Of a stretch of DNA of 64,000 nucleotides, positions 1 to 64,000 are shown one piece after another; the stretch's first letter is position 1, and each line of letters begins with the position of its first letter. The stretch covers positions 1,077,001-1,141,000 of the forward strand of contig NZ_AP023027.1 in the NCBI RefSeq assembly GCF_014467075.1, read 5' to 3'. The position numbers and the translations under genes are program-made. Source of the DNA: Anaerostipes caccae L1-92 (GTDB taxonomy: Bacteria > Bacillota > Clostridia > Lachnospirales > Lachnospiraceae). The notes under the pieces are model-generated. The model was not told the origin of the DNA, ran no database searches, and saw only the letters and a program-made list of their open reading frames with translations.

Positions 1-624
1 GGAAGAAGAACGGATTCCCATTTTGTCGTAATGGTCGCCGAAGGTGAAGCCTTCCCAGCCCTTTTCAACGATAAATGCGCTGATGCCATGAGTTCCGATA
101 TCCGGGGTAGTGACTGCAAACACTACATAAGTATCCGCCTTGTCGGCATTGGTGATAAAGATCTTGCCTCCGTTTAACACATAATGGTCGCCTTCAAGGA
201 CCGCGGTGGTCTCAGTGCCTCCCGCATCGCTGCCTGCATTTTGTTCCGTAAGGCCAAATGCACCGAGCTTTTCACCGGAAGCAAGAGGAACGAGATATTT
301 TTGTTTTTGCTCTTCAGTTCCGAAAGCGAAGATCGGATAACTTCCGAGAGAGACGTGTGCAGATAAAATAACGCCTGTGCCGCCGTCAACTCTGGAAAGT
401 TCCTCTACAGCAATGGCATAGCTCAAGACATCTGATCCTGCGCCTCCGTATTCTTTCGGATAAGGCAGTCCCATCATGCCCATTTTGGCAAACTTTTCAA
501 TGGCTTCGGTCGGAAATTCATTTTCTTTGTCCAAGAGGAAGGTGAGTGGTTTTACTTCGGTTTCTGCAAATTCCCTGACTTTCGCACGCAGGGCTTCATG
601 AGCTTCGGTTGTTTGAAATAACAT
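1..624 (-). CDS. Acyl-CoA dehydrogenase, N-terminal part (C-terminus beyond window)
   Basis: Only the first 208 residues are in the window; the frame is open to base 1. The product begins MLFQTTEAHEALRAK and shows the helical N-terminal domain of acyl-CoA dehydrogenases (MGLPYPKEYGGAGSDVLSYA) and the flavin/substrate loop LTEQNAGSDAGG, then LNGGKIFITNA. It should oxidise a short-chain acyl-CoA, passing electrons to an ETF. It is a paralogue of the complete gene at 51219-52361, with the same block order but clearly different sequence. The start ATG (624-622) has a purine-rich GGAGGC box upstream. Two direct repeats at 752-857 lie in its promoter region. Substrate cannot be told from this part; butyryl-CoA is likely. 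Confidence 0.9.
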   Translation of the reverse strand, partial: MLFQTTEAHEALRAKVREFAETEVKPLTFLLDKENEFPTEAIEKFAKMGMMGLPYPKEYGGAGSDVLSYAIAVEELSRVDGGTGVILSAHVSLGSYPIFAFGTEEQKQKYLVPLASGEKLGAFGLTEQNAGSDAGGTETTAVLEGDHYVLNGGKIFITNADKADTYVVFAVTTPDIGTHGISAFIVEKGWEGFTFGDHYDKMGIRSSS

Positions 625-751
625 ATAGAGCCTCCTTTGATTTAAATTTTTGTGAGGAAAACACCGTAATGAATGCCTTGCTGAAAGGCTCTTTAAAGAG
701 TGTGATCTCACGATAAGGTATTTAGAATACTATGATTGAAATATAAAAAAT

Positions 752-857
752 ATAAACTTGATTAAGTTGGTAAAGTATAAGTTGTTTCCAGTATATACCT
801 GAGATTGGCAGAAGTAAATAGGGTTGGGATAAACTTGATTAAGTTTGTGAAGTATAA
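752..857. promoter_or_regulatory. Two 29-bp direct repeats, operator-like, upstream of acyl-CoA dehydrogenase
   Basis: Near-identical 29-bp units lie at 752-780 and 829-857 (27/29 matches), 77 bp apart. Each contains the imperfect palindrome AACTTGATTAAGTT followed by AAGTATAA. They sit 128-233 bp upstream of the minus-strand acyl-CoA dehydrogenase start, so they may be tandem sites for a regulator of that gene. The regulator is not identified. Confidence 0.5.
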
Positions 858-897
858 CGAAAAAAAGAGAAAATAACTGTGAGTATTGACAGTAGCA

Positions 898-954
898 TTT
901 TCTGCATGATTTCCGTTCGGCTCTTAGAATGCCTCACTCCAATCATGCAGAAAA
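898..954 (+). repeat. Small hairpin element, copy 1 (plus orientation)
   Basis: A 57-bp unit with perfect 14-bp inverted arms, TTTTCTGCATGATT (898-911) and AATCATGCAGAAAA (941-954), around a 29-nt core starting TCCGT and ending CTCC. The same core occurs without change at 48385-48413 on the other strand, and related cores lie at 1978-2005 and 48269-48297, each with different but self-complementary arms. There is no T-run after the stem, so it is not a standard terminator. Confidence 0.75.
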
Positions 955-969
955 ACTACACCGTATTTC

Positions 970-1006
970 ATACCCTTCGGGTGGCGCGCTCTGCGCGATA
1001 AGGTAT
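970..1006 (+). repeat. GC-rich structured repeat, left copy (inverted partner at 2024-2061)
   Basis: A 37-nt unit that starts ATACCCTTCGGGT and ends GCGATAAGGTAT. Its ends (ATACC/GGTAT) pair with each other and the inside holds further short stems. An inverted relative lies at 2024-2061, so the two bracket the CRISPR array. An 11-nt fragment, CGATAAGGTAT, is also at 711-721. Confidence 0.6.
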
Positions 1007-1184
1007 ACTGATTTTCCAACCGATAAAATTGATAATTACATACAAACCGCAGAGGATAGCCATTTGAAGGGGTATTGGAGAAAAATGTGAAAAAATTGAT
1101 GACGGTTGGGAAATATTTAGAGAAACGTTGATTTTATCAGGAAAACTGGATATAATGAAATGGAAGAATGGCTTAAAAGCGTTG
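1007..1184 (+). promoter_or_regulatory. AT-rich CRISPR leader-like region
   Basis: This is 178 bp of AT-rich sequence directly before the first full repeat, with no convincing gene. The truncated last repeat and a terminator lie at the other end of the array, so the leader and promoter should be on this side. No exact promoter was assigned. Confidence 0.45.
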
Positions 1185-1782
1185 GATAAACAGTAACAAG
1201 AGTTGTATTGAAATTCTGAATTAACGGTGGCCACGTTGGTAACATCCTGATAAACAGTAACAAGAGTTGTATTGAAATTCCAAACCGCCGTCGTCCATCC
1301 GTGACGCACCATGATAAACAGTAACAAGAGTTGTATTGAAATTTCGAGGAGTCACTTTTTTCCCCGTAAGAGTAGAAAGATAAACAGTAACAAGAGTTGT
1401 ATTGAAATTTTTTGGAGTAATTGAAATCTTGGCCAGCCACAGCGATAAACAGTAACAAGAGTTGTATTGAAATTCTGAACCCGGAATCTTTATTTCCCCT
1501 GTGAGAGTAGATAAACAGTAACAAGAGTTGTATTGAAATTCACTTTAGAGATTTAGTTAAAAAAGGAGTATAAGATAAACAGTAACAAGAGTTGTATTGA
1601 AATATTAAGCCATCAATCCAATACTGCGGCTGAACGCCGGATAAACAGTAACAAGAGTTGTATTGAAATAATTGGATTTGTTTTGCCCAAGATATTTGTT
1701 TTTCGATAAACAGTAACAAGAGTTGTATTGAAATTTGATTGCAAGATCAAACCGTTTCATTACAGCCAGATAAACAGTAACA
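1185..1782 (+). CRISPR. CRISPR array: nine 30-bp repeats, one truncated repeat, nine spacers
   Basis: Full repeats start at 1185, 1249, 1313, 1379, 1444, 1510, 1574, 1640 and 1705. Each is 30 bp, starting GATAAACAGTAACAAGAG and ending TTGTATTGAAAT, with no mismatch among the nine. Spacers are 34-36 nt and all differ. The tenth repeat, at 1769, keeps only its first 14 bases. The ATTGAAAT end resembles the 8-nt handle of type I-B and some type III crRNAs, so transcription on the plus strand is likely. No cas gene is in the window: the left neighbour is a dehydrogenase and the right neighbour a molybdenum hydroxylase. Type assignment is inference from repeat length and end sequence. Confidence 0.96.
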
Positions 1783-1792
1783 GAAATAAGAT

Positions 1793-1850
1793 ATACCCTG
1801 ATAGTTAGGCAAAGAAAAGGAGTCAATGTCTAACTGCCAGGGTATTTTTC
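1793..1850 (+). terminator. Terminator at the end of the CRISPR array
   Basis: Stem arms ATACCCTGATAGTTAG (1793-1808) and CTAACTGCCAGGGTAT (1830-1845) match at 14 of 16 positions, with a 21-nt loop, and are followed by TTTTTC. It starts 11 nt after the truncated last repeat, which supports plus-strand transcription of the array. Confidence 0.75.
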
Positions 1851-1962
1851 TGTATGTCATGACATTTTGACCAGTTTTACGACTTGCTGCCTCAGAGATG
1901 TAAGATTTTCTAACATTCAGCAAAGTCTCTGCGGCGGCCCATTTGGAACTATCTAACGATAG

Positions 1963-2020
1963 TTTTTTAGCACTATTGGAGGAACGCATTTCAAAGCGTG
2001 ACGGAAATAGTGCTAAAAAA
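1963..2020 (-). repeat. Small hairpin element, copy 2 (minus orientation)
   Basis: Perfect 15-bp arms, TTTTTTAGCACTATT (1963-1977) and AATAGTGCTAAAAAA (2006-2020), enclose a 28-nt core. Read on the minus strand, the core begins TCCGT, contains GAAATGC and ends CTCC, so it belongs to the family at 898-954. The arms differ from those of copy 1 but are complementary to each other. The stretch between it and the CRISPR terminator (1851-1962) shows nothing I can name. Confidence 0.7.
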
Positions 2021-2023
2021 CCC

Positions 2024-2061
2024 ATACCTTATCGCACATAGCGCTCCTACCCGGAGGGTAT
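2024..2061 (-). repeat. GC-rich structured repeat, right copy
   Basis: A 38-nt inverted relative of 970-1006. The reverse complement runs from ATACCCTCCGGGTAGG to GCGATAAGGTAT, with about 80% identity to the left copy and a one-base length difference. It follows hairpin copy 2 directly, as the left copy follows hairpin copy 1. The order hairpin-then-GC-repeat is therefore the same on both sides of the array. Confidence 0.6.
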
Positions 2062-2220
2062 AAATTTATCTAGTTTTTGTATACATCTGGTTTTTCTCAA
2101 AAAACTCTTTCGCTCTTTCTTATTTCTATGTTACAGTATAAATTAGTGTTTTCTGTCCGGAAACGAAAAATTGTGTCGGGCAGGGAGTGATTTTAACGAA
2201 TGACGATGGAGGAGATTGAA

Positions 2221-2985
2221 TTGGTAACGATAGCAAATTATTTAAGGCCGGAAAGTCTTTCAGAGGCATATGAGCTGAACCAAAAGAAGGCTAACCGGGT
2301 CCTTGGGGGGATGATGTGGCTGAGACTTTGTTCCCCGCGCATACAAAATGCCATTGATTTGTCCGGACTTGATTTAGACTACATTAAGGAAACAGAAGAA
2401 GCATTTGAAATCGGGGCTATGTGTTCCCTGAGGAGCCTGGAAACTCATCCGGGGCTGGAGACTTATTTTAGAGGAGCCATAAAGGAAAGCGTGCGGCATA
2501 TCGTGGGTGTTCAGTTCAGGAATCAGGCCACAGTAGGCGGAAGTATTTACGGAAGATTTGGGTTTTCTGATGTGCTGACCTGTCTGCTGGCCCTCGACAC
2601 GGAAGTGGTGCTGGTTCATGCAGGGAAAATGACTTTGGCTGAATTTGCTGACAGGAAACGTGACCGTGATATCTTAGAGAAGATCATCATTAAAAAAGAT
2701 GGGCGCAGAGTCGTTTATCTGTCCCAGAGGGCGACAAAGACCGATTTCCCTGTGGCTGCATGTGCTGTATCTAAAAAGGAAGATACATGGTATGTCTCCG
2801 TTGGAGCAAGGCCGGCGAAGGCTGAGCTTGCTGTGATCCATGGAGAACCGGCAGAGACTTTGGGCGAAAAGGCAGTCGCTGACATGAAATTTGGAAGCAA
2901 TATGAGAGGCAGCGCTGAATACCGGGAAGCGATCGCAAAAGTTCTCGTAAGGCGTGCCGCAAATGCTGTATTGGAGGAGTCATAG
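2221..2985 (+). CDS. Molybdenum hydroxylase FAD-binding subunit (xanthine dehydrogenase family, medium subunit)
   Basis: This is the FAD subunit of a three-part molybdenum hydroxylase; it passes electrons from the Fe-S subunit to an acceptor such as NAD. The family's opening (YLRPESLSEAYELNQKKANRVLGG), the FAD loop (VGVQFRNQATVGGSIYGRFGFSDV) and a C-terminal cluster are present; about 254 residues is usual. I place the start at TTG 2221, because GGAGGAG at 2208-2214 is 6 nt upstream and homologues begin at this point. An ATG at 2200 in the same frame would add seven residues but has a poorer ribosome site. It is the first gene of a three-gene operon; the stop is 2 nt before the next ATG. Confidence 0.88.
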   Translation: MVTIANYLRPESLSEAYELNQKKANRVLGGMMWLRLCSPRIQNAIDLSGLDLDYIKETEEAFEIGAMCSLRSLETHPGLETYFRGAIKESVRHIVGVQFRNQATVGGSIYGRFGFSDVLTCLLALDTEVVLVHAGKMTLAEFADRKRDRDILEKIIIKKDGRRVVYLSQRATKTDFPVAACAVSKKEDTWYVSVGARPAKAELAVIHGEPAETLGEKAVADMKFGSNMRGSAEYREAIAKVLVRRAANAVLEES

Positions 2986-2987
2986 GG

Positions 2988-3446
2988 ATGGAAGTGAAAT
3001 TTCAGTTAAACGGAAAGCCGGCGGCAGCTGATATAGAGCCGGACTGTATGCTGCTGGATTTATTGAGAGATATGGGATGTTACAGCGTCAAACGGGGTTG
3101 CGATACAACCAACTGCGGCCTGTGTACCGTCTTGGTGAATGGAAAGCCGAGCCTTTCCTGCGCCATGCCGGCAGCCAGGGCAGAAGGAAAAGAAATCGTT
3201 ACGTTAGAAGGACTTCAGGAAGAGGCAGAAGATTTTGGAAGGTTTCTCGCAAAAGAAGGAGCAGAACAGTGCGGGTACTGTTCTCCGGGATTTATTATGA
3301 ACGTGATTGCGATGATGAGAGAATTAAAAGATCCATCTATTGAGGAAATAAAAGAGTATCTGGCAGGGAACCTCTGCCGGTGTTCCGGATATGAAGGCCA
3401 GATGCGAGCCATTCAAAATTACATGAAAGAAAAAGGAGGACAGTAA
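2988..3446 (+). CDS. Molybdenum hydroxylase [2Fe-2S] subunit (xanthine dehydrogenase family, small subunit)
   Basis: This small electron-transfer subunit carries two [2Fe-2S] clusters. The plant-ferredoxin-type cluster is seen as Cys38, Cys43, Cys46 and Cys58 (RGCDTTNCGLCTV...SC), and the second as Cys95, Cys98, Cys130 and Cys132 (QCGYCSPGF and GNLCRCSGY). At 152 residues it has the usual length. It is 2 nt after the FAD subunit and 1 nt before the large subunit, so the three are surely co-translated. The family includes xanthine, nicotinate, CO and aldehyde hydroxylases; the small subunit does not tell them apart. Confidence 0.95.
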   Translation: MEVKFQLNGKPAAADIEPDCMLLDLLRDMGCYSVKRGCDTTNCGLCTVLVNGKPSLSCAMPAARAEGKEIVTLEGLQEEAEDFGRFLAKEGAEQCGYCSPGFIMNVIAMMRELKDPSIEEIKEYLAGNLCRCSGYEGQMRAIQNYMKEKGGQ

Positions 3447-3447
3447 C

Positions 3448-5724
3448 ATGAATTCAGTCAATACTTCTGTCCCAAAAGTAGATTCCATGGCATTGGTGAC
3501 CGGAAAACCCGTCTATACAGATGATCTGGCGCCGAAAGACTGCCTGATCGTCAAGGTTTTAAGAAGTCCCCATGCCCATGCTAAAATCAAGAAAATAGAA
3601 ACGGAAAGAGCACTGAAAATTCCGGGAATTGAGTGTGTTTTGACTCATGAAGACTGCCCGGACAAGAGATTTACTATGGCCGGACAGACTTACCCGGAGC
3701 CGAGTCCCTATGACCGCAGGATCTTAGATGATAGGGTGCGTTTTGTCGGAGATGCGGTGGCAGTGATTGCCGGTGTCTCTGAAAAAGCAGTGGCAAAGGC
3801 TATGAAGCTTGTAAAAGTAGATTATGAAGTGCTGGAGCCGGTCCTTGATTTCAGGAAAGCGAAAGATCATGAGATCCTGGTGCATCCGGAAGAAAACTGG
3901 AAAGCTCTCTGTGAAGTTGGGGCGGACAATCAGAGAAATCTCTGTGCCCACAATGAGACACAGGAAGGCGACATAGACCAGGTGCTGAAGGATTGTAAAT
4001 ATTACGTAGAGGAGACTTATCACACAAAAGCAAACCAGCAGGCTATGATGGAAAACTTCTGTACGTTTACACATATGGACGCATACGGAAGGCTCAATGT
4101 GGTGTCTTCCACGCAGGTCACTTTCCATGTGAGAAGGATTCTGGCACATGCCTTAGATATTCCAAAATCAAAGATCCGTGTAGTAAAGCCAAGGATCGGA
4201 GGAGGCTTTGGGGCGAAGCAGACGATAGTCACGGAAGTATATCCGGCGTTGGTGACCATGAAGACAGGGAAGCCTGCAAAGATCGTCTACACAAGAGAAG
4301 AATCTTTCATCGCATCCAGTCCGCGGCATGAGATGGAAGTCACTGTGCGCATTGGTGCAGATGAAAATGGAATTATCAAAGGAATCGATGTATATACTCT
4401 GTCAAACACGGGGGCATACGGAGAGCATGGCCCAACGACCGTTGGGCTTTCCGGCCATAAATCCATTCCTCTGTACGGAAAGGCAGAAGCATTCCGCTTT
4501 GCCTACGATGTAGTCTATACCAATGTCATGTCTGCGGGGGCTTATCGGGGATACGGAGCTACTCAGGGTATTTTTGCCGTAGAATCCGCAGTAAATGAAC
4601 TGGCTCACAAGATGGGCATGGACCCGGTGAAGTTAAAAGAACTGAACATGGTGAAGGAAGGCCAGAAGATGCCTGCTTACTATGGTGAGACAGCAACAAG
4701 CTGTGCTCTGGACAAGTGTGTGGAGCGGGTGAAAGCGATGATCTCATGGGATGAGAAATATCCAAGAAAAGACATGGGAAACGGAAAAGTCAGGGGTGTC
4801 GGTCTGGCATTAGCTATGCAGGGCTCCGGTATTTCCAATGTGGACACAGCTGCGGTTACAATCAAAGTCAACGATGACGGATTTTACAGTTTGGTCATCG
4901 GGGCATCTGACATGGGAACCGGATGCGATACGATCCTTGCCCAGATGGCAGCAGACTGTCTGGATTGTGATATGGATCAGATCATTGTCCACGGAGTGGA
5001 TACGGACGTATCTCCGTATGATACAGGCTCCTACGCATCCAGTACAACCTATGTGACCGGAATGGCTGTGGTCAAGACTTGTGAGGTCTTGAAAGAAAAG
5101 ATTCTTAAAAAAGGTGCCCAGTACATTTCTTGTCCTAAGGAAGAAGTGGAATTTGACGGAAAGAGAGTGTTCCATCCGGAAAGCGGAAAAGAAATATCAT
5201 TAAAAGAGATCGGCAATCAGGTGATGTGCGGAAATGAGGAAGCGCTTCAGGCAAGCGAATCCCATTATTCCCCGACTTCTCCGCCTCCTTTTATGGCAGG
5301 TTCCGCAGAAGTGGAAGTGGATTTGGAGACTGGAGCAGTGGAGCTGATTGATTTCGCGGCTGTGGTGGACTGTGGAACTGTCATTAATCCGAATCTTGCA
5401 AGAGTCCAGACCGAAGGAGGCATTGCTCAGGGAATCGGAATGGCTTTGTATGAAGAAATCCTTTACAATGACAAAGGGAAGACATCGGCCAACTCTTTTA
5501 TGCAGTACAAGATTCCTACAAGACAGGACATCGGAAATATCCGGGTAGAATTCCAGAGCAGCTACGAGCCGACAGGACCTTTTGGGGCAAAATCCATCGG
5601 AGAAATTGTCATTAATACCCCGAATCCGGCAATCGCTGAGGCAGTATACAATGCGTCGGGAGTGCGTGTGAGAGAACTGCCGATTACAGCAGAGAAGATC
5701 TACATGGGGATGAAAGAAAAATAA
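3448..5724 (+). CDS. Molybdenum hydroxylase large subunit (molybdopterin-binding, xanthine dehydrogenase family)
   Basis: This 758-residue catalytic subunit binds the molybdenum-pterin cofactor. The start (VDSMALVTGKPVYTDDL) is typical of the family. Cofactor-binding segments include RIGGGFGAKQ, SAGAYRGYGATQG, and QGSGISNVDTA, and the catalytic Glu is in GAKSIGEIV near the end. Only purine-type or heterocycle hydroxylation can be inferred; the neighbours (CRISPR array and a deoC operon) give no purine context. The gene is followed by a terminator at 5744-5790. No maturation factor (XdhC-like) is present nearby, so cofactor insertion must be coded elsewhere. Confidence 0.93.
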   Translation: MNSVNTSVPKVDSMALVTGKPVYTDDLAPKDCLIVKVLRSPHAHAKIKKIETERALKIPGIECVLTHEDCPDKRFTMAGQTYPEPSPYDRRILDDRVRFVGDAVAVIAGVSEKAVAKAMKLVKVDYEVLEPVLDFRKAKDHEILVHPEENWKALCEVGADNQRNLCAHNETQEGDIDQVLKDCKYYVEETYHTKANQQAMMENFCTFTHMDAYGRLNVVSSTQVTFHVRRILAHALDIPKSKIRVVKPRIGGGFGAKQTIVTEVYPALVTMKTGKPAKIVYTREESFIASSPRHEMEVTVRIGADENGIIKGIDVYTLSNTGAYGEHGPTTVGLSGHKSIPLYGKAEAFRFAYDVVYTNVMSAGAYRGYGATQGIFAVESAVNELAHKMGMDPVKLKELNMVKEGQKMPAYYGETATSCALDKCVERVKAMISWDEKYPRKDMGNGKVRGVGLALAMQGSGISNVDTAAVTIKVNDDGFYSLVIGASDMGTGCDTILAQMAADCLDCDMDQIIVHGVDTDVSPYDTGSYASSTTYVTGMAVVKTCEVLKEKILKKGAQYISCPKEEVEFDGKRVFHPESGKEISLKEIGNQVMCGNEEALQASESHYSPTSPPPFMAGSAEVEVDLETGAVELIDFAAVVDCGTVINPNLARVQTEGGIAQGIGMALYEEILYNDKGKTSANSFMQYKIPTRQDIGNIRVEFQSSYEPTGPFGAKSIGEIVINTPNPAIAEAVYNASGVRVRELPITAEKIYMGMKEK

Positions 5725-5743
5725 AAAACTGAAAATATTTTAT

Positions 5744-5790
5744 AAAAGAAGAGTCTGTGAGAGAAAATCTTTCCAGATTCTTCTTTGTTT
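5744..5790 (+). terminator. Terminator after the molybdenum hydroxylase operon
   Basis: Arms AAAGAAGAGTCTG (to 5757) and CAGATTCTTCTTT (5774-5786) pair around a 16-nt loop with one mismatch, and are followed by a T-rich tract (GTTTTATT). Confidence 0.75.
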
Positions 5791-5854
5791 TATTAGAGGA
5801 TACAGCGCTTACGAAAACTTTTGTTTACTTTTGTTCTGTTATGTATTGCTTTTG

Positions 5855-5875
5855 TATATTACCTGTGGTAATATA
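5855..5875. promoter_or_regulatory. Operator-like palindrome before deoC
   Basis: TATATTACC (5855-5863), TGT, GGTAATATA (5867-5875): a perfect 9-bp inverted repeat 60 bp upstream of deoC. Two GTAAACGAA words follow at about 5892 and 5911, and TTGTTTAC words lie upstream at about 5820. They may be binding sites for the DeoR-type regulator coded at 7659-8417. Confidence 0.5.
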
Positions 5876-5934
5876 AGGTCATAAACACAAGTAAACGAAG
5901 TATAACGCAGGTAAACGAAATGGAGGGTGCAGAG

Positions 5935-6606
5935 ATGAAGATCACGGCAGAACAGTTGGCAGGTATGGTGGATCACACGAATTTAAAGGCATTTGCAGAC
6001 AGAGCAATGTTTGAAAAGCTTTGCGGCGAGGCGAAAGAGTACCGGTTCAAGATGGTAGCGATCAATCCGGCACAGATCAGTCTGTGCAAAGAACTGTTGG
6101 ATGGAAGCCCGGTGCATGTGGGTGCAGCCATTGGATTTCCTCTCGGGCAGACCACACTTGAGTGCAAAGTCTTCGAGACCAAAGATGCCATAGAAAAGGG
6201 AGCCGATGAGATTGACTATGTGATCAACGTGGCGGAAGTAAAAAACAACAATTATGAGTACATAAAAGAAGAGATGGAGCAGATCGTGGCTGTCTGCAGA
6301 AAAGCAGGTGTTATCAGCAAAGTGATCTTTGAAAACTGTTATCTCACCGATGAAGAAAAAAGAAAAGTCGCTGAAATCGCAAAGGAAGTGAAGCCGGACT
6401 TCATTAAAACGTCCACGGGCTTTGGAACCGGAGGAGCCACAGTGGAAGACGTGAGGCTGATGAAATCTGTCGTGGGCGATACAGTGAAAGTAAAAGCCGC
6501 GGGAGGCATCAGAGATCTGAAAACTGCCCTGGATATGATAGAAGCCGGAGCTGAGAGACTCGGAACGAGTGCAGGTGTTGAGATTGTAAAAGAGATGCAG
6601 GAATAA
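5935..6606 (+). CDS. deoC: Deoxyribose-phosphate aldolase (first of two copies)
   Basis: DeoC splits 2-deoxyribose 5-phosphate into glyceraldehyde 3-phosphate and acetaldehyde by a Schiff-base class I mechanism. The signature strings [38 protein letters not shown] (with Lys158 as Schiff-base residue) and VKAAGGIRD are in the usual order over 223 residues. ATG 5935 is chosen because GGAGGG lies 7 nt upstream; an ATG at 5920 in the same frame lies before that site. It leads a cluster with a dehydrogenase and a DeoR regulator. A second, distinct deoC is at 42062-42718, so this copy may serve one sugar route and not nucleoside salvage. Confidence 0.95.
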
Positions 6607-6621
6607 GGGGAGGAAAATAAG

Positions 6622-7635
6622 ATGAGAGAAGTCAAAGTATGTCTGATCGGCTCCGGAAGGGCAGGTATGGTCCACGCACATAATTTCACAGGAAGCGTTC
6701 CTAATGCAAGGATTATCGCAGTCTGTGACCCGGTAGAGGAAACGGCAAAAAATGCGGCAGAAGAGCTGGGCATTGAACAGTATTATACAGATTACAGAGA
6801 TGTCCTGAAAAATGACGAGATCAATGCGGTCTATATTGTGACGCCAACCAAGTACCACAAAGAGATCGCAGTGGCCGCAGCCCAGGCAAAGAAGCACATT
6901 TTCTGTGAAAAGCCTATGGCTATGAACGAGGAAGAATGTGACGAGATGATCAGAGCCGCCGATGAAAATAATGTAAAGCTGCAGATTGGATTTATGCGCC
7001 GTTTCGACGAGAGCTTCCAGGAAGCAAAACGGATGATCGCAGAAGGGGAGATCGGGGAGATTGTCTTAGTGAAATCTCATTCCAGAGGGCCTAGTAAACC
7101 AAAGGAGTGGATGTACGATATTAAAAAGAGCAACGGACCTTTGGCAGAGGTCAGCAGCCATGATATTGACACGGTCCGCTGGTTCGCGGAAAGTGAACTT
7201 GAGAGCGTTTACGCCATAGGAGGGAATTTCCGAAACAAAGAGATTGCCGAACAGTACCCGGATTTCTATGACAATGTCATCATGACCGGTGAGTTTGCCA
7301 ATGGAATTCATGCCTGCGTGGAAGGCGCCCAGTATGTTCAGTATGGATATGACGCCAGGGTAGAAATTCTGGGGACAAAAGGAGTCATCTGTCTCGGAGA
7401 TATCCATGAAAAGAAGATCCTTACCTGTACTCCGAATCATGAGTTAAAACGTCCGACTACAAGAAGCTGGAAGTTCTTGTTTAAAGACGCCTACTTGGCC
7501 GAGGACCGAAGCTTTATCCGCGCTATCTTAAATGATACTCCGGTAGAGTGCAGCGGCCTTGACGGAAAGATGGCAGTAAGGATCGTAAAAGCAGGAAATG
7601 AATCCATCGTAAACAAAAAGATCGTGAAATTATAA
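6622..7635 (+). CDS. Gfo/Idh/MocA-family oxidoreductase (inositol-dehydrogenase-like)
   Basis: This 337-residue NAD(P)-dependent sugar or polyol dehydrogenase has an N-terminal Rossmann fold with GSGRAGMVHAHN and the EKP motif (FCEKPMAMNEEE) that binds the nicotinamide. The C-terminal domain carries the catalytic strand SSHDIDTVRWF. It lies 15 nt after deoC and 23 nt before the DeoR gene, so it is in the same operon. It is related to, but not the same as, the iolG-like gene at 59608. The substrate could be an inositol or a sugar acid; the link with DeoC suggests a route ending in a deoxy-sugar phosphate. Confidence 0.9.
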   Translation: MREVKVCLIGSGRAGMVHAHNFTGSVPNARIIAVCDPVEETAKNAAEELGIEQYYTDYRDVLKNDEINAVYIVTPTKYHKEIAVAAAQAKKHIFCEKPMAMNEEECDEMIRAADENNVKLQIGFMRRFDESFQEAKRMIAEGEIGEIVLVKSHSRGPSKPKEWMYDIKKSNGPLAEVSSHDIDTVRWFAESELESVYAIGGNFRNKEIAEQYPDFYDNVIMTGEFANGIHACVEGAQYVQYGYDARVEILGTKGVICLGDIHEKKILTCTPNHELKRPTTRSWKFLFKDAYLAEDRSFIRAILNDTPVECSGLDGKMAVRIVKAGNESIVNKKIVKL

Positions 7636-7658
7636 GAAGAGACTGACAGGAGGACCGT

Positions 7659-8417
7659 ATGTTTGCAGAAGAACGAAAAGAAGAAATCATGAGGCTTTTG
7701 AAAGAAAATAAAAGGGTGAGCAGCGCCGAACTTTCTGAGCGGTTTCATGTGAGCGGAACGACGGTCCGCACCTATCTGATGGAACTGGAGAAGGCAGGGA
7801 GGCTGATCAGAACTCACGGAGGGGCACTGCTGAACGATGATATTTTAAATGTGGAAGAGTCTATCGCCGCAAGAAAACAGAAATGTCTGAGGGAAAAGCA
7901 GAAAGCCGCTGCAAAGGCCAGAAGCATGATAAAGGACGGGGATACGATTCTTCTGGACAGCGGAACGACCATGCTGGAACTTGCAAAACTCTTAAAGGAT
8001 GCAAAAAACCTCACGGTCGTGACCAATGACCTGCCTGTTGCCATGGAACTGCAGAAGATGGAAGGAGTTTACTTGATCCTGATCGGAGGTCATGTGCGGA
8101 CGGCATTCGAAAGCACGGTGGGCAGTATGGGCATGAAGTTTTTGGAGAATATCTCGGTTGAAAAGGCATTTATGTCATCGGACGGTGTGTCTCTGACCAA
8201 GGGTGCCACCACACCAAACATGGATCAGGCAGAGATCAAAAAGGAAATGATGGCCGCGGCAGACCAGAATTATCTCGTCTGCGATACGTCCAAGATCGGG
8301 AAGCGTACCATTTGTTCCTATGCAAAGATCGGAGACTTCGACGGTTTTATCCTGGATGAGCCGCTGTCCGATGAAATGAAAGAAGCCTTTGAGAGCTATG
8401 GGACGATTATCTATTAA
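7659..8417 (+). CDS. DeoR-family transcriptional regulator
   Basis: This 252-residue regulator has an N-terminal DeoR winged helix (MFAEERKEEIMRLLKENKRVSSAELSERF, then the recognition helix SGTTVRTYLMELEKAGRL and IRTHGGAL). The C-terminal sensor domain has the DeoRC pattern (DSGTTMLELAKLLK, VVTNDLPVAMEL, LIGGHVR). Such proteins usually repress a neighbouring sugar operon and respond to a sugar phosphate. It is last in the deoC operon, 23 nt after the dehydrogenase, and its end overlaps the convergent PfkB gene by 11 bp. The palindrome at 5855-5875 is a candidate site. Confidence 0.93.
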   Translation: MFAEERKEEIMRLLKENKRVSSAELSERFHVSGTTVRTYLMELEKAGRLIRTHGGALLNDDILNVEESIAARKQKCLREKQKAAAKARSMIKDGDTILLDSGTTMLELAKLLKDAKNLTVVTNDLPVAMELQKMEGVYLILIGGHVRTAFESTVGSMGMKFLENISVEKAFMSSDGVSLTKGATTPNMDQAEIKKEMMAAADQNYLVCDTSKIGKRTICSYAKIGDFDGFILDEPLSDEMKEAFESYGTIIY

Positions 8418-9315
8418 AGCATTGTAAAAATGAAGAATGATCCAGAGAAGCCCCCTTTTTCTCAACGACTGCGGCAGAGACTAAGTTGGCTTTGCCGACT
8501 GCATGAGAAAGGGAAAATCCCAGTTTTCTAAGCGCCATAACAGCTCCTATGTGGGCGTCACCGGCTCCGGTGGCGTCCACTTGTTTTGCTTTTCTGGACG
8601 GAAGAAATACCCCTGTTCCGTTTTCCAGACAGTATGCCCCGTCTTTGCCGAGCGTGATGACGACATCCTGTCCGGTCAGCCTGGTGATGGCCCTGGCGGC
8701 ATATTCCGTATCTGTCTTACCGGTCAGCAAAAAAGATTCGGACTGGTTTAAATGTACCACAGGATGAAGTGCAAATAGGCGGTTCATCAGATCTTTCGGC
8801 TGTTTCTCGATCCTTGGACCGGGTGCATAATAGATCTTCATATGCGGCTGCTGTTCTAAAAACGAAACGATGTGTTCTCCGGTACTTTCTTCGATTTCCA
8901 GTCCGCAGATATAGGCTGTGTCATATTCGGAAGCATCGATCAGATCAAACCATTCTTTCTGAAACAGATATTCGGCTCCGTGGTAAGAAGCAAAAGTCCG
9001 TTCGCCTGTCTGGTCGACAAAACAATAGCAGCAGCCGTTTTCAAGACTAGGCACAGGCAGGACAGAGACAACCCCACGCTTTTGCCATTCTTCTCTGACA
9101 AAATCCCCATAGATTCCGGTGCCGGCCGGAGAAAACAGCAGGTGAGGCACCCGGAAATGCCGGATGATATCGGATACATTAAAAGCACATCCGCCGATGC
9201 ACAGACGCTGATTTAAGATATGAACATCTTCACCGGGGGCAGGGAGTTTTTTGACATTTATGATCACATCGGCTACAGAGGAGCCGATGATCAAAATTTT
9301 CTTTTTCGGGTTCAT
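8407..9315 (-). CDS. PfkB-family carbohydrate kinase
   Basis: This 302-residue ribokinase-type kinase phosphorylates a sugar or a nucleoside. It has an N-terminal glycine motif (GGCAFNVSDIIRHF) and the PfkB signature 2 (VDATGAGDAHIGAVMAL), whose Asp is the catalytic base. It faces the deoC operon and overlaps its last gene by 11 bp. The 66-bp space to the next gene at 9382 holds the divergent start region. The Cys-rich stretch NGCCYCFVD is unusual. Its place between DeoR and a hydroxyacid dehydrogenase suggests a role in the same sugar module; the substrate is unknown. Confidence 0.9.
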   Translation of the reverse strand: MNPKKKILIIGSSVADVIINVKKLPAPGEDVHILNQRLCIGGCAFNVSDIIRHFRVPHLLFSPAGTGIYGDFVREEWQKRGVVSVLPVPSLENGCCYCFVDQTGERTFASYHGAEYLFQKEWFDLIDASEYDTAYICGLEIEESTGEHIVSFLEQQPHMKIYYAPGPRIEKQPKDLMNRLFALHPVVHLNQSESFLLTGKTDTEYAARAITRLTGQDVVITLGKDGAYCLENGTGVFLPSRKAKQVDATGAGDAHIGAVMALRKLGFSLSHAVGKANLVSAAVVEKKGASLDHSSFLQCFNR

Positions 9316-9381
9316 ATATTTTCCTCCATGTCTTATGATATAATAAAATCCCTAAAAATAAAACAGGATAGGAGAATCATT

Positions 9382-10344
9382 ATGACAAAGAAAAAGATTT
9401 TGACCGTTGTTCCAATGAGCGATACATATAAAGAAAAACTGAAAGAAGTTTCCGAAGGGTGTGAAATCATGTATTCCACATATGAGGATGTCAGCAGAGA
9501 AATGGTGCAGGAAGCAAATATTATCATCGGAAATGTTCCCGCATGGATGATCGGTATGTCAAAAAATCTGGAGCTTTTGCAGCTGAATTCTTCCGGTACC
9601 GACGCCTATATGGGTGTGAACATTTTAAATGACAGGACGATCATGACCAGTGCGACCGGCGCCTATGGGAAAGCCGTGGGGGAGCACCTGTTTGCCATGC
9701 TCATGTCCATACAGAAGAAGCTTCACGTCTACCGGGACAATCAGAACCGATGTGACTGGTCCGACGAGGGGCAGGTGCTTTCTCTGACTGGAAATACGGT
9801 GCTGATCGCGGGACTCGGGAATATAGGTCTGTCCTTTGCCAAAATGATGAAAGGGCTGGATTCTTATGTGATCGGAATTAAGAGAAGAAAGTCAGAGTGC
9901 CCGGAGGGCGTGGATGAACTGCACACCATGGAGGAACTCGATGAGCTGCTTCCAAAGGCGGATGTGGTCGTTTCCATCCTTCCCAATACACCTGTTACGA
10001 GAGGGATATTTGGAGAAGACCAGTTTAAGAAAATGAAAAAAAACGCAGTATTTCTCAATGCAGGCCGTGGAAATGCCGTGGATACGGAGGCACTGTGCAA
10101 TGCTCTGATCAGGGGAGAGATTTATGCCGCGGGACTGGATGTGACAGATCCGGAGCCTCTGCCTCAGGAACACCGTCTGTGGAATATTAAAAATGCAGTG
10201 ATCACACCTCATATTTCTGGGGACTTTCATCTTCCGCAGACATTGGATTTTATCGCAGACATTGCAGTGGAAAATGTCAGAAGATATCTGAGCGGAGAAG
10301 AATTGCTTCATGTCGTTGATTTTCAGACAGGATACTGCAAATAA
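9382..10344 (+). CDS. D-isomer-specific 2-hydroxyacid dehydrogenase family protein
   Basis: This 320-residue NAD-dependent 2-hydroxyacid dehydrogenase carries the GLGNIGLSFAKMM nucleotide loop, the catalytic Arg in FLNAGRGNAVD, a Glu in DVTDPEPLP and His in the VITPHISGD segment. Family members reduce 2-ketoacids such as hydroxypyruvate, glyoxylate or 3-phosphohydroxypyruvate. The start ATG 9382 has AGGAGA nearby. An upstream frame extension to 9220 runs into the divergent gene and is rejected. It sits alone between PfkB (divergent) and the hydrogenase fusion. The exact substrate is not known. Confidence 0.9.
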   Translation: MTKKKILTVVPMSDTYKEKLKEVSEGCEIMYSTYEDVSREMVQEANIIIGNVPAWMIGMSKNLELLQLNSSGTDAYMGVNILNDRTIMTSATGAYGKAVGEHLFAMLMSIQKKLHVYRDNQNRCDWSDEGQVLSLTGNTVLIAGLGNIGLSFAKMMKGLDSYVIGIKRRKSECPEGVDELHTMEELDELLPKADVVVSILPNTPVTRGIFGEDQFKKMKKNAVFLNAGRGNAVDTEALCNALIRGEIYAAGLDVTDPEPLPQEHRLWNIKNAVITPHISGDFHLPQTLDFIADIAVENVRRYLSGEELLHVVDFQTGYCK

Positions 10345-10376
10345 ACGTTGTGTTCTCCTGGAAAATAATATATAAT

Positions 10377-10395
10377 AATAGTAATTGTTACTATT
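10377..10395. promoter_or_regulatory. Operator-like palindrome before the hydrogenase-rubrerythrin gene
   Basis: AATAGTAA (10377-10384), TTG, TTACTATT (10388-10395): a perfect 8-bp inverted repeat 28 bp upstream of the next start codon. It lies in AT-rich sequence that could include the promoter. A redox or peroxide regulator would make sense with a rubrerythrin, but no consensus was matched. Confidence 0.4.
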
Positions 10396-10422
10396 TGTGA
10401 TATGCTGTAAGGGGGAAAACCA

Positions 10423-12375
10423 ATGAGTAAACATTTGCCAGTCGATGTAAGAGTACCGATCGATTCCGACAATCCATCAATCATGAGGCACGAGGAAAAG
10501 TGCATTAAATGCGGCCAGTGTAAAAATATCTGCAAAGATTATATTTCCGTATTGGGAACTTATTCACTTGCCGAGACGAAAGACAGGGCCGTCTGTATCA
10601 ACTGTGGCCAATGTGCCAATGTCTGTCCGGTTGAGAGCATCACCGAGACATATGAGTACCAGCAGGTCAGAGAGGCGGTAAAAGATCCGGAAAAGATTGT
10701 TATCGTAAGTACATCACCGTCTGTGAGGGCTGCTTTGGGTGAGGAATTCGGAACAGAAGAAGGTATGTTTGTCCAGGGCAAAATGGTGGCACTCCTCCGT
10801 GCTCTGGGGGCTGATTATGTGCTGGATACAAATTTCAGTGCAGATCTTACGATCATGGAGGAAGCAAGCGAACTGATCGAAAGGATTACGAAAGGAACAA
10901 AACCTTTGCCTCAGTTTACCAGCTGCTGTCCTGCATGGGTGAAGTTTGCAGAGATTTATTATCCGGAGCTGCTGGATCATATTTCTACGGCAAAAAGTCC
11001 CATCGGAATGCAGGGACCGACCATCAAAACCTATTTTGCGAAGCTCATGGGCATCGATCCGGAGAAGATCGTAAACGTGGCGCTGACACCGTGTACGGCG
11101 AAAAAATTTGAAATCCGCAGGGAAGAGATGAAGGATGCAGGTATTTCCTATGGCAAAGAAGATATGCGGGATATGGACTATGTGATAACTACAAGAGAAG
11201 CGGCTCTTTGGGCAAACGAGGAGAAAATAGATTTTATGGGGCTTGAGGACTCTGACTTTGATAAATTTATGGGAGAAGGATCAGGTGCGGGCGTCATCTT
11301 CGGCAATTCCGGGGGCGTTATGGAAGCTGCGTTAAGAACTGCATATGAGTTTATCACAAAAGAAAAAGCACCGGATATCCTTTACGACCTGAAACCTGTC
11401 CGGGGCATGGAAGGGGTAAAAGAGGCAAGCCTTGATATCGGTGATCTCACAGTCAACGTGGCCGTGGTTTACGGTACGGGAAATGCCAGAAAAATGATCG
11501 ATAAGGTAAAATCTTCGGATAAGCAGTATCATTTCATCGAAGTCATGACCTGTCCCGGCGGATGTATCGGCGGCGGAGGACAGCCGAAGGATAAAGAATT
11601 TAAAGGACAGATCATTCAGGAAAAGAGGATTGAGAGCCTTTACAGGAGAGACAGCGGGATGCAGATCCGGGCAAGCCATGAAAATAAGCAGATCAAGAAG
11701 CTTTATGAAGAATTTTATGGGGAGCCGTTAAGCGAACTGGCAGAACAAATGCTGCATACCATGTATCATGACCGGAGTGAAGAGCTTGGACAGAAAACAG
11801 AAAAAGAACCTGACATAAAGACGGATTCTGTGAAAAAATATGTGTGCAGTGTCTGCGGATATGTACATGAAGGGGAGCAGGCGCCGGAAGAATGTCCGGT
11901 TTGTCATGTGGGGTCAGATAAATTTATTCTTCAGGAAGCCGAAAAGTCCTGGTCTGCGGAGCACACAGTGGGAGCCGCTGAAGGAGTTTCAGAGGACATT
12001 CTTTCTGATCTTCATGCCAATTTTGAAGGAGAATGCCGGGAAGTGGGAATGTATTTTGCCATGGCCAGAGCAGCTCACCGGGAAGGATATCCGGAAATCG
12101 GACGATACTACGAAAAAGCGGCCAGGGAGGAAGCAGATCACGCTGCTAAATTTGCGGAACTTTTAGGGGAAGCAGTAACGGATTCTACGAAGAAAAACCT
12201 GGAACTGCGTGTGGATGCAGAATATGGTGCGGCTGAAGGAAAAACAGATCTTGCGGCACGGGCCAAAGAAAAAGGGCTGGATGCCATTCACGATACGGTC
12301 CACGAAATGGCGAGAGATGAAGCAAGACATGGGAAGGCATTTGAAGGGTTCTTAAAGAGATACTTTAATTCATAA
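10423..12375 (+). CDS. [FeFe]-hydrogenase-like protein fused to rubredoxin and rubrerythrin
   Basis: A 650-residue fusion. Residues 27-69: two [4Fe-4S] ferredoxin motifs ([11 protein letters not shown] and [12 protein letters not shown]). Residues 85-430: H-cluster domain with the three motifs TSCCPAW (166-172), TPCTAKKFE (222-230) and [13 protein letters not shown] (Cys377 and Cys381). Residues 473-500: rubredoxin with Cys475, Cys478, Cys491 and Cys494. Residues about 525-650: rubrerythrin-type diiron domain with EEADH and EARHG. It may take electrons from H2 or ferredoxin to reduce peroxide in one chain. The L1 and L2 motifs differ from the common TSCCPGW and MPC forms, so it could be a sensory or low-turnover group. 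ATG 10423 follows AGGGGGAAA. Confidence 0.93.
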
Positions 12376-12390
12376 AAACGCGGGGTGAAT

Positions 12391-13128
12391 ATGTTAAAAG
12401 ATGTCTATGAAAAGTTTGCGAATGATTATGATGAATTTGGCAGCATTGAGGATTATTTAGGGAGTGAGAAGACATTCTTTAAAGTGTTATTTGCAGAAAA
12501 CAATGTACAAACTGTTTTAGACTGTGCCTGCGGAACAGGGCAGCATTTACTTATGCTGGATGAATTGGGTCTGTCTGTTTGCGGCTCTGATTACTCTGCT
12601 GCTATGCTAAAGGCTGCTGCTGTAAATTTAGAAAAGTATGGAAAGAAAATACCACTTCAACAATGTGACTTCAGACAGCTACAGGAAGCATATACGGAAA
12701 AATTTGATGCTGTTGTATGTCTTACAACATCACTGCCTCACATGCATACAGATGAAGACTTGCTGAGAGCTCTTAAATCAATGAGGGACAGGCTGAATAC
12801 AAAGGGGCTGCTTGTATTAACACAGGGAACAACACACTATACATTATCTTTGCCGCCAATCGAGGTGGTTGTAAACAGAAATGATTTTTCCCGGATATTT
12901 GTGAAGGAAAACGACAGCCAATTTCAAACAGTACACGTTCTGGATTTGTTCCATTCACAAGAACGGAACGAGCAGAATCAATACGATATTAAATATAAGA
13001 TTATTCTTGATGATGATTATAGACGTTTGTTGGAAGAAGCAGGATTTCATAACATACAAATTTACGGGGACTATGATAAAAGTCCCTATGATAAACAGAG
13101 CAGACGGCTGATAGTAGTTGCCCAGTGA
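12391..13128 (+). CDS. Class I SAM-dependent methyltransferase
   Basis: This 245-residue soluble enzyme has the class I methyltransferase fold: motif I VLDCACGTGQHLLML, an acidic residue after the second strand (VCGSDYSAAMLKAA), QQCDFRQL, and FDAVVCLTTSLPHM. The start ATG 12391 has GGGGTG upstream; a GTG at 12385 is possible. It is 15 nt after the hydrogenase-rubrerythrin stop, so may be co-transcribed, but a functional link is not clear. The C-terminal strand region (DDDYRRLLEEAGFHNIQIYGDY) is typical of small-molecule methyltransferases. The substrate is unknown. A terminator follows at 13150-13190. Confidence 0.87.
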   Translation: MLKDVYEKFANDYDEFGSIEDYLGSEKTFFKVLFAENNVQTVLDCACGTGQHLLMLDELGLSVCGSDYSAAMLKAAAVNLEKYGKKIPLQQCDFRQLQEAYTEKFDAVVCLTTSLPHMHTDEDLLRALKSMRDRLNTKGLLVLTQGTTHYTLSLPPIEVVVNRNDFSRIFVKENDSQFQTVHVLDLFHSQERNEQNQYDIKYKIILDDDYRRLLEEAGFHNIQIYGDYDKSPYDKQSRRLIVVAQ

Positions 13129-13149
13129 ACAAATAAATAAGAAATTGAG

Positions 13150-13190
13150 AACCGTGTATTTACAGCGCGTTTTGCAGATACGCGGTTTTT
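13150..13190 (+). terminator. Terminator after the methyltransferase gene
   Basis: Arms AACCGTGTATTT and AGATACGCGGTT pair with two mismatches, with a loop of about 13 nt, and are followed by TTTTC. Confidence 0.65.
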
Positions 13191-13292
13191 CATTGTTGAA
13201 TGCCCCGGATACAACTTGCCCACAATGCCCGTGGTCATCATGTTATATTTCTTCTTGTAGTATTCATTATTGATTTATAAAGGAGAATAAGC

Positions 13293-14231
13293 ATGAACAT
13301 TTCGGAAAGTACAGTGTTAACTGACAAAGGGGCAGATCTTCAGGCTAAACTGGTGGATGGACAGACATTGCAAATTACAAAAGTTATGACTGGGGCTCTA
13401 AAGGTGCCTGTGGTAAATCTATGACAGCAGACGAGCGTCACAGAGGGAGGAAAGCGAATCAATTTGCAGGAGGCCAGGACAGAAGGGGATAAGATGATTC
13501 TTCCGGTGTTTTTAGAAAACACAAATTTGGAAGAAGGGTATGATCTGTGGCAGGTCGGAATCTATGCACAGGACCCGGAGGAAGGAGAGATTCTTTACTG
13601 TATTGCCCACATATCGGCGGCAAAGCACATTCCTTCTGCATCAAAGAGTCCGGGGTTTTCGATTACATGGGATTTCTGCTTTAAATCCTCAAATACATCT
13701 CCATTTGAAGTGAATATAGACTCCGTAGGCTTGGTTAACATCGAGCAGTTTCAGATTCATACAGGAGAAATTAGTCATTTGAAAAGTTCAATTGTAAGCC
13801 TTGATGAAAGAATTGAAGATTTAAATTCGGCTTTATATCCTGTTGGTATTGTACTTGCCTTTTTAAATGGCTTCGATCCAAATAAATCATTACTGGGAGA
13901 ATGGGAACCAATTGCAAAAGGTCAAACATTGGTAGGTGTCAATGAATCTGGCCCGGATTTTAATACTGTTGAAAAATCTGGTGGATTAAAGGATGTAACA
14001 TTGAGTATCAAACAAATTCCTGCTCATAGTCATCCGGAAAGTGATTTATGCTATGTCTATACAGATGAACATCCTGCAAATAATTCTATTGTCACAACAA
14101 ATCAAAACGGAAGACAGAATATTAACATGAATATAAAAAGCAAAACTTATACAAAAAATGCAGGAGAAGGAGGAGCTCACTCAAATCTATAACCCTATAT
14201 CACGGTTTTTTATTGGGTTAGAAAAAAGTAG
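13293..14231 (+). pseudogene. Phage tail-collar/tail-fibre protein, broken by two in-frame stop codons
   Basis: One frame reads MNISESTVLTDKGADLQAKL at the start, the N-terminal pattern of phage tail-collar proteins. TGA at 13422-13424 interrupts it, and the same frame resumes with QQTSVTEGGKRINL and LPVFLENTNLEEGYDLWQVG. At the end, GEGGAHSNL is cut by TAA at 14190-14192, after which the frame gives PYITVFYWVRKK and a final TAG at 14229-14231. Family members end with an N-x-Q/M-P-Y-I-T-V pattern, so the TAA replaces one codon. Both lesions are nonsense changes without frameshift. No other phage gene is nearby, so it is an orphan remnant. A shortened product from the TTG at 13464 is possible but unlikely to work. 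Confidence 0.85.
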
Positions 14232-14290
14232 CATAGATAAAATAGAATGAAAATGATATACTTAGAAATAATAGGAGGATATCAATTAAT

Positions 14291-15292
14291 ATGAAAAAAA
14301 AGGTTAAAATAATAGCGTCTATGTTTTTAAGTCTGGTTCTGATTACATGTTTCATTCCCAAACATAATTTACATGCAAAGAGTAAACCTACAATCTATAT
14401 TATGGGTGACTCAATTGCTCATTCCTATGAAGGAAATAGGTATCAAAATGGATGGGGACAAATGCTGTACAGATATTTTAAACATCCATCTAAAAAAAGA
14501 ACGGTTCACGTAAAAGGTGCATCTGATTATGTAGATGTTATTAGGTATAATACACCTGAGTTATCTATTGAAAATTGGGCAAAAAATGGAGCAAGTGTTG
14601 CAATTTATGATAAATATGGAATGTTTCAGGCGATTCAGAAAAAGTTAAAAAAGGGAGACTATGTTTTTATTCAGCTTGGCCATAATGAAGTATATACTCA
14701 ATGGTGGACTGGTTCTACGGTTTCTGAGTATAGGACTTATCTAATTAATTATATAAAAAAAATACGAAGCAAAAAGGCAAAACCAGTATTAATCACGCCA
14801 CCTCCAGTTAATACATCAGGAAAATACATTCCTTATGTCCCACAATACAGAGCAGCTATGATTTCTATTGGGAAAAAATATAAGGTACCGTTGATAGACT
14901 TGGGAAAAAAGTCGGCAGATTACTTTAATTTAATTGGAAAAAAGCAAGCACGGAATATGTATGTAAAAGATAATATGCATTTTACACCTAAAGGGGCTAC
15001 AACATTAGCAAAAATTTTATCTGTTGAAATAAAGTATAAAAGCCAACTGAAGCCTATTTCTGGAAAGGTTTCTTTAAAAACTAATTCATTATATAAAACT
15101 ATAAATAAAGCGTCGAAGTTAAAAACAAAGAAATATAGTAAAAAAACATGGAAGTATATGCAAAAAAAGTTAAAAAAATCAAAAAAAATACTATATAGCA
15201 TCACAGCAAAGCAAAAATCAATCGATAAATCAAATGCGAGTTTGAAAAAAGCCATTAAGAAATTAAAAAAAGTAAAAAAATATAAAAAATAA
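14291..15292 (+). CDS. Secreted SGNH/GDSL-type esterase with a lysine-rich C-terminal FIVAR-like module
   Basis: A 333-residue protein with a signal peptide (MKKKVKIIASMFLSLVLITC, cleaved near HAKS). The SGNH blocks are seen: MGDSIAHSY (catalytic Ser), then a Gly/Asn block, QLGHNE and DNMHFTPKGA (Asp-His pair). The arrangement resembles rhamnogalacturonan acetylesterase. Residues about 255-325 follow a FIVAR pattern (L..I..A..L...Y...TW..L...L...A..L) but with a very high lysine content. It has AGGAGG 12 nt before ATG 14291. Local GC is lower than the neighbours, which, with the phage remnant beside it, hints at transfer. A terminator follows at 15301-15345. Confidence 0.87.
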   Translation: MKKKVKIIASMFLSLVLITCFIPKHNLHAKSKPTIYIMGDSIAHSYEGNRYQNGWGQMLYRYFKHPSKKRTVHVKGASDYVDVIRYNTPELSIENWAKNGASVAIYDKYGMFQAIQKKLKKGDYVFIQLGHNEVYTQWWTGSTVSEYRTYLINYIKKIRSKKAKPVLITPPPVNTSGKYIPYVPQYRAAMISIGKKYKVPLIDLGKKSADYFNLIGKKQARNMYVKDNMHFTPKGATTLAKILSVEIKYKSQLKPISGKVSLKTNSLYKTINKASKLKTKKYSKKTWKYMQKKLKKSKKILYSITAKQKSIDKSNASLKKAIKKLKKVKKYKK

Positions 15293-15300
15293 TCCTAAAA

Positions 15301-15345
15301 GAGCGATTGCAGACCAGAATTATCATCTGATAAGCAATTGCTCAT
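15301..15345 (+). terminator. Terminator after the SGNH esterase gene
   Basis: GAGCGATTGC (15301-15310) pairs with GCAATTGCTC (15334-15343), with one mismatch, followed by ATTTGTTTTT. Confidence 0.65.
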
Positions 15346-15432
15346 TTGTTTTTAAATCAGAATTTAATTAATTATCTGTATATTTAAATTATAACTAATT
15401 CTTTTTAGGATTAAGATATATATTTCCTTTTC

Positions 15433-15471
15433 TTGACATGGGTTGTCTATTGGAATACAATATCCAATAGA
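15433..15471 (+). promoter_or_regulatory. Sigma-A-type promoter with overlapping palindromic operator for the BASS transporter
   Basis: TTGACA (15433-15438), 17-bp spacer, TACAAT (15456-15461). The inverted repeat TCTATTGG (15446-15453) / CCAATAGA (15464-15471) covers the -10 element, as expected for a repressor site. The start codon follows at 15499. Confidence 0.75.
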
Positions 15472-15498
15472 CTTATATATGAAAGATGGGAGATACAT

Positions 15499-16485
15499 AT
15501 GAAAACTTTACAAAAAATCAGCAGTATGCTGTCCAGCAAAACGTCTGTTTTTGTCATCTTAGTGGCGATTGCAGCCTTCTTTGTCCCGGATATTTTCTCC
15601 TGGGTACAGGGAAATAATCAGAGCCTTGTACTTGGAGTCATCATGTTTACGATGGGACTGACATTGACGACAGAAGACTTCAAAGTGTTGGCAAAACGTC
15701 CGCTGGATATCTTTATCGGAGCAGCGGCTCAGTACCTGATCATGCCGTTTCTGGCTTATGGGATTTCGACTATTTTAAGACTGCCCAATGAGATTGCCAT
15801 CGGATTGATTCTCGTCGGGTGCTGCCCAGGAGGGGTATCATCGAATATCATGTCATACCTATGCCATGGAGATGTACCGTTTTCCGTTGGAATGACTACG
15901 GCATCCACGCTTTTGTCACCACTCATGACACCGATGATGGTACTGTTTTTGGCAGGAGCAAGGATCGAAGTCAACGCCGCTTCCATGTTCATCTCGATCG
16001 TGAAATCTGTACTGCTTCCGGTCTTGCTCGGATTTATACTAAATACATTGTTTGGCAAAAAGGAAGCCTTCAAAGAAGCACAGAAGGTCATGCCGGGGAT
16101 CTCAGTGATCGGGCTGGCATTGATCGTCGGAGGCGTTATTGCACTTCAGGGAGCGAATTTCTTTAAATCTGGTGCTGTGATCTTTATTGCAGTTTTGCTG
16201 CATAACAGTCTTGGATATGCCCTTGGCTATGGAGTCGGTAAACTGACAGGAATGAACACAGCAAAGAAACGCACAATTTCGATTGAAGTTGGAATGCAGA
16301 ATGCGGGACTTGCTACAAATCTGGCAACGGCCCATTTTGCCGCAGCACCTCAGGCGGCTATGGCCAGTGCGGTATCCTGTGTATGGCACTCAATCTCAGG
16401 AACTATTTTGGCAGGATTCTATTTACAAAAAGATAATATGCAGGAAGAACAGGCCAAAAACAGGCTGGCAGCAGAAACAGAATAG
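15499..16485 (+). CDS. Bile acid:sodium symporter (BASS) family transporter
   Basis: This 328-residue membrane protein is predicted to have about ten hydrophobic segments. The BASS-family features are present: GVIMFTMGLTLTTEDF, the Na-site segment VGCCPGGVSSNIMSYLCHGDVPFSVGMTT, and EVGMQNAGLATNLA. Bacterial members carry organic anions such as pantoate, bile acids or ketoacids with Na. ATG 15499 is chosen because GATGGGAG lies just upstream and the promoter with its -10 at 15456-15461 rules out earlier starts. It stands alone between two terminators, with its own operator. The substrate is not clear; in a gut organism a bile acid is possible but not shown. Confidence 0.92.
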   Translation: MKTLQKISSMLSSKTSVFVILVAIAAFFVPDIFSWVQGNNQSLVLGVIMFTMGLTLTTEDFKVLAKRPLDIFIGAAAQYLIMPFLAYGISTILRLPNEIAIGLILVGCCPGGVSSNIMSYLCHGDVPFSVGMTTASTLLSPLMTPMMVLFLAGARIEVNAASMFISIVKSVLLPVLLGFILNTLFGKKEAFKEAQKVMPGISVIGLALIVGGVIALQGANFFKSGAVIFIAVLLHNSLGYALGYGVGKLTGMNTAKKRTISIEVGMQNAGLATNLATAHFAAAPQAAMASAVSCVWHSISGTILAGFYLQKDNMQEEQAKNRLAAETE

Positions 16486-16493
16486 TTTTTTAG

Positions 16494-16530
16494 GGATACA
16501 CTTGTATTGTATAGGTGTATCCTTATTTTT
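16494..16530 (+). terminator. Terminator after the BASS gene
   Basis: GGATACAC (16494-16501) and GTGTATCC (16515-16522) form a perfect 8-bp stem, followed by TTATTTTTT. Confidence 0.75.
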
Positions 16531-16668
16531 TGGCTTAATTTCAGACTTTTTGACAAAAATTATGAAGTAATTGGTTAATATTCGCAGTTCTATTACATTT
16601 CTTTCCACTTGATTTTCTTATGTTTCTAATTTATAGTTAGTCCTGAAAAAGTTTAGGAGCGCAAAGAG

Positions 16669-17766
16669 ATGAGAGAAGAAAAGTTTTATGAAGAATTGAG
16701 TCCATATGTGGAGCGGGCCAAGCAGGGGGATCAGGATGCCTTTGAGCATCTTTACCAGGCTACATATGATATGACCAAATGGTTTGTGCTGAATTTTTGT
16801 AAGGATAAAAATGAGGCAGAAGACATTATACAGGAAATATATTTGGATGTTTACCGTTATCTGCCGGATTTGAAAAATAATCTGGCATTTTGCGCGTGGC
16901 AGAGAAAGATTTCATATCGCTGCTGTATCAGATTTTCCAAACAGAAGAAGGATGTTGTCGTTGGAGACAGTGTCATTGAAACAATGGATCATATAGCGGA
17001 GAAGGACAGTGAGCCGCAGGAAGCTGTTCTGAAGGATGAAAAAAATCAGCTGCTGTTTCAGTGCATTTCAAATCTGCCGACAAAACAAAAGGCCGCAGTG
17101 ATCATGAGTGGCCTGTGGCAGATGAAAATGAGAGAAATTGCGGAAGTCATGGATTGTGACATTAATGCGGTGAAAAATCTCTTGTATCATGGAAAGAGAA
17201 ATTTGAAAAAACAGATACAGAAGCTTCCAAAGGCGGACAGAGAGGCGCTTGGAGTACGGAGTTTCGGTTTCTTTGTTTTTTATCCGCCGATTCGGGAATG
17301 CGTAGTTTCGTCTTCGAAACATTTATCCGGACATTTTTTGGCAGCAAAAAAAGCAGCAATTACTGTTCTGACAGTCTGTACAGGTGCCGCAGCTTTGGCT
17401 TTATGGCAAAGTGAACCTCTGGCGGAAGAAAGTTTTGATTCTGTTGTGCTGCCGAAGATGTCTTTGGAGACAGAGGAGTTGGAAGGGATCAAGATCCCGG
17501 CAAAGAAAAAAAAGAAACCCTCCATCCCGGTAAATTACAGCTCTATGAGAGTCAATAAAAAGACAAAGTTGCTTGAGGTTCGGGTAAGCGGGAGGATTCA
17601 CTATGGTAAAACCTATACAAAAACAGATTCCGGTAAAATTATGTACCCTGTCAAATATGATTCATCAAGAGGGATTCTTTATTTTCCGGCAAGGGCAGAA
17701 AATTTTGTTCTTTACCTGACGGCAGAGGATGGACGGTCAAAGATGTACAGGTTTTATAAAAAATAA
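16669..17766 (+). CDS. ECF-type sigma factor fused to a transmembrane segment and an outer domain
   Basis: A 365-residue fusion. Residues 1-90 hold sigma region 2 (DQDAFEHLYQATYDMTKWFV, EAEDIIQEIYLDVYRYL); residues 125-180 hold sigma region 4 (LPTKQKAAVIMSGLWQMKMREIAEVM, then INAVKNLLYHGKRNLKKQI). A membrane segment follows (AAITVLTVCTGAAALALW), then a lysine-rich linker and a small beta-like outer domain (MRVNKKTKLLEVRVSGRIHYG to the end). An ECF sigma normally has about 180 residues, and the sensor part here takes the place of a separate anti-sigma factor. It sits upstream of the three large surface proteins, so may control them. No anti-sigma gene is adjacent. Confidence 0.87.
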   Translation: MREEKFYEELSPYVERAKQGDQDAFEHLYQATYDMTKWFVLNFCKDKNEAEDIIQEIYLDVYRYLPDLKNNLAFCAWQRKISYRCCIRFSKQKKDVVVGDSVIETMDHIAEKDSEPQEAVLKDEKNQLLFQCISNLPTKQKAAVIMSGLWQMKMREIAEVMDCDINAVKNLLYHGKRNLKKQIQKLPKADREALGVRSFGFFVFYPPIRECVVSSSKHLSGHFLAAKKAAITVLTVCTGAAALALWQSEPLAEESFDSVVLPKMSLETEELEGIKIPAKKKKKPSIPVNYSSMRVNKKTKLLEVRVSGRIHYGKTYTKTDSGKIMYPVKYDSSRGILYFPARAENFVLYLTAEDGRSKMYRFYKK

Positions 17767-17784
17767 ATTAGAATGACTATGATA

Positions 17785-17826
17785 AGTCTGAATCAGTATT
17801 TTAGAAAAAACTGATTCAGACTATTA
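17785..17826 (+). terminator. Terminator after the sigma-fusion gene
   Basis: AGTCTGAATCAGT (17785-17797) and ACTGATTCAGACT (17810-17822) form a perfect 13-bp stem with a 12-nt loop. The following bases, ATTATTTT, are only partly T-rich. Confidence 0.75.
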
Positions 17827-17914
17827 TTTTATGAAATAATCTAACATTTTTAACAGAGAGTTTTTCTTGTTGTCAACTATAAAAATATATTTAGTTGAAA
17901 GAAGGGCAATTGAG

Positions 17915-18022
17915 ATGAATGAGGTGAGGACGAGTAAGAGACTGATTCTTTTCGTGCTTCTGGGGGCGGCATTTCTCTTGGCCATAACCCATGGATCAAA
18001 AAAATCCAGATTTGAAAGTTAA
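17915..18022 (+). CDS. 35-residue single-pass membrane peptide
   Basis: An ATG with GAAGGG 8 nt upstream opens a 35-codon frame: MNEVRTSKRLILFVLLGAAF, then more hydrophobic residues (LLAITHG) and a basic end (SKKSRFES). One membrane helix of about 17 residues is clear, with positive residues on both sides. It lies in the 324-bp gap between the sigma-fusion gene and the first surface protein. I do not recognise a family. It could be a leader peptide, a small accessory membrane protein or a chance frame; the good ribosome site is the main support. Confidence 0.45.
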   Translation: MNEVRTSKRLILFVLLGAAFLLAITHGSKKSRFES

Positions 18023-18090
18023 GCACTATATGAAAACGAAATAAGCTAAAGCTGACAAATATTAAGATATGCAGAGTGAAGGGGAAGAAA

Positions 18091-21000
18091 ATGATGAGGA
18101 AAATGATGAGATGGAAAAAGGTTCTTGCATTTGGCATGGCAGCGATCTTTTTTATTGGGATAATTCAGGATACAGGCAGCATTAATGCTGCAGAAGAGGG
18201 CACGGAGCAGGAAGATATTGCATCGGATATAAAAAATGTTACAGAGACATCGGAAACAATAACACCCGAGACCGAAACGTCAGATGGAGAAAGAAAAGAT
18301 AAAAAAAAGCAGGACGAGAACCCAAACATTCAGAAAAAAGTTATAACTCGAAAAAAAGCAGGCAGTGATGCGAAAAAGAAGAAATTAGTGAACGGTCAAA
18401 CTCTTTTGGATGTAAGCAAGGGAGATATTGTAATCAAAGTAACAGGTGCAGCAGGCGGCGGACTGGAAGAGGATGAGACTGAACTAAACCCGGAAGGATA
18501 TCGGATCACAGGTACGACAGAGGATCATAATGTAACGGTTGAGCGTGGTGTTACAACCGGCATAACCCTTGATAATGTAGATATCACCTGTGGAAAGCAG
18601 CCAATGGATACGCCAAACAGAAAACTTGATTGTATCAATGTATCACATGCCAATGTCACCATTCTTTTAATTGGCACGAATCGGTTGACCAGTTATGCCG
18701 GAAATCCAGCTGATGTTTTCGACGGTTATGAAGGCAACGCTTTAGCAAAAGATGGAATGGACGGAGAACTGACAATCAAGTGTCAGAAGGCAGGTCAAGA
18801 AGGTCATAAATGTGATGATAACTGTGGATCGCTTTATGCAGGAGGAAACAGGGATCTATATCATGCTGGTGCCATAGGCAGTACCAGAAGAAATGCCGGA
18901 AATTCTTCCGAAGCAGGCTTTGTAAATTTTACCATTGAAGGTGGAAATATTGAGTCTGTGGGAGGAAAACACTCCCCGGGATTAGGAGGAGCCTGTTGTA
19001 CAACATTACTTGGAGGAAAGTCAGTAAATAATATTCGAATTAGCGGGGGAAATGTAAAAGTAAAAGGAAATGAATTTTGTGCAGGACTGGGAGCAGGGTA
19101 TCACTGTGATTTAAATGGACTTTATATCACCGGAGGAATCGTTGAAGCAGAAGGAGGGGCAAATGCTCCGGGAATTGGTTCCATAGAATATCCTTCAAAG
19201 AATATAGTGATCAGCGGTGGTGATACTGTCGTTACTGCGATTGGAGATGAAGAAACCGGAAAACCGGGGATAGGAACTTCTTCAAGTTCGACGGAAAATG
19301 TTGTCGCCATTCCGGACCCGGGATACCAGGGGTACATACAGGATGGAACAGGATTAAAACCGGACGAGTACACTTTTACAGCTGAATCACCATTCCAAGT
19401 CAAAACAAGTATTGTAGTCGGAAAATTTTATACAAAGGTCTATTTTGGACATCATAGAGATGAAAATACTGTGGATAACACAACTAAGGAACAGATTGGC
19501 GCAAACAATATCATTAGTAAAAGTGGCGGGACAGCCTTTACGGAAGAACAGCTCAAAATATTAAGCAAAGTTATCGGAAAAAAGAAAGATGGGACAGAGT
19601 ATCCTTTAAAGGAACTGTCCATCGCAGATAAATCACAGATGCAAACGATTAACCAGGCAAAGACAAAAGGTGAAACCGGAGAGTTTCCGCTTACATTTCA
19701 AACGCCCGATGGAACAGAAGTAACGATCAAGGTATATTTGAAAGAACAGGGTAATGACGGGGTAGATTTTGATCCATTGAATCCGTCTTCTGTCATCGGG
19801 GCAGATAATTTTGCCAAAGAGACCGGAGGCATTGAATGGACGGAAGACGATGTCAAACAGTTTGCTGAATTAAAAGGAAAGGATTCAGATGGCAATGATA
19901 TTGCATTGGATGATTTCAGTTTAGACAAGGAACAGCTAGATGAAATCAACAAGATGAAGACTGACGGAAAAGCCGGTGAATTCGATCTGAAATTTACCGA
20001 TCCCGAAGGAAATTCTGTAACAGTTACAGTGACTCTGACAGGAGAATTTGATCAGATCAAAGAAAATCCGATAAATCATGAGATTATTAAGGCGCAGAAC
20101 GTAATCAGCAAAACAGGAGGAAATGGTTTTACTGAGGAACAGCTAAAAGACATCACTTTATTAAGAGCCGTTGACAAGGATGGGAATGAAATACAAAAAG
20201 ACAAGCTGAGTTTGTCAGATATTACTCAGTTAGAACGCATCAACAAAGCCAAAGAATCCGGAAAAACCGGAGAATTTCCTCTGACATTTACAACAGAGAA
20301 TGGAACTGAAGTTACCATCAATGTTTTTCTTAGGGAAGAAGGAACGGACGGAACAAAGCAGAAACCCGGAAACGCAAGCATTGCCGCAAATCATATAACC
20401 CAAGAGACTGGTGGAATTGGATTCAGCAGAGAAGAAATCATAACTTTGTGTGATGTAAAAGGAAAAAATCAATATGGAGACACCGTGCCGGTCAAAATAA
20501 ATGAAAAACAGCTGGAAGCAATCAATCGTGCCAAACAGGCAGGAAATACCGGGGTATTTCCTATGACCTTCTCCATGTCAGATGGTACATCCGTGACGGT
20601 CAACGTAACGCTGACGGGAGAACATAAGGTGACATTTGATCCTAATGGGGGAGACTATAAACCGGAAGATTATACGGTCACTGGCGGGGAGAAGATTAAG
20701 AGACCGGAAGATCCAAAGAAAGACGGATATACTTTTGAGGGATGGTATTATACGGATGAGAACGGCAAGGAACAGAAATGGGATTTTAATGATCCATTAA
20801 ACCAAGAGATAGAACTAAAGGCAAAATGGAAGAAGGATGACGAGGTATCAAAAAATACAGAAAAGGATACAAAAAAAGATTCAGAAATAAAAACACCCGC
20901 ATCAGACAAAAAACAGGCTTCTAAAAAGAAGAACGCCAAGAATAAGTCAGATAAAAAAGGTGAAGCACTTCCAAGATGGGGACAATACCAGATCAAAGGA

Positions 21001-21132
21001 AAGAACAGCGGAAAAGCAGGAGTTGCTGAAACATCTGATGAGAAAATGCCGTTTGAGATATTAGTTTTACTGATGGTTAGCGGAAGCGTCAGCGCTGGGA
21101 TATTGTTTAGAAACTATAATAGAAGAAAGTAA
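18091..21132 (+). CDS. Large cell-surface protein, paralogue 1 (beta-helix-like domain, four repeats, InlB-type repeat, C-terminal anchor)
   Basis: A 1013-residue protein with a signal peptide (ends near INAAEE). A Thr/Glu/Lys-rich linker comes first. An N-terminal carbohydrate-binding-like domain follows (LVNGQTLLDVSKGD to VVGKFYTKVYFG), rich in Gly, with conserved Cys and a CX8HXCX3C motif around GHKCDDNC. Four repeats of about 95 residues follow (start IGANNIISKSGGTAF; each ends in V-x-V-x-L), then an InlB/Listeria-Bacteroides repeat (HKVTFDPNGGDYKPEDYTV to LKAKW). A Lys/Ser linker leads to LPRWGQYQIKG and a final membrane helix ending RNYNRRK. There is no LPXTG motif. ATG 18091 follows AAGGGGAAG; a GTG at 18076 is also in frame. 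Confidence 0.85.
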   Translation: MMRKMMRWKKVLAFGMAAIFFIGIIQDTGSINAAEEGTEQEDIASDIKNVTETSETITPETETSDGERKDKKKQDENPNIQKKVITRKKAGSDAKKKKLVNGQTLLDVSKGDIVIKVTGAAGGGLEEDETELNPEGYRITGTTEDHNVTVERGVTTGITLDNVDITCGKQPMDTPNRKLDCINVSHANVTILLIGTNRLTSYAGNPADVFDGYEGNALAKDGMDGELTIKCQKAGQEGHKCDDNCGSLYAGGNRDLYHAGAIGSTRRNAGNSSEAGFVNFTIEGGNIESVGGKHSPGLGGACCTTLLGGKSVNNIRISGGNVKVKGNEFCAGLGAGYHCDLNGLYITGGIVEAEGGANAPGIGSIEYPSKNIVISGGDTVVTAIGDEETGKPGIGTSSSSTENVVAIPDPGYQGYIQDGTGLKPDEYTFTAESPFQVKTSIVVGKFYTKVYFGHHRDENTVDNTTKEQIGANNIISKSGGTAFTEEQLKILSKVIGKKKDGTEYPLKELSIADKSQMQTINQAKTKGETGEFPLTFQTPDGTEVTIKVYLKEQGNDGVDFDPLNPSSVIGADNFAKETGGIEWTEDDVKQFAELKGKDSDGNDIALDDFSLDKEQLDEINKMKTDGKAGEFDLKFTDPEGNSVTVTVTLTGEFDQIKENPINHEIIKAQNVISKTGGNGFTEEQLKDITLLRAVDKDGNEIQKDKLSLSDITQLERINKAKESGKTGEFPLTFTTENGTEVTINVFLREEGTDGTKQKPGNASIAANHITQETGGIGFSREEIITLCDVKGKNQYGDTVPVKINEKQLEAINRAKQAGNTGVFPMTFSMSDGTSVTVNVTLTGEHKVTFDPNGGDYKPEDYTVTGGEKIKRPEDPKKDGYTFEGWYYTDENGKEQKWDFNDPLNQEIELKAKWKKDDEVSKNTEKDTKKDSEIKTPASDKKQASKKKNAKNKSDKKGEALPRWGQYQIKGKNSGKAGVAETSDEKMPFEILVLLMVSGSVSAGILFRNYNRRK

Positions 21133-21150
21133 AAAAAGGGGGATAAAAGG

Positions 21151-23994
21151 GTGAATAAAATGAGGAGATGGAAAAAGATTGTCGCATTAGTTTTAGCGGC
21201 AGTGTTTTCGATTGGGATGGTTCAGGATACAGGCAACATTCATGCTGCAGAAGAGAACAACAGAGCAGGCAATGATAAGAAACAAAAGAAATTGGTAAAT
21301 GGACAAACCCTTTTGGATGTAAGTAAAGGAGATATTATAATTAAAGCGACAGGTGCAGCAGGCGGCGGTCTGGAAAATGATGAATCTGAGCTAAATCCGG
21401 AAGGATATCGAATCACAGGTACAACAGAAGATTATAATGTGACAGTTGATCGTGGTGTTACAACAAAACTTACCTTAGATAATGTAGATATTACTTGTGG
21501 TAAACAACCAAATAGGAAACTTGATTGTATCAATGTATCACATGCTGACGTTGAGATGATTTTGATTGGTAAAAATAAATTGACTTGCTATGCGGGAACT
21601 GTTGTAGATGATGGAGGTACCACCACGGGAAATGCATTAACCAAGGACGGAATGGATGGATCGCTAACAATCCGATGCCAAAATTCTGGTCAAAAAGGGC
21701 ATAAATGTGATGATAACTGTGGGTCACTTTATGCAGAAGGAAGCAGAAGTTTATTCCATGCAGGTGCTATAGGAAGTACAAGGAGAAGTTCTAATAGTTC
21801 TTCTGAAGCAGGATTTTCAAATTTTACCATTGAAGGAGGGAATATTGAAGCTTTGGGTGGGATACATTCCCCAGGATTAGGAGGAGCCTGCTGTACAACC
21901 AATATTGGAGGGCAGTTAACTAGTAATATTCGAATTACAGGTGGAATTGTAAAGGCGAAAGGAAATCAAGGCTGTCCTGGTTTAGGAAGTGGATATCATT
22001 GCGATTTAGATGGTCTTTATATTACTGGAGGAATTGTAGAAGCCGAAGGAGGAGTTGATGCTCCGGGAATCGGTTCTATAGAATATCCGTCAAAAAATAT
22101 TATTATTAGTGGCGGTGATACCATTGTAACTGCTATTGGTGACAAATCAACCGGGAAACCCGGGATAGGGACTGCCGCTAGTACGATGACAAATGTTATT
22201 GCAGTTCCAGATCAGGGTTATCAAGGGTACATACAGGACGGAACTGGATTAAAACCAGAAGAGTATAGTTTTACAGAGCAATCACCGTTTCATAATCGTT
22301 CTGATATTGCTGTGGGTAAATTTTATACAAAAGTATATTTTGGGCCTTATAGAGATAAAAATACAGTGGATGATACAACCAAAGAACAGATTGGTGCCAA
22401 TCACATTATTAGTAAAAGCGGCGGTAGAGCGTTTACGGAAGAACAGCTAAAAATTTTAAGTAAAGTCACAGGAAAGAAAAAGGATGGAACCGAGTATTTA
22501 TCATCAGAATTATCCATCGCAAATAAAACACAGATGGAAGCGATCAACAAGGCAAAGACCAAAGGCGAAATAGGAGAATTCCCGCTCACATTTCAAACAT
22601 CCTCCGGAACACAGGTTACAGTTACAGTATATCTGAAGGAAAAAGGAAGCGATACAGCGGAGTATGATCCGCTGTATCCATCAGCGGTAATCGGGGCAGA
22701 TAGTTTTGCAAAAGAGACCGGTGGATCAGCATGGACGGAAGACGACATAAAGAATCTTGCAGGATTAAAGGGGAAGGATTCTGCCGGAAATAATATTGAA
22801 TTAAGTGATTTCACTATAGATGAGGGGATTTTAGATAAAATTAATAAAATCAAGACTGCTGGAAAGGCTGGAGAGTACGATGTGAAATTTACAGATCCTG
22901 AGGGAAACTCAGTCACAGTGAAAGTGACCTTGACAGGAGAGTTTGACCAGATTAAAGAAAACCCTGTAAATCATGAGATTATTAAGGCACAAAATGTAAT
23001 TAGCAGGACCGGAGGAAAGGGATTTACCGGGGAACAGCTGAAAGAACTTTCTCAACTGAGAGCTGTCGATGAGGACGGGAACGAAATTTTAAAAGACAAG
23101 CTCAGTCTGTCAGACAGTGCTCAATTAGAGCGCATCAACAAAGCAAAAGAAGATGGGAAAACCGGAGAATTCCCATTGACGTTTACAACAGAGAATGGGA
23201 CCGAAGTGACTGTCAGCATTTTTCTTCGAGATAAAGGGACCGATGGGGCAGACCATAAGGATGGCAGCGCCAGCATTGCAGCAAATCATGCGAATCATGA
23301 GACTGGCGGAGAAAAATTCAGCAAAGAAGAGATCATCGCCCTGTGTGATGTAAAAGGGAAAAATCAATACGGAGACACGATGCCGGTCAATGCAGATGAA
23401 AAACAGCTGGAAGCAATCAACCGTGCTAAACAGGCAGGAAATAGCGGGGTATTTCCAATGACCTTCTCCATGTCAGACGGTACATCCGTGACGGTCAATG
23501 TAACGCTGACGGGAGAACACAAGGTGACATTTGATTCTAATGGAGGAGATTATACACCGCAAGGCCAGACAGTTACCGGAGGAGAGAAGATCAAAAAACC
23601 CGAAGATCCAAAGAGAGACGGATACGCTTTTGAGGGTTGGTATTATACCGATGAAGATGGGAAAGAACATAAATGGAATTTCAATGATCCTCTGCACAGG
23701 GGGATTACATTAAAAGCGAAATGGAAAAAGGACAGTGGAACGTCTAAACGTACAGAAACGACCAAACCAGCATCAGGGAAGAAACAGCCATCTAAGAAAA
23801 AGTCAGATAAAAAAACAGAGACGCTCCCTGAATGGGGACAATACCAGATCAAAGGAAGCGGCAGCGGAAGTGAAAGAGGAGGAGCTGTAAAAACATCTGA
23901 TGAGAAAATGCCGTTTGAGATATTAATTTTACTGATAGTTAGCGGAAGCATTGGCGCTGGGCTGTTGTTTAGAAATTATAATAGAAGAAGGTAA
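21151..23994 (+). CDS. Large cell-surface protein, paralogue 2
   Basis: A 947-residue paralogue, 18 nt after the stop of paralogue 1, with GTG start at 21151 and GGGGG upstream (an ATG at 21160 is in frame). The domain order is the same: signal peptide, N-terminal domain with GHKCDDNC, four repeats, one InlB-type repeat and a C-terminal helix after LPEWGQYQIKG. It lacks most of the Thr/Glu-rich linker of its neighbours, which explains the shorter length. The last third is almost identical at DNA level to paralogue 1 (compare 23401-23530 with 20508-20640), whereas the first half differs more, a mosaic pattern expected after recombination. It is likely displayed on the cell surface; the ligand is unknown. 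Confidence 0.85.
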   Translation: MNKMRRWKKIVALVLAAVFSIGMVQDTGNIHAAEENNRAGNDKKQKKLVNGQTLLDVSKGDIIIKATGAAGGGLENDESELNPEGYRITGTTEDYNVTVDRGVTTKLTLDNVDITCGKQPNRKLDCINVSHADVEMILIGKNKLTCYAGTVVDDGGTTTGNALTKDGMDGSLTIRCQNSGQKGHKCDDNCGSLYAEGSRSLFHAGAIGSTRRSSNSSSEAGFSNFTIEGGNIEALGGIHSPGLGGACCTTNIGGQLTSNIRITGGIVKAKGNQGCPGLGSGYHCDLDGLYITGGIVEAEGGVDAPGIGSIEYPSKNIIISGGDTIVTAIGDKSTGKPGIGTAASTMTNVIAVPDQGYQGYIQDGTGLKPEEYSFTEQSPFHNRSDIAVGKFYTKVYFGPYRDKNTVDDTTKEQIGANHIISKSGGRAFTEEQLKILSKVTGKKKDGTEYLSSELSIANKTQMEAINKAKTKGEIGEFPLTFQTSSGTQVTVTVYLKEKGSDTAEYDPLYPSAVIGADSFAKETGGSAWTEDDIKNLAGLKGKDSAGNNIELSDFTIDEGILDKINKIKTAGKAGEYDVKFTDPEGNSVTVKVTLTGEFDQIKENPVNHEIIKAQNVISRTGGKGFTGEQLKELSQLRAVDEDGNEILKDKLSLSDSAQLERINKAKEDGKTGEFPLTFTTENGTEVTVSIFLRDKGTDGADHKDGSASIAANHANHETGGEKFSKEEIIALCDVKGKNQYGDTMPVNADEKQLEAINRAKQAGNSGVFPMTFSMSDGTSVTVNVTLTGEHKVTFDSNGGDYTPQGQTVTGGEKIKKPEDPKRDGYAFEGWYYTDEDGKEHKWNFNDPLHRGITLKAKWKKDSGTSKRTETTKPASGKKQPSKKKSDKKTETLPEWGQYQIKGSGSGSERGGAVKTSDEKMPFEILILLIVSGSIGAGLLFRNYNRRR

Positions 23995-24078
23995 GACTAA
24001 GTGGCTGGAAAAGGGTCTGTCTTAGGATGCCCTTCTTGTTGGTGAACATTAAAATATGCAGAGTAGAGGAGAAGTAAA

Positions 24079-27000
24079 ATGTCTAAAACGAGGAGATGGA
24101 AAAGGATTCTTATACTGGCTGTAACCGCAGCTTTTTCTGTTGGACTTATTCATGACTTGGGCAGCATAAATGCTGAAGAACGTTCGGAACAGACGGAAGC
24201 CACAACAGAAACTGAGATTTCAGCGACAGAAATAAAGGAAGGCGATGATTTAAAGACAGAAGCTTTAGATACAAGTGTGTCTGAGCCAGAAATATCGCAA
24301 AACAAGACGATTACCCCCCCCCCCCCCCCGAAAAAAGAAGGCGGCAGCCAAAAGTAAGAAATTAGTAAGCGGACAAACACTTTTGGATGTAAGCAAGGGG
24401 GATATCGTGATCACGGCCACCGGCGCCACAGGCGGCGGACTGGAAGAAGATGAATCTGAGCTAAATCCGGAAGGATACCGGATCACGGGTACAACAGAAG
24501 ATTATAATGTAACGGTTGAGCGTGGTGTTACAACAAATTTAACCTTAGATAACGTAGACATCACCTGTGCAAAACAGACGGCTGGGGTCACAACAAATAT
24601 CAAACTTGATTGTATCAATGTATCACATGCCAATGTTACTATGATTTTGATTGGCAAAAATCGTCTTATTTGTTATGCGGGAGATACCTGGGATTCTCCA
24701 GGTGGCAATACGGGGAATGCGTTGGCTAAAGATGGAATGGACGGAGAACTGACGATCAAGTGCCAAAAAGCTGGTCAAAAAGGACATAAGTGTGATGATA
24801 ACTGCGGGTCACTTTACGCCGAAGGTAATAGAGATTTATTTCATGCAGGCGCCATAGGAAGTACCAGGAGAAGTTCTAACAATTCTTCAGAGGCAGGATT
24901 TTGCAACTTTACCATTGAAGGGGGCAATATTGAAGCACTGGGTGGGAAACATTCTCCAGGGCTGGGAGGTGCTTGCTGTGCAACAAGAATAGCAAAAAAA
25001 TCTGCAAAAAATATTCGAATAACAGGTGGAAATGTAAAGGCAAAAGGGAATTTTTCATGTGCAGGTTTAGGTGCAGGACTTCAGTGTGAATTAGATGGAT
25101 TATACATTAGTGGAGGGGTTGTAGAAGCAGAAGGAGGCGAAAATGCTCCTGGTATCGGTTCTATAGATTATCCATCTAAAAATATAACGATCAGCGGTGG
25201 GGATACCGTTGTCACTGCAATTGGAGACGAGGCCTCTGGAAAACCGGGGATAGGTACTGTTTCAAGTACAATAACAAATGTATTTGCAGCACCGAATCCG
25301 GGATATCAGGGGTATATACAGGACGGCACCGGACTAAATCCGGAAGAGTATAATTTTACGGCGGAATCTCCATTCCCGACAAATTCAAATATTGTAGTGG
25401 GGAAATTTTACACAAAAGTATATTTTGGTCCTTACCGAGATGAAAACACAGTAGATAACACAACGAAAGAACAGATTGGTGCGAACAATATTATTAGCAA
25501 GAGCGGGGGAACGGCCTTTACAGAAGAACAGCTGAAGATCCTCAGTAAAGTCACCGGAAAGAAGAAAGATGGAACGGAATATCTTTTGGAGGAGTTATCC
25601 GTTGCGGATAAAGCACAGATGGAAGCGGTTAATCATGCTAAGATCAAAAATGAAACCGGAGAATTTCTGCTTACATTTCAAACATCTGCAGGTACAGAAG
25701 TGCAGATTACAGTATACTTAAAAGAACAGGGCAGTGACGGCGTGGAGTATGACCCGCAGGACCCGACATCTGTCCTTGGTGCAGACAATTTCGCCAAAGA
25801 GACTGGAGGTACCGAATGGACCGAAGACGATGTCAAGCAGTTTGCCGAATTAAAAGGAAAGGACTCAGATGGCAATGATATTGCACTGGATGATTTCAGC
25901 TTAAACCAGGAACAGCTTGATAAGATCAACAGCGCAAAGACCGCAGGAAAAGCGGGTGAATTTGATCTCAAATTCACCGATCCGGAAGGAAACTCAGTCA
26001 CAGTGACAGTTACCTTAACGGGAGAGTTTGACCAGATTACAGAAAATCCGGACAATCATGAAATTATTAAGGCACAAAATGTGATCAGCAGGACAGGAGG
26101 AAAGGGCTTTACCGAGAAGCAGCTGAAAGATCTCTCTTTGTTAAGAGCTGTTGATGAGCATGGAAACGAAATACAAAAAGACAAGCTCAGTCTGTCAGAA
26201 AGTGTCCAGTTAGAACGTATTAACAAGGCAAAAGAAGACGGAAAAACCGGAGAATTTCCTTTGACATTTACAACAGAAAATGGAACTGAAGTGGTCATCA
26301 AAGTTTTTCTCAGGGATGAGGGGACCGACGGTACAGACCACAGGAGCGGCAGCGCAAGCATTGCAGCAAACCATGCAAGCCATGAAACCGGCGGAGATGC
26401 ATTCAGCAAAGACGAAATTATTACCCTGTGTGATGTAAAAGGAAAAAATCAATATGGGGATAGCATACCAGTCAATGCAGATGAGAAACAGATGGAGACG
26501 ATCAACCGTGCAAAACAGGCAGGAAAAACCGGGGTATTTCCTATGACTTTTTCTATGTCAGACGGTACATCGGTAACGGTCAAAGTGACACTGACAGGAG
26601 AACACAAGGTAGTGTTTGACCCCAGCGGAGGAGATCATAAACCGGAAGACCAGCTAGTTACCGGGGGAGAAAAGATCGAGAGACCGTCAGATCCGAAAAG
26701 AGACGGATACACGTTTGAAGGATGGTATTACACTGATGAGAATGGAAAGGAACAGAAATGGGATTTTAATGATTCATTGAATCAGGGAATAGAATTAAAA
26801 GCAAAATGGACAAAGGAGAGGGAAGCATCTAAGAGTACAGAACAGACAAAGGACCCCAAAAAAGAACCCCCGGCATCAGACAAAAAGCAGGCATCCAAAA
26901 AGAAGCCATCTAAGAAAAAGTCAGATAAAAAAACAGAGCAACTTCCTGAATGGGGACAATACCAGATGAAAGGAAGTGGGAATGGAAACCAAAACGGAGA

Positions 27001-27112
27001 ATTATCTGAAACTTCTGACATAAAAACACCATTTGTAATCTTAATTTTACTGATAGCCAGCGGAAGCATCAGTGCCGGTCTGATGTTCAGAAATTATAAT
27101 AGAAGAAAGTAA
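24079..27112 (+). CDS. Large cell-surface protein, paralogue 3, frame broken at a 16-C tract (probably phase-variable, OFF here)
   Basis: The start (MSKTRRWKRILILAVTAAFS) has GAGGAG upstream and codes for a signal peptide and Glu/Thr-rich linker. This frame runs into a tract of 16 C at 24314-24329 and then stops at 24355-24357. The rest of the protein (LVSGQTLLDVSKGD onward) is open in the +1 frame to 27112. Fifteen or eighteen C would join the two and give about 1010 residues, the same length as paralogue 1. The N-terminal domain with GHKCDDNC, the four repeats, the InlB-type repeat and the LPEWGQYQMKG-plus-helix end are all intact. With no other lesion, a switchable gene is more likely than decay. 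The promoter region (24045-24078) resembles that of paralogue 1. Confidence 0.87.
24314..24329. repeat. Poly-C tract of 16 bases inside a coding region
   Basis: Sixteen C in a row between ACGATTA and GAAAAAAG. It would code for a Pro run in the linker between the signal peptide and the first domain. A change of one or two bases restores the frame. No other homopolymer of this length was noticed in the window. Confidence 0.95.
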
Positions 27113-27117
27113 AACAG

Positions 27118-27150
27118 AAAAGACTCTCTTTTGATTAAGAGGGTCTTTTC
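27118..27150. terminator. Bidirectional terminator between surface protein 3 and the flavodoxin gene
   Basis: AAAAGACTCTCTT (27118-27130) and AAGAGGGTCTTTT (27137-27149) pair with a 6-nt loop and one mismatch. A-rich and T-rich sides suit both converging genes. Confidence 0.75.
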
Positions 27151-27159
27151 TTGAGATTG

Positions 27160-27708
27160 CTAGATATACTGTCTGACATCCTGTACCAGAGGAAGGATGC
27201 TGTCCCGATCGGTAAAGTCTACGTGTTTTCCATAAGTTTCAAGAATTCCCTGGTCCTCCTCTGTTAGGTCCTCCAGTTTTTTCTTGGAGAGCATTTTTTT
27301 CATCATCCACATCATAACCCGGTGTTTTCTGCTGAACCGGGAATAATCCATCCAGCCTCTGAGGTGATAGAAGGAAATCTGTTGTTTCAATTCACCGGGG
27401 AAAACTGAATCTAGATTTTTTAAAATGTGTTCTACATTTTCCGGCAGCGCAGGATCGGCAATTCCGCAAGTAAATACAAACACTTTTTTCTTTTGTATAA
27501 ATTCAGGATGGCGGGAAATCAGGGAAATACCGGTGACTCCTCCGGCATAAAGGCCGCCGCCGTAAATGATAACGTCATAGGGTTCCAGGACAGAAAGATC
27601 CAGGTTTTTATTTTCATACAGATCGGCAGACAAGGAGTCGGCGATCCACTGTGCGTATTGTTTTGTGGACCCGTAAACGGACCCGTAGACAACTGCGGTT
27701 TTCTTCAT
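27160..27708 (-). CDS. Flavodoxin-domain protein (protoporphyrinogen-oxidase HemG-like)
   Basis: This 182-residue FMN-binding protein starts with the flavodoxin phosphate loop VVYGSVYGSTKQYAQWIAD, followed by VIIYGGGLYAGGV and FVFTCGIADP. The C-terminal part (FYHLRGWMDYSRFSRKHRVMMW) is like the HemG-type family and the flavodoxin-like proteins of Firmicutes. It may carry electrons in a redox or heme-linked reaction. Its start overlaps the stop of the MarR-type gene by 4 bp (ATGA), so the two are co-translated and probably autoregulated through the palindrome at 28165-28182. Confidence 0.88.
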   Translation of the reverse strand: MKKTAVVYGSVYGSTKQYAQWIADSLSADLYENKNLDLSVLEPYDVIIYGGGLYAGGVTGISLISRHPEFIQKKKVFVFTCGIADPALPENVEHILKNLDSVFPGELKQQISFYHLRGWMDYSRFSRKHRVMMWMMKKMLSKKKLEDLTEEDQGILETYGKHVDFTDRDSILPLVQDVRQYI

Positions 27709-28147
27709 ATATTACATTCCTCCATGTTTTTCATCATAGTATTCAGGGTTTCCAGTGCGGTCTTCAGCTGTGTCTCTGAGATATCCTTGTATAAAAGATC
27801 CATAAAAGCTTCTTCCTTTAAGGCATACGCAGACTGCAGTGATTCGGCTTTTCTGCCAAGGCGCACCCGGCTTTTGCGGCGGTCATCCGGGTCAGTTTCT
27901 ATTTCCGCATAACCTTTCTGCTGAAGCTTTAAAGCGATCTGCTTTACATTTTGGTGGGAACTGCCCATAAGGGAGGAAAGTTCATTGAAAGTTGGGGCAT
28001 ACTCAAAGGTATTGAGAGCAGCCAGAAGAAACCATTGTTTTGACGTGATCTCTTCATAGAAGCGGTCTCCGATTGACTGGAGCCGGTTACTGGTCATAAA
28101 TAATGCAGCAAACAGCAGGTGTCTGCTGTCGTAATCTTCTAATTTCA
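27705..28147 (-). CDS. MarR-family transcriptional regulator
   Basis: This 147-residue regulator has the MarR winged helix (TSKQWFLLAALNTFEYAPTFNEL, SSHQNVKQIALKLQQKGYAE) and the wing DPDDRRKSRVRLG. Start at 28147 is chosen because AGGAGG lies 8-13 nt upstream and the palindromic site would otherwise be within the gene. It is co-transcribed with the flavodoxin gene. MarR proteins bind 16-20-bp palindromes near their own promoter; a perfect 18-bp one lies 18 bp upstream. The ligand is unknown. Confidence 0.92.
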
Positions 28148-28164
28148 TGGTCGAAATACCTCCT

Positions 28165-28182
28165 ATATGTAATATATTACAT
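28165..28182. promoter_or_regulatory. Perfect 18-bp palindrome, probable MarR operator
   Basis: TATGTAATATATTACATA is fully self-complementary and lies 18 bp upstream of the MarR start (minus strand). It is AT-rich and of the size MarR dimers bind. Confidence 0.75.
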
Positions 28183-28213
28183 AAATTATGAAATGTCAAA
28201 GAAAATGGAAAGA

Positions 28214-28228
28214 AACCGGATTCCGGTT
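28214..28228. promoter_or_regulatory. 15-bp palindrome before the LacI gene
   Basis: AACCGGA-T-TCCGGTT, perfect 7-bp arms, 61 bp upstream of the LacI-family start. It shares the AACCG word with the two sites at 31059 and 31117, so it may be an autoregulatory site. Confidence 0.5.
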
Positions 28229-28288
28229 GCACAATCCGGGAAATCATCTTACAATAAAATCAAGTATGAGAGAAAGGCAGGATACACA

Positions 28289-29278
28289 ATGCCAAAAAAA
28301 ATAACAATGGCTGATGTGGCAGAGATGGCGGGAGTGACAAAAAGCACGGTTTCCCGTTATTTTAATGGGGGATATGTCAAAAAGGCTACGAGGGAAAAGA
28401 TTCAGAAAGTAATCGAAGAATATAATTATGCACCGAATACATTTGCAAGGTTAAAGGCAAAGGAAAGCAATGTGATCGGGGTCGTAGTGCCTACGCTGAA
28501 TTCCAAGGTTACCAGCCGTGTCATCACAAGCATTGACCGGTATTTAAGGGACAGGAATTACACAACACTGATCAAAAACTCAGATCATGATATTGATCTG
28601 GAGCTTTTAAATATACAAAAGCTGATTCATCTGAATGTGGATGGGATTTTGATCAGTTCTATCGCAGTCACAGAGGATCACCGTGATATTTTTGAGCAGA
28701 CACAGATACCCATTGTTGTCCTGGCTCAGGATTATGAGGACGGGATTTCTATCATCGATGATGATTACAATGCTGGAAAATGTGTGGGAGAATATATCGG
28801 AAAAACAGGTCATAAGAACGTTGGATATATTGGTGTTTATGAGACCGATGAGGCCGTAGGTATCCGAAGGCGTCAGGGAGTTCTGGACGGACTTGCGGCA
28901 TTTGGAATTCATGATCCGCTGATAAAAAAGAGTGATTACAGTTTTCTCGGAGGACAGAAAAATACGAGAGAGATCCTGGAGGAAATGAAGCCGGACGCTA
29001 TTGTGTGCGCCACTGACCGTCTGGCGTTTGGAGCCTATAAAGTTTTGCAGGAGAAAGGGCTTCGCATCCCGGAAGATATTTCGGTGGTGGGATTTGGCGG
29101 ATATGACGAGAGCAGTCTTTTAACGCCGGAGCTTACGACACTGAAATTTGATTCCTATGGAATGGGATATCTCGGGGCGGAGACGATTCTCAAGATGATA
29201 AAAGAAGAACCGGTATCCAAGAAACAAATCGTAGAGTATAAATTTATAGAAGGTAAGAGCGTAAAAAATCGAACATAG
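28289..29278 (+). CDS. LacI-family transcriptional regulator (probable sucrose/fructoside repressor)
   Basis: This 329-residue repressor has the LacI helix-turn-helix (ITMADVAEMAGVTKSTVSRYFNG), a hinge (YAPNTFARLKAKES) and a periplasmic-binding-like core (VIGVVVPTLNSK, DGILISSIA, CATDRLAFGAYKVLQE, VVGFGGYDES). ATG 28289 has AAGGCAGG upstream; the in-frame extension to 28103 overlaps the divergent MarR gene and is rejected. The sucrose-type operon starts 1.9 kb downstream with two AACCGATACC sites, so it is a candidate regulator, although two sigma/anti-sigma genes lie between. A terminator follows at 29285. Confidence 0.9.
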   Translation: MPKKITMADVAEMAGVTKSTVSRYFNGGYVKKATREKIQKVIEEYNYAPNTFARLKAKESNVIGVVVPTLNSKVTSRVITSIDRYLRDRNYTTLIKNSDHDIDLELLNIQKLIHLNVDGILISSIAVTEDHRDIFEQTQIPIVVLAQDYEDGISIIDDDYNAGKCVGEYIGKTGHKNVGYIGVYETDEAVGIRRRQGVLDGLAAFGIHDPLIKKSDYSFLGGQKNTREILEEMKPDAIVCATDRLAFGAYKVLQEKGLRIPEDISVVGFGGYDESSLLTPELTTLKFDSYGMGYLGAETILKMIKEEPVSKKQIVEYKFIEGKSVKNRT

Positions 29279-29284
29279 GACTGC

Positions 29285-29331
29285 AAAAAGGCCATAAGAT
29301 CCGGATTAAGCTGGATTTTATGACTTTTTTT
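29285..29331 (+). terminator. Terminator after the LacI gene
   Basis: AAAAGGCCATAAGATCC and GGATTTTATGACTTTTTTT form an imperfect stem with mismatches, with a 10-nt loop and a T-run. Confidence 0.65.
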
Positions 29332-29405
29332 CTGTCAGAAATGTCTGTCTGTATACGAAATATAGAGTGAAGGCGGGAACTGTTCAGGGGACAGGAGACA
29401 AAGTT

Positions 29406-29960
29406 ATGAAAGCAACGGAGAAAAATTTTATAAATCTGATCAGGAAAAGGAGGGAGGAAGGGCTGCTCTATGCCGTGGAAACCTACGGATGGGTCATTCA
29501 GTCTGTGGTTAGGAAGCATTTGTTTTTGCTGCCGGATCTGCAGCAGGAGTGTATGAATGATGTTTTGATGGCAGTCTGGCAGCACATCGGTGATTTTGAT
29601 CCGAATACAGGCAGTTTTCAAAACTGGGCAGCGGGAATTGCCAGATTTAAGGCAATCGATTGTAAACGGAACTATTTGAGACGGAGCAGAAAATATGTGG
29701 ATATAGAAGACCAGTTCATTGAAGATGAACATGCCGGAAGACAGATGCTGAAGGTAGAATTGGACCAAGAAATAAAAGAATTATTTGAACAGCTGTCCCA
29801 GCCGGAGCGTGAAATTTTTCAGAAGCATTTTATTGAGGAAGCCACCATCGAAGAGATATCAGCGGAAATGGGATTAAATGAAAGTACGATCTATCAGAGA
29901 ATATCAAGAGGAAGAAAAAAGCTCAGAAAACATAAAGAGATCAGGGAGGCGGGACAATGA
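29406..29960 (+). CDS. ECF-type RNA polymerase sigma factor
   Basis: This 184-residue sigma factor has region 2 (VVRKHLFLLPDLQQECMNDVLMAVWQHI, with the DF-NTGSFQNWAAGIARFKAID segment) and region 4 (LSQPEREIFQKHFIEEATIEEI, LNESTIYQRISRGRKKLRKH). ATG 29406 is chosen because AGGAG lies about 8 nt upstream. It overlaps the following gene by 4 bp (ATGA). That gene codes for an anti-sigma-like membrane protein, which is the usual arrangement. The signal and regulon are unknown. Confidence 0.92.
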   Translation: MKATEKNFINLIRKRREEGLLYAVETYGWVIQSVVRKHLFLLPDLQQECMNDVLMAVWQHIGDFDPNTGSFQNWAAGIARFKAIDCKRNYLRRSRKYVDIEDQFIEDEHAGRQMLKVELDQEIKELFEQLSQPEREIFQKHFIEEATIEEISAEMGLNESTIYQRISRGRKKLRKHKEIREAGQ

Positions 29961-30991
29961 ATATATATCGCATCTTAAATAAGATAAAAACAAAGATTCC
30001 GGAGAGCGAGAGAGATCTGGAAGATCAGGAAATGACAGACCAAATGAAGACGATGGCAAGAAAGATTGCAGGGAAACAGAAACGGCGGCAGGCTTTTTTT
30101 AAGAAGGCAGCGGCAGCGGCCATTGTTGTGATTATTGGAGGAGGAACTGCCGTGGCAGCTTCCGGAGGCTGGGGAAATCTGATACCCAAATTATTTAACA
30201 GCACGCTCATCGGAAAAGGCACAGAGACAGATCTGGAGGAGTACAGCGGAAGTGACAAAGTAATGGCAGAGGCTGAAAGTAAAAATATTAAAGTGAAAGT
30301 GGTACAGTCGGCAGCCTCCAAAGGTATGATTTATATACTGCTGAAAACAGAACTTCCGGAGAACCAGACATTTAAGGAAGATCAGATTTTCAAATACAGT
30401 CTTTTAAAGACCGGAGCAAAAGATGACCCAAAGAAGAAAGAAATGACAGGGATGAACGCGGACCGTCTGCTGTTGGTTCAGAAAAAAGAGAATATCGGAT
30501 GGTTTATATTACAGGCAGAGAGATCTGGTCATGATTTTAAAAATCAGAAGATCATGTTGTCACTGGAGGGATTTACATCTACCCATACAACGGCAGAAGA
30601 TTTGATTTTTGAGAATCCCAAAGGCTCATGGAAGCTGACCTGGAAAGTGGAAAACAGCAAAATGGAAACGGCAGAGGTTCATGTGGATAAAGAATATCAT
30701 TTCCAAAACGGAAAGGAAATCATAAAGAAGATAGAGATTACTCCATTTTATTTCAGGGTTTATCATGGCAAAAAGGGCAGTTCGGAGGATAATTCCAATT
30801 TACCGGAATGTTCTTTAAGGATCAAGGATGGAACGGTCAAAAAGCTTCACTGGTCTTACAGTCAGGGGGCTGACAGGTCGGCAAACGGATATGCTTTTCA
30901 TCAAAGTGATTTTACAGAGCTGATAAATCCTGACAACGTAGAGGCGGTCATTATAGGAGGCAATGAAATATCGGTTTCAAAAAATAAATAA
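29957..30991 (+). CDS. DUF4179-type membrane protein, probable anti-sigma factor
   Basis: This 344-residue protein has about 45 N-terminal cytoplasmic residues, one membrane segment (AAAAIVVIIGGGTAVAA) and a large outer domain. The layout (short N-terminus, TM, beta-rich C-terminus) and translational coupling with the ECF sigma gene indicate an anti-sigma factor of the DUF4179 type. The N-terminal part does not contain a classical zinc-binding anti-sigma motif (HxxxCxxC). The signal it detects is unknown. A terminator follows. Confidence 0.8.
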   Translation: MNIYRILNKIKTKIPESERDLEDQEMTDQMKTMARKIAGKQKRRQAFFKKAAAAAIVVIIGGGTAVAASGGWGNLIPKLFNSTLIGKGTETDLEEYSGSDKVMAEAESKNIKVKVVQSAASKGMIYILLKTELPENQTFKEDQIFKYSLLKTGAKDDPKKKEMTGMNADRLLLVQKKENIGWFILQAERSGHDFKNQKIMLSLEGFTSTHTTAEDLIFENPKGSWKLTWKVENSKMETAEVHVDKEYHFQNGKEIIKKIEITPFYFRVYHGKKGSSEDNSNLPECSLRIKDGTVKKLHWSYSQGADRSANGYAFHQSDFTELINPDNVEAVIIGGNEISVSKNK

Positions 30992-31014
30992 TCGATAAAT
31001 AGATTAAGACTTTG

Positions 31015-31046
31015 TAGAAGACTCCCAAACAGGAGTCTTCTATTTT
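31015..31046 (+). terminator. Terminator after the sigma/anti-sigma pair
   Basis: TAGAAGACTCC (31015-31025) and GGAGTCTTCTA (31032-31042): perfect 11-bp stem with a 6-nt loop, then TTTT. Confidence 0.85.
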
Positions 31047-31058
31047 GTGCAATTTTTT

Positions 31059-31131
31059 ATGGAACCGATACCAGAAAAGTGTTGACGTAGAGAAAGAATC
31101 GTCCTATAATACAAATATGGAACCGATACCA
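31059..31131 (+). promoter_or_regulatory. Promoter flanked by two LacI-type operators for the sucrose operon
   Basis: The 15-bp word ATGGAACCGATACCA occurs at 31059-31073 and again at 31117-31131, 58 bp apart. Between them lie TTGACG (31082-31087), a 17-bp spacer, and TATAAT (31105-31110). The half-site pattern GGAACC/GATACC fits LacI/GalR-family operators. One site upstream and one just after the start would allow looping or blocked elongation. The start codon follows at 31162. Confidence 0.85.
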
Positions 31132-31161
31132 CAAATATCGTAAGGAGGATAAGAGAAAACT

Positions 31162-33075
31162 ATGGATTATGCAAAGATTGCAAGCCAGGTCATCGCTAAC
31201 GTAGGCGGAAAAGAGAATATCAAATCTGTGGCGCACTGTGCGACCAGGCTGCGTTTTCAGCTGAAGAATAATGATTTGAGAAATGAAGAGGCCATCAGTG
31301 ACCTGGATGGGGTAAAAGGTGTCTTTTTAACCCAGTCACAGTTCCAGATTATTTTTGGATCAGGACTCGTAAATCTCATCTGTGACGAAGTACAGAAACA
31401 GATCGGGGATGTTTCCTCAGCCGCAGGAGAAGAGGAGAAAGAAGAAAAACAGGGCTCTGTTGTACAGCGTTTTGTAAAGATGCTGAGTGATATTTTTGTC
31501 CCGATTATCCCGGCCATTGTGGCAGGCGGTCTTCTGATGGGACTTAATAATATTCTGACGGCGGGATTATTCGACGGCAGATCGATCATTGAATTATATC
31601 CCCAGTGGAAGGGGTTGACTCAGGCGGTCAATACATTCGCCAACGCACCGTTTACCTTTCTCCCAGTACTGATCGGATTCAGCGCCACGAAGAAGTTTGG
31701 AGGCAATCCGTTTTTAGGTGCGGCCATGGGTATGATCATGGTTCACCCGGATCTTTTAAATGCCTATCAGATCGGCATCGGGCAGGCACCGGTGTGGGAT
31801 ATCTTCGGATTCAACATTCAGGCGATCGGTTATCAGGGAACAGTACTTCCTGTACTGGCAATTTCCTGGATTCTGGCTCAGATTGAAAAAAGGCTTCACA
31901 AAGTAACACCTACCTGGCTTGACAATCTTACGACACCATTGCTTTCTATCATTATAACTGCATTTTTAACATTCATCTGTGTGGGACCGGTATTAAGAGA
32001 AGCAGGCAACTTATTAGCAGACGGCATCACATGGGTTTACAATACTCTCGGCGCTGTGGGAGGCGGACTCTTTGGCCTTGTATACGCACCGATCACAATG
32101 ACAGGGCTTCACCACAGCTTTATTGCCATCGAAACTCAGCTTCTGGCCGCAAAGGCAGTGACCGGAGGAAGCTTCATCTTTACAACGGCAAGTATGAACA
32201 ATGTTGCACAGGGAGCGGCAGTTTTAGCAGTCCTCTTCCTCACAAAAGACCAGAAACAGAAGTCTATCTGTTCTGCATCCGGAGTCTCCGCATTATTGGG
32301 AATTACGGAGCCGGCGATGTTTGGCGTGACACTGAAATTGAAATATCCTTTCTACGCGGCGATCATTGGTTCCGCAGTGGGAAGTGCATACGCAGCAGCT
32401 ACCAAAACACTGGCACAGGCATTGGGAGCAGCGGGACTTCCCGGATTTATATCCATGAAACCGGATCATTTTCTTCACTTTGGAATCGGATTGATCCTCT
32501 CCATGGTGATTTCAGCGGGGCTCACCGTTGTGTTCTGGAAAAAGTATAACCTTGGCGGAAATGAAAAAACAGGAAAGCCGGTACAGTCTTCTGAGGAAAC
32601 AGCAGAAATTCCGGAACAGGCAGAAACAGCGGAAACAGTGCTTTACTCCCCGATGAATGGGGAAGTGCTTCCCATCACGGAGTCCGAAGATGAAGCATTC
32701 GCATCGAAAGCCATGGGAGACGGCGTGGCCGTCAATCCTTCTGAGGGCACAGTGTATGCGCCGTGTGACGGTACGATAACGATGATCTTTCCGACAAAAC
32801 ATGCGATTGCGATTCAGGCAGAAACGGGAAAGAGTTTTCTGATTCATGCGGGAATTGACACCGTAAAGATGGAAGGGGAAGGCTTTGAGACGTTCGCAGA
32901 AGCCGGAACGAAGGTAAAACAGGGAGATAAGATCCTTACGTTTGATATAGATCTCGTGAAAGAAAAGGGTTACAGTCCTCAGACTATGATGATGCTGGCA
33001 GAGGGAGACGGACAGGTGGAAGTCATTCCAAAGACGGATGCAGATACGAAAACACAGGTTATGATCGTTAGATAA
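31162..33075 (+). CDS. PTS sugar transporter EIIBCA (sucrose/beta-fructoside type)
   Basis: A 637-residue three-domain PTS permease. EIIB (1-85) carries the phospho-Cys26 (VAHCATRLRF). EIIC (about 105-465) has about ten membrane segments and the glucose/sucrose-superfamily string TMTGLHHSFIAIE. EIIA (about 495-635) has His547 (TKHAIAI) and the phosphorylation site His562 (LIHAGIDTV). It takes up and phosphorylates a sugar; neighbours (GH32 and a fructokinase-like kinase) point to sucrose. It is the first gene of the operon, 10 nt before GH32. Confidence 0.95.
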   Translation: MDYAKIASQVIANVGGKENIKSVAHCATRLRFQLKNNDLRNEEAISDLDGVKGVFLTQSQFQIIFGSGLVNLICDEVQKQIGDVSSAAGEEEKEEKQGSVVQRFVKMLSDIFVPIIPAIVAGGLLMGLNNILTAGLFDGRSIIELYPQWKGLTQAVNTFANAPFTFLPVLIGFSATKKFGGNPFLGAAMGMIMVHPDLLNAYQIGIGQAPVWDIFGFNIQAIGYQGTVLPVLAISWILAQIEKRLHKVTPTWLDNLTTPLLSIIITAFLTFICVGPVLREAGNLLADGITWVYNTLGAVGGGLFGLVYAPITMTGLHHSFIAIETQLLAAKAVTGGSFIFTTASMNNVAQGAAVLAVLFLTKDQKQKSICSASGVSALLGITEPAMFGVTLKLKYPFYAAIIGSAVGSAYAAATKTLAQALGAAGLPGFISMKPDHFLHFGIGLILSMVISAGLTVVFWKKYNLGGNEKTGKPVQSSEETAEIPEQAETAETVLYSPMNGEVLPITESEDEAFASKAMGDGVAVNPSEGTVYAPCDGTITMIFPTKHAIAIQAETGKSFLIHAGIDTVKMEGEGFETFAEAGTKVKQGDKILTFDIDLVKEKGYSPQTMMMLAEGDGQVEVIPKTDADTKTQVMIVR

Positions 33076-33085
33076 GAGGGAAATC

Positions 33086-34549
33086 ATGTTTAAGAAGTAT
33101 AATAAAGTATTGAAAGAAGACTATGAAAAGTGGTATGCTGAACATGAAAGTGACAGAGAAGAGACAGCGAAAGATCCGATGCGGCTTAAATTTCACCTGA
33201 TGCCTAAGACCGGATGGCTCAACGATCCCAACGGACTGTGCCAGTTTCACGGCACCTACCATATCTATTATCAGTACACCCCGTTTGAACCGACCGGAGA
33301 ACTGAAGCTTTGGGGGCATTATACGACAAAAGATTTTATTTCTTATATAGATGAAGGACCGGTATTATTTCCGGATTCGGAGTTTGACGCTCACGGCGTC
33401 TACTCCGGTTCCGCCTTTGTAAAAGGAGATACGATTCACTATTTCTATACAGGGAATATCAAGTGTTTTGACAGGGATGATTACGATTACATCAACTCAG
33501 GGCGGGGCAGCAACACGATTCATGTGGCCAGCAAAGACGGATATCATTTTTCTGAAAAAGACCTTTTAATGACCACGGACGATTATCCTGAGGATATGAG
33601 CTGCCATGTGCGGGACCCGAAGATCATCCGGCGGGGGGATGATTACTATATGGTCCAGGGAGCCAGGGATATAGACAGTCATGGACTGATCCTGATGTTT
33701 CATTCAAAGGATCTGTCTCATTGGGAGTATTTTGACCGGATCGTTCCGAAAGAACCGTTCGGTTATATGTGGGAGTGTCCGGACTTGTTCGAACTGGACG
33801 GACAGATGATGCTGATCACATGCCCTCAGGGGGTAGAACCGAAAGGCATTGACTATCAGAATGTTCATCAGTGTACAGCGGTGAAGATGGATTATGACTT
33901 TGAGAACAAATCATATGAGATCTGCGATAATTCAGAGTTTCAGCAGTTAGACAGGGGCTTTGATTTTTACGCACCCCAGACCTTTGAGGACGAGAAGGGA
34001 CGCCGTATCCTGATCGGATGGATGGGGATTCCGGATGCCGATTACACGAATCCGACCGTTGAGCATGGATGGCAGCACGCACTGACAATCCCAAGGGAAC
34101 TGCACATAAAGGATGGAAGGATCATTCAGCGGCCTATAAAGGAGATGGAACAGATGAGAAAAGGAGAACTGATCTGTACATTTTCTGAACAGGGCAGGAT
34201 GGAGAGCAATCTGAAACTGTATGAAGCAGAGGTTCGATTCAGACATTGCGCTGATATGGTTCTGACGTTAAAGGAAGGCGTTACCTTATCCTATGACAGC
34301 GGACTGCTCACCCTTGATCTGGGGGATTTTGGTGAGGGCAGGACGACAAGATGTGCCGCATTGGATGAATTAAAAGACCTGCGGATTTTCGCAGACACTA
34401 CTTCTCTTGAAATTTTTGTAAACGGCGGTGAAGAAGTCTTTACCACCAGGGTATACAGCAGCCAGGGAAAGCTTAGCATAGACGGGGACTGTTCGGGTAC
34501 CATGAAGATCTATTGCCTGCGGCCTCTGGAGATAGGAGAAAGAGAATGA
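33086..34549 (+). CDS. scrB: Glycoside hydrolase family 32, sucrose-6-phosphate hydrolase
   Basis: This 487-residue beta-fructosidase splits sucrose 6-phosphate to glucose 6-phosphate and fructose. The three GH32 residues are seen: nucleophile Asp47 (GWLNDPNG), Asp177 (HVRDPKII) and acid/base Glu230 (MWECPDLF). The C-terminal beta-sandwich (residues ~350-487) has the usual end (RIFADTTSLEIFVNGGEEVFTTRVY). It lies 10 nt after the PTS gene and its stop overlaps the kinase start by 4 bp. No signal peptide is seen, so it works in the cytoplasm. Confidence 0.95.
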   Translation: MFKKYNKVLKEDYEKWYAEHESDREETAKDPMRLKFHLMPKTGWLNDPNGLCQFHGTYHIYYQYTPFEPTGELKLWGHYTTKDFISYIDEGPVLFPDSEFDAHGVYSGSAFVKGDTIHYFYTGNIKCFDRDDYDYINSGRGSNTIHVASKDGYHFSEKDLLMTTDDYPEDMSCHVRDPKIIRRGDDYYMVQGARDIDSHGLILMFHSKDLSHWEYFDRIVPKEPFGYMWECPDLFELDGQMMLITCPQGVEPKGIDYQNVHQCTAVKMDYDFENKSYEICDNSEFQQLDRGFDFYAPQTFEDEKGRRILIGWMGIPDADYTNPTVEHGWQHALTIPRELHIKDGRIIQRPIKEMEQMRKGELICTFSEQGRMESNLKLYEAEVRFRHCADMVLTLKEGVTLSYDSGLLTLDLGDFGEGRTTRCAALDELKDLRIFADTTSLEIFVNGGEEVFTTRVYSSQGKLSIDGDCSGTMKIYCLRPLEIGERE

Positions 34550-35517
34550 CCAGAAAATTATGCGGAATCGGAGAGGCACTGATTGATTTTATTCCGGAAG
34601 TGAAAGGACAGAGATTAAAGGATGTACCGTCCTTTACCAGAGTAGCAGGAGGGGCTCCTGCCAATGTAGCCGGTGCGGTGACGAAACTTGGGATTCCGTC
34701 CAAGTTTTTGACAAAACTTGGAGACGATCCCTTCGGTGATTATATAGTTGAAGTACTTGATGAGGCTGGAATTGACACAAGTCATATTAAACGGGACAAA
34801 GAAGCAGAGACGGCTCTGGCCTTTGTCTCTCTGGCATCAGACGGAAACAGGGATTTTAAGTTTTACCGCAAAAACAGCGCAGATCTCCGCTACAGTGTCT
34901 ATGACATTGAGCCGGATGTTCTGGATGACTGCGGGATGATCCATTTCTGCAGCGTAGACTTGGTGAATTCACCCATGAAAGATGCACATAAGAAATTAAT
35001 TGACATGGCAAACGGCAAAGACGTGCTTGTATCATTTGATCCAAACCTCCGTTTTTCACTGTGGGATGACTTACAGGAACTGAAAGAGACAGTCAATGAA
35101 TTTCTGCCTTTTGCGGATATTATAAAAATCTCAGATGAAGAACTGGAGTTTATCACAGGACATACGGATATAAGGGAGGCAGTGCCTGACCTGCTGAACG
35201 GAAGGACGAAGTATGTCATCTATACAAAAGGAAAAGACGGTGCGGAGATCTATACGAAACATGGAATGACGGAAGCACCGGGATATTCCATTGACGTAAG
35301 AGATACGACCGGAGCCGGTGATTCCTTTATCGGAGCATTTTTATACCAGCTTCTGAGGGATAATGTGACGGATCTGGAAGCGGTGAATTTCGGGACTTTA
35401 AAGGAGTATCTGGATTTTGCCAACGCCTATGCGGCTTATACTACAACCAGGGAAGGAGCGCTGGCAGCCATGGCAGACGCCAGGGAATTTGCCGATTTCA
35501 GAAAGAACCTGCAGTAA
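34546..35517 (+). CDS. PfkB-family fructokinase
   Basis: This 323-residue sugar kinase starts MTRKLCGIGEALIDFIPE, the common fructokinase opening, with the PfkB signature 1 (GGAPANVAGAVTKLG) and signature 2 (DTTGAGDSFIGAFL, catalytic Asp). It should phosphorylate the fructose released by GH32. ATG 34546 overlaps the GH32 stop (ATGA) and has GGAGA upstream; the earlier in-frame start inside GH32 is not needed. It is the last gene of the operon; a terminator follows at 35537-35582. Confidence 0.93.
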   Translation: MTRKLCGIGEALIDFIPEVKGQRLKDVPSFTRVAGGAPANVAGAVTKLGIPSKFLTKLGDDPFGDYIVEVLDEAGIDTSHIKRDKEAETALAFVSLASDGNRDFKFYRKNSADLRYSVYDIEPDVLDDCGMIHFCSVDLVNSPMKDAHKKLIDMANGKDVLVSFDPNLRFSLWDDLQELKETVNEFLPFADIIKISDEELEFITGHTDIREAVPDLLNGRTKYVIYTKGKDGAEIYTKHGMTEAPGYSIDVRDTTGAGDSFIGAFLYQLLRDNVTDLEAVNFGTLKEYLDFANAYAAYTTTREGALAAMADAREFADFRKNLQ

Positions 35518-35536
35518 ATTAAAATATATAAAACGT

Positions 35537-35582
35537 GAAAAGCCAATGAGTCTTTGAAAAAAGGATTCGCTGGCTTTTTTCT
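35537..35582 (+). terminator. Terminator after the sucrose operon
   Basis: GAAAAGCCA (from 35537) pairs with TGGCTTTTTT (35571-35580), with an inner partial stem GAGTC/GGATTC. Confidence 0.7.
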
Positions 35583-35623
35583 ATTTTTTACGAATAGATC
35601 TAGGATGAAATTGAAAATACATC

Positions 35624-35657
35624 TTGACACATTATACTATGTAATATATAGTATAAT
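35624..35657 (+). promoter_or_regulatory. Promoter and palindromic operator before padR
   Basis: TTGACA (35624-35629), 17-bp spacer and TATAGT (35647-35652). The perfect 10-bp arms ATTATACTAT (35631-35640) and ATAGTATAAT (35648-35657) with a 7-bp spacer cover the promoter and are a likely PadR site. Confidence 0.75.
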
Positions 35658-35675
35658 GCATAAGGAGGCGATAGA

Positions 35676-35993
35676 TTGAATACACAGTTGAAAAAAGGTT
35701 TTTTAGAGTTTTGTATTCTGGCTGCCCTCTGTGAGGATGACTCCTATGGTTACCAGATCATCAAAGATGTATCGGGATGTATTAAGATTTCCGAGTCAAC
35801 GCTGTATCCGATTCTGAAACGTCTGGAAAGCAGCGGATATCTGGATACTTACACGGTGGAACACAACAGCCGTCTCAGAAAGTATTACAGGATAACAGAA
35901 AAGGGAAGAGACCATATCAGAGAATTTTTGGATGAGTGGCAGCAGATCATGGGTATTTATGAGTTTGTGAAAGGAGCGGCAGAACATGAGTAA
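35676..35993 (+). CDS. PadR-family transcriptional regulator
   Basis: This 105-residue protein is a short PadR regulator (FLEFCILAALCEDDSYGYQIIKDVS, then SESTLYPILKRLESSGYL and the wing LRKYYRITEKGRDHIREFLDEWQ). The start is TTG 35676 with AGGAGG 7 nt upstream. It controls, most likely, its own operon through the palindrome at 35631-35657. Its end overlaps the DUF1700 gene by 8 bp. Confidence 0.95.
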   Translation: MNTQLKKGFLEFCILAALCEDDSYGYQIIKDVSGCIKISESTLYPILKRLESSGYLDTYTVEHNSRLRKYYRITEKGRDHIREFLDEWQQIMGIYEFVKGAAEHE

Positions 35994-36597
35994 AGAAGAG
36001 TTTTTAGGAAGTCTTAACCGGCTTTTAAAAAGTCTTGGGAAGAGTGAGAGAGAAAAATCGCTCTCCTATTACAATGAGATCATTGACGATTATATGGAGG
36101 ACGGATATACGGAGGAGCAAGCGGTAGAGCAGATCGGGAATCCGGGGCTGATCGCACAGGAGATTTTGGAGGAACAGCAGTCACAGATGAAGGCGCCGAT
36201 GTCCCGGGGGACGAAAGTCTTGGTCGCAGTTTTGCTGGTCCTTGGTTTTCCGCTTTGGGGTTCCCTGATGCTTGCGGGATTTTGTATTGTGCTGTCAGCG
36301 GTGCTGCTGGTCTTGTCTGCCTACATTGTCATTTGGTGTATTCCGCTGTGCACCGGAGCAGCCTCAGTGGCGGGCCTGATTCTGTCAGTAGTCAGTATGG
36401 GCGGCGCGGCAGTCATCGTTTTCCAGAATTCTGCGGCAGGGGTCATTCAGCTGGGCGTCGGCATGTTGTCTGCCGGTATTTTCATCCTGACAGGTCTGCT
36501 GACATGGGTTTTAGGAAAATATTTTGTAAAAGTAACAGCCAATTTCAGTAAATGGCTGGCGGGGACAGTTACCAGGATAAGGAGGAAAAACGTATGA
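35986..36597 (+). CDS. DUF1700-domain membrane protein
   Basis: This 203-residue protein has an N-terminal HAAS-like helical segment (FLGSLNRLLKSLGKSEREKSLSYY, IDDYMEDGYTEEQAVEQIG) followed by three or four membrane segments from about residue 75. PadR-DUF1700 pairs are a standard unit in Firmicutes, and the product is thought to work in membrane stress response. It overlaps the genes on both sides (8 bp and 4 bp). Confidence 0.9.
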   Translation: MSKEEFLGSLNRLLKSLGKSEREKSLSYYNEIIDDYMEDGYTEEQAVEQIGNPGLIAQEILEEQQSQMKAPMSRGTKVLVAVLLVLGFPLWGSLMLAGFCIVLSAVLLVLSAYIVIWCIPLCTGAASVAGLILSVVSMGGAAVIVFQNSAAGVIQLGVGMLSAGIFILTGLLTWVLGKYFVKVTANFSKWLAGTVTRIRRKNV

Positions 36598-36833
36598 GTA
36601 TCAGCAGTTTTAAAAAGAAATGTCTTATATTGAGTGCGGTATTTCTGATCATAGGGTCTGTCCTTATAGGAGCCGGCTGGAGCATGGCAGATTTTAAGGC
36701 GGAGAATGTGAAGGAAGAGGGATCACCGAAGTGGTACCGGACATTTCATGCAGATGAGCAGGGAACATGGATCGGCATCCGGCTTAAAAAGGGTGTGTAC
36801 CTTCTTACTTTCGGCGACAGCGGTGAATATTGA
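36594..36833 (+). CDS. Short membrane protein, third gene of the PadR operon
   Basis: This 79-residue product has one membrane segment (CLILSAVFLIIGSVLIGAGW) followed by about 45 outer residues. Its start overlaps the DUF1700 stop (ATGA). Operons of this kind often end with a longer DUF4097-type protein that begins in this way; here the frame stops after GVYLLTFGDSGEY. It may be a naturally short form or the remnant of a longer gene. Confidence 0.75.
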   Translation: MSISSFKKKCLILSAVFLIIGSVLIGAGWSMADFKAENVKEEGSPKWYRTFHADEQGTWIGIRLKKGVYLLTFGDSGEY

Positions 36834-36919
36834 TTTGTAATAGATCTAACATAGTTTTGTTACAAATTTCTCCTTAGGCTTTGCTATAATAAACAGACAA
36901 CCTGACAGGAGGAATGGTT

Positions 36920-38062
36920 ATGAGAATAAGACGGAAACAGCTGATGGGAGTTTTTCTGTCTGCTGCGTTGGCAGCAGGAAGTATTTTGGTCCCGGTTTCA
37001 GCGAAAGAAAAGACAGATGTCACAGATCTGCTGAAAGTAAAAAACAGAACAGAGTATAACAAAGGCAGAAAGGCAGCCGGGAAGAACCAGGCGGAGATTC
37101 ACGTTAAAAAGTACCGCTCCATAGGTGAGATGCCGGGTGAAGAAGGATACAAGTACAGCTCCTCATGGCAGGGCAAAACAGTTAAAATCTATGCAGATCA
37201 ATCCGGACTGCTCGTAATCGGAGGTGAATCTGAAGATATGGCTGATGCCTGCGGTACGTTATATGATGCTTCAGGAAAAGAGGTAAAGGAATATCAGAAG
37301 GAAGGACTTCTTATGAAGGTTGTTTCTGCAGGAACAGTGTATTCCCTAAAACTACCCGAAAAGTTTAGAAGTTTTACCGTAGAAGCCGATCTGATGGAAG
37401 ATCATCAAAAGGTGTTAAGGAAGAATGATTCTTATGTGCAGACAGCCACCGGAGGATATTTTTATCATGAGTTTACTCTGAAAAAAAGATCTATGGCAAT
37501 GCTGCCGATACTTCCCTTTACAGACCAGAAGCTGTCATATAATATACAGCGGAAGACAAAGGCCGGATGGAAGATGCTTTCAAAAACCAAGACAGCTGAT
37601 GATGATTATGAGAAGGCCTTATCCAGGTCTGTTTATGGATTGGCGAAGGGGAATTACAGAGCTGCCGTGAAGGGGAAGACGGGTACGCCGTATTTGATTG
37701 GTTATGTTCCCGAAACGGTTGTGAAGAAATATAAGACAAAAAAGTCAAAAGCTAAAAAAATTACGCTGGAAAGCTTTCAGACAGATTTGTATACAGATAC
37801 AGAAAAAGCTTCCAGATGGTATCGGATCTCCAGAAAGACAGCGAAAAAGAAACGTTACATTGAAATCAGTACTTCCATGAATTCTGGAAAACTGAAGTTT
37901 ACAATTTATAAAAAAGGCAGAAAAAAACCACTGAAGATTTATAGACTCTCAGGACAGAAGGAAAGAAAATATCGTCTGAAGCATGGGGCGGGAACGTATT
38001 ATATAAAAGTCTCCAAAATCGGAAAGAATACAAATGGTGTTTACAGCATTGATTATCTGTAA
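36920..38062 (+). CDS. Secreted protein of unknown function
   Basis: A 380-residue protein with a signal peptide (MRIRRKQLMGVFLSAALAAG, cleaved near VSAKE). It is rich in Lys. The C-terminal third (LESFQTDLYTDTEKASRWYR to the end) is like a bacterial pre-peptidase C-terminal beta-sandwich (PPC-like pattern, ending TYYIKVSKIGKNTNGVYSIDYL). ATG 36920 has AGGAGGA 6 nt upstream; an ATG at 36914 is too near that site. An extended -10 (TGCTATAAT, 36882-36890) lies just upstream. I do not recognise the family; a role at the cell surface is inferred. Confidence 0.75.
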   Translation: MRIRRKQLMGVFLSAALAAGSILVPVSAKEKTDVTDLLKVKNRTEYNKGRKAAGKNQAEIHVKKYRSIGEMPGEEGYKYSSSWQGKTVKIYADQSGLLVIGGESEDMADACGTLYDASGKEVKEYQKEGLLMKVVSAGTVYSLKLPEKFRSFTVEADLMEDHQKVLRKNDSYVQTATGGYFYHEFTLKKRSMAMLPILPFTDQKLSYNIQRKTKAGWKMLSKTKTADDDYEKALSRSVYGLAKGNYRAAVKGKTGTPYLIGYVPETVVKKYKTKKSKAKKITLESFQTDLYTDTEKASRWYRISRKTAKKKRYIEISTSMNSGKLKFTIYKKGRKKPLKIYRLSGQKERKYRLKHGAGTYYIKVSKIGKNTNGVYSIDYL

Positions 38063-38084
38063 TGAAGGAAAAGGAGACGATCAA

Positions 38085-38360
38085 ATGGAATTTCAGAGTG
38101 AAGATCACCGGATTTTTGCCAAAGATCAAGAAGGACATGTGATAGCAGAAGTAACATTTCCCGAAGTGTCTGAAGGCATGGCCGTCATAGACCATACCTT
38201 TGTAGATGATTCCCTGCGGGGACAGGGAGTGGCCGGAGAACTATTGGAAACGGCGGCAGAACAGCTGGAAGAAAGAGGGATGAAGGTAATCCCAACCTGT
38301 TCCTATGCGGTGCGGTGGTTTGAAAAGCACCCGGAATACCGGAAACTTTTGAAATCTTAG
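38085..38360 (+). CDS. Small GNAT-like N-acetyltransferase (YjdJ type)
   Basis: This 91-residue protein has the compact GCN5-like fold of the YjdJ group: a start with beta strands (FQSEDHRIFAKDQEGHVIAEV), the acetyl-CoA loop DDSLRGQGVAGELLETA and CSYAVRWFEKHPEY. ATG 38085 is chosen because AAGGAGACG lies upstream; a longer frame starting in the previous gene is rejected. It lies 22 nt after the secreted protein gene and before a strong terminator. Its substrate is unknown. Confidence 0.9.
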   Translation: MEFQSEDHRIFAKDQEGHVIAEVTFPEVSEGMAVIDHTFVDDSLRGQGVAGELLETAAEQLEERGMKVIPTCSYAVRWFEKHPEYRKLLKS

Positions 38361-38383
38361 ACGGCGGACTGAATGCCAAAACT

Positions 38384-38432
38384 AAAAAAGGATATGAGAA
38401 CTGTACTGAAAACAGTTCTCATATCCTTTTTT
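38384..38432. terminator. Strong bidirectional terminator
   Basis: Perfect 21-bp arms, AAAAAAGGATATGAGAACTG(T) at 38384-38404 and its complement at 38412-38432, with a 7-nt loop. Confidence 0.92.
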
Positions 38433-38462
38433 CTGAGAAAATTTTCCTGCGGGCAAATTGTA

Positions 38463-38529
38463 TTGACTTTTGTACATAAGTGTTATATTATAAAGATGAA
38501 CAAAATAACAGTATATGTTCAAATGAACA
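38463..38529 (+). promoter_or_regulatory. Promoter and TGAACA/TGTTCA operator sites before the SorC gene
   Basis: TTGACT (38463-38468), 17-bp spacer, TATTAT (38486-38491). Downstream, TGAACA (38497), TGTTCA (38516) and TGAACA (38524) form an inverted and a direct repeat, a likely binding site for the regulator coded next. Confidence 0.65.
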
Positions 38530-38544
38530 AAAAGAGGTGATGAC

Positions 38545-39477
38545 ATGGATATGCAGAGAAGAACTATGACTATGATCAGCAAGCTGTATTATGAAGAAAA
38601 TATGACCCAGCAGCAGATCGCAAAGCAGACCGGATTGTCAAGAATGAAAGTATCCAGAATTCTTCAGAAGGCGAAGGAAGAGGGCATCGTAAGGATCATC
38701 ATAGATTATTCCGGCGTTTATCCGGAACTGGAACAGGACATCAAAGGAAAATATAAGTTAAAGGATGTGGTCATCGTAGACACATCCATCGGAAATTCTT
38801 CAAAGGAGCAGGTAGCCTCCGCTGCTGCCTATTATCTGGAACGGCATTTGGAATCCGGTTCCACAGTCGCCGTCGGGTGGGGGTCCACGATGCGTCTGAT
38901 CCCGGATTATATTCAGAAGATGGATGATCCGGAGCTGTTGTTTTCACCGATCATCGGAGGACACGGACAGAGCGAACTGGATATGCACGCTACGACCATA
39001 GCGTCCAACCTGGCAAAAAAAACAGGGGGAAGATCGCTGTCCCTGATCGCTCCGGCACTTGTGAAAAATAAAGAAGAGAAAACATTTTTGTCAGACGACA
39101 ACCAGGTAAAACGTGTAATCGAGCGCACATCTCAGGCAGAATATGCGGTTTTCAGTCTTGGCAATCCGCTGGCAAAGGACAGCAGTATCAAAAAGTCGGG
39201 CTACATATCTGAGGCAGACTTAAGACAGTTGGAAAAGGAGGACGCTATCTGTGATGTTGTCTCTGTTGTTTTCCTGGATAAGAACAGCCAAATATGCTGT
39301 GAAAATATTACCGAGAGGTGCATAGGGATTACCGAAGAACAATTAAAAAAGATTCCCAATAAGATCTGTGTGGTAGAGAGCAGAGAAAAATATGACTCCG
39401 TGAGATCAGCGCTGGAGGCAGGATATATCGATATATTAGTCACGGACCAGGATACGGCGGAGTATTTGTCCAAATGA
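38545..39477 (+). CDS. SorC-family sugar-binding transcriptional regulator
   Basis: This 310-residue regulator has an N-terminal helix-turn-helix (MTMISKLYYEENMTQQQIAKQTGLSRMKVSRIL) and a large C-terminal sugar-phosphate-binding domain of the SorC/DeoR type (VAVGWGSTMRLIPDYI, SPIIGGHGQSELDMHA, GNPLAKDSSIKKSGYIS). SorC proteins sense a phosphorylated sugar. It is followed by a PTS/aldolase operon on the same strand, which is surely its target. ATG 38545 has AGAGGTG upstream. Confidence 0.92.
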   Translation: MDMQRRTMTMISKLYYEENMTQQQIAKQTGLSRMKVSRILQKAKEEGIVRIIIDYSGVYPELEQDIKGKYKLKDVVIVDTSIGNSSKEQVASAAAYYLERHLESGSTVAVGWGSTMRLIPDYIQKMDDPELLFSPIIGGHGQSELDMHATTIASNLAKKTGGRSLSLIAPALVKNKEEKTFLSDDNQVKRVIERTSQAEYAVFSLGNPLAKDSSIKKSGYISEADLRQLEKEDAICDVVSVVFLDKNSQICCENITERCIGITEEQLKKIPNKICVVESREKYDSVRSALEAGYIDILVTDQDTAEYLSK

Positions 39478-39536
39478 TTTTAAGGACCGCAAAACCGGTC
39501 TTTGAAAATAAATAAAAAGGAAAGGAGGTGGATGAC

Positions 39537-39830
39537 ATGAAGGAATACCATATTTTGATCGCCTGCGGGAGCGGTATTGCTACCAGCACGGTGATTGCCA
39601 ACCGGGTTAAGAATCTCTGCGAGGACAATGGATTTAAAGTAAAAGTACAGCAGGTAAAAATTGTGGAGGTAGAAAAAATGGCTCCGGAATTTGACCTGAT
39701 CGTTGCGAGCACGCGAGTTCCTGAAACAGTAACGACACCGTCGGTATTTGCCATTAACTATCTGACAGGGATCAAACCGGAAGCTGTTGATGAACAAATT
39801 CTGACGGTCTTAAGAGGTCTGGAAGAATGA
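39537..39830 (+). CDS. PTS EIIB, galactitol type
   Basis: This 97-residue IIB domain starts KEYHILIACGSGIATSTVIANR; Cys10 is the phosphorylation site in the CGSGIATS loop. The sequence is of the GatB kind. ATG 39537 has AAAGGAGG 8 nt upstream; a GTG at 39528 overlaps that site. It is the first gene after SorC. A IIC gene lies at 40776 and a IIA gene at 43048. Confidence 0.93.
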   Translation: MKEYHILIACGSGIATSTVIANRVKNLCEDNGFKVKVQQVKIVEVEKMAPEFDLIVASTRVPETVTTPSVFAINYLTGIKPEAVDEQILTVLRGLEE

Positions 39831-39852
39831 GGATGTATGATGGAGGTAAAAC

Positions 39853-40746
39853 ATGGAATATGTAACAATGGCGGAAGGCCTTGAGTTTTCCAGAGTGGTG
39901 CTTGGTTTTTGGAGACTTCTGGACTGGAATCTTTCAACCGATGAATTAATCCGCTATCTGGAAGAATGTCTTGACCTGGGGATCACGACGATGGATCACG
40001 CAGATATTTACGGGGACTACACGGTCGAAGAGAAATTCGGGGAAGCCATGAAAAAAAGGCCGGATCTCAGAGACAAAATGCAGATTATTTCAAAGTGCGG
40101 AATTGTCTACAAGTCAGAAACTGCACGTGTCAAATATTATAACTATGGTACAGACTACATCATCGGACAGGTGGAGAAATCTTTGAAATATATGGGGATT
40201 GATCACCTGGACACACTGCTCCTGCACCGTCCGAGTCCGTTTATGGACCCGGAAGAGATCAGCAGAGCGTTTGAAACCCTTTTAAAGGAAGGAAAAGTAA
40301 GGACCTTTGGAGTATCGAATTTTCTGCCGGACGAATTCCGCCTGCTGAAATCTTATCTCACTGTACCTTTGATCACGAATCAGATCGAACTTTCTCCGCT
40401 CAGGATGGGAAATATGGAAAACGGAGTCATGAATCTTTGCCTGGAAGAGAGGATTCATCCTATGCTCTGGTCTCCGCTTGCCGGAGGCAGGATCTTTACC
40501 GGGCAGGGAGAAGAGGAAATAAGGCTCAGAGAAGTTTTAGAAGTCATCCGGGAGGAGATCGGTGCGGAAGATATCGATGAAGTGGCCTTCGCATGGCTGT
40601 TCTCCCATCCGGCAAAGCCGATTCCGATCACAGGTTCAGGAGAAATCGGATTGGCAGAGAGACCAGTCAAAGCATTGAAATACCGGCTGACGCCAGAACA
40701 GTGGTTTATGGTCTGGACGGCAGTCAAGGGCCACAAAGTACCGTAG
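39853..40746 (+). CDS. Aldo/keto reductase (YdhF-like)
   Basis: This 297-residue NAD(P)H-dependent reductase has the AKR tetrad in the usual segments: Asp and Tyr in TTMDHADIYGDYTVEEKFGEAM, Lys in MQIISKCGIV, and His in LDTLLLHRPSPF. The end (ITGSGEIGLAERPVKALKYRLTPEQWFMVWTAVKG) is YdhF-like. It lies between PTS IIB and IIC, in a polyol operon, so may interconvert a sugar and its alcohol or a keto intermediate. The substrate is unknown. Confidence 0.93.
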   Translation: MEYVTMAEGLEFSRVVLGFWRLLDWNLSTDELIRYLEECLDLGITTMDHADIYGDYTVEEKFGEAMKKRPDLRDKMQIISKCGIVYKSETARVKYYNYGTDYIIGQVEKSLKYMGIDHLDTLLLHRPSPFMDPEEISRAFETLLKEGKVRTFGVSNFLPDEFRLLKSYLTVPLITNQIELSPLRMGNMENGVMNLCLEERIHPMLWSPLAGGRIFTGQGEEEIRLREVLEVIREEIGAEDIDEVAFAWLFSHPAKPIPITGSGEIGLAERPVKALKYRLTPEQWFMVWTAVKGHKVP

Positions 40747-40775
40747 ATGAATGAGGGTACAATGGGAGGAATTGT

Positions 40776-42023
40776 ATGGAAATATTAAATTTTATATTGG
40801 GATTGGGTTCCACAGTTATGCTGCCGATCATTATTTTCGTGTTCGGACTCATCATGAGGGCTGGATTTTCAAAATCATTTAAGTCCGGTGTGACCATAGG
40901 AATCGGATTTACAGGAATCAACCTGGTCATTACGCTGCTGACGGATCAGCTGGGTCCGGTGGCGCAGGCCATGACGGAACGCCTGGGACTGGACCTTCAG
41001 GTCATCGATATCGGATGGCCGGCCATGTCGTCCATTTCCTGGGCGTGGGCAGCGGCAGGCCTGATGATACCGATTGGACTCGTGATCAACTTCGTGATGC
41101 TCACGCTGAAACTTACGAAGACTATGAACGTGGACATTTGGAATTACTGGCAGTTCGCTTTCGTTGGATATGCGGTGACAACCGTGAGCGGAAGCCTGCC
41201 GATGGGAATTATTGCAGCCAGTGCACTTTCCATTCTGGCTCTGATCCTTGCAGATTATACCCAGCCTTTTGTGGAAAAGTTCTTCGGTATGCCGGGCATT
41301 TCATTTCCGCATCTGACGGCACTTGGATTTCTGCCGCTGGTCGTGCCTTTAAACTGGCTGATTGACAAGATTCCGGGACTCAATAAGCTGAATGCAAATC
41401 CGGAGACCATCAGAAAACGGTTCGGTATCTTTGGAGAGCCGATGTCCATGGGGCTGATCATCGGCCTTGCGCTGGGCCTTTTAGGGGGACAGAAAATTGA
41501 TGCCATCTTACAGCTTGCCATCACAATGGCAGCAGTCATGTATCTCATGCCGAAGATGGTAGCAATCCTGATGGAAGGGCTGATTCCAATCTCAGAGGCA
41601 GCCAGGGAGTTTATGGCAAAGCATTTCGGAGACAGAGAAATCTTTATCGGACTGGATGCGGCAGTTTCACTCGGAGAGCCGTCAGTTATCGCTGTCGGGC
41701 TTCTGCTCGTGCCGATCACAATCCTTCTGGCGATTGTGCTGCCTGGAAATAAACTGCTGCCGTTTGCAGATCTGGCGGTGATCCCGTTCATCGTATGCCT
41801 GATCACTGCCATGTCAAAGGGAAATGTCATCCGGGCACTGATCGTGGGAACGGTCGTTATGGCATGCGTATTATTGATGGCAACGAATCTGGCGCCGATC
41901 GAGACACAGATGGCCCTGACTGCAGGAATCAAAATGCCGGCGGGAGCTTCCCAGATCGGAAATCTGGACCGGGCAAACCTGATTTCGTGGCTGTTCGTTA
42001 AGGTATTTTCACTGTTCGGCTAA
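40776..42023 (+). CDS. PTS EIIC, galactitol type
   Basis: This 415-residue membrane permease is of the GatC kind. It begins MEILNFILGLGSTVMLPIII, shows about nine to ten membrane segments, and carries FGEPMSMGLIIGLALG and GLDAAVSLGEPSVIAVGLLL, the latter in the substrate-binding region. It takes up a polyol or a related sugar with phosphorylation by the IIB/IIA genes of the operon. The substrate could be galactitol, arabitol, ribitol or a deoxy form; the presence of DeoC next to it favours a five-carbon deoxy compound. Confidence 0.93.
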   Translation: MEILNFILGLGSTVMLPIIIFVFGLIMRAGFSKSFKSGVTIGIGFTGINLVITLLTDQLGPVAQAMTERLGLDLQVIDIGWPAMSSISWAWAAAGLMIPIGLVINFVMLTLKLTKTMNVDIWNYWQFAFVGYAVTTVSGSLPMGIIAASALSILALILADYTQPFVEKFFGMPGISFPHLTALGFLPLVVPLNWLIDKIPGLNKLNANPETIRKRFGIFGEPMSMGLIIGLALGLLGGQKIDAILQLAITMAAVMYLMPKMVAILMEGLIPISEAAREFMAKHFGDREIFIGLDAAVSLGEPSVIAVGLLLVPITILLAIVLPGNKLLPFADLAVIPFIVCLITAMSKGNVIRALIVGTVVMACVLLMATNLAPIETQMALTAGIKMPAGASQIGNLDRANLISWLFVKVFSLFG

Positions 42024-42061
42024 ACAACACATTTATTTATGAATGAAAGGAAAACAAAGTT

Positions 42062-42718
42062 ATGGAAATGACAAAACAAGAATTTTTAAGCAAAGTGGAC
42101 CACTCATTGTTAAAACCTCAGCTGACGAGAGAAGAGATTATGGAAGGACTTCAGTTTGCAAAGGAGAATCACTGTGCATCTGTCTGCATTAACCCGTGCA
42201 ATCTGGATATGGCAAGAGAAGTACTTGCAGGTACGGACGTAAAGATTGGAACCGTGATCGGATTTCCTTCCGGAGCACATACGACGTTTTCAAAAGTGGC
42301 GGAGGCAGTGGATGCTTATGCAAGAGGGGCAGTGGAGCTTGATATGGTCATTGATATCGGGGCACTGAGGAATGGTGAATACGAGGATGTAAAAAAGGAC
42401 ATCGAGGCAGTGGTCAATGCGACACCGGGCATTGTAAAAGTCATTCTTGAGACAGCGTTTCTTACCAAAGAAGAAATCAGGAAAGGCTGTGAGCTGACAG
42501 AAGAAGCAGGAGCTGCTTACGTAAAGACATCCACAGGTTTTGCGCCGTCCGGGGCTGCTGCAGAGGATATCAGACTCATGAGGGAGACAGTTTCAGAAAA
42601 AGTCCATGTGAAAGCCGCAGGGGGAATCAATAACCTGGCAGACTGTATGGCTATGATCGAGGCGGGATCTGACCGGATCGGCATCAGCAGGACAAAAGCG
42701 ATCCTGGAAGAATTCTAA
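42062..42718 (+). CDS. deoC: Deoxyribose-phosphate aldolase (second copy)
   Basis: This 218-residue class I aldolase has VDHSLLKPQLT, IGTVIGFPSGAHTT, VELDMVIDIGAL, VKTSTGFAPSGA (Schiff-base Lys155) and VKAAGGINNL. It is clearly diverged from the copy at 5935 (for example SLLKPQL instead of TNLKAFA). Within a PTS operon it probably splits the phosphorylated product of the transporter, after one oxidation, to glyceraldehyde 3-phosphate and acetaldehyde. It lies 15 nt before the next gene. Confidence 0.95.
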   Translation: MEMTKQEFLSKVDHSLLKPQLTREEIMEGLQFAKENHCASVCINPCNLDMAREVLAGTDVKIGTVIGFPSGAHTTFSKVAEAVDAYARGAVELDMVIDIGALRNGEYEDVKKDIEAVVNATPGIVKVILETAFLTKEEIRKGCELTEEAGAAYVKTSTGFAPSGAAAEDIRLMRETVSEKVHVKAAGGINNLADCMAMIEAGSDRIGISRTKAILEEF

Positions 42719-42733
42719 GAGGAGAGTGATGTT

Positions 42734-43024
42734 ATGAGAGAGACTTCTTTACTGCTGGCCGGAGGCATGAAGAAAGAAAAAGCCCAAAAGGCGGCAGAGC
42801 TTCTGAAAGAAGGACTGAAAGAAAAGAACATAATGGCCGAGGTGACATTTGTAAATACATATGAGGTGACGGACTTAAAAAGTCTGGAAGAAGGCCATGA
42901 TATGGTGATCTCTACTGCTACAGGCAATCTGAATACATCGCTTCCGGTACTGCAGGGATTGTGTCTTTTATATCCATGGATGGGGACCGGGAAACTGTAT
43001 GAGGAAGTAGAAAAGAATCTTTAA
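42734..43024 (+). CDS. IIB-like protein without the catalytic cysteine
   Basis: This 96-residue protein follows the PTS IIB fold pattern (first strand TSLLLAGGM, helix KKEKAQKAAELLKEGLKEKNI, second strand MAEVTFVN) but the loop that should carry the phospho-Cys reads LLAGGMKKEKA. Its only Cys is in GLCLLYPWMG, far from that place. It may be a regulator, or form part of the permease complex without taking phosphate. It lies between deoC and IIA in the operon, with ATG 42734 and GGAGAG upstream. Confidence 0.75.
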   Translation: MRETSLLLAGGMKKEKAQKAAELLKEGLKEKNIMAEVTFVNTYEVTDLKSLEEGHDMVISTATGNLNTSLPVLQGLCLLYPWMGTGKLYEEVEKNL

Positions 43025-43047
43025 GGCAGATAAAGGGAGGAAACAGA

Positions 43048-43530
43048 ATGGAGCAGATTTTCAGAGAAGATCTCATCTGGCTGGATGAAACGTTTGAAGA
43101 CAAAGACCAGTTTTTTGATAAGATCGGGAAAAGGCTTTATGAAAAAGGCAAAGTAAAGGAAAGTTTTGCCGATGGGCTGAAGAGCAGGGAAGCAGTTTAT
43201 CCTACAGGTCTAAAGACCGAATCATATGAGATTGCGATTCCGCATACGGATGTGGAACATGTAAGAGAGGCATCCATATCTTTTGTAAGATTTAAAGAAA
43301 CGGTTTTGTTTTCGCACATGGGAGAGCCTGAAATCCAGGTGAACGCAAAGTTTGCTTTTGTTCTGGGCGTTAAAGAGCCGAGTCAGCAGGTGGAGGTGCT
43401 GAGTACTCTGGTTTTGCTGATATCCAATGAAGCAGAAATGGCTAAGCTCGAAGTTCTGAATTCACCGGCGCAGATTTGTGCACTGCTGAATGAATTTTTC
43501 AAAGAGCATATGCAGAAAGGGTTAAAATGA
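43048..43530 (+). CDS. PTS EIIA (fructose/mannitol-galactitol type)
   Basis: This 160-residue IIA domain of the PTS_EIIA_2 type has the phosphorylation site His66 in YEIAIPHTDVEHV. The pattern SFADGLKSREAVYPTGL before the site is typical. It receives phosphate from HPr and gives it to the IIB at 39537. It is 23 nt after the IIB-like gene. About 170 bp without a gene follow, with a hairpin at 43650. Confidence 0.93.
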   Translation: MEQIFREDLIWLDETFEDKDQFFDKIGKRLYEKGKVKESFADGLKSREAVYPTGLKTESYEIAIPHTDVEHVREASISFVRFKETVLFSHMGEPEIQVNAKFAFVLGVKEPSQQVEVLSTLVLLISNEAEMAKLEVLNSPAQICALLNEFFKEHMQKGLK

Positions 43531-43649
43531 TGAAGATACAGCGCAGAAAGAAAAAAGAAACACTCATAGACAGTCTTCATTTGGGGCGAAGCGTCGGCAG
43601 AGCATTTCTTTCTTACAGATGTATTATATCATAACCGGGCACTATTTTC

Positions 43650-43674
43650 CAGGGACTTGCGATGCAGGTCCCTG
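43650..43674 (+). other. Short hairpin between IIA and the dehydrogenase gene
   Basis: CAGGGAC (43650-43656) and GTCCCTG (43668-43674) form a 7-bp stem with an 11-nt loop. It is followed by TTGTCTG, not a clear T-run, so it may weaken read-through or protect mRNA ends. It ends 26 bp before the next start. Confidence 0.5.
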
Positions 43675-43700
43675 TTGTCTGAATGAGAGGAGGTTTTTTG

Positions 43701-44984
43701 ATGGAGATTGACTTAAAAAAGCTGGAGGGAGCCTGCTCCTGCCAAAGAGAACATCACGCAGATATTGATAAGATTCTTTTGGAGGAGGGAGCTGTCGAAA
43801 AACTGCCGCTTTTGCTGAAAGATACACCTTATCAGAATCTTGTCATGATCTGCGATGAAAATACTTATGAAATAGCCGGGAAACAGACGGAACAGCTGCT
43901 TCATATTTCAGAAACAGTCATGCTGAAGGGGAGCGGGGTCCATGCGGATGAAACCAGTGTGGCATATGTGATGGGACAGCTGAAAGGAAGAGAACGGCCG
44001 GATGCATTGATCACGGTCGGGTCCGGCACGCTTCACGACATTACCAGATACTGTGCCTTTGACCTTGGAATACCGTTTATATCTGTGCCGACGGCTGCCA
44101 GTGTGGATGGCTACACATCTACAGTTGCGGCTATGACACTTCAGGGATTTAAAAAGACAGTGCCCTCCTGTGCGCCGAAGATCATTGCGGCAGACAGCAG
44201 GGTGCTGAAAGAAGCTCCGCTCCGCCTTACAGCTTCGGGTGTAGGTGACCTGCTGGGGAAATATACGGCGCTTGCGGACTGGAAGCTGGCACATCTGCTG
44301 ACAGGAGAATATTTTTGCCCGAGAGTCTGCGGCTTTGAGGAAGAGGCTCTTGAGATTATGTGTAAAAGTCTTCCGGGACTAAAGAAGGGTGAGATATCTG
44401 CTTATGAACAGCTCATGTACGGTCTCCTGCTTTCCGGACTGGCGATCCAGATGGTGGGGAATTCCCGTCCTGCTTCAGGGACAGAGCATCATATGTCTCA
44501 TCTGTGGGAGATGGAGGCAGTCAATTCCTGTCTTGATTTTTACCACGGAGAAAAAGTAGGTACCGGCCTGGTCATCTCTTCTGAGATTTATCACAGAGCA
44601 GCAGAATGTCTGAGAAATGGCCGTTACGGTATAAAAAGATCTGTGCCTTTAGAGAAAGAACTGATAAGGAAATGCTTTGCAGGCAGGGGATTGAATGATA
44701 TTATATTAGATGAGAATCAACCGAATGTGCTGGATCAGATTTCACCCTCTGTACTGAAAGAAAAAGAAGACCGGATCATAGAGATCCTTGAGCAGGTGCC
44801 GAAGGCAGAAACGTTAAGGGCATACCTTGACCAGGCCGGCGGAGTCAGTTCCCTGGAAGACCTTGGACTTGAAAAGAGGATGAAAGCATTGACAGCCAGA
44901 GTATCTCCATATGTCCGGCAGCGGCTGACTTTCATGCGGATATTAAAATACTATGATTTTTATGAGTCAGTGATTCAGGGATAA
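43701..44984 (+). CDS. sn-glycerol-1-phosphate-dehydrogenase-like enzyme (AraM/EgsA type)
   Basis: This 427-residue enzyme of the iron-containing alcohol dehydrogenase / dehydroquinate-synthase superfamily has VGSGTLHDITRYCAFDLGIPFISVPTAAS (nucleotide loop), the metal ligand region with GVGDLLGKYTALADWKL, and His ligands in GTEHHMSHLWEM and YHGEKVGTG. Family members (AraM) reduce dihydroxyacetone phosphate; here a polyol-phosphate oxidation is possible. ATG 43701 has GAGAGGAGG upstream. It lies 13 nt before DUF89 and closes the PTS/DeoC operon with it. Confidence 0.9.
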   Translation: MEIDLKKLEGACSCQREHHADIDKILLEEGAVEKLPLLLKDTPYQNLVMICDENTYEIAGKQTEQLLHISETVMLKGSGVHADETSVAYVMGQLKGRERPDALITVGSGTLHDITRYCAFDLGIPFISVPTAASVDGYTSTVAAMTLQGFKKTVPSCAPKIIAADSRVLKEAPLRLTASGVGDLLGKYTALADWKLAHLLTGEYFCPRVCGFEEEALEIMCKSLPGLKKGEISAYEQLMYGLLLSGLAIQMVGNSRPASGTEHHMSHLWEMEAVNSCLDFYHGEKVGTGLVISSEIYHRAAECLRNGRYGIKRSVPLEKELIRKCFAGRGLNDIILDENQPNVLDQISPSVLKEKEDRIIEILEQVPKAETLRAYLDQAGGVSSLEDLGLEKRMKALTARVSPYVRQRLTFMRILKYYDFYESVIQG

Positions 44985-44997
44985 GGAAAGGAAAATT

Positions 44998-45861
44998 ATG
45001 AGGACAGGGAAATATTGCAGGGAATGTCTGTTTCGGAGTGAGGAGCGGAAAGTGGAACAGGAGCAGAACGAAGAGAAGAAACATCTGTTTCTTGACCAGG
45101 TGAGGGCAGTTTTAAGAGATGAGGATTTAGAATTGTCTCCGCCGGAATACCTGGCTGAATTTACAGAACTGTATGAGCGGCATTTTGGGGAGCAGACAGC
45201 CTTTGATCCGCTGAAGAAGCATTTTAATGAACTGATGCTTAAAAAAGAGCCGGAGATCAGAAGAAGAATTGAGGCGTCAGAAGATCCGGTGGCCACAGCG
45301 ATTCGGGCAGCGCAGGCGGGAAACTACATAGACTATATCGCTCTGGGCGAGGTTGACGGGGATCAGTTGGAACAGCTTCTGTTTCAAAACGGAGAAAAGG
45401 GGCTGAAACCTGAGGTTTACGATTCCTTTCGGACAGATCTGAGTTCTGCAGAAAACCTTGTCTATATTACAGATAACTGCGGTGAGATCGTGGTAGATAA
45501 GGTTTTGATCCAGGAACTGAAAAAATTATATCCCCAGGTTAATGTCACAGTGATTGTTCGCGGAGCATGTGTGGCGAATGATGCGTCTATGGAGGATGCA
45601 GTACAGGTGGGCCTTCCTGACGAAGCCAGGGTGATTGGAAATGGTACGAGAATCGCAGGGACCAGCTTAAACAGGATCAACAGGGAAGCAAAAGAATTGA
45701 TTGAGAGAGCTGACTTGATCATAGCAAAAGGACAGGGAAATTATGAAACTTTATCCGGATGCGGGCTGAACGTATATTATCTTTTCTTGTGCAAATGCGA
45801 TTATTTTGTAAAGCGGTTTGAGGGGGAATATCTGCAGCATATGTTTATAAAGGAAATGTAA
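44998..45861 (+). CDS. DUF89-family damage-control phosphatase
   Basis: This 287-residue protein has the ARMT1/DUF89 pattern: N-terminal Cys pair (KYCRECLFRS), a long helical part, and the metal-dependent phosphatase motif VYITDNCGEIVVDKVLI with the Asp-Asn pair. Later segments include VIVRGACVANDASMEDA and DLIIAKGQGNYETLSG. Members remove phosphate from harmful or by-product sugar phosphates, such as fructose 1-phosphate. It is the last gene of the PTS operon, with a terminator at 45887. Here it may dephosphorylate a side product of the deoxy-polyol route. Confidence 0.88.
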   Translation: MRTGKYCRECLFRSEERKVEQEQNEEKKHLFLDQVRAVLRDEDLELSPPEYLAEFTELYERHFGEQTAFDPLKKHFNELMLKKEPEIRRRIEASEDPVATAIRAAQAGNYIDYIALGEVDGDQLEQLLFQNGEKGLKPEVYDSFRTDLSSAENLVYITDNCGEIVVDKVLIQELKKLYPQVNVTVIVRGACVANDASMEDAVQVGLPDEARVIGNGTRIAGTSLNRINREAKELIERADLIIAKGQGNYETLSGCGLNVYYLFLCKCDYFVKRFEGEYLQHMFIKEM

Positions 45862-45886
45862 AAAATTTTTCAAAAGCTCCATAATA

Positions 45887-45920
45887 AATAGTATCCTGCT
45901 TCTGACGGGATACTATTTTT
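45887..45920 (+). terminator. Terminator after the PTS/DeoC operon
   Basis: AATAGTATCC (45887-45896) and GGATACTATT (45908-45917): perfect 10-bp stem with an 11-nt loop, then TTT. Confidence 0.8.
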
Positions 45921-45937
45921 ATATGGAGGAAAAGTTT

Positions 45938-46537
45938 ATGGAATCAAATATTTATGGTTATGCCCGTGTGTCAACCAGGGACCAAAATGAGAGCAGACAG
46001 CTTCTTGCACTGGAAGCGTTCGGGGTGGAGAGTAAGAAGATTTACCTGGACAAATTGAGCGGAAAAAACTTTGACAGGCCCAGTTACAGGAAACTGACAA
46101 AGATACTGAGGAGGGGAGATGTACTGGTGATCCAGAGCATAGACAGGCTTGGGCGGAACTACGGCGAAATCCTGGAGCAGTGGAGGATCGTCACGAAAGA
46201 AATCAAAGCCGATATCGTTGTTCTCGATATGCCGCTTTTGGATACGAGAAAAAAACAGGATGATCTCACAGGCACATTTATCGCCGATCTGGTACTTCAG
46301 ATCTTAAGCTATGTGGCCCAGACAGAACGGGAAAACATAAAGAAACGCCAACAGGAAGGAATCAGAGCGGCCAAACTGCGAGGCGTTCATTTTGGGAGGC
46401 CGAGGAAACCGATACCGGAGAAATTTTATGAATTAAAAGAAAAGTGGAAACGGGGTGAAATCTCATCGAGAAAAGCCGCTGCACAGCTTCAGATTGCCCA
46501 GGATACATTTCTTAGGTGGGTGAGAGGACAGAAGTAA
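45938..46537 (+). CDS. Serine recombinase, resolvase type
   Basis: This 199-residue site-specific recombinase has the resolvase start (NIYGYARVSTRDQNESRQL; nucleophile Ser12), QSIDRLGRNYGEILEQW, and a C-terminal helix-turn-helix (SSRKAAAQLQIAQDTFLRWV). ATG 45938 has GGAGGAA 8 nt upstream; an ATG at 45923 in the same frame overlaps that site. No transposase, phage or plasmid gene is adjacent and no inverted repeats for a switch were seen. It may be a chromosomal remnant of a mobile element or an invertase that acts elsewhere. Confidence 0.92.
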   Translation: MESNIYGYARVSTRDQNESRQLLALEAFGVESKKIYLDKLSGKNFDRPSYRKLTKILRRGDVLVIQSIDRLGRNYGEILEQWRIVTKEIKADIVVLDMPLLDTRKKQDDLTGTFIADLVLQILSYVAQTERENIKKRQQEGIRAAKLRGVHFGRPRKPIPEKFYELKEKWKRGEISSRKAAAQLQIAQDTFLRWVRGQK

Positions 46538-46636
46538 AAGAAATGGTAGAGATTATCATTCAGTCCATTTTATACATAAAACTGCAAAAAATATTGATAT
46601 TTTAAGAGATAAATTCATTTCTTACAGTATACATTG

Positions 46637-46668
46637 AGTGAACGAAAAAGTCTGCTTTATCGTTCGCT
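46637..46668 (+). promoter_or_regulatory. Hairpin before the small gene at 46680
   Basis: AGTGAACGA (46637-46645) and TCGTTCGCT (46660-46668) form a 9-bp stem with one G-T pair. The ribosome site GGAGG begins right after the stem (46669), so a translation effect is possible. Confidence 0.4.
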
Positions 46669-46679
46669 GGAGGTAAGAT

Positions 46680-46967
46680 ATGATACAGAAGAAAAAAGAT
46701 TTGAGGAACAGGCTTTTAGAATATTTGGCAGAGGAGGCGGGCTGTCAGGAAATGTCCGATCTGCCTACCAGTTTTTGGTTTCCTGTGGCATGTTTTATCG
46801 CCGGTTCTGTTAAGGCTGAACGTTTCAGCGCGAGGGAATGGAATGAGGCTGTCAGATATCTGACGGGGGAGAATATTCGGTTTGCTTCTCCCGTGCAGGC
46901 ACAGAAATTTTTAGAAGTAAATAAGGACAATTTTCATACGGATAAAAAGGCAGGTAAAAGGATGTAA
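46680..46967 (+). CDS. Small protein of unknown function
   Basis: A 95-residue protein (MIQKKKDLRNRLLEYLAEEAGC) with ATG 46680 and GGAGG 6 nt upstream. It is mixed in charge, probably soluble and helical, with a middle segment SFWFPVACFIAGSVKAERF that is too short and mixed for a membrane helix. I do not recognise the family. It lies alone between the resolvase and yjbQ. Confidence 0.6.
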   Translation: MIQKKKDLRNRLLEYLAEEAGCQEMSDLPTSFWFPVACFIAGSVKAERFSAREWNEAVRYLTGENIRFASPVQAQKFLEVNKDNFHTDKKAGKRM

Positions 46968-47052
46968 TGTCTGTTGCAGACGGATGTTGTATGGGGTAAG
47001 ATATTGTAGGAAGAAAACTAAAATATCACTTATATAATATCCAGGAGGTTTT

Positions 47053-47469
47053 ATGAAATCATACAGAGTAGTACTGCATTTTCATCTGCCGTCCAGACGG
47101 GGGATTGTGAATATTACGGATAAAGTCCAGGATGCTGTGGATAAAAGCGGTGTAAAAGAAGGCATGGTGTTGGTAAATGCCATGAATATCACGGCAAGTG
47201 TTTTCATCAATGACGATGAATCCGGACTGCACCATGACTATGAGAAATGGCTTGAGAAACTGGCACCGGAAAAGCCTTACAGCCAGTACCGGCATAACGG
47301 ATTTGAGGACAATGCGGATGCCCATCTGAAACGGACGGTCATGGGCAGGGAATCTGTTGTGGCCATTACCGAAGGGCGTCTGGATTTCGGGACATGGGAA
47401 CAGATTTTTTATTATGAGTTCGACGGCAGACGGGACAAGCGTGTGCTGATCAAAATTATCGGAGAATGA
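47053..47469 (+). CDS. YjbQ family protein (secondary thiamine-phosphate synthase type)
   Basis: This 138-residue protein is of the UPF0047/YjbQ family: [48 protein letters not shown] and the end [40 protein letters not shown] pattern (here GRESVVAI). Conserved His, Asn and Glu are seen. Members can weakly replace thiamine-phosphate synthase; the true role is not clear. It has AGGAGG upstream and lies 1 nt before tcdA. Confidence 0.92.
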
Positions 47470-47470
47470 T

Positions 47471-48187
47471 ATGGAAAACCAATGGATCAGAACAGAACTG
47501 CTTTTGGGAGAAGAAGCGGTGGAAAGATTAAAAAATTCCCGTGTGGCCGTATTCGGTGTTGGGGGAGTTGGCGGATATGTGGCAGAGGCATTGGCAAGGA
47601 CCGGTGTCGGAACTTTTGACCTGATCGATAAGGATACGGTATCTGTTTCCAATATCAACCGTCAGATCATCGCCACGCACAGCACTGTCGGCAGGGTCAA
47701 AGTGGAAGTCATGAAGGAAAGGATACTGGAGATTAACCCGGAGGCAGAGGTTCATATCCACAAGTGTTTTTTTCTGCCGGAAAATGCATCGGAATTTGAT
47801 TTCAGCAAGTATTCTTATGTGGTAGATGCAGTAGACACGGTGACTGCAAAGATCCAACTTGTGATACAGGCACAGAAAGCCGGTGTACCGATCATCAGCA
47901 GTATGGGAGCAGGCAACAAGCTGGACCCGTCAAAATTTGAGGTGACAGATATCTATAAGACATCTGTCTGCCCGCTGGCAAGAGTGATGCGCAGGGAACT
48001 GAAAAAGAGGGACGTGAAACATTTGAAAGTAGTCTATTCCACAGAAAAGGCACTGGAGCCTAAGTTTGACCTTTCAGAGAAGGAAGGAAGAAGGGCAGTG
48101 CCGGGAAGTGTTGCATTTGTACCCTCTGCAGCAGGTCTGATTGCGGCAGGGGAAGTCATCAATGATTTGATCTGTAATAGACAATGA
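47471..48187 (+). CDS. tcdA: tRNA threonylcarbamoyladenosine dehydratase (ThiF/HesA family)
   Basis: This 238-residue E1-like enzyme cyclises t6A to ct6A in tRNA. It has the ATP-binding loop VFGVGGVGGYVAEALARTG, the Arg finger in DTVSVSNINRQIIA, DAVDTVTAKIQL, and SSMGAGNKLDPSKFEVTDI, followed by CPLARVMRRELKKR typical of TcdA. Length fits the family. It is 1 nt after yjbQ, so co-translated. A terminator follows. Confidence 0.93.
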   Translation: MENQWIRTELLLGEEAVERLKNSRVAVFGVGGVGGYVAEALARTGVGTFDLIDKDTVSVSNINRQIIATHSTVGRVKVEVMKERILEINPEAEVHIHKCFFLPENASEFDFSKYSYVVDAVDTVTAKIQLVIQAQKAGVPIISSMGAGNKLDPSKFEVTDIYKTSVCPLARVMRRELKKRDVKHLKVVYSTEKALEPKFDLSEKEGRRAVPGSVAFVPSAAGLIAAGEVINDLICNRQ

Positions 48188-48196
48188 TATGATAAA

Positions 48197-48232
48197 AAAA
48201 GCTGTTTGGCCTGAAAGCCGACAGCTTCTTTT
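48197..48232 (+). terminator. Terminator after tcdA
   Basis: AAGCTGT and ACAGCTT (to 48227) with an inner GGC/GCC stem, followed by CTTTTATT. Confidence 0.8.
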
Positions 48233-48251
48233 ATTATGGGAGAATTCTATG

Positions 48252-48314
48252 AGTTATTCACCCCTATTTCCGTGGCACTTTTGAAATGCGCTCCTCCAAT
48301 AGAGGTAAATAACT
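48252..48314 (+). repeat. Small hairpin element, copy 3 (plus orientation)
   Basis: Arms AGTTATTCACCCCTATT (48252-48268) and AATAGAGGTAAATAACT (48298-48314) pair at 15 of 17 positions; the two mismatches become G-U pairs in a minus-strand transcript. The 29-nt core (48269-48297) starts TCCGT, has GAAATGC and ends CTCC. The part after it (to 48330, CGAAAAGTGTCACC) also pairs with the core word GGCACTTTTG. Confidence 0.7.
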
Positions 48315-48370
48315 TTCGAAAAGTGTCACCTTTTTTGACAGAGGCCCTTCTCCAGCAGACATTACGTCCA

Positions 48371-48427
48371 TTTTCTACATGATTGGAGTGAGGCATTCTA
48401 AGAGCCGAACGGAAATCATGTGCAAAA
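48371..48427 (-). repeat. Small hairpin element, copy 4 (minus orientation)
   Basis: The 29-nt core (48385-48413) is identical to that of copy 1 at 912-940, and the full match with flanks is 41 bp (48379-48419 against 906-946, inverted). Arms TTTTCTACATGATT (48371-48384) and AATCATGTGCAAAA (48414-48427) pair at 12 of 14 positions. It ends 2 bp before the stop of the yeiH gene. Confidence 0.75.
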
Positions 48428-48429
48428 TG

Positions 48430-49446
48430 TCATAGAATTCCAATGACACTTTGTATTCCAAGGCTTACCAAAGTTATAGCTGCCCAGCAGCAGAATCCCA
48501 TAAAAATCGGTTTTGCTCCGGTTTTTATAAGTTTTACAATGTGAGTATTCAGTCCGATGGCCGCCATTGCCATAACGATAAAAAACTTGCTGAGATTCTT
48601 TAAAGGATCTGTCACTGCAGGAGAAAGCGAAAAAACAGTTGTGATAACAGAGGCAAGGATAAAAAACAGCACAAACATCGGAAAAACTTGCTTCAGGCTG
48701 AAATTTGAGCCGCTTTCTTCTAAAGCTTCTTCCTTTTTCCCGGCACGGAAAATCGCAAGCGCCAGAGTGATCGGAATAATTGCCAGAGTTCTTGTAAGTT
48801 TCACAATCGTTGCAGCGTTCAATGTATTGCTGCCATGAACTCCATCCCATGCTGCTGCGGTGGCAGTGACGGAGGATGTATCGTTGACGGCTGTGCCTGC
48901 AAACAGTCCAAAGCCTTCATTGGACAGGTGAAGCATATTTCCGAGTGCTGGAAATACAAGAGCAGCAATCACATTGAACAGAAAGATAACGGAGATAGAC
49001 TGTGCAATCTCCTCATCATCGGCTTCGATCACAGGTGCTGTGGCCGCGATGGCAGAGCCTCCGCAGATGGAAGAGCCTACGCCGATCAGTGCAGAAACTT
49101 TGGGATCCATGTGAAGAAGTCTGTACAACAGGAACGACACGATCAAAGAAGTAGTGATGGTAGACAAAATGATGGGCAGGGACTGCTGCCCTTTTGTCAG
49201 GATATCGGTAAGGTTCATGCCGAATCCAAGGAGGATGACCGCATACTGTAAAACTTTCTTTGAGGTAAAGGCAATTCCGGGCTGCATGGTACCTTTGTCT
49301 TTGATGAGCAGCGTCAATACCATGCCGATTAAAATAGCAAATACAGGGCCTCCGATCACCGGGACCAGATTTCCCAGAAACCATGCGGGCACAGAGATTC
49401 CGATACAGAGCAGAAGCCCTGACCAATGGACTTTTAAAAAATTCAT
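48430..49446 (-). CDS. YeiH-family putative sulfate exporter
   Basis: This 338-residue membrane protein of the UPF0324/YeiH family has about ten hydrophobic segments. Typical strings are [72 protein letters not shown] and [17 protein letters not shown]. The family is named for a suggested sulfate export role but this is not proved for most members. Start at 49446 is chosen because GAGGATC lies just upstream; a longer frame from 49599 has no ribosome site. A LysR gene at 50173, commonly paired with yeiH, lies on the other strand beyond a BlaI-like gene. Confidence 0.92.
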
Positions 49447-49685
49447 AACTATGATCCTCTTTCTTTCATTTTTTATAATCGCTGGGGCAGCGACAGAAAA
49501 AATTATATCATGACATAATGATAATATAAAATTATATATAATTATAATATGATAATTTATTTTGATGATTTTGGCTGTGAAATAAAAGAATATATACATT
49601 TCTCATAATTTCTATTGAATAAACCGTTCATATATGTTAATCTGACTGTATACCTAGTCAAAGAATGAAAAGGAGATGCATTTAA
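49447..49685. promoter_or_regulatory. AT-rich divergent promoter region with palindromes
   Basis: This 239-bp region between yeiH (minus) and the BlaI-like gene (plus) is very AT-rich. It includes the perfect palindrome AATTATATATAATT (49530-49543) and the inverted words ATAATGATAATAT/ATATGATAAT around it. It likely holds the promoters for both genes and sites for one or both regulators coded to the right. Confidence 0.5.
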
Positions 49686-50066
49686 GTGAGCGGAGCAAAA
49701 TTAACAGAAGCAGAATCAGTAGTAATGAGATGTATTTGGAATTATGAGAAAGAAGAGATCCCGTTTTTGACATTAATAGAAGAGCTGAAGGATAAGTATG
49801 GTAAAGATTACAAGAGAACGACTGTGCGCACATTTCTTTTTGATCTGGAAGCAAAGGGATATGCGGTGGTTGAAAGACGGGGCAAATTTTCGTATGTGAA
49901 GCCGGTTGTCAAAAAAGATGACTACAAGAAAGTCAAGGCAGAAGAGGTATTGGATATCTGGTTTGACGGATCAGCAAAAAAATTTATCAGTGCTCTCAGC
50001 GAGAGAATATCTGAGGATGAGGGTCAAAAACTGAACAAACTGCTGGACGAATTGGATGCCGATTGA
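49686..50066 (+). CDS. BlaI/MecI/CopY-family transcriptional regulator
   Basis: This 126-residue winged-helix protein (LTEAESVVMRCIWNYEKEEIPFLTLIEEL, then YKRTTVRTFLFDLEAKGYAVVERRGKFSYVKPVV) is of the penicillinase-repressor family. The start is GTG 49686 with AAAGGAGATG upstream. The family usually works with a membrane protease-sensor (BlaR/MecR); none is near. It may regulate yeiH or a remote target. Confidence 0.9.
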   Translation: MSGAKLTEAESVVMRCIWNYEKEEIPFLTLIEELKDKYGKDYKRTTVRTFLFDLEAKGYAVVERRGKFSYVKPVVKKDDYKKVKAEEVLDIWFDGSAKKFISALSERISEDEGQKLNKLLDELDAD

Positions 50067-50109
50067 TCTGACAGAGTATCAGAGGCAGGAAAAGTTCAGA
50101 ATAGGAGAG

Positions 50110-50143
50110 AAGAGACATTCTGATTTGCAGGGATGTCTTTTTT
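50110..50143 (+). terminator. Terminator after the BlaI-like gene
   Basis: AGAGACATTC and GGATGTCTTTTTTT (from about 50131) form a stem of about 8 bp with one mismatch, followed by a T-run. Confidence 0.65.
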
Positions 50144-50172
50144 TATAGATATTCAAGACAAAGGAGAATGAT

Positions 50173-51069
50173 ATGCTGGATTTTAGGATTTTTACATTTC
50201 TTGAAGTATGTAAACAGATGAATTTTACAAAGGCAGCTAAGAAACTGAATATTACACAGCCTGCGGTGTCACAGCATATAAGATGGCTTGAAAAGGAATA
50301 CGGGATAAAGCTGTTTGAGATGGAAGGGAAAAAGCTGAGTCTTACCGAAGAAGGAGATCTGTTCCGGAATGCGGCTATGACATTTCAGCACGATGAGATG
50401 TACTTAAAACATAAAATTCAGGAAATAAAAAAGGGAAAACGCAGGATTTATTTCGGAGCCACTTTGACGATCGGAGATTTTATTCTTCCCCGTGCAGCTG
50501 CTGAATTTATTAAAATGCATCCCGACACAGAAGTTTCTATAAGGATCGCAAATACAGAGGATCTCTTGAATCAGCTGGATCAGGGCGAGATTGATTTTGC
50601 CATGGTTGAAGGATATTTTGAAAAGAAGGAATATGATTACCGCATATATTCCAGGGAATCCTATATTGCTGTCTGCGGAAGAGACTATTGTTTTCAAAAG
50701 GAACCGGAGGTGCTGGAAGATCTGCTTTCTGAACCTTTGATAACAAGAGAGGCGGGATCAGGTACGAGAGAGATTATGGAAAAAAGTCTGGAGGGAAGGA
50801 ACTTAAAGATCGGAGACTTTAAGAAAAACCACGAGGCCAGCAGTCTGCATATGATAAAAAAACTGGTGGCTGAAGGGTGTGGGATTACCTTCCTGTATGA
50901 GGCAGCCGCAGGAGAAGAATTAAGAGACGGTATACTGAGAAAACTGGAATTAAAAGATTTTCCGGTAGTTCATGATTTTACATTCGTGTGGAGGAATCAT
51001 AGCATTTTTTCACAAGATTACCTTGATATATTCAACAGTTTGCACAAAGATGATGAATATACAATATAA
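50173..51069 (+). CDS. LysR-family transcriptional regulator
   Basis: This 298-residue regulator has the LysR helix-turn-helix (FLEVCKQMNFTKAAKKLNITQPAVSQHIRWLEKEYG) and a substrate-binding domain (RRIYFGATLTIGDFILP, FVEGYF-like EGYFEKKEYDY, TREAGSGTREIME, KKLVAEGCGITFLYEAA). This last pattern is that of CysB/YeiE-like LysR proteins. It may control the yeiH gene at 48430, since LysR-yeiH pairs are common. A short gap with a strong promoter for bcd follows. Confidence 0.93.
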   Translation: MLDFRIFTFLEVCKQMNFTKAAKKLNITQPAVSQHIRWLEKEYGIKLFEMEGKKLSLTEEGDLFRNAAMTFQHDEMYLKHKIQEIKKGKRRIYFGATLTIGDFILPRAAAEFIKMHPDTEVSIRIANTEDLLNQLDQGEIDFAMVEGYFEKKEYDYRIYSRESYIAVCGRDYCFQKEPEVLEDLLSEPLITREAGSGTREIMEKSLEGRNLKIGDFKKNHEASSLHMIKKLVAEGCGITFLYEAAAGEELRDGILRKLELKDFPVVHDFTFVWRNHSIFSQDYLDIFNSLHKDDEYTI

Positions 51070-51094
51070 ATAGACAATAAATTAACGAATACTG

Positions 51095-51168
51095 TTGACA
51101 TAACTTTCACAAAGTGATACTATTAGCTCACAAATATTTAGCTTACAAAGTATTGGCAGGCTAATAGT
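51095..51168 (+). promoter_or_regulatory. Promoter and leader hairpin of the bcd-etfBA operon
   Basis: TTGACA (51095-51100), 17-bp spacer, TACTAT (51118-51123). Overlapping the -10 is ACTATTAGC (51119-51127), which pairs perfectly with GCTAATAGT (51160-51168). Between them a GCTTAC/GCTCAC repeat occurs. The inverted repeat might be an operator or a 5'-end mRNA stem for a strongly expressed operon. The start codon is at 51219. Confidence 0.65.
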
Positions 51169-51218
51169 AGGGATGCTAATAAGTTCTAATGTAAGAGCAA
51201 ACAGGAGGAAAAAAGAAA

Positions 51219-52361
51219 ATGGTTGAATTTAAATTGACAAAAGAACAGCTGCTTGCACAGCAGATGTTCAGAGATTTTGCAGAAACAGAAATCAAACCAA
51301 TTGCCAGAGATATGGATGAAACAGAAGAATTCAGCATGGAACTGCTTGAGAAGATGAAGAAATTTGGTCTTATGGGAATTCCATATTCCAAAGAATACGG
51401 CGGAGAGGGTGCCGATGTCCTAACATATACACTCTGCATGGAAGAGATGTCTAAAGCAGACGCTTCCACAGGAATCACGATTTCCGTACATACCTCATTA
51501 TGCTGTTCCTGCATCAATGACTTTGCTTCCGAAGAGCAGAAACAGAAATTCCTTCGTCCGCTGGTTGACGGGTCTAAAGTGGGATGCTTTGGTCTTACAG
51601 AGCCTGGAGCGGGTACAGATGCCAGCGGTGTGAAGACAAGTGCTGTGCTGGACGGTGATCATTATATATTAAACGGACAGAAAGTATTTACCACAAACTC
51701 AGGTTTTGCCGACACTTTTATCATTTTTGCATTGACAGACAAGAGTGCGGGAACAAGAGGAATGTCTGCATTTATCGTTGACAGGAACACACCGGGATTA
51801 GAAGTCAGCAAGAACATTCCGCGTATGGGTATCCGTGCTGCTTCCAACTGTGAAGTTGCCCTGGTTGATGTAAGGGTACCCAAAGAAAATGTGATCGCAG
51901 GTGAAGGAAAAGGATATAAGATCGCGATGTCTGCACTGGCAGGCGGAAGGATCGGGATCGGAGCTCAGTCCGTAGGAATTGCACAGGGTGCACTGGACGA
52001 AGCCATCAAATATGTAAAAGAAAGAAAACAGTTTGGAAAACCGATTGCGAAATTCCAGAATACACAGTTCCTGATCGCAGAACTTCAGGTGAAAATTGAC
52101 GCTGCACGCCTTATGGTATGGAGAGCGGCAAAAGCCAAAGACGATCATGAAAATTATGCTCCGCTGGCAGCATCCTGCAAATTATTTGCATCCGATGTGG
52201 CAGTGGAAGTGACAAGAGCAGCTGTACAGCTTCTCGGAGGATACGGTTACTCCAGAGAATATCCGGTTGAGAGAATGTATCGTGACGCCAAGATCACAGA
52301 GATTTATGAAGGTACATCTGAGGCCATGAAGATGATCGTAGGCGGCGGATTGTTAAGATAA
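51219..52361 (+). CDS. bcd: Butyryl-CoA dehydrogenase
   Basis: This 380-residue flavoenzyme reduces crotonyl-CoA to butyryl-CoA in butyrate formation. It has the N-terminal helical domain (MGIPYSKEYGGEGADVLTYTL), the loop LTEPGAGTDASG, KQFGKPIAKFQNTQF, and the catalytic Glu364 in EIYEGTSEAMKM; the end LLGGYGYSREYPVERMYRDAK is typical. It lies upstream of etfB (26 nt) and etfA, which together form the bifurcating Bcd-EtfAB complex in clostridia. Thiolase, crotonase and hydroxybutyryl-CoA dehydrogenase genes are not in this operon here. Confidence 0.95.
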   Translation: MVEFKLTKEQLLAQQMFRDFAETEIKPIARDMDETEEFSMELLEKMKKFGLMGIPYSKEYGGEGADVLTYTLCMEEMSKADASTGITISVHTSLCCSCINDFASEEQKQKFLRPLVDGSKVGCFGLTEPGAGTDASGVKTSAVLDGDHYILNGQKVFTTNSGFADTFIIFALTDKSAGTRGMSAFIVDRNTPGLEVSKNIPRMGIRAASNCEVALVDVRVPKENVIAGEGKGYKIAMSALAGGRIGIGAQSVGIAQGALDEAIKYVKERKQFGKPIAKFQNTQFLIAELQVKIDAARLMVWRAAKAKDDHENYAPLAASCKLFASDVAVEVTRAAVQLLGGYGYSREYPVERMYRDAKITEIYEGTSEAMKMIVGGGLLR

Positions 52362-52387
52362 GCTTAGAGCGGAAGGAGAATATAGAG

Positions 52388-53185
52388 ATGAAAATCGTTG
52401 TTTGTGCAAAACAAGTACCAGATACAACTGAAGTAAAATTAGATCCAAAGACGAATACCCTGATCAGAGACGGTGTTCCAAGTATCATCAATCCGGATGA
52501 TAAGGCGGGGATCGAAGCTGCCCTGCAGTTAAAAGAAAAATGCCCGGGAAGCACGGTGACTGTTATTTCCATGGGACCGCCTCAGGCAGATGTGGCATTG
52601 AGAGAAGCGCTTGCTATGGGATGTGATGACGCAGTTCTTGTCTCTGACAGAGCGTTCGGGGGAGCAGACACATGGGCTACCTCTTCCACAATCGCAGCGG
52701 CTATCAAAAAATTAGATTATGATGTGATCATCACAGGACGCCAGGCAATCGACGGTGACACTGCACAGGTAGGTCCGCAGATTGCAGAGCACCTTGGGAT
52801 TCCTCAGGTGAGCTACGTGGAAGAATTGGATGTGGAAGGGACTGACACCCTGGTTGTACAGAGACAGTTTGAAGACCGCCATCAGATTATTGAAGTAAAA
52901 ACTCCTTGTCTGATCACAGCGCTGGCTGAATTGGCAGATCCGAGATATATGACGGTTCACGGTGCATTTGATGCATACAGAGAAAAAGAGGTCAAAGTCT
53001 GGGGACTTGCAGATTTGGAAGACACCGTAGATCAGGCAAACATTGGATTAAAAGGATCTCCTACAAGAGTAAAGAAATCCTTTACAAAGCAGGCCAAAGG
53101 TGCAGGAACCATTTTAAAAGATTTATCAGCAGACGAAACAGTAACAGCGATTGTTGATAAACTTCAGGAAAAGCACATCATTTAA
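52388..53185 (+). CDS. etfB: Electron transfer flavoprotein beta subunit
   Basis: This 265-residue ETF small subunit starts MKIVVCAKQVPDTTEVKLDP and has the signature VISMGPPQADVALREALAMGCDDAVL and the conserved segment IDGDTAQVGPQIAEHLGIPQVSYV. It carries the FAD close to the Bcd surface in bifurcating ETFs and uses NADH to drive ferredoxin reduction. It is between bcd and etfA with short spacing (26 and 19 nt). Confidence 0.96.
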   Translation: MKIVVCAKQVPDTTEVKLDPKTNTLIRDGVPSIINPDDKAGIEAALQLKEKCPGSTVTVISMGPPQADVALREALAMGCDDAVLVSDRAFGGADTWATSSTIAAAIKKLDYDVIITGRQAIDGDTAQVGPQIAEHLGIPQVSYVEELDVEGTDTLVVQRQFEDRHQIIEVKTPCLITALAELADPRYMTVHGAFDAYREKEVKVWGLADLEDTVDQANIGLKGSPTRVKKSFTKQAKGAGTILKDLSADETVTAIVDKLQEKHII

Positions 53186-53204
53186 GCGAGGAGGAGAATG
53201 AAAA

Positions 53205-54200
53205 ATGAGCAGAGACGTATACGTATTCGCTGAACAGAGAGACGGCGAACTTCAGAAAGTCGGAATCGAATTAGTTGGCAAAGCAAGAGAACTGGCAGAT
53301 GATCTTGGACAGCAGGTTGCTGCAGTGCTGCTCGGGTCAGGCGTGAAAGATAAAGCGCAGGAACTGATTGCCTGCGGAGCAGATAAAGTCGTTGTTGTAG
53401 ATGATGTTATGCTGGAAGAGTATGTGACAGAGCCTTATACAAAGGCACTTACAGCGGTGATCAATGCAAAAGATCCCGAGATCGTGCTTTATGGGGCATC
53501 TTCCATTGGACGTGACCTTGCACCGAGAGTATCTGCAAGAATTCACACAGGACTGACAGCAGACTGTACTGCACTCGAAATTGATGAGGAGACAAAGCTT
53601 CTTATGATGACCCGTCCGGCATTCGGCGGAAATATCATGGCAACGATCGTATGTGAAGATTTCCGTCCTCAGATGGCAACCGTCCGTCCGGGTGTTATGA
53701 AAGCGCTGGAAAGCGATGCATCCAGAAGCGGTGAAGTTGAAGAATTCAAGGTGGAATTCTCTGATGCAGACATGAATGTAAAGGTACGTGAGACCGTGAA
53801 GACGGCTCATAAATCTGTGGATATCACAGAAGCGAAGATCCTTGTTTCCGGAGGACGCGGGATTGGAAGCGCAGAGAAATTTAAGATGTTAGAGGAACTT
53901 GCCGGTGTTATGGAAGGCGAAGTATCTTCTTCCAGAGCATGTGTGGATTCAGGATGGATCAGCGCTGACCGCCAGGTCGGACAGACAGGAAAGACGGTTC
54001 GTCCCGAATTATATCTGGCCTGCGGTATTTCAGGAGCCATCCAGCATGCAGCCGGTATGGAAAACTCTGATTTTATCGTTGCTATCAACCGCGATGAGGA
54101 TGCGCCGATCTTTGACATTGCGGATCTTGGAATCGTAGGAGACTTAAATGCGATCGTGCCGAAGCTTACGGAAGCGGTTAAAGCTGTGAAAGCTAAATAG
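53205..54200 (+). CDS. etfA: Electron transfer flavoprotein alpha subunit
   Basis: This 331-residue ETF large subunit has the N-terminal half (VYVFAEQRDGELQKVGIELVGKA) and the C-terminal FAD domain (VSGGRGIGSAEKFKMLEELA, SRACVDSGWISADRQVGQTGKTVRPELYLACGISGAIQH, FIVAINRDEDAPIFDIADLGIVGDL). This last part is the family signature. It closes the bcd-etfBA operon; a terminator follows. Confidence 0.96.
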   Translation: MSRDVYVFAEQRDGELQKVGIELVGKARELADDLGQQVAAVLLGSGVKDKAQELIACGADKVVVVDDVMLEEYVTEPYTKALTAVINAKDPEIVLYGASSIGRDLAPRVSARIHTGLTADCTALEIDEETKLLMMTRPAFGGNIMATIVCEDFRPQMATVRPGVMKALESDASRSGEVEEFKVEFSDADMNVKVRETVKTAHKSVDITEAKILVSGGRGIGSAEKFKMLEELAGVMEGEVSSSRACVDSGWISADRQVGQTGKTVRPELYLACGISGAIQHAAGMENSDFIVAINRDEDAPIFDIADLGIVGDLNAIVPKLTEAVKAVKAK

Positions 54201-54233
54201 GATAGACAGAATAATAATTATATATCATATAGG

Positions 54234-54270
54234 GAAGAAGGAGAATAGCAGATTATTTTCCTTCTTTTTT
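54234..54270 (+). terminator. Terminator after etfA
   Basis: GAAGAAGGAGAAT and ATTATTTTCCTTCTTTTTT pair imperfectly, with a short loop and a long T-run. Confidence 0.65.
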
Positions 54271-54374
54271 CTATGTTTTAGCCGAGGGATAAAATAAAGT
54301 GTTATAATAATTAAAATAAGTTTTGTGGGCAGAATTGGAGTATAATATTTTGAATAGAACAGGAGGTGTGATAA

Positions 54375-55826
54375 ATGACAGCAGAAGAAATTTTTGCCGG
54401 CGAATCCGACAATGTGGAATTCAAAGAAGAAATCCCGGCAAAAAGCGATAGGTATATGAAGACTGTTGTGGCCTTTGCCAACGGCAAAGGCGGCAAGCTG
54501 ATCTTTGGTGTGGAAAATAATACGTGGAATGTCACTGGCTTTTCAAAAGAAGAGGTTTTTCAGAAGATGGATGATATTACCAATGCCATTTTTGACAGCT
54601 GTGAACCGAGAATCATACCCAGTATCGGTGTGCAGGAAGTTGGTGGGAAATCCATTATTGAAGTGGAAATTATGTCTGGTATGACGCGTCCTTACTATAT
54701 CAAGAGCCAAGGTCTTTTGGATGGGACGTATGTCCGGGTGAGCGGTACGACACGTCATGCAGAGCGTTATCAAGTGCAGGAGCTGATTCTGGAAGGCCAG
54801 AACCGTTATTATGACTGCGAACCCTGTGAAGGACTAGATGTCACTTCTGAGGATATTGCTATTCTGTGTTCCAATATGAAAGCAATGGCGCTGCGGAACA
54901 CTCTGACTGATGCAGAGAAGGCAAAAGTCAAAGACCTCACGCAAAACGTTCTGATTTCTTGGGGTGTTTTGATAGAAAAGAATAGAACAGCTGTTCCGAC
55001 CAATGCCTATGCGCTGCTGACAGGAAAGGCACAGGAGCAGCCAATGATTCAATGTGCTGTTTTCAAGGGAACTGACAGAGCGTATTTTGTAGACCGCCGA
55101 GAATTTGAAGGCTCCATTCAGGATCAAATGGAAGCGGCTTTCCAGTACGTGCAGGAGAAAATTAATCGTGGCATGAAAATTCAAGGAATGTACCGGCAGG
55201 ACGTTTACGAACTGCCTTTGGACAGTGTGCGTGAGTTGATCGCAAATTCTGTTGCCCACCGCAGCTATTTGGAATCAGGCAATATTCAAATAGCGTTGTT
55301 CGATGACCGACTGGAGGTTACTTCTCCCGGTATGTTGTTGAACGGCGTTTCCATTGCTAAGATGAAGGAAGGTTATTCTAAGATTAGAAACAGAGCGATT
55401 GCTAACGCATTTTCCTACATGAAGATTATTGAAAAATGGGGCAGCGGCATTCCTCGTATTATTCGGGAATGCAATGAATATGGCTTGCCTGAGCCGGAAT
55501 TTTTTGATTTTGATGGAGACTTCCGGGTGAATTTGTATCGGAAATCAGCCCCCAATATTAATTCGGAAATGATGAAAGAGGATTCGGCACAATTTGGAAA
55601 TCCGGCACAATCCGGCATTGCCGGAATGCCGGATCAAGAAATTACAATAGTCAGATTTGTAAAAAGAAATGGCAGCTGCACGACTTCACAAGTGACCGGG
55701 CTGCTTGGGGTAAAAAATAGACGAGCAAGAGGTATTATCGGAAGTCTTGTAAAAAAGAACATCTTAAAGAAGTGCGGAAACGCAAGAAACACGGTGTATC
55801 TTGCAGGTGAACACTTCCCGGAATAA
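54375..55826 (+). CDS. AlbA_2 (Schlafen-like) domain protein with C-terminal helix-turn-helix
   Basis: A 483-residue protein. The N-terminal AlbA_2 domain begins ESDNVEFKEEIPAKSDRYMKTVVAFANGKGGKLIFGVENN. The middle part has the ATP-binding-like pattern (VRELIANSVAHRSYLESGNIQIALFDDRLEVTSPG, KWGSGIPRIIRECNEYGLPEPEF) of putative transcriptional regulators. A C-terminal winged helix (TIVRFVKRNGSCTTSQVTGLLGVKNRRARGIIGSL) completes it. AGGAGGTG precedes ATG 54375. It is common in gut Firmicutes, often as an accessory gene; function unknown, possibly regulation or phage defence. It is alone between two terminators. Confidence 0.88.
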   Translation: MTAEEIFAGESDNVEFKEEIPAKSDRYMKTVVAFANGKGGKLIFGVENNTWNVTGFSKEEVFQKMDDITNAIFDSCEPRIIPSIGVQEVGGKSIIEVEIMSGMTRPYYIKSQGLLDGTYVRVSGTTRHAERYQVQELILEGQNRYYDCEPCEGLDVTSEDIAILCSNMKAMALRNTLTDAEKAKVKDLTQNVLISWGVLIEKNRTAVPTNAYALLTGKAQEQPMIQCAVFKGTDRAYFVDRREFEGSIQDQMEAAFQYVQEKINRGMKIQGMYRQDVYELPLDSVRELIANSVAHRSYLESGNIQIALFDDRLEVTSPGMLLNGVSIAKMKEGYSKIRNRAIANAFSYMKIIEKWGSGIPRIIRECNEYGLPEPEFFDFDGDFRVNLYRKSAPNINSEMMKEDSAQFGNPAQSGIAGMPDQEITIVRFVKRNGSCTTSQVTGLLGVKNRRARGIIGSLVKKNILKKCGNARNTVYLAGEHFPE

Positions 55827-55858
55827 AAGTGATAACATGGCAGAGTTGAATCTAAATG

Positions 55859-55909
55859 AGCAATCGGGCAGGAAGGAAAATGAAATTATTCCCTTCCTGC
55901 CCGATTGCT
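55859..55909. terminator. Strong terminator after the AlbA_2 gene
   Basis: AGCAATCGGGCAGGAAGG and CCTTCCTGCCCGATTGCT form a perfect 18-bp stem with a 15-nt loop, followed by TTGTCTGTT. Confidence 0.9.
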
Positions 55910-55946
55910 TTGTCTGTTACAATATGAGAGATTGTTGATATTATTG

Positions 55947-55975
55947 TTGACAATATTTCATTGAAGTGCTAATAT
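55947..55975 (+). promoter_or_regulatory. Promoter for the MFS/aldolase genes
   Basis: TTGACA (55947-55952), 17-bp spacer, TAATAT (55970-55975). ATG follows at 56025. Confidence 0.65.
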
Positions 55976-56024
55976 AAACTCAAAAGTTAATCAAAATATA
56001 ACCATAAAAGTTGGGAAGTGTGTT

Positions 56025-57266
56025 ATGAACAGAAAAAGACGAAATGCAATGATGGTTTTTGGAGCCTTTGCCATATTGTTTACCGGTTATCCTCATGTGT
56101 GGTCTATTTATCAGCCGTATGTGATGAAAGCAGCCAGGTGGAGCACTGGTCAGGCATCCATCTGCTTTTATCTTCCCACGATGTTTTTTGTGCTGGGAAA
56201 TATTTTAGGCGGCAGGTTTCAGGACAAAAAAGGGCCCGCACCGGCCATGTTTATCGGAGGAGGAATCCTGACCGCCGGGGTCCTGATTTCAAGATATATG
56301 CTTCTTCCGTCACCCATATGGATGTATCTGACATTTGGAGTTATGCAGGGCATCGGATCTGGAATGATCTATGCACCGATTCTCTCCACAGCGCAGAAGT
56401 GGTTTCCGGGAAGAACAGGGTTTGCATCCGGTGTTGTGATCACGGCAAACGGGATCTGCGGCCTTCTGATGGCACCAATCAGCAAAACACTTTTGGAAGC
56501 CGGAGGTCCGCAGCTGGCATTTTTGACTGTGGGATTACTGATTGGAGTCTCGTGGATTTTGGGAACCATGTTTATCAGGAAACCAGAGGAAACAGCAGAG
56601 GAAAAAATAGCGGTATTTTACGGGGAAACGCATCAATACACCTCGGCAGAGATGGTGAAGACCAGAAAATTTTATTACTTGCTGTGCACAATGATGTGCG
56701 GGCTTATGGCATATTACCTCACATCGCCGTTATCGCAGACACTGCAGACGGACCGAGGCGTCAGCGCAGCTCTTGCAGTGGGTTCGGTCATGGCAGGTTC
56801 CATATTGAATGCAGGGATGAGGCTCGTGCTCCCGTCCCTTTCAGATAAAATCGGCAGGATACAGTGCATCAAAGGTGTGATTCTGCTTTCTATGGCAGCT
56901 ATGGTGTTTCTGATAACAGGACAGAAAATACTGACAACTCTGGCGGTGATTCTGATCTATGGCTGTTTTGGAGGAATTATGGGGAGTTTTCCTTCTCTGG
57001 CAAGCTCCATTTTCGGACTGAAACATTCCGGGCAGAATTATGGAATCGTGATGTTTGGGATTGTTGTTGTGACAGCGTTGTCTCCCTGCATTACAAACTT
57101 TATTGCGGCAGGGCAGTACCCAGTGAATATGACATTTTTTATCGGCTTTGTATTTTCAGCAGCGGCATTTCTGTTTTTAACTAAGCTGGAAAAAGAAATA
57201 AAAAATGAAAAACAGGAAGAACAGAAACAAGAGTTAAAACCACAGATAAAGTTACAGTTGAAATGA
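56025..57266 (+). CDS. MFS transporter, oxalate/formate-antiporter-like (OFA)
   Basis: This 413-residue transporter has 12 hydrophobic segments and the OFA-type opening (FTGYPHVWSIYQPYVMKAARWSTGQASICFYLPTMFFVLGNILGGRFQDKKGP). The MFS motif G-x-x-D-x-x-G equivalent is GGRFQDKKG. It ends with a Lys/Glu/Gln-rich tail. The family moves organic acids; in front of an aldolase it may export a product acid or import a substrate. It lies 25 nt before the aldolase gene. Confidence 0.88.
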   Translation: MNRKRRNAMMVFGAFAILFTGYPHVWSIYQPYVMKAARWSTGQASICFYLPTMFFVLGNILGGRFQDKKGPAPAMFIGGGILTAGVLISRYMLLPSPIWMYLTFGVMQGIGSGMIYAPILSTAQKWFPGRTGFASGVVITANGICGLLMAPISKTLLEAGGPQLAFLTVGLLIGVSWILGTMFIRKPEETAEEKIAVFYGETHQYTSAEMVKTRKFYYLLCTMMCGLMAYYLTSPLSQTLQTDRGVSAALAVGSVMAGSILNAGMRLVLPSLSDKIGRIQCIKGVILLSMAAMVFLITGQKILTTLAVILIYGCFGGIMGSFPSLASSIFGLKHSGQNYGIVMFGIVVVTALSPCITNFIAAGQYPVNMTFFIGFVFSAAAFLFLTKLEKEIKNEKQEEQKQELKPQIKLQLK

Positions 57267-57291
57267 TATAAAGAGGAAGGAAGTATCAATT

Positions 57292-58128
57292 ATGGCATTA
57301 GTAAAAATGAAACAATTACTGCAGCAGGCAAAAGAAGAAAACAGAGGATGCGGCGCATTCAGTGTCGGAAATATGGAGATGATCAAAGGGGCCGTCAAAG
57401 CCGCAGAAGAAATGAATACACCGATCATTCTGCAGATTGCAGAGGTGCGTTTGCAACATTCTCCCCTGCATTTAATGGGCCCGATGATGGTCCAGGCCGC
57501 AAAGGAAGCGAAGGTGGATGTAGCAGTTCATTTAGATCACGGTCTCACACTGGAGACTGTAAAAAAGGCGCTGGAATTAGGATTTACTTCTGTCATGCTG
57601 GATGCTTCCAGAGATCCGTTTGAGGAAAATATAAAAAAGACAAAAGAAGTGGTGAAACTGGCAGCAGAGTATGGAGCAACTGTGGAGGCCGAACTAGGTC
57701 TTGTGGGCGGAAGCGAAGACGGAAAGAGTGATCACGGGATTCAGTGTACCAATCCGCAGGATGCAAGAATATTCTGTGAACAGACCGATGTAGATGCGCT
57801 GGCAGTGGCCATCGGAAATGCGCATGGGGATTATCCGGTGGCGCCGACGCTGGAATTTGGTGTTTTAGAAGAAATCCGCGATATTACCGGGAAACCTCTG
57901 GTGCTTCACGGCGGAAGCGGAATTACAGATGATGACTTCAGAAAAGCTATTTCTCTTGGAATCTGCAAGGTCAACATTGCAACAGCAAGCTTTAACAGTC
58001 TGACGAAAGAAGTAGAAAAATACATAGAGACAGAAGGAAAACATAATTATTTTGATATGAATGAAGCTATGGTAAAGGGTGTCTATGACAACGTAAAACG
58101 CCATATTGAAATCTTTAACTGCAAGTAA
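57292..58128 (+). CDS. Class II fructose-bisphosphate/ketose-bisphosphate aldolase family (possible IolJ role)
   Basis: This 278-residue zinc aldolase has the ligands and motifs VHLDHGLTLETVKKAL (His), a Glu in VEAELGLVGGSED, GNAHGDYP, and LHGGSGI. The family holds FbaA, GatY/KbaY and IolJ. Since an inositol-type cluster starts 1.5 kb downstream, a role in cleaving 2-deoxy-5-keto-gluconate 6-phosphate is possible but not shown by sequence. It is in an operon with the MFS gene and is followed by a terminator. Confidence 0.9.
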   Translation: MALVKMKQLLQQAKEENRGCGAFSVGNMEMIKGAVKAAEEMNTPIILQIAEVRLQHSPLHLMGPMMVQAAKEAKVDVAVHLDHGLTLETVKKALELGFTSVMLDASRDPFEENIKKTKEVVKLAAEYGATVEAELGLVGGSEDGKSDHGIQCTNPQDARIFCEQTDVDALAVAIGNAHGDYPVAPTLEFGVLEEIRDITGKPLVLHGGSGITDDDFRKAISLGICKVNIATASFNSLTKEVEKYIETEGKHNYFDMNEAMVKGVYDNVKRHIEIFNCK

Positions 58129-58152
58129 GGGTATTCCAAATTATATTTTGTT

Positions 58153-58203
58153 AAAAAGGAGAAGCGTACCGGCTCAACTTACCGGGACACTTCTTCTTTT
58201 TTA
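58153..58203 (+). terminator. Terminator after the class II aldolase gene
   Basis: AAAAAGGAGAAGCGTACCGG and CCGGGACACTTCTTCTTTTT pair with a few mismatches, with a 10-nt loop and a T-run. Confidence 0.75.
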
Positions 58204-58244
58204 TAAAGAAATCTGATTCCATGCCGGGAGAAAACCAGAGATTA

Positions 58245-58300
58245 TTGAATATTCAGCAGAGTATGATACAATAGTATCAACAATGCGTGCACGAGAACGC
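58245..58300 (+). promoter_or_regulatory. Promoter and LacI-type operator of the regulator gene (iol operator A)
   Basis: TTGAAT (58245-58250), 16-bp spacer, TACAAT (58267-58272). The 16-bp word GCGTGCACGAGAACGC (58285-58300) follows the -10 and matches 14 of 16 bases with the site at 59525-59540 before the iolG-like operon. This supports autoregulation and control of both units by one repressor. Confidence 0.75.
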
Positions 58301-58315
58301 AGGAGGAGAAAGAGT

Positions 58316-59344
58316 ATGGCAGTTACGATTCAGCAGATTGCAGACCTGGCCGGGGTATCCAGAGGTACGGTTGACCGGGCATTAAATAACCGGGGGAGAA
58401 TTCGCCCGGAAGTAGCAGAGAAGATTAAAGAGATCGCAAAGGAACTTGGATATCAGCCCAATATGGCGGCGAAGGCACTTTCCACCGCAAATCACGCACT
58501 TCAGATCGGAGTTATCATTCAATATGCAGAGACCCCGTTTATGAAGGCTGTGCTGGAAGGCACGGAATCTGCGAAGGAGGAAGTAGAACGCTTTGGAGGA
58601 CAGGTTTTTGTGGAACGTATCCACGGCGGGGATGTAAAGAAACTGCTCAGGATTATGAAGGATTTCAGGGAAGCCGGGGTAAAAGGAATCGCACTTGTTC
58701 CGACAGATGATGAATTATTGAAAAAGACCATTAATGAGTTCGTGGAAAAAGATGGAATCTCAGTTATTACGATCAACTCCGATCTGGAAGATACAAAAAG
58801 GCTCTGCTTTATTGGACAGGATTCTTACGCCAGCGGCAGGGTTGCGGGAGGACTCATGGGCGAAATTATCCCCGGGGACGGACAGGTTATGATCCTGTCA
58901 GGCTCCCAGGAAAATGTGGCGACTATGGAGCGTACGAGGGGATTCACGGACGAACTGGAACACCATTATCCAGGGATAAAGGTGCTGGAGCCAAGATATG
59001 CTTATGATGACGACTGGGTTGCGGGAAAGCTTTTGGAAGAGCAGCTGGAAGAGACACCGAATCTGGCAGGTGTCTATCTCACGGCACAGGGGGAAAGCGG
59101 AGTATGTGATACATTAAAAAAATACAGGCTGGAGCAGAAAATCAAGGTTATTGCCCATGACTACGAGGGGGAAAACCGGAAAAATCTTAAAGAGGGGGTC
59201 ATTAATTTTATTCTGAGACAGAATTCCTATGTCCAGGGATATGAGTCGGTCATGGAATTGTTTCATACACTCTGCGGCAATCCAACAAGACAGGGTGAGT
59301 TTTGGTATACGGATATTGTGATCAAAACAAGATGTAATCTTTAA
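58316..59344 (+). CDS. LacI-family transcriptional regulator of the inositol-type cluster
   Basis: This 342-residue regulator has the LacI helix-turn-helix (VTIQQIADLAGVSRGTVDRALNNRGRI) and a periplasmic-binding-like core (LQIGVIIQYAETPFMKAVLEG, VITINSDLEDTKRLCFIGQD, AGGLMGEIIPGDGQVMILSG). The GTVDRALN form and the sugar domain are of the type found beside inositol genes. ATG 58316 has AGGAGGAG upstream; a start at 58283 lies within the operator. Sites in front of itself and of 59608 share the same 16-bp word. Confidence 0.92.
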   Translation: MAVTIQQIADLAGVSRGTVDRALNNRGRIRPEVAEKIKEIAKELGYQPNMAAKALSTANHALQIGVIIQYAETPFMKAVLEGTESAKEEVERFGGQVFVERIHGGDVKKLLRIMKDFREAGVKGIALVPTDDELLKKTINEFVEKDGISVITINSDLEDTKRLCFIGQDSYASGRVAGGLMGEIIPGDGQVMILSGSQENVATMERTRGFTDELEHHYPGIKVLEPRYAYDDDWVAGKLLEEQLEETPNLAGVYLTAQGESGVCDTLKKYRLEQKIKVIAHDYEGENRKNLKEGVINFILRQNSYVQGYESVMELFHTLCGNPTRQGEFWYTDIVIKTRCNL

Positions 59345-59419
59345 TCTCATAAAAATATGATAAAAATATTATCAATACATTATTAATTCAAAAGGACTAT
59401 TTATATAAAGTGTATAAAT

Positions 59420-59456
59420 AAAAATACAATATCGCAGGATGATATTGTATTTTTTT
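59420..59456 (+). terminator. Terminator after the LacI gene
   Basis: AAAAATACAATATC (59420-59433) and GATATTGTATTTTT (59441-59454): perfect 14-bp stem, 7-nt loop, T-run. Confidence 0.88.
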
Positions 59457-59521
59457 GTGCAAAAAGAATAATACAAGTGAATATACCTAAAAAATAATTA
59501 GAATAATTGTGCATATTGTTG

Positions 59522-59543
59522 ATTGCGTGCACGCGCACGCAAT
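59522..59543. promoter_or_regulatory. LacI-type operator of the iolG-like operon (iol operator B)
   Basis: ATTGCGTGC-ACGC-GCACGCAAT: 9-bp perfect arms around a 4-bp centre. The inner 16-bp word GCGTGCACGCGCACGC (59525-59540) matches operator A in 14 of 16 bases. It lies about 65 bp upstream of the iolG-like start, within the probable promoter (TTGATT at 59519). Confidence 0.8.
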
Positions 59544-59607
59544 GTTATCATAAGTTCACAATCAAAATGAAACAACAAGTCAATAACAAACATATGGAGG
59601 TAGAGTA

Positions 59608-60612
59608 ATGTTAAATGTAGGTGTAATCGGATGCGGCGGAATGGGAAAAGATCATATTAAACGTCTCACGAACAAAATCCAGGGAGCAAATGTAGTGGCA
59701 GTGTCTGATGTCTTCGAAGAAGGGGCAAAAGAAGCGGCTGCATTGGCAGGGGGAGCCAAAGTATATACGGATGGAAAAGATTTAATCAATGATCCTGATG
59801 TGGAGGCTGTATTTATTGTATCCCCTGGTTTTGCACATACAGATTCTTTATTACAGGCAATTGAAGCGGGAAAAAGAGTTTTCTGTGAAAAGCCATTGGC
59901 AACAACTGCAGAGGACTGTAAAAAGATTGTGGATGCAGAATCCGCTTCAGGAAAGCATTTGATCCAGCTTGGATTTATGAGAAGGTATGATAAAGGATAT
60001 GTTCAAGTAAAAGAGGCACTTCAGTCCGGAGAATACGGTGAGCCATTGATCCTTCACTGTACGCACAGAAACCCTGAAGTCGGAACAAACTACAATACAC
60101 CGATGGCGGTCCATGACACAGCAATTCATGAGATTGATACACTGCACTGGTTAGTAGATGATGAATATGAGAGTGCGCAGGTGATCATGCCGAAAGTGAC
60201 AAAATATTCCCACTCAGAATTAAAAGATCCTCAGATCATGCTGCTCCGCACAAAGAAGGGTATCTGCATTGATGTGGAAGTCTTTGTAAACTGCAAATTC
60301 GGATATGATATCAACTGTGAAGTCGTATGCGAAGATGGCGCAATCAAGATGGCCGAGCCTTCTTATCCGAGCATCAGAAAGAATGCATCAGTATCCACAA
60401 CGATTGATACAGACTGCTTTGTAAGATTTGAGGACGCTTATGACACAGAAGTCCAGAACTGGGTTGACTGTGCGGAAGAAGGAATCATCAACGGACCGAC
60501 TGCATGGGACGGATACCTGGCAGCTGTAACAGCGGATGCATTGGTGAAAGCACAGGAGAGCGGACAGATTGAACCGATTGTGACAGCAGAAAAACCGGAA
60601 TTTTATAAATAA
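59608..60612 (+). CDS. iolG: Gfo/Idh/MocA dehydrogenase, probable inositol 2-dehydrogenase
   Basis: This 334-residue NAD-dependent enzyme has VGVIGCGGMGKDHIKRLTNK, VFCEKPLATTAEDCKKI (EKP motif), QLGFMRRYDKGYVQVKEAL, and the catalytic segment HDTAIHEIDTLHWL with Asp and His. These are strongly IolG-like. It oxidises myo-inositol or a related inositol to an inosose. It leads an operon with two TIM-barrel proteins, a GPH transporter and IolE, under operator B. ATG 59608 has GGAGG upstream. Confidence 0.87.
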   Translation: MLNVGVIGCGGMGKDHIKRLTNKIQGANVVAVSDVFEEGAKEAAALAGGAKVYTDGKDLINDPDVEAVFIVSPGFAHTDSLLQAIEAGKRVFCEKPLATTAEDCKKIVDAESASGKHLIQLGFMRRYDKGYVQVKEALQSGEYGEPLILHCTHRNPEVGTNYNTPMAVHDTAIHEIDTLHWLVDDEYESAQVIMPKVTKYSHSELKDPQIMLLRTKKGICIDVEVFVNCKFGYDINCEVVCEDGAIKMAEPSYPSIRKNASVSTTIDTDCFVRFEDAYDTEVQNWVDCAEEGIINGPTAWDGYLAAVTADALVKAQESGQIEPIVTAEKPEFYK

Positions 60613-60637
60613 AGCAAAAACTCAGGAGGATATAATA

Positions 60638-61471
60638 ATGAAGATTGGATTTAATGAAGCAACTGCACTGGAATGTAAAGGACAGTCCCTGATGGCTGAC
60701 CTGGAAGCCTGTGAAAAATATGGGTTTGATTACATAGAGATCAGATTTGACTGTGTAAAAGATTATTTGAAAGAACATACACTTCAAGAGCTGGCTGACT
60801 GGTTTAAAAATCATCATTTAAAACCATGGGCTTACAACACTCTGATTTTCTTCAATCAAAGAGATGAAGCAGGAGTGAAGGAGATCGATGAGGAGACTGA
60901 TTTCATCATTGAAGTATGTAAAGCCATTGGTATGAAAATGCTGATCACAGTGCCGTCTTTTGATGTAAAAGATAAGAGCATTACAGAGATCAAAGAAGAA
61001 GCTGCAGAACGTCTGCGCTATTTATCCGATAAAGTTGGAGAAGACATTAAGATTTCATTGGAATTCTGCGGTGCTCCGAACTGTTCGATCAATCAGTTTG
61101 GAACTGCCTATGATGTAGTAAAAGCGACAGGACGAGATAATGTAGGTGTGACAGTTGATACCTTCCATTTCCATGAGATGTGTTCTAAATTAGAAGATTT
61201 AGAAGCGGCAGACGGAAAGAAGATATTTGCTTACCACTTAAATGACTGTGAAGATCTGCCCCTTGGTTCCTGCGGTGATGACAAACGTCTGTGGCCGGGA
61301 GAGGGAGTGGTAGATCATGCGGGAATCGCAGCCGCTTTAAAGAAAATCGGATTTGACGGAGTGTGTACAATTGAAGAATTCCGTCCGGAATATTATGAAA
61401 TGTCCCATGACGAGAACGTGAAAAAATCTGCTGAAGTGACGAGGGATTTCGTAGCAAAATACTTTGCGTAA
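60638..61471 (+). CDS. Sugar phosphate isomerase/epimerase family, TIM barrel (IolI/IolH-like)
   Basis: This 277-residue AP-endonuclease-2-type barrel has metal ligands in the usual segments: SLEFCGAPNC, VTVDTFHFHEMCSK, FAYHLNDCEDLPLG, and CTIEEFRPEY (final Glu). The family includes inosose isomerase IolI and inosose dehydratase. It lies 25 nt after iolG and 18 nt before the transporter. Its role is most likely isomerisation of an inosose. Exact reaction unknown. Confidence 0.85.
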   Translation: MKIGFNEATALECKGQSLMADLEACEKYGFDYIEIRFDCVKDYLKEHTLQELADWFKNHHLKPWAYNTLIFFNQRDEAGVKEIDEETDFIIEVCKAIGMKMLITVPSFDVKDKSITEIKEEAAERLRYLSDKVGEDIKISLEFCGAPNCSINQFGTAYDVVKATGRDNVGVTVDTFHFHEMCSKLEDLEAADGKKIFAYHLNDCEDLPLGSCGDDKRLWPGEGVVDHAGIAAALKKIGFDGVCTIEEFRPEYYEMSHDENVKKSAEVTRDFVAKYFA

Positions 61472-61489
61472 AGCACAAGGGGGACAAAG

Positions 61490-62929
61490 ATGTCTATGAG
61501 TGAACAAACAACAAAGAGGAAGATCAATGCAGAAGAGAATTTTGAAGAGATAGAAGGTGAGTTCGCCAAAGTCAGGTTATCAGAAAAACTCGCTTACTGC
61601 ATAGGTGATCCGGCGCTGACAGTCGTATATACTTTGGCAAATACTTTGCTGGTTTACTTCTATACAAATGTCATAGGACTCTCGGCAGGAATCGTTGGTA
61701 TGATCATGCTGGCGTCCAGAGCCTTTGACGGAGTTTCCGATGTGATTATGGGAACCATCATTGACCGGACACATTCCAAATATGGGAAAGCCAGAGTGTG
61801 GATCTTAAGGCTTGTGATTCCTTATGCAATTGCCGCGGTCCTGCTGATGACAGTACCGCAGGGGACAAAAACCGTGCAGATCGCTTATGTATTTATTACA
61901 TATAACTTACTTAACACCATCATGTATACCGGGATCAGCCAGCCGTTCCATACGCTTGGCTCTCTGATGAGCAGGGATAAACATGAAAGGGAGACAATCA
62001 GCAACATCCGTATGTCTTTATCCATCACAGCAAGTATGGTTGTCACAGCGCTGACCCTCCCGATCATTAACTGGGTAGCAGTGAAAATTGATAATACGCA
62101 GCTTGCCTGGATTATTGTTACAGCAGTGTTTTCTGTCATCTCTGTCCTTATCCTGTTAAACACATTCCGCTGCTGTAAAGAGCGTGTAAAAGTCTCTGAA
62201 AAATCCGAGGAAAAACTCCCGGTGTTCACAGCTTTAAAGCTGATGGCTAAGAACCGATACTTTTTAATTTCCCTGGGACTGATGCTGTTTTATACAATTT
62301 ATCAGATCATCCTTGGAATTGACCTTACCTATTACTGCCAGTATGTGTTGAATGATGTCAATCTGGTCATGCCGTTATCCATGGCTGAGAAGGTACCTAT
62401 GATTTTTGTAATCCTCCTTCTTCCAAAACTGATACCAAAGTATGGGAAAAGAAATATGATCGCAGCAGGATGTTTCCTCGGAATTGCGGGACAGATCATC
62501 TTTTTGTTTAATATTACGAGTGTACCTCTGGCGATTTTTTCTTCCATCATTCGTGGTATCGGGATGTCACCATTTTACGGAGTTCAGTATTCACTGCCAA
62601 GTGATGCGATCGAATATGGACAGTGGAAGACCGGAAAACGGATCGAGGGTCTTATGTTCTCTTCCATGAGTTTTGGACAGAAATTTGGAGCAGGGATTAC
62701 CAATGCCGCACTTGGAGCCGCACTTTCCTATGTAGGATACAACGGAATGGCCCAGACAGCGGCTGAGCAGGCGCCGGCAGCCATCGCAGTCATAAAGGCA
62801 ACATATCTGTATGTGCCGATTGTGGTGTGGATCGTAATGCTGCTGATTGCCCTGTGCTATAAACTGGATAAGACATACAAAGAAATGATAGCGGAGCTGA
62901 CTGTCAGAGAATTGTCAGGAAAACTTTGA
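61490..62929 (+). CDS. GPH-family (glycoside-pentoside-hexuronide) cation symporter
   Basis: This 479-residue membrane protein has 12 hydrophobic segments and the GPH signatures: RLSEKLAYCIGDPALTVVYTLANTLLVYFY, RAFDGVSDVIMGTIIDRTHSKYGKARVWI, SNIRMSLSI, and the C-terminal ATYLYVPIVVWIVMLLI. It probably imports the inositol or a derived sugar with a cation. It sits between two inositol enzymes. A GGGGG ribosome site precedes ATG 61490. Confidence 0.9.
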   Translation: MSMSEQTTKRKINAEENFEEIEGEFAKVRLSEKLAYCIGDPALTVVYTLANTLLVYFYTNVIGLSAGIVGMIMLASRAFDGVSDVIMGTIIDRTHSKYGKARVWILRLVIPYAIAAVLLMTVPQGTKTVQIAYVFITYNLLNTIMYTGISQPFHTLGSLMSRDKHERETISNIRMSLSITASMVVTALTLPIINWVAVKIDNTQLAWIIVTAVFSVISVLILLNTFRCCKERVKVSEKSEEKLPVFTALKLMAKNRYFLISLGLMLFYTIYQIILGIDLTYYCQYVLNDVNLVMPLSMAEKVPMIFVILLLPKLIPKYGKRNMIAAGCFLGIAGQIIFLFNITSVPLAIFSSIIRGIGMSPFYGVQYSLPSDAIEYGQWKTGKRIEGLMFSSMSFGQKFGAGITNAALGAALSYVGYNGMAQTAAEQAPAAIAVIKATYLYVPIVVWIVMLLIALCYKLDKTYKEMIAELTVRELSGKL

Positions 62930-62948
62930 GTAATTATAGAAAGAGGTA

Positions 62949-63851
62949 ATGATCGATATGTTGGATAAAAAGAAAGTAAAATTGGGGATTGCGCCGATCG
63001 GGTGGACCAATGACGATATGCCGGATCTGGGCAAAGAAAATACCTTTGAACAGTGTGTCAGTGAAATGGCTTTGGCGGGATTTACAGGATCTGAGATCGG
63101 CGGGAAATATCCGAAAGATGTGAAAACATTGAAAAAAGCCCTGGAATTAAGAGGAATTGAAATCTGCAACTGCTGGTTTTCAAGTTTCCTGATCTCAAAG
63201 CCATATGAAGAGACAGAAAAAGAGTTTATTGAACAGACCGATTTCCTGAAAGCTATGGGGGCGAAAGTCATCGGCGTGTCCGAGCAGAGTTACAGTACGC
63301 AGGGAAAGGATCAGCCGGTCTTTGAAGGGAAATATGTGATGAACGATGAGGAGTGGAAGCTTCTCACAGAAGGACTGAATAAACTCGGGAAAATTGCAAA
63401 AGACAAGGGAATGACTCTGACTTTCCACCATCATATGGGAACTGTCGTACAGACGGAAGAAGAGATCGACCGTTTTATGGCAGAAGTTGATCCGGAGCTT
63501 GTTTACCTGCTGTTTGACAGCGGACACTGTTCTTTTGCAGGAATCGACCCGGTGAAAGTTCTTAAAAAGTACATTGACAGAACCAGACATATCCATTTAA
63601 AGGATCTCCGCACCGATGTGGTAAACCAGTCTAAAAAAGAAGGCTGGAGCTTTTTAAAAGGAGTCAGAAAAGGAACATTCACAGTTCCCGGAGACGGGGA
63701 TGTGGACTTCGAACCGATCTTTGACATCATCGAAAAGAGCGGATATGAAGGATACGTTGTAGTAGAGGCAGAGCAGGACCCTGCCGCTGCCAATCCTTTA
63801 GAATATGCATTGAAGGCACGAAAATATATTGCAGAAAAAACAGGTTTATAG
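62949..63851 (+). CDS. iolE: myo-inosose-2 dehydratase
   Basis: This 300-residue barrel enzyme has the IolE opening [26 protein letters not shown] and the segment [16 protein letters not shown]. Metal ligands lie in [47 protein letters not shown], and a Glu in [10 protein letters not shown]. It converts 2-keto-myo-inositol to 3D-trihydroxycyclohexane-1,2-dione. The ATG at 62949 lies 2-3 nt after AAGAGG; an ATG at 62958 is equally possible. It is in the operon with the transporter (19 nt). Confidence 0.93.
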
Positions 63852-63875
63852 GTTGTTTGAAAGGAGAATTGCTCT

Positions 63876-64000
63876 ATGAAAATAGCATTTGACGTGGATG
63901 TGCTGGCAAAGCAGATGGACATTAACCGGATGGTCCACCAGGTGGCGGACTGGGGTTATAAATACATCGAACAGTCTCCGCATCCGAGGATCAATCCATT
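63876..64000 (+). CDS. Sugar phosphate isomerase/epimerase family, N-terminal part
   Basis: Only 41 codons are inside the window. It begins MKIAFDVDVLAKQMDINRMV, then HQVADWGYKYIEQSPHPRINP, the first strand-helix of a TIM-barrel isomerase/epimerase like those at 60638 and 62949. GAAAGGAG lies upstream. It continues the operon 24 nt after iolE. The rest lies outside. Confidence 0.8.
   Translation, partial: MKIAFDVDVLAKQMDINRMVHQVADWGYKYIEQSPHPRINP

Follow-up and report, generated by a model that had tools for sequence, protein, structure and literature searches.

Introduction

Slippage phase variation at multiple loci is known chiefly from pathogens, and the phasome loci of Campylobacter and Neisseria are of mixed functions. 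Tract phasomes with many contingency loci per genome have been described in both genera (PMC8355987, PMC5084427; reviewed in PMC11868660), and the accessible part of the review remarks on the pathogen bias in knowledge of phase variation. In Listeria monocytogenes, inlA is reported to carry a poly(A) tract as a 5′ homopolymer frameshift in a surface protein gene (PMC2831843), and the SabA adhesin of Helicobacter pylori is reported to be subject to both slippage and ArsRS regulation (PMC2715451). In Bifidobacterium breve, sortase-dependent pili are described as switched by intragenic G tracts, with in-frame tract forms two- and tenfold enriched in the mouse gut (PMC9187656).

Here we describe a 16-C tract within a 64,000-nt stretch of DNA (the window), which splits the gene of a large predicted surface protein into a leader and a body. 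With a probability of about 0.86, we read this tract as a replication-slippage switch of one of about 20 putative surface adhesins, and a layer of control by an ECF sigma factor is proposed on top. As far as the accessible part of the B. breve report goes, its pili resemble the present case in belonging to a gut commensal, in being a surface colonisation structure and in having a gene broken into two ORFs by a G tract. However, the pilus clusters with tracts number one or two in a B. breve genome, whereas about 20 paralogues of the putative β-helix adhesin occur here, together with a shared promoter-like motif and linked sigma genes that are unlike what is described for the pili. SabA, in the portion of its report at hand, is like the proposed system an adhesin under slippage and a trans-acting regulator, but that regulator is a two-component system and not a linked sigma factor. 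The many contingency loci per genome recall the Campylobacter and Neisseria phasomes, as these are outlined in the parts of those reports at hand, except that nearly all tracts here lie in one family. The 5′ homopolymer frameshift in a surface protein is shared with inlA, and an InlB-type B-repeat is also present here, while inlA, by the excerpted account, is a single gene with poly(A). The principle is known; the setting and organisation are new.

Results and discussion

A C16 tract separates leader and body of paralogue 3

The genome that contains the window (G000) is a single contig of 3,590,719 bp, and we take its host to be a Lachnospiraceae-type Firmicute. This genome was compared with a second single-contig genome of the same genus (G009) and with a further relative (G004). 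The features of the locus are as follows.

16669..17766, + strand: predicted ECF-type sigma factor gene, 365 aa (Pfam, NCBIfam, hydropathy)
17841..17871, + strand: promoter-like motif before paralogues 1 to 3 (CTAAC, 20 nt, CTTGTT), a loose form read from the sequence and missed by the strict pattern
18076..21132, + strand: paralogue 1, 1018 aa, in frame, without a tract (ORF and run scan)
21151..23994, + strand: paralogue 2, 947 aa, in frame, without a tract (ORF and run scan); source of the AlphaFold2 model
24079..24357, + strand: leader of paralogue 3 with signal peptide and acidic linker, its stop just past the tract (ORF reading)
24314..24329, + strand: putative C16 slippage tract (letter count and run scan)
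24330..27112, + strand: paralogue 3 body, an open frame offset by +1 from the leader (ORF reading; domains via the paralogue 2 model)

The three paralogues are consecutive, with gaps of 18 nt between paralogues 1 and 2 and 84 nt between paralogues 2 and 3. Between the counterparts of the flanking symporter (15433) and flavodoxin (27160) genes, neither a sigma gene nor a family gene was found in G009 or G004, where these neighbours are spaced by about 1.5 kb and 0.1 kb, respectively. The sigma gene and paralogues 1 to 3 (16669-27112) therefore form an extra block in G000. Elsewhere in the window, an ORF at 13464-14192 matches the baseplate Gp10 C-terminal domain.

The preliminary description of this DNA had placed a run of 16 C between a good signal-peptide start at 24079 and an intact downstream body in the +1 frame, and letter count and ORF reading bear this out. 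The ATG at 24079 opens a signal-peptide-like leader of 92 codons that stops at 24355-24357, and the body of 926 codons is open from the tract to its end, where a hydrophobic segment is followed by a basic tail. Because the body is in frame +1 relative to the leader, the earlier frame arithmetic, by which 15 or 18 C would restore the full protein, is correct. Paralogues 1 and 2 had been said to have no such tract, and indeed neither contains a G/C run of at least 8 (window positions 16001-30000 scanned). The window holds eight C9 words, whereas 100 dinucleotide shuffles of it gave 0.57 on average and never reached eight. Judged from the paralogue 2 model, the body would comprise a β-helix head, four Ig/cadherin-like repeats, an InlB B-repeat, a Lys-rich stalk and a C-terminal hydrophobic segment.

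Long C/G tracts are concentrated in one gene family

A search with the protein P0001 found about 20 paralogues in G000, besides fragments; the paralogues were counted as 16 genes with tracts, paralogues 1 and 2, a gene at 1505k and a decayed gene at 1469k. Sixteen of the 18 C/G tracts of at least 9 in this genome lie within family genes, for which the binomial chance is about 9e-27 with the family footprint assumed to be 1.7%; of the remaining two, one is at 132634 and one inside an ORF of 254 aa at 1196451. In G009, 5 of 7 such tracts are within family genes, and the count per genome is 0-3 in the remaining nine members of the genus. The long-form family occurs in 2 of the 11 genus genomes, G000 and G009, and G004 retains only remnants; a head-domain search of 397 genomes from the bacterial family gave remote matches in 5 others.

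The family tracts are 9, 10, 11 and 16 long in G000 and 9, 11, 12, 12 and 13 long in G009. In G000 they come after the signal peptide and no later than the start of the head domain. Their sites and bases vary by subfamily, always behind the signal peptide: the window tract is a C tract in a Pro/Lys linker, other genes have G directly after the signal peptide or in a later linker, and a cluster at 659-669 kb has a G tract inside the first turn of the head. Repeated emergence of switches at one functional point suggests selection.

Tract genes are out of frame in two genomes and in frame elsewhere

In G009 all 5 tract genes are out of frame, as are 15 of the 16 in G000; the remaining G000 gene, 700176 (G11), is in frame but truncated. 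Leaving this gene out, 0 of 20 are in frame across the two single-contig genomes where one third would be expected; the probability is (2/3)^20, about 3e-4, if registers are random and independent, which tandem copies are not. This uniformity would fit homopolymer miscalls, whereby the tracts are truly fixed and in frame and their lengths are misread by assemblies. The protein P0124 fits it as well: encoded on a contig of 3,590,728 bp, 9 nt longer than G000, it has the window's own leader, which is thus found with C16 and, out of frame here too, with a longer tract. Its letters also imply the loss of one A behind it. These differences indicate that long tracts are hard to call. However, separate database clusters contain the same or nearly the same alleles in frame and out of frame, the tracts are almost confined to one family, and a tract, even if misread, would still be long and hence slippery. 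We therefore consider miscalls a very improbable explanation.

To find in-frame copies, meaning one protein that holds both parts, the leader and the body of each of 21 tract loci were matched separately against the homologues. The query P0001 has 245 homologues, and among the 120 listed, those with a named source are from Anaerostipes. In-frame copies exist elsewhere for 10 of the 21 loci, six of them at 99-100% identity over leader and body (684377 and 1473743 in G000; 581098, 1331687, 2827168 and 3390978 in G009). The copy of 687407 shows 100% and 95% identity, that of 1192865 shows 93%, and that of 1476923 shows 92% and 87% in a partial protein; the 1476923 body is also found behind a third frame (P0083). 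Among 130 homologues sorted by N-terminus, the tract is readable in 62, with 21 in frame and 41 out; without 5 homologues from a leader-biased search, 17 are in frame and 40 out (n = 57). Gene callers trim tract genes to leaderless fragments.

A search with the window's leader returned seven proteins. Leaders of an allele 84-91% like it occur out of frame with C8 (P0126) and C11 (P0125), in these two at 84-86% identity, and the same letters occur in frame in P0009; tract lengths other than C16 were deduced from protein letters. P0009, with 91% identity in the leader and 80% in the body, is the in-frame relative of the window locus and not an identical allele. Both states of one allele are thus seen across the family, and for the window gene via relatives only. 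According to the preliminary description, one fixed tract length in all strains would have spoken for a sequencing error; instead, the window's leader and the allele related to it are found with tracts in one in-frame and two out-of-frame registers.

A further alternative is that transcriptional or ribosomal slippage on the tract always reads these genes, so that the DNA register matters little. Such expression is not without precedent, as in-frame mRNAs from RNA polymerase slippage are reported for Buchnera (PMC2831843, accessible part), and the conserved look of the out-of-frame bodies in both genomes (see below) would fit it. Against this, the out-of-frame genes fall into two classes, +1 (12 of 15 genes in G000, 2 of 5 in G009) and +2 (the rest), and one programmed shift cannot serve both; moreover, the same alleles are commonly in frame elsewhere. 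We regard slippage during expression as quite unlikely, and favour slippage during replication.

Out-of-frame bodies look conserved

dN/dS was 0.08-0.18 across 14 pairs of paralogues sharing 62% identity or more, values that are rough because synonymous sites are saturated (dS >1) in 13 of the 14. The only pair that is entirely in frame, paralogues 1 and 2, gave 0.135, inside the range of the 13 pairs with an out-of-frame body. The unsaturated pair, 2127935/2740088, two out-of-frame genes whose tracts differ in length, gave 0.176. On these sequence comparisons, the out-of-frame bodies look conserved. They are open to a membrane-like tail in 12 of 15 cases in G000 and in 5 of 5 in G009; those without a proper end in G000 are 668992, 687407 and 1473743.

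These data bear on the view that the family is dying and that the tracts mark broken pseudogenes. Other lesions in 668992, 700176 and the 1469k gene, and the mere remnants in G004, would be in keeping with decay, but the open bodies, the low dN/dS and the in-frame alleles elsewhere oppose it, making this view scarcely credible. Conserved bodies, in-frame copies and three registers together make phase variation by replication slippage much more probable than either gene death or a sequencing error. The phase-variable reading put forward in the preliminary description is accordingly supported by the restriction of the tracts to the family, by in-frame copies, from other genomes and from metagenomes, of out-of-frame alleles and by the low dN/dS of the bodies.

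One homologue, P0005, combines a leader 90% like that of paralogue 1 with a body 88-100% like that of paralogue 3 and a tail nearest to paralogue 2, an apparent mosaic that probably arose by recombination between tandem paralogues.

The head resembles a glycan-related β-helix

In the AlphaFold2 model of paralogue 2, the head fold is strongly similar to the carbohydrate-binding β-helix of Cthe_2159 (PDB 4phb, 4peu). None of 44 members matched PF14262 at E ≤ 0.01 in the Pfam search, in which the presence of this profile in the searched copy was unchecked. With strong likeness in fold and no profile match, the head is best said to resemble Cthe_2159 and not to be a PF14262 member. Unlike the Clostridium thermocellum protein, the head here would sit within a large multidomain surface protein whose binding is predicted. 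The head of inlA has a different fold from the head here. The word "antigen" in the preliminary description was a guess; the modelled fold instead suggests a glycan-binding adhesin, and we infer that the family members are candidate glycan-binding adhesins. As for sortase anchoring through an LPXTG-type signal, Gram_pos_anchor matched 1 of the 44 members (E 0.0093), and many tails have TGD, TGE or TSD ahead of the hydrophobic segment.

A linked ECF sigma factor and a shared promoter-like motif

The product of 16669-17766 matches Pfam Sigma70_r2 and r4_2, with region 2 just at the cut-off (24 bits) and no region 3 match listed in Pfam, and scores 74.8 bits against the NCBIfam sigma70-ECF cut-off of 42.9. 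By these profile matches it is assigned to the ECF sigma factor family. Hydropathy shows one hydrophobic segment near residue 229, followed by a C-terminal extension, which would be consistent with membrane tethering. Among 61 genomes, full-length matches were found only in G000 (4) and G009 (2), and all of them (4/4 and 2/2) lie just upstream of a family gene. No CTAAC was found within 200 nt upstream of the sigma genes themselves.

The family motif consists of CTAACY, a 20-nt gap and CTTATA/CCTGATA, and its strict form was defined as CTAACY-N19/20-CTKATA. CTAAC lies upstream of 17 of the 19 G000 family genes read, the exceptions being paralogues 2 and 3, whose upstream regions, as read, have no motif of their own. 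Of about 20 family genes in G000, 15 have the strict form, as do 5 of 6 in G009; looser forms occur at paralogue 1, 736k, 1505k and G009 2827k. Conversely, 15 of the 16 strict matches in G000 and 5 of the 6 in G009 are at family genes, the two outside the family sitting within long ORFs, and the single match in G004 is at a family remnant. A reversed-pattern control gave 7 matches versus 16 for the pattern in G000, 8 versus 6 in G009 and 4 versus 1 in G004; since the control exceeds the pattern in the latter two, the motif evidence is one of position and not of number. A dedicated sigma factor that raises the family via the shared promoter is proposed on the basis of co-occurrence and position, both of which are observed. 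What is new here is the family-linked promoter-like motif together with ECF sigma genes that encode a hydrophobic segment and adjoin family genes.

Proposed model of surface diversification

In the favoured reading, changes of tract length during replication would make the leader with its signal peptide gain or lose the frame of the body, and the adhesin would accordingly be exported or not be made. As most paralogues bear a G tract of their own at the equivalent position, each cell would display a random subset. An ECF sigma factor that is tethered to the membrane, and whose genes adjoin family genes, would recognise the CTAACY-N-CTTATA/CCTGATA promoter and raise the whole set, such that the sigma layer would set the timing of transcription and slippage would choose which members get made. 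We give an even chance to an extended version, a display with two keys, in which a tethered sigma factor that senses an external cue transcribes all members, display is limited to the few adhesins in frame, all switches are closed by default in culture, and recombination between leaders and bodies reshuffles the combinations of glycan-binding adhesins that individual cells display in the gut.

A benefit in the gut, with enrichment like that in B. breve, would explain two closed genomes versus 30-34% open readable clusters. A host that is presumably, as an Anaerostipes, a butyrate-producing commensal has placed almost all its long G/C tracts in one putative adhesin family that apparently has a sigma regulon to itself. 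This offers a testable model of surface diversification in a harmless gut Firmicute, and of why all switches are closed in two reference genomes and about one third of the readable database clusters open.

Additional observations

At G000:C1:1469196-1472285, a family copy retains the promoter motif, and its G tract is apparently interrupted (no run of at least 8) and its body split, so that it looks like a locked, decaying copy. Outside the family, G009 has a C/G tract at G009:C1:941420 and a G12 tract at G009:C1:3269480, the latter at the very end of an ABC-permease-like ORF, where it could influence the next gene.
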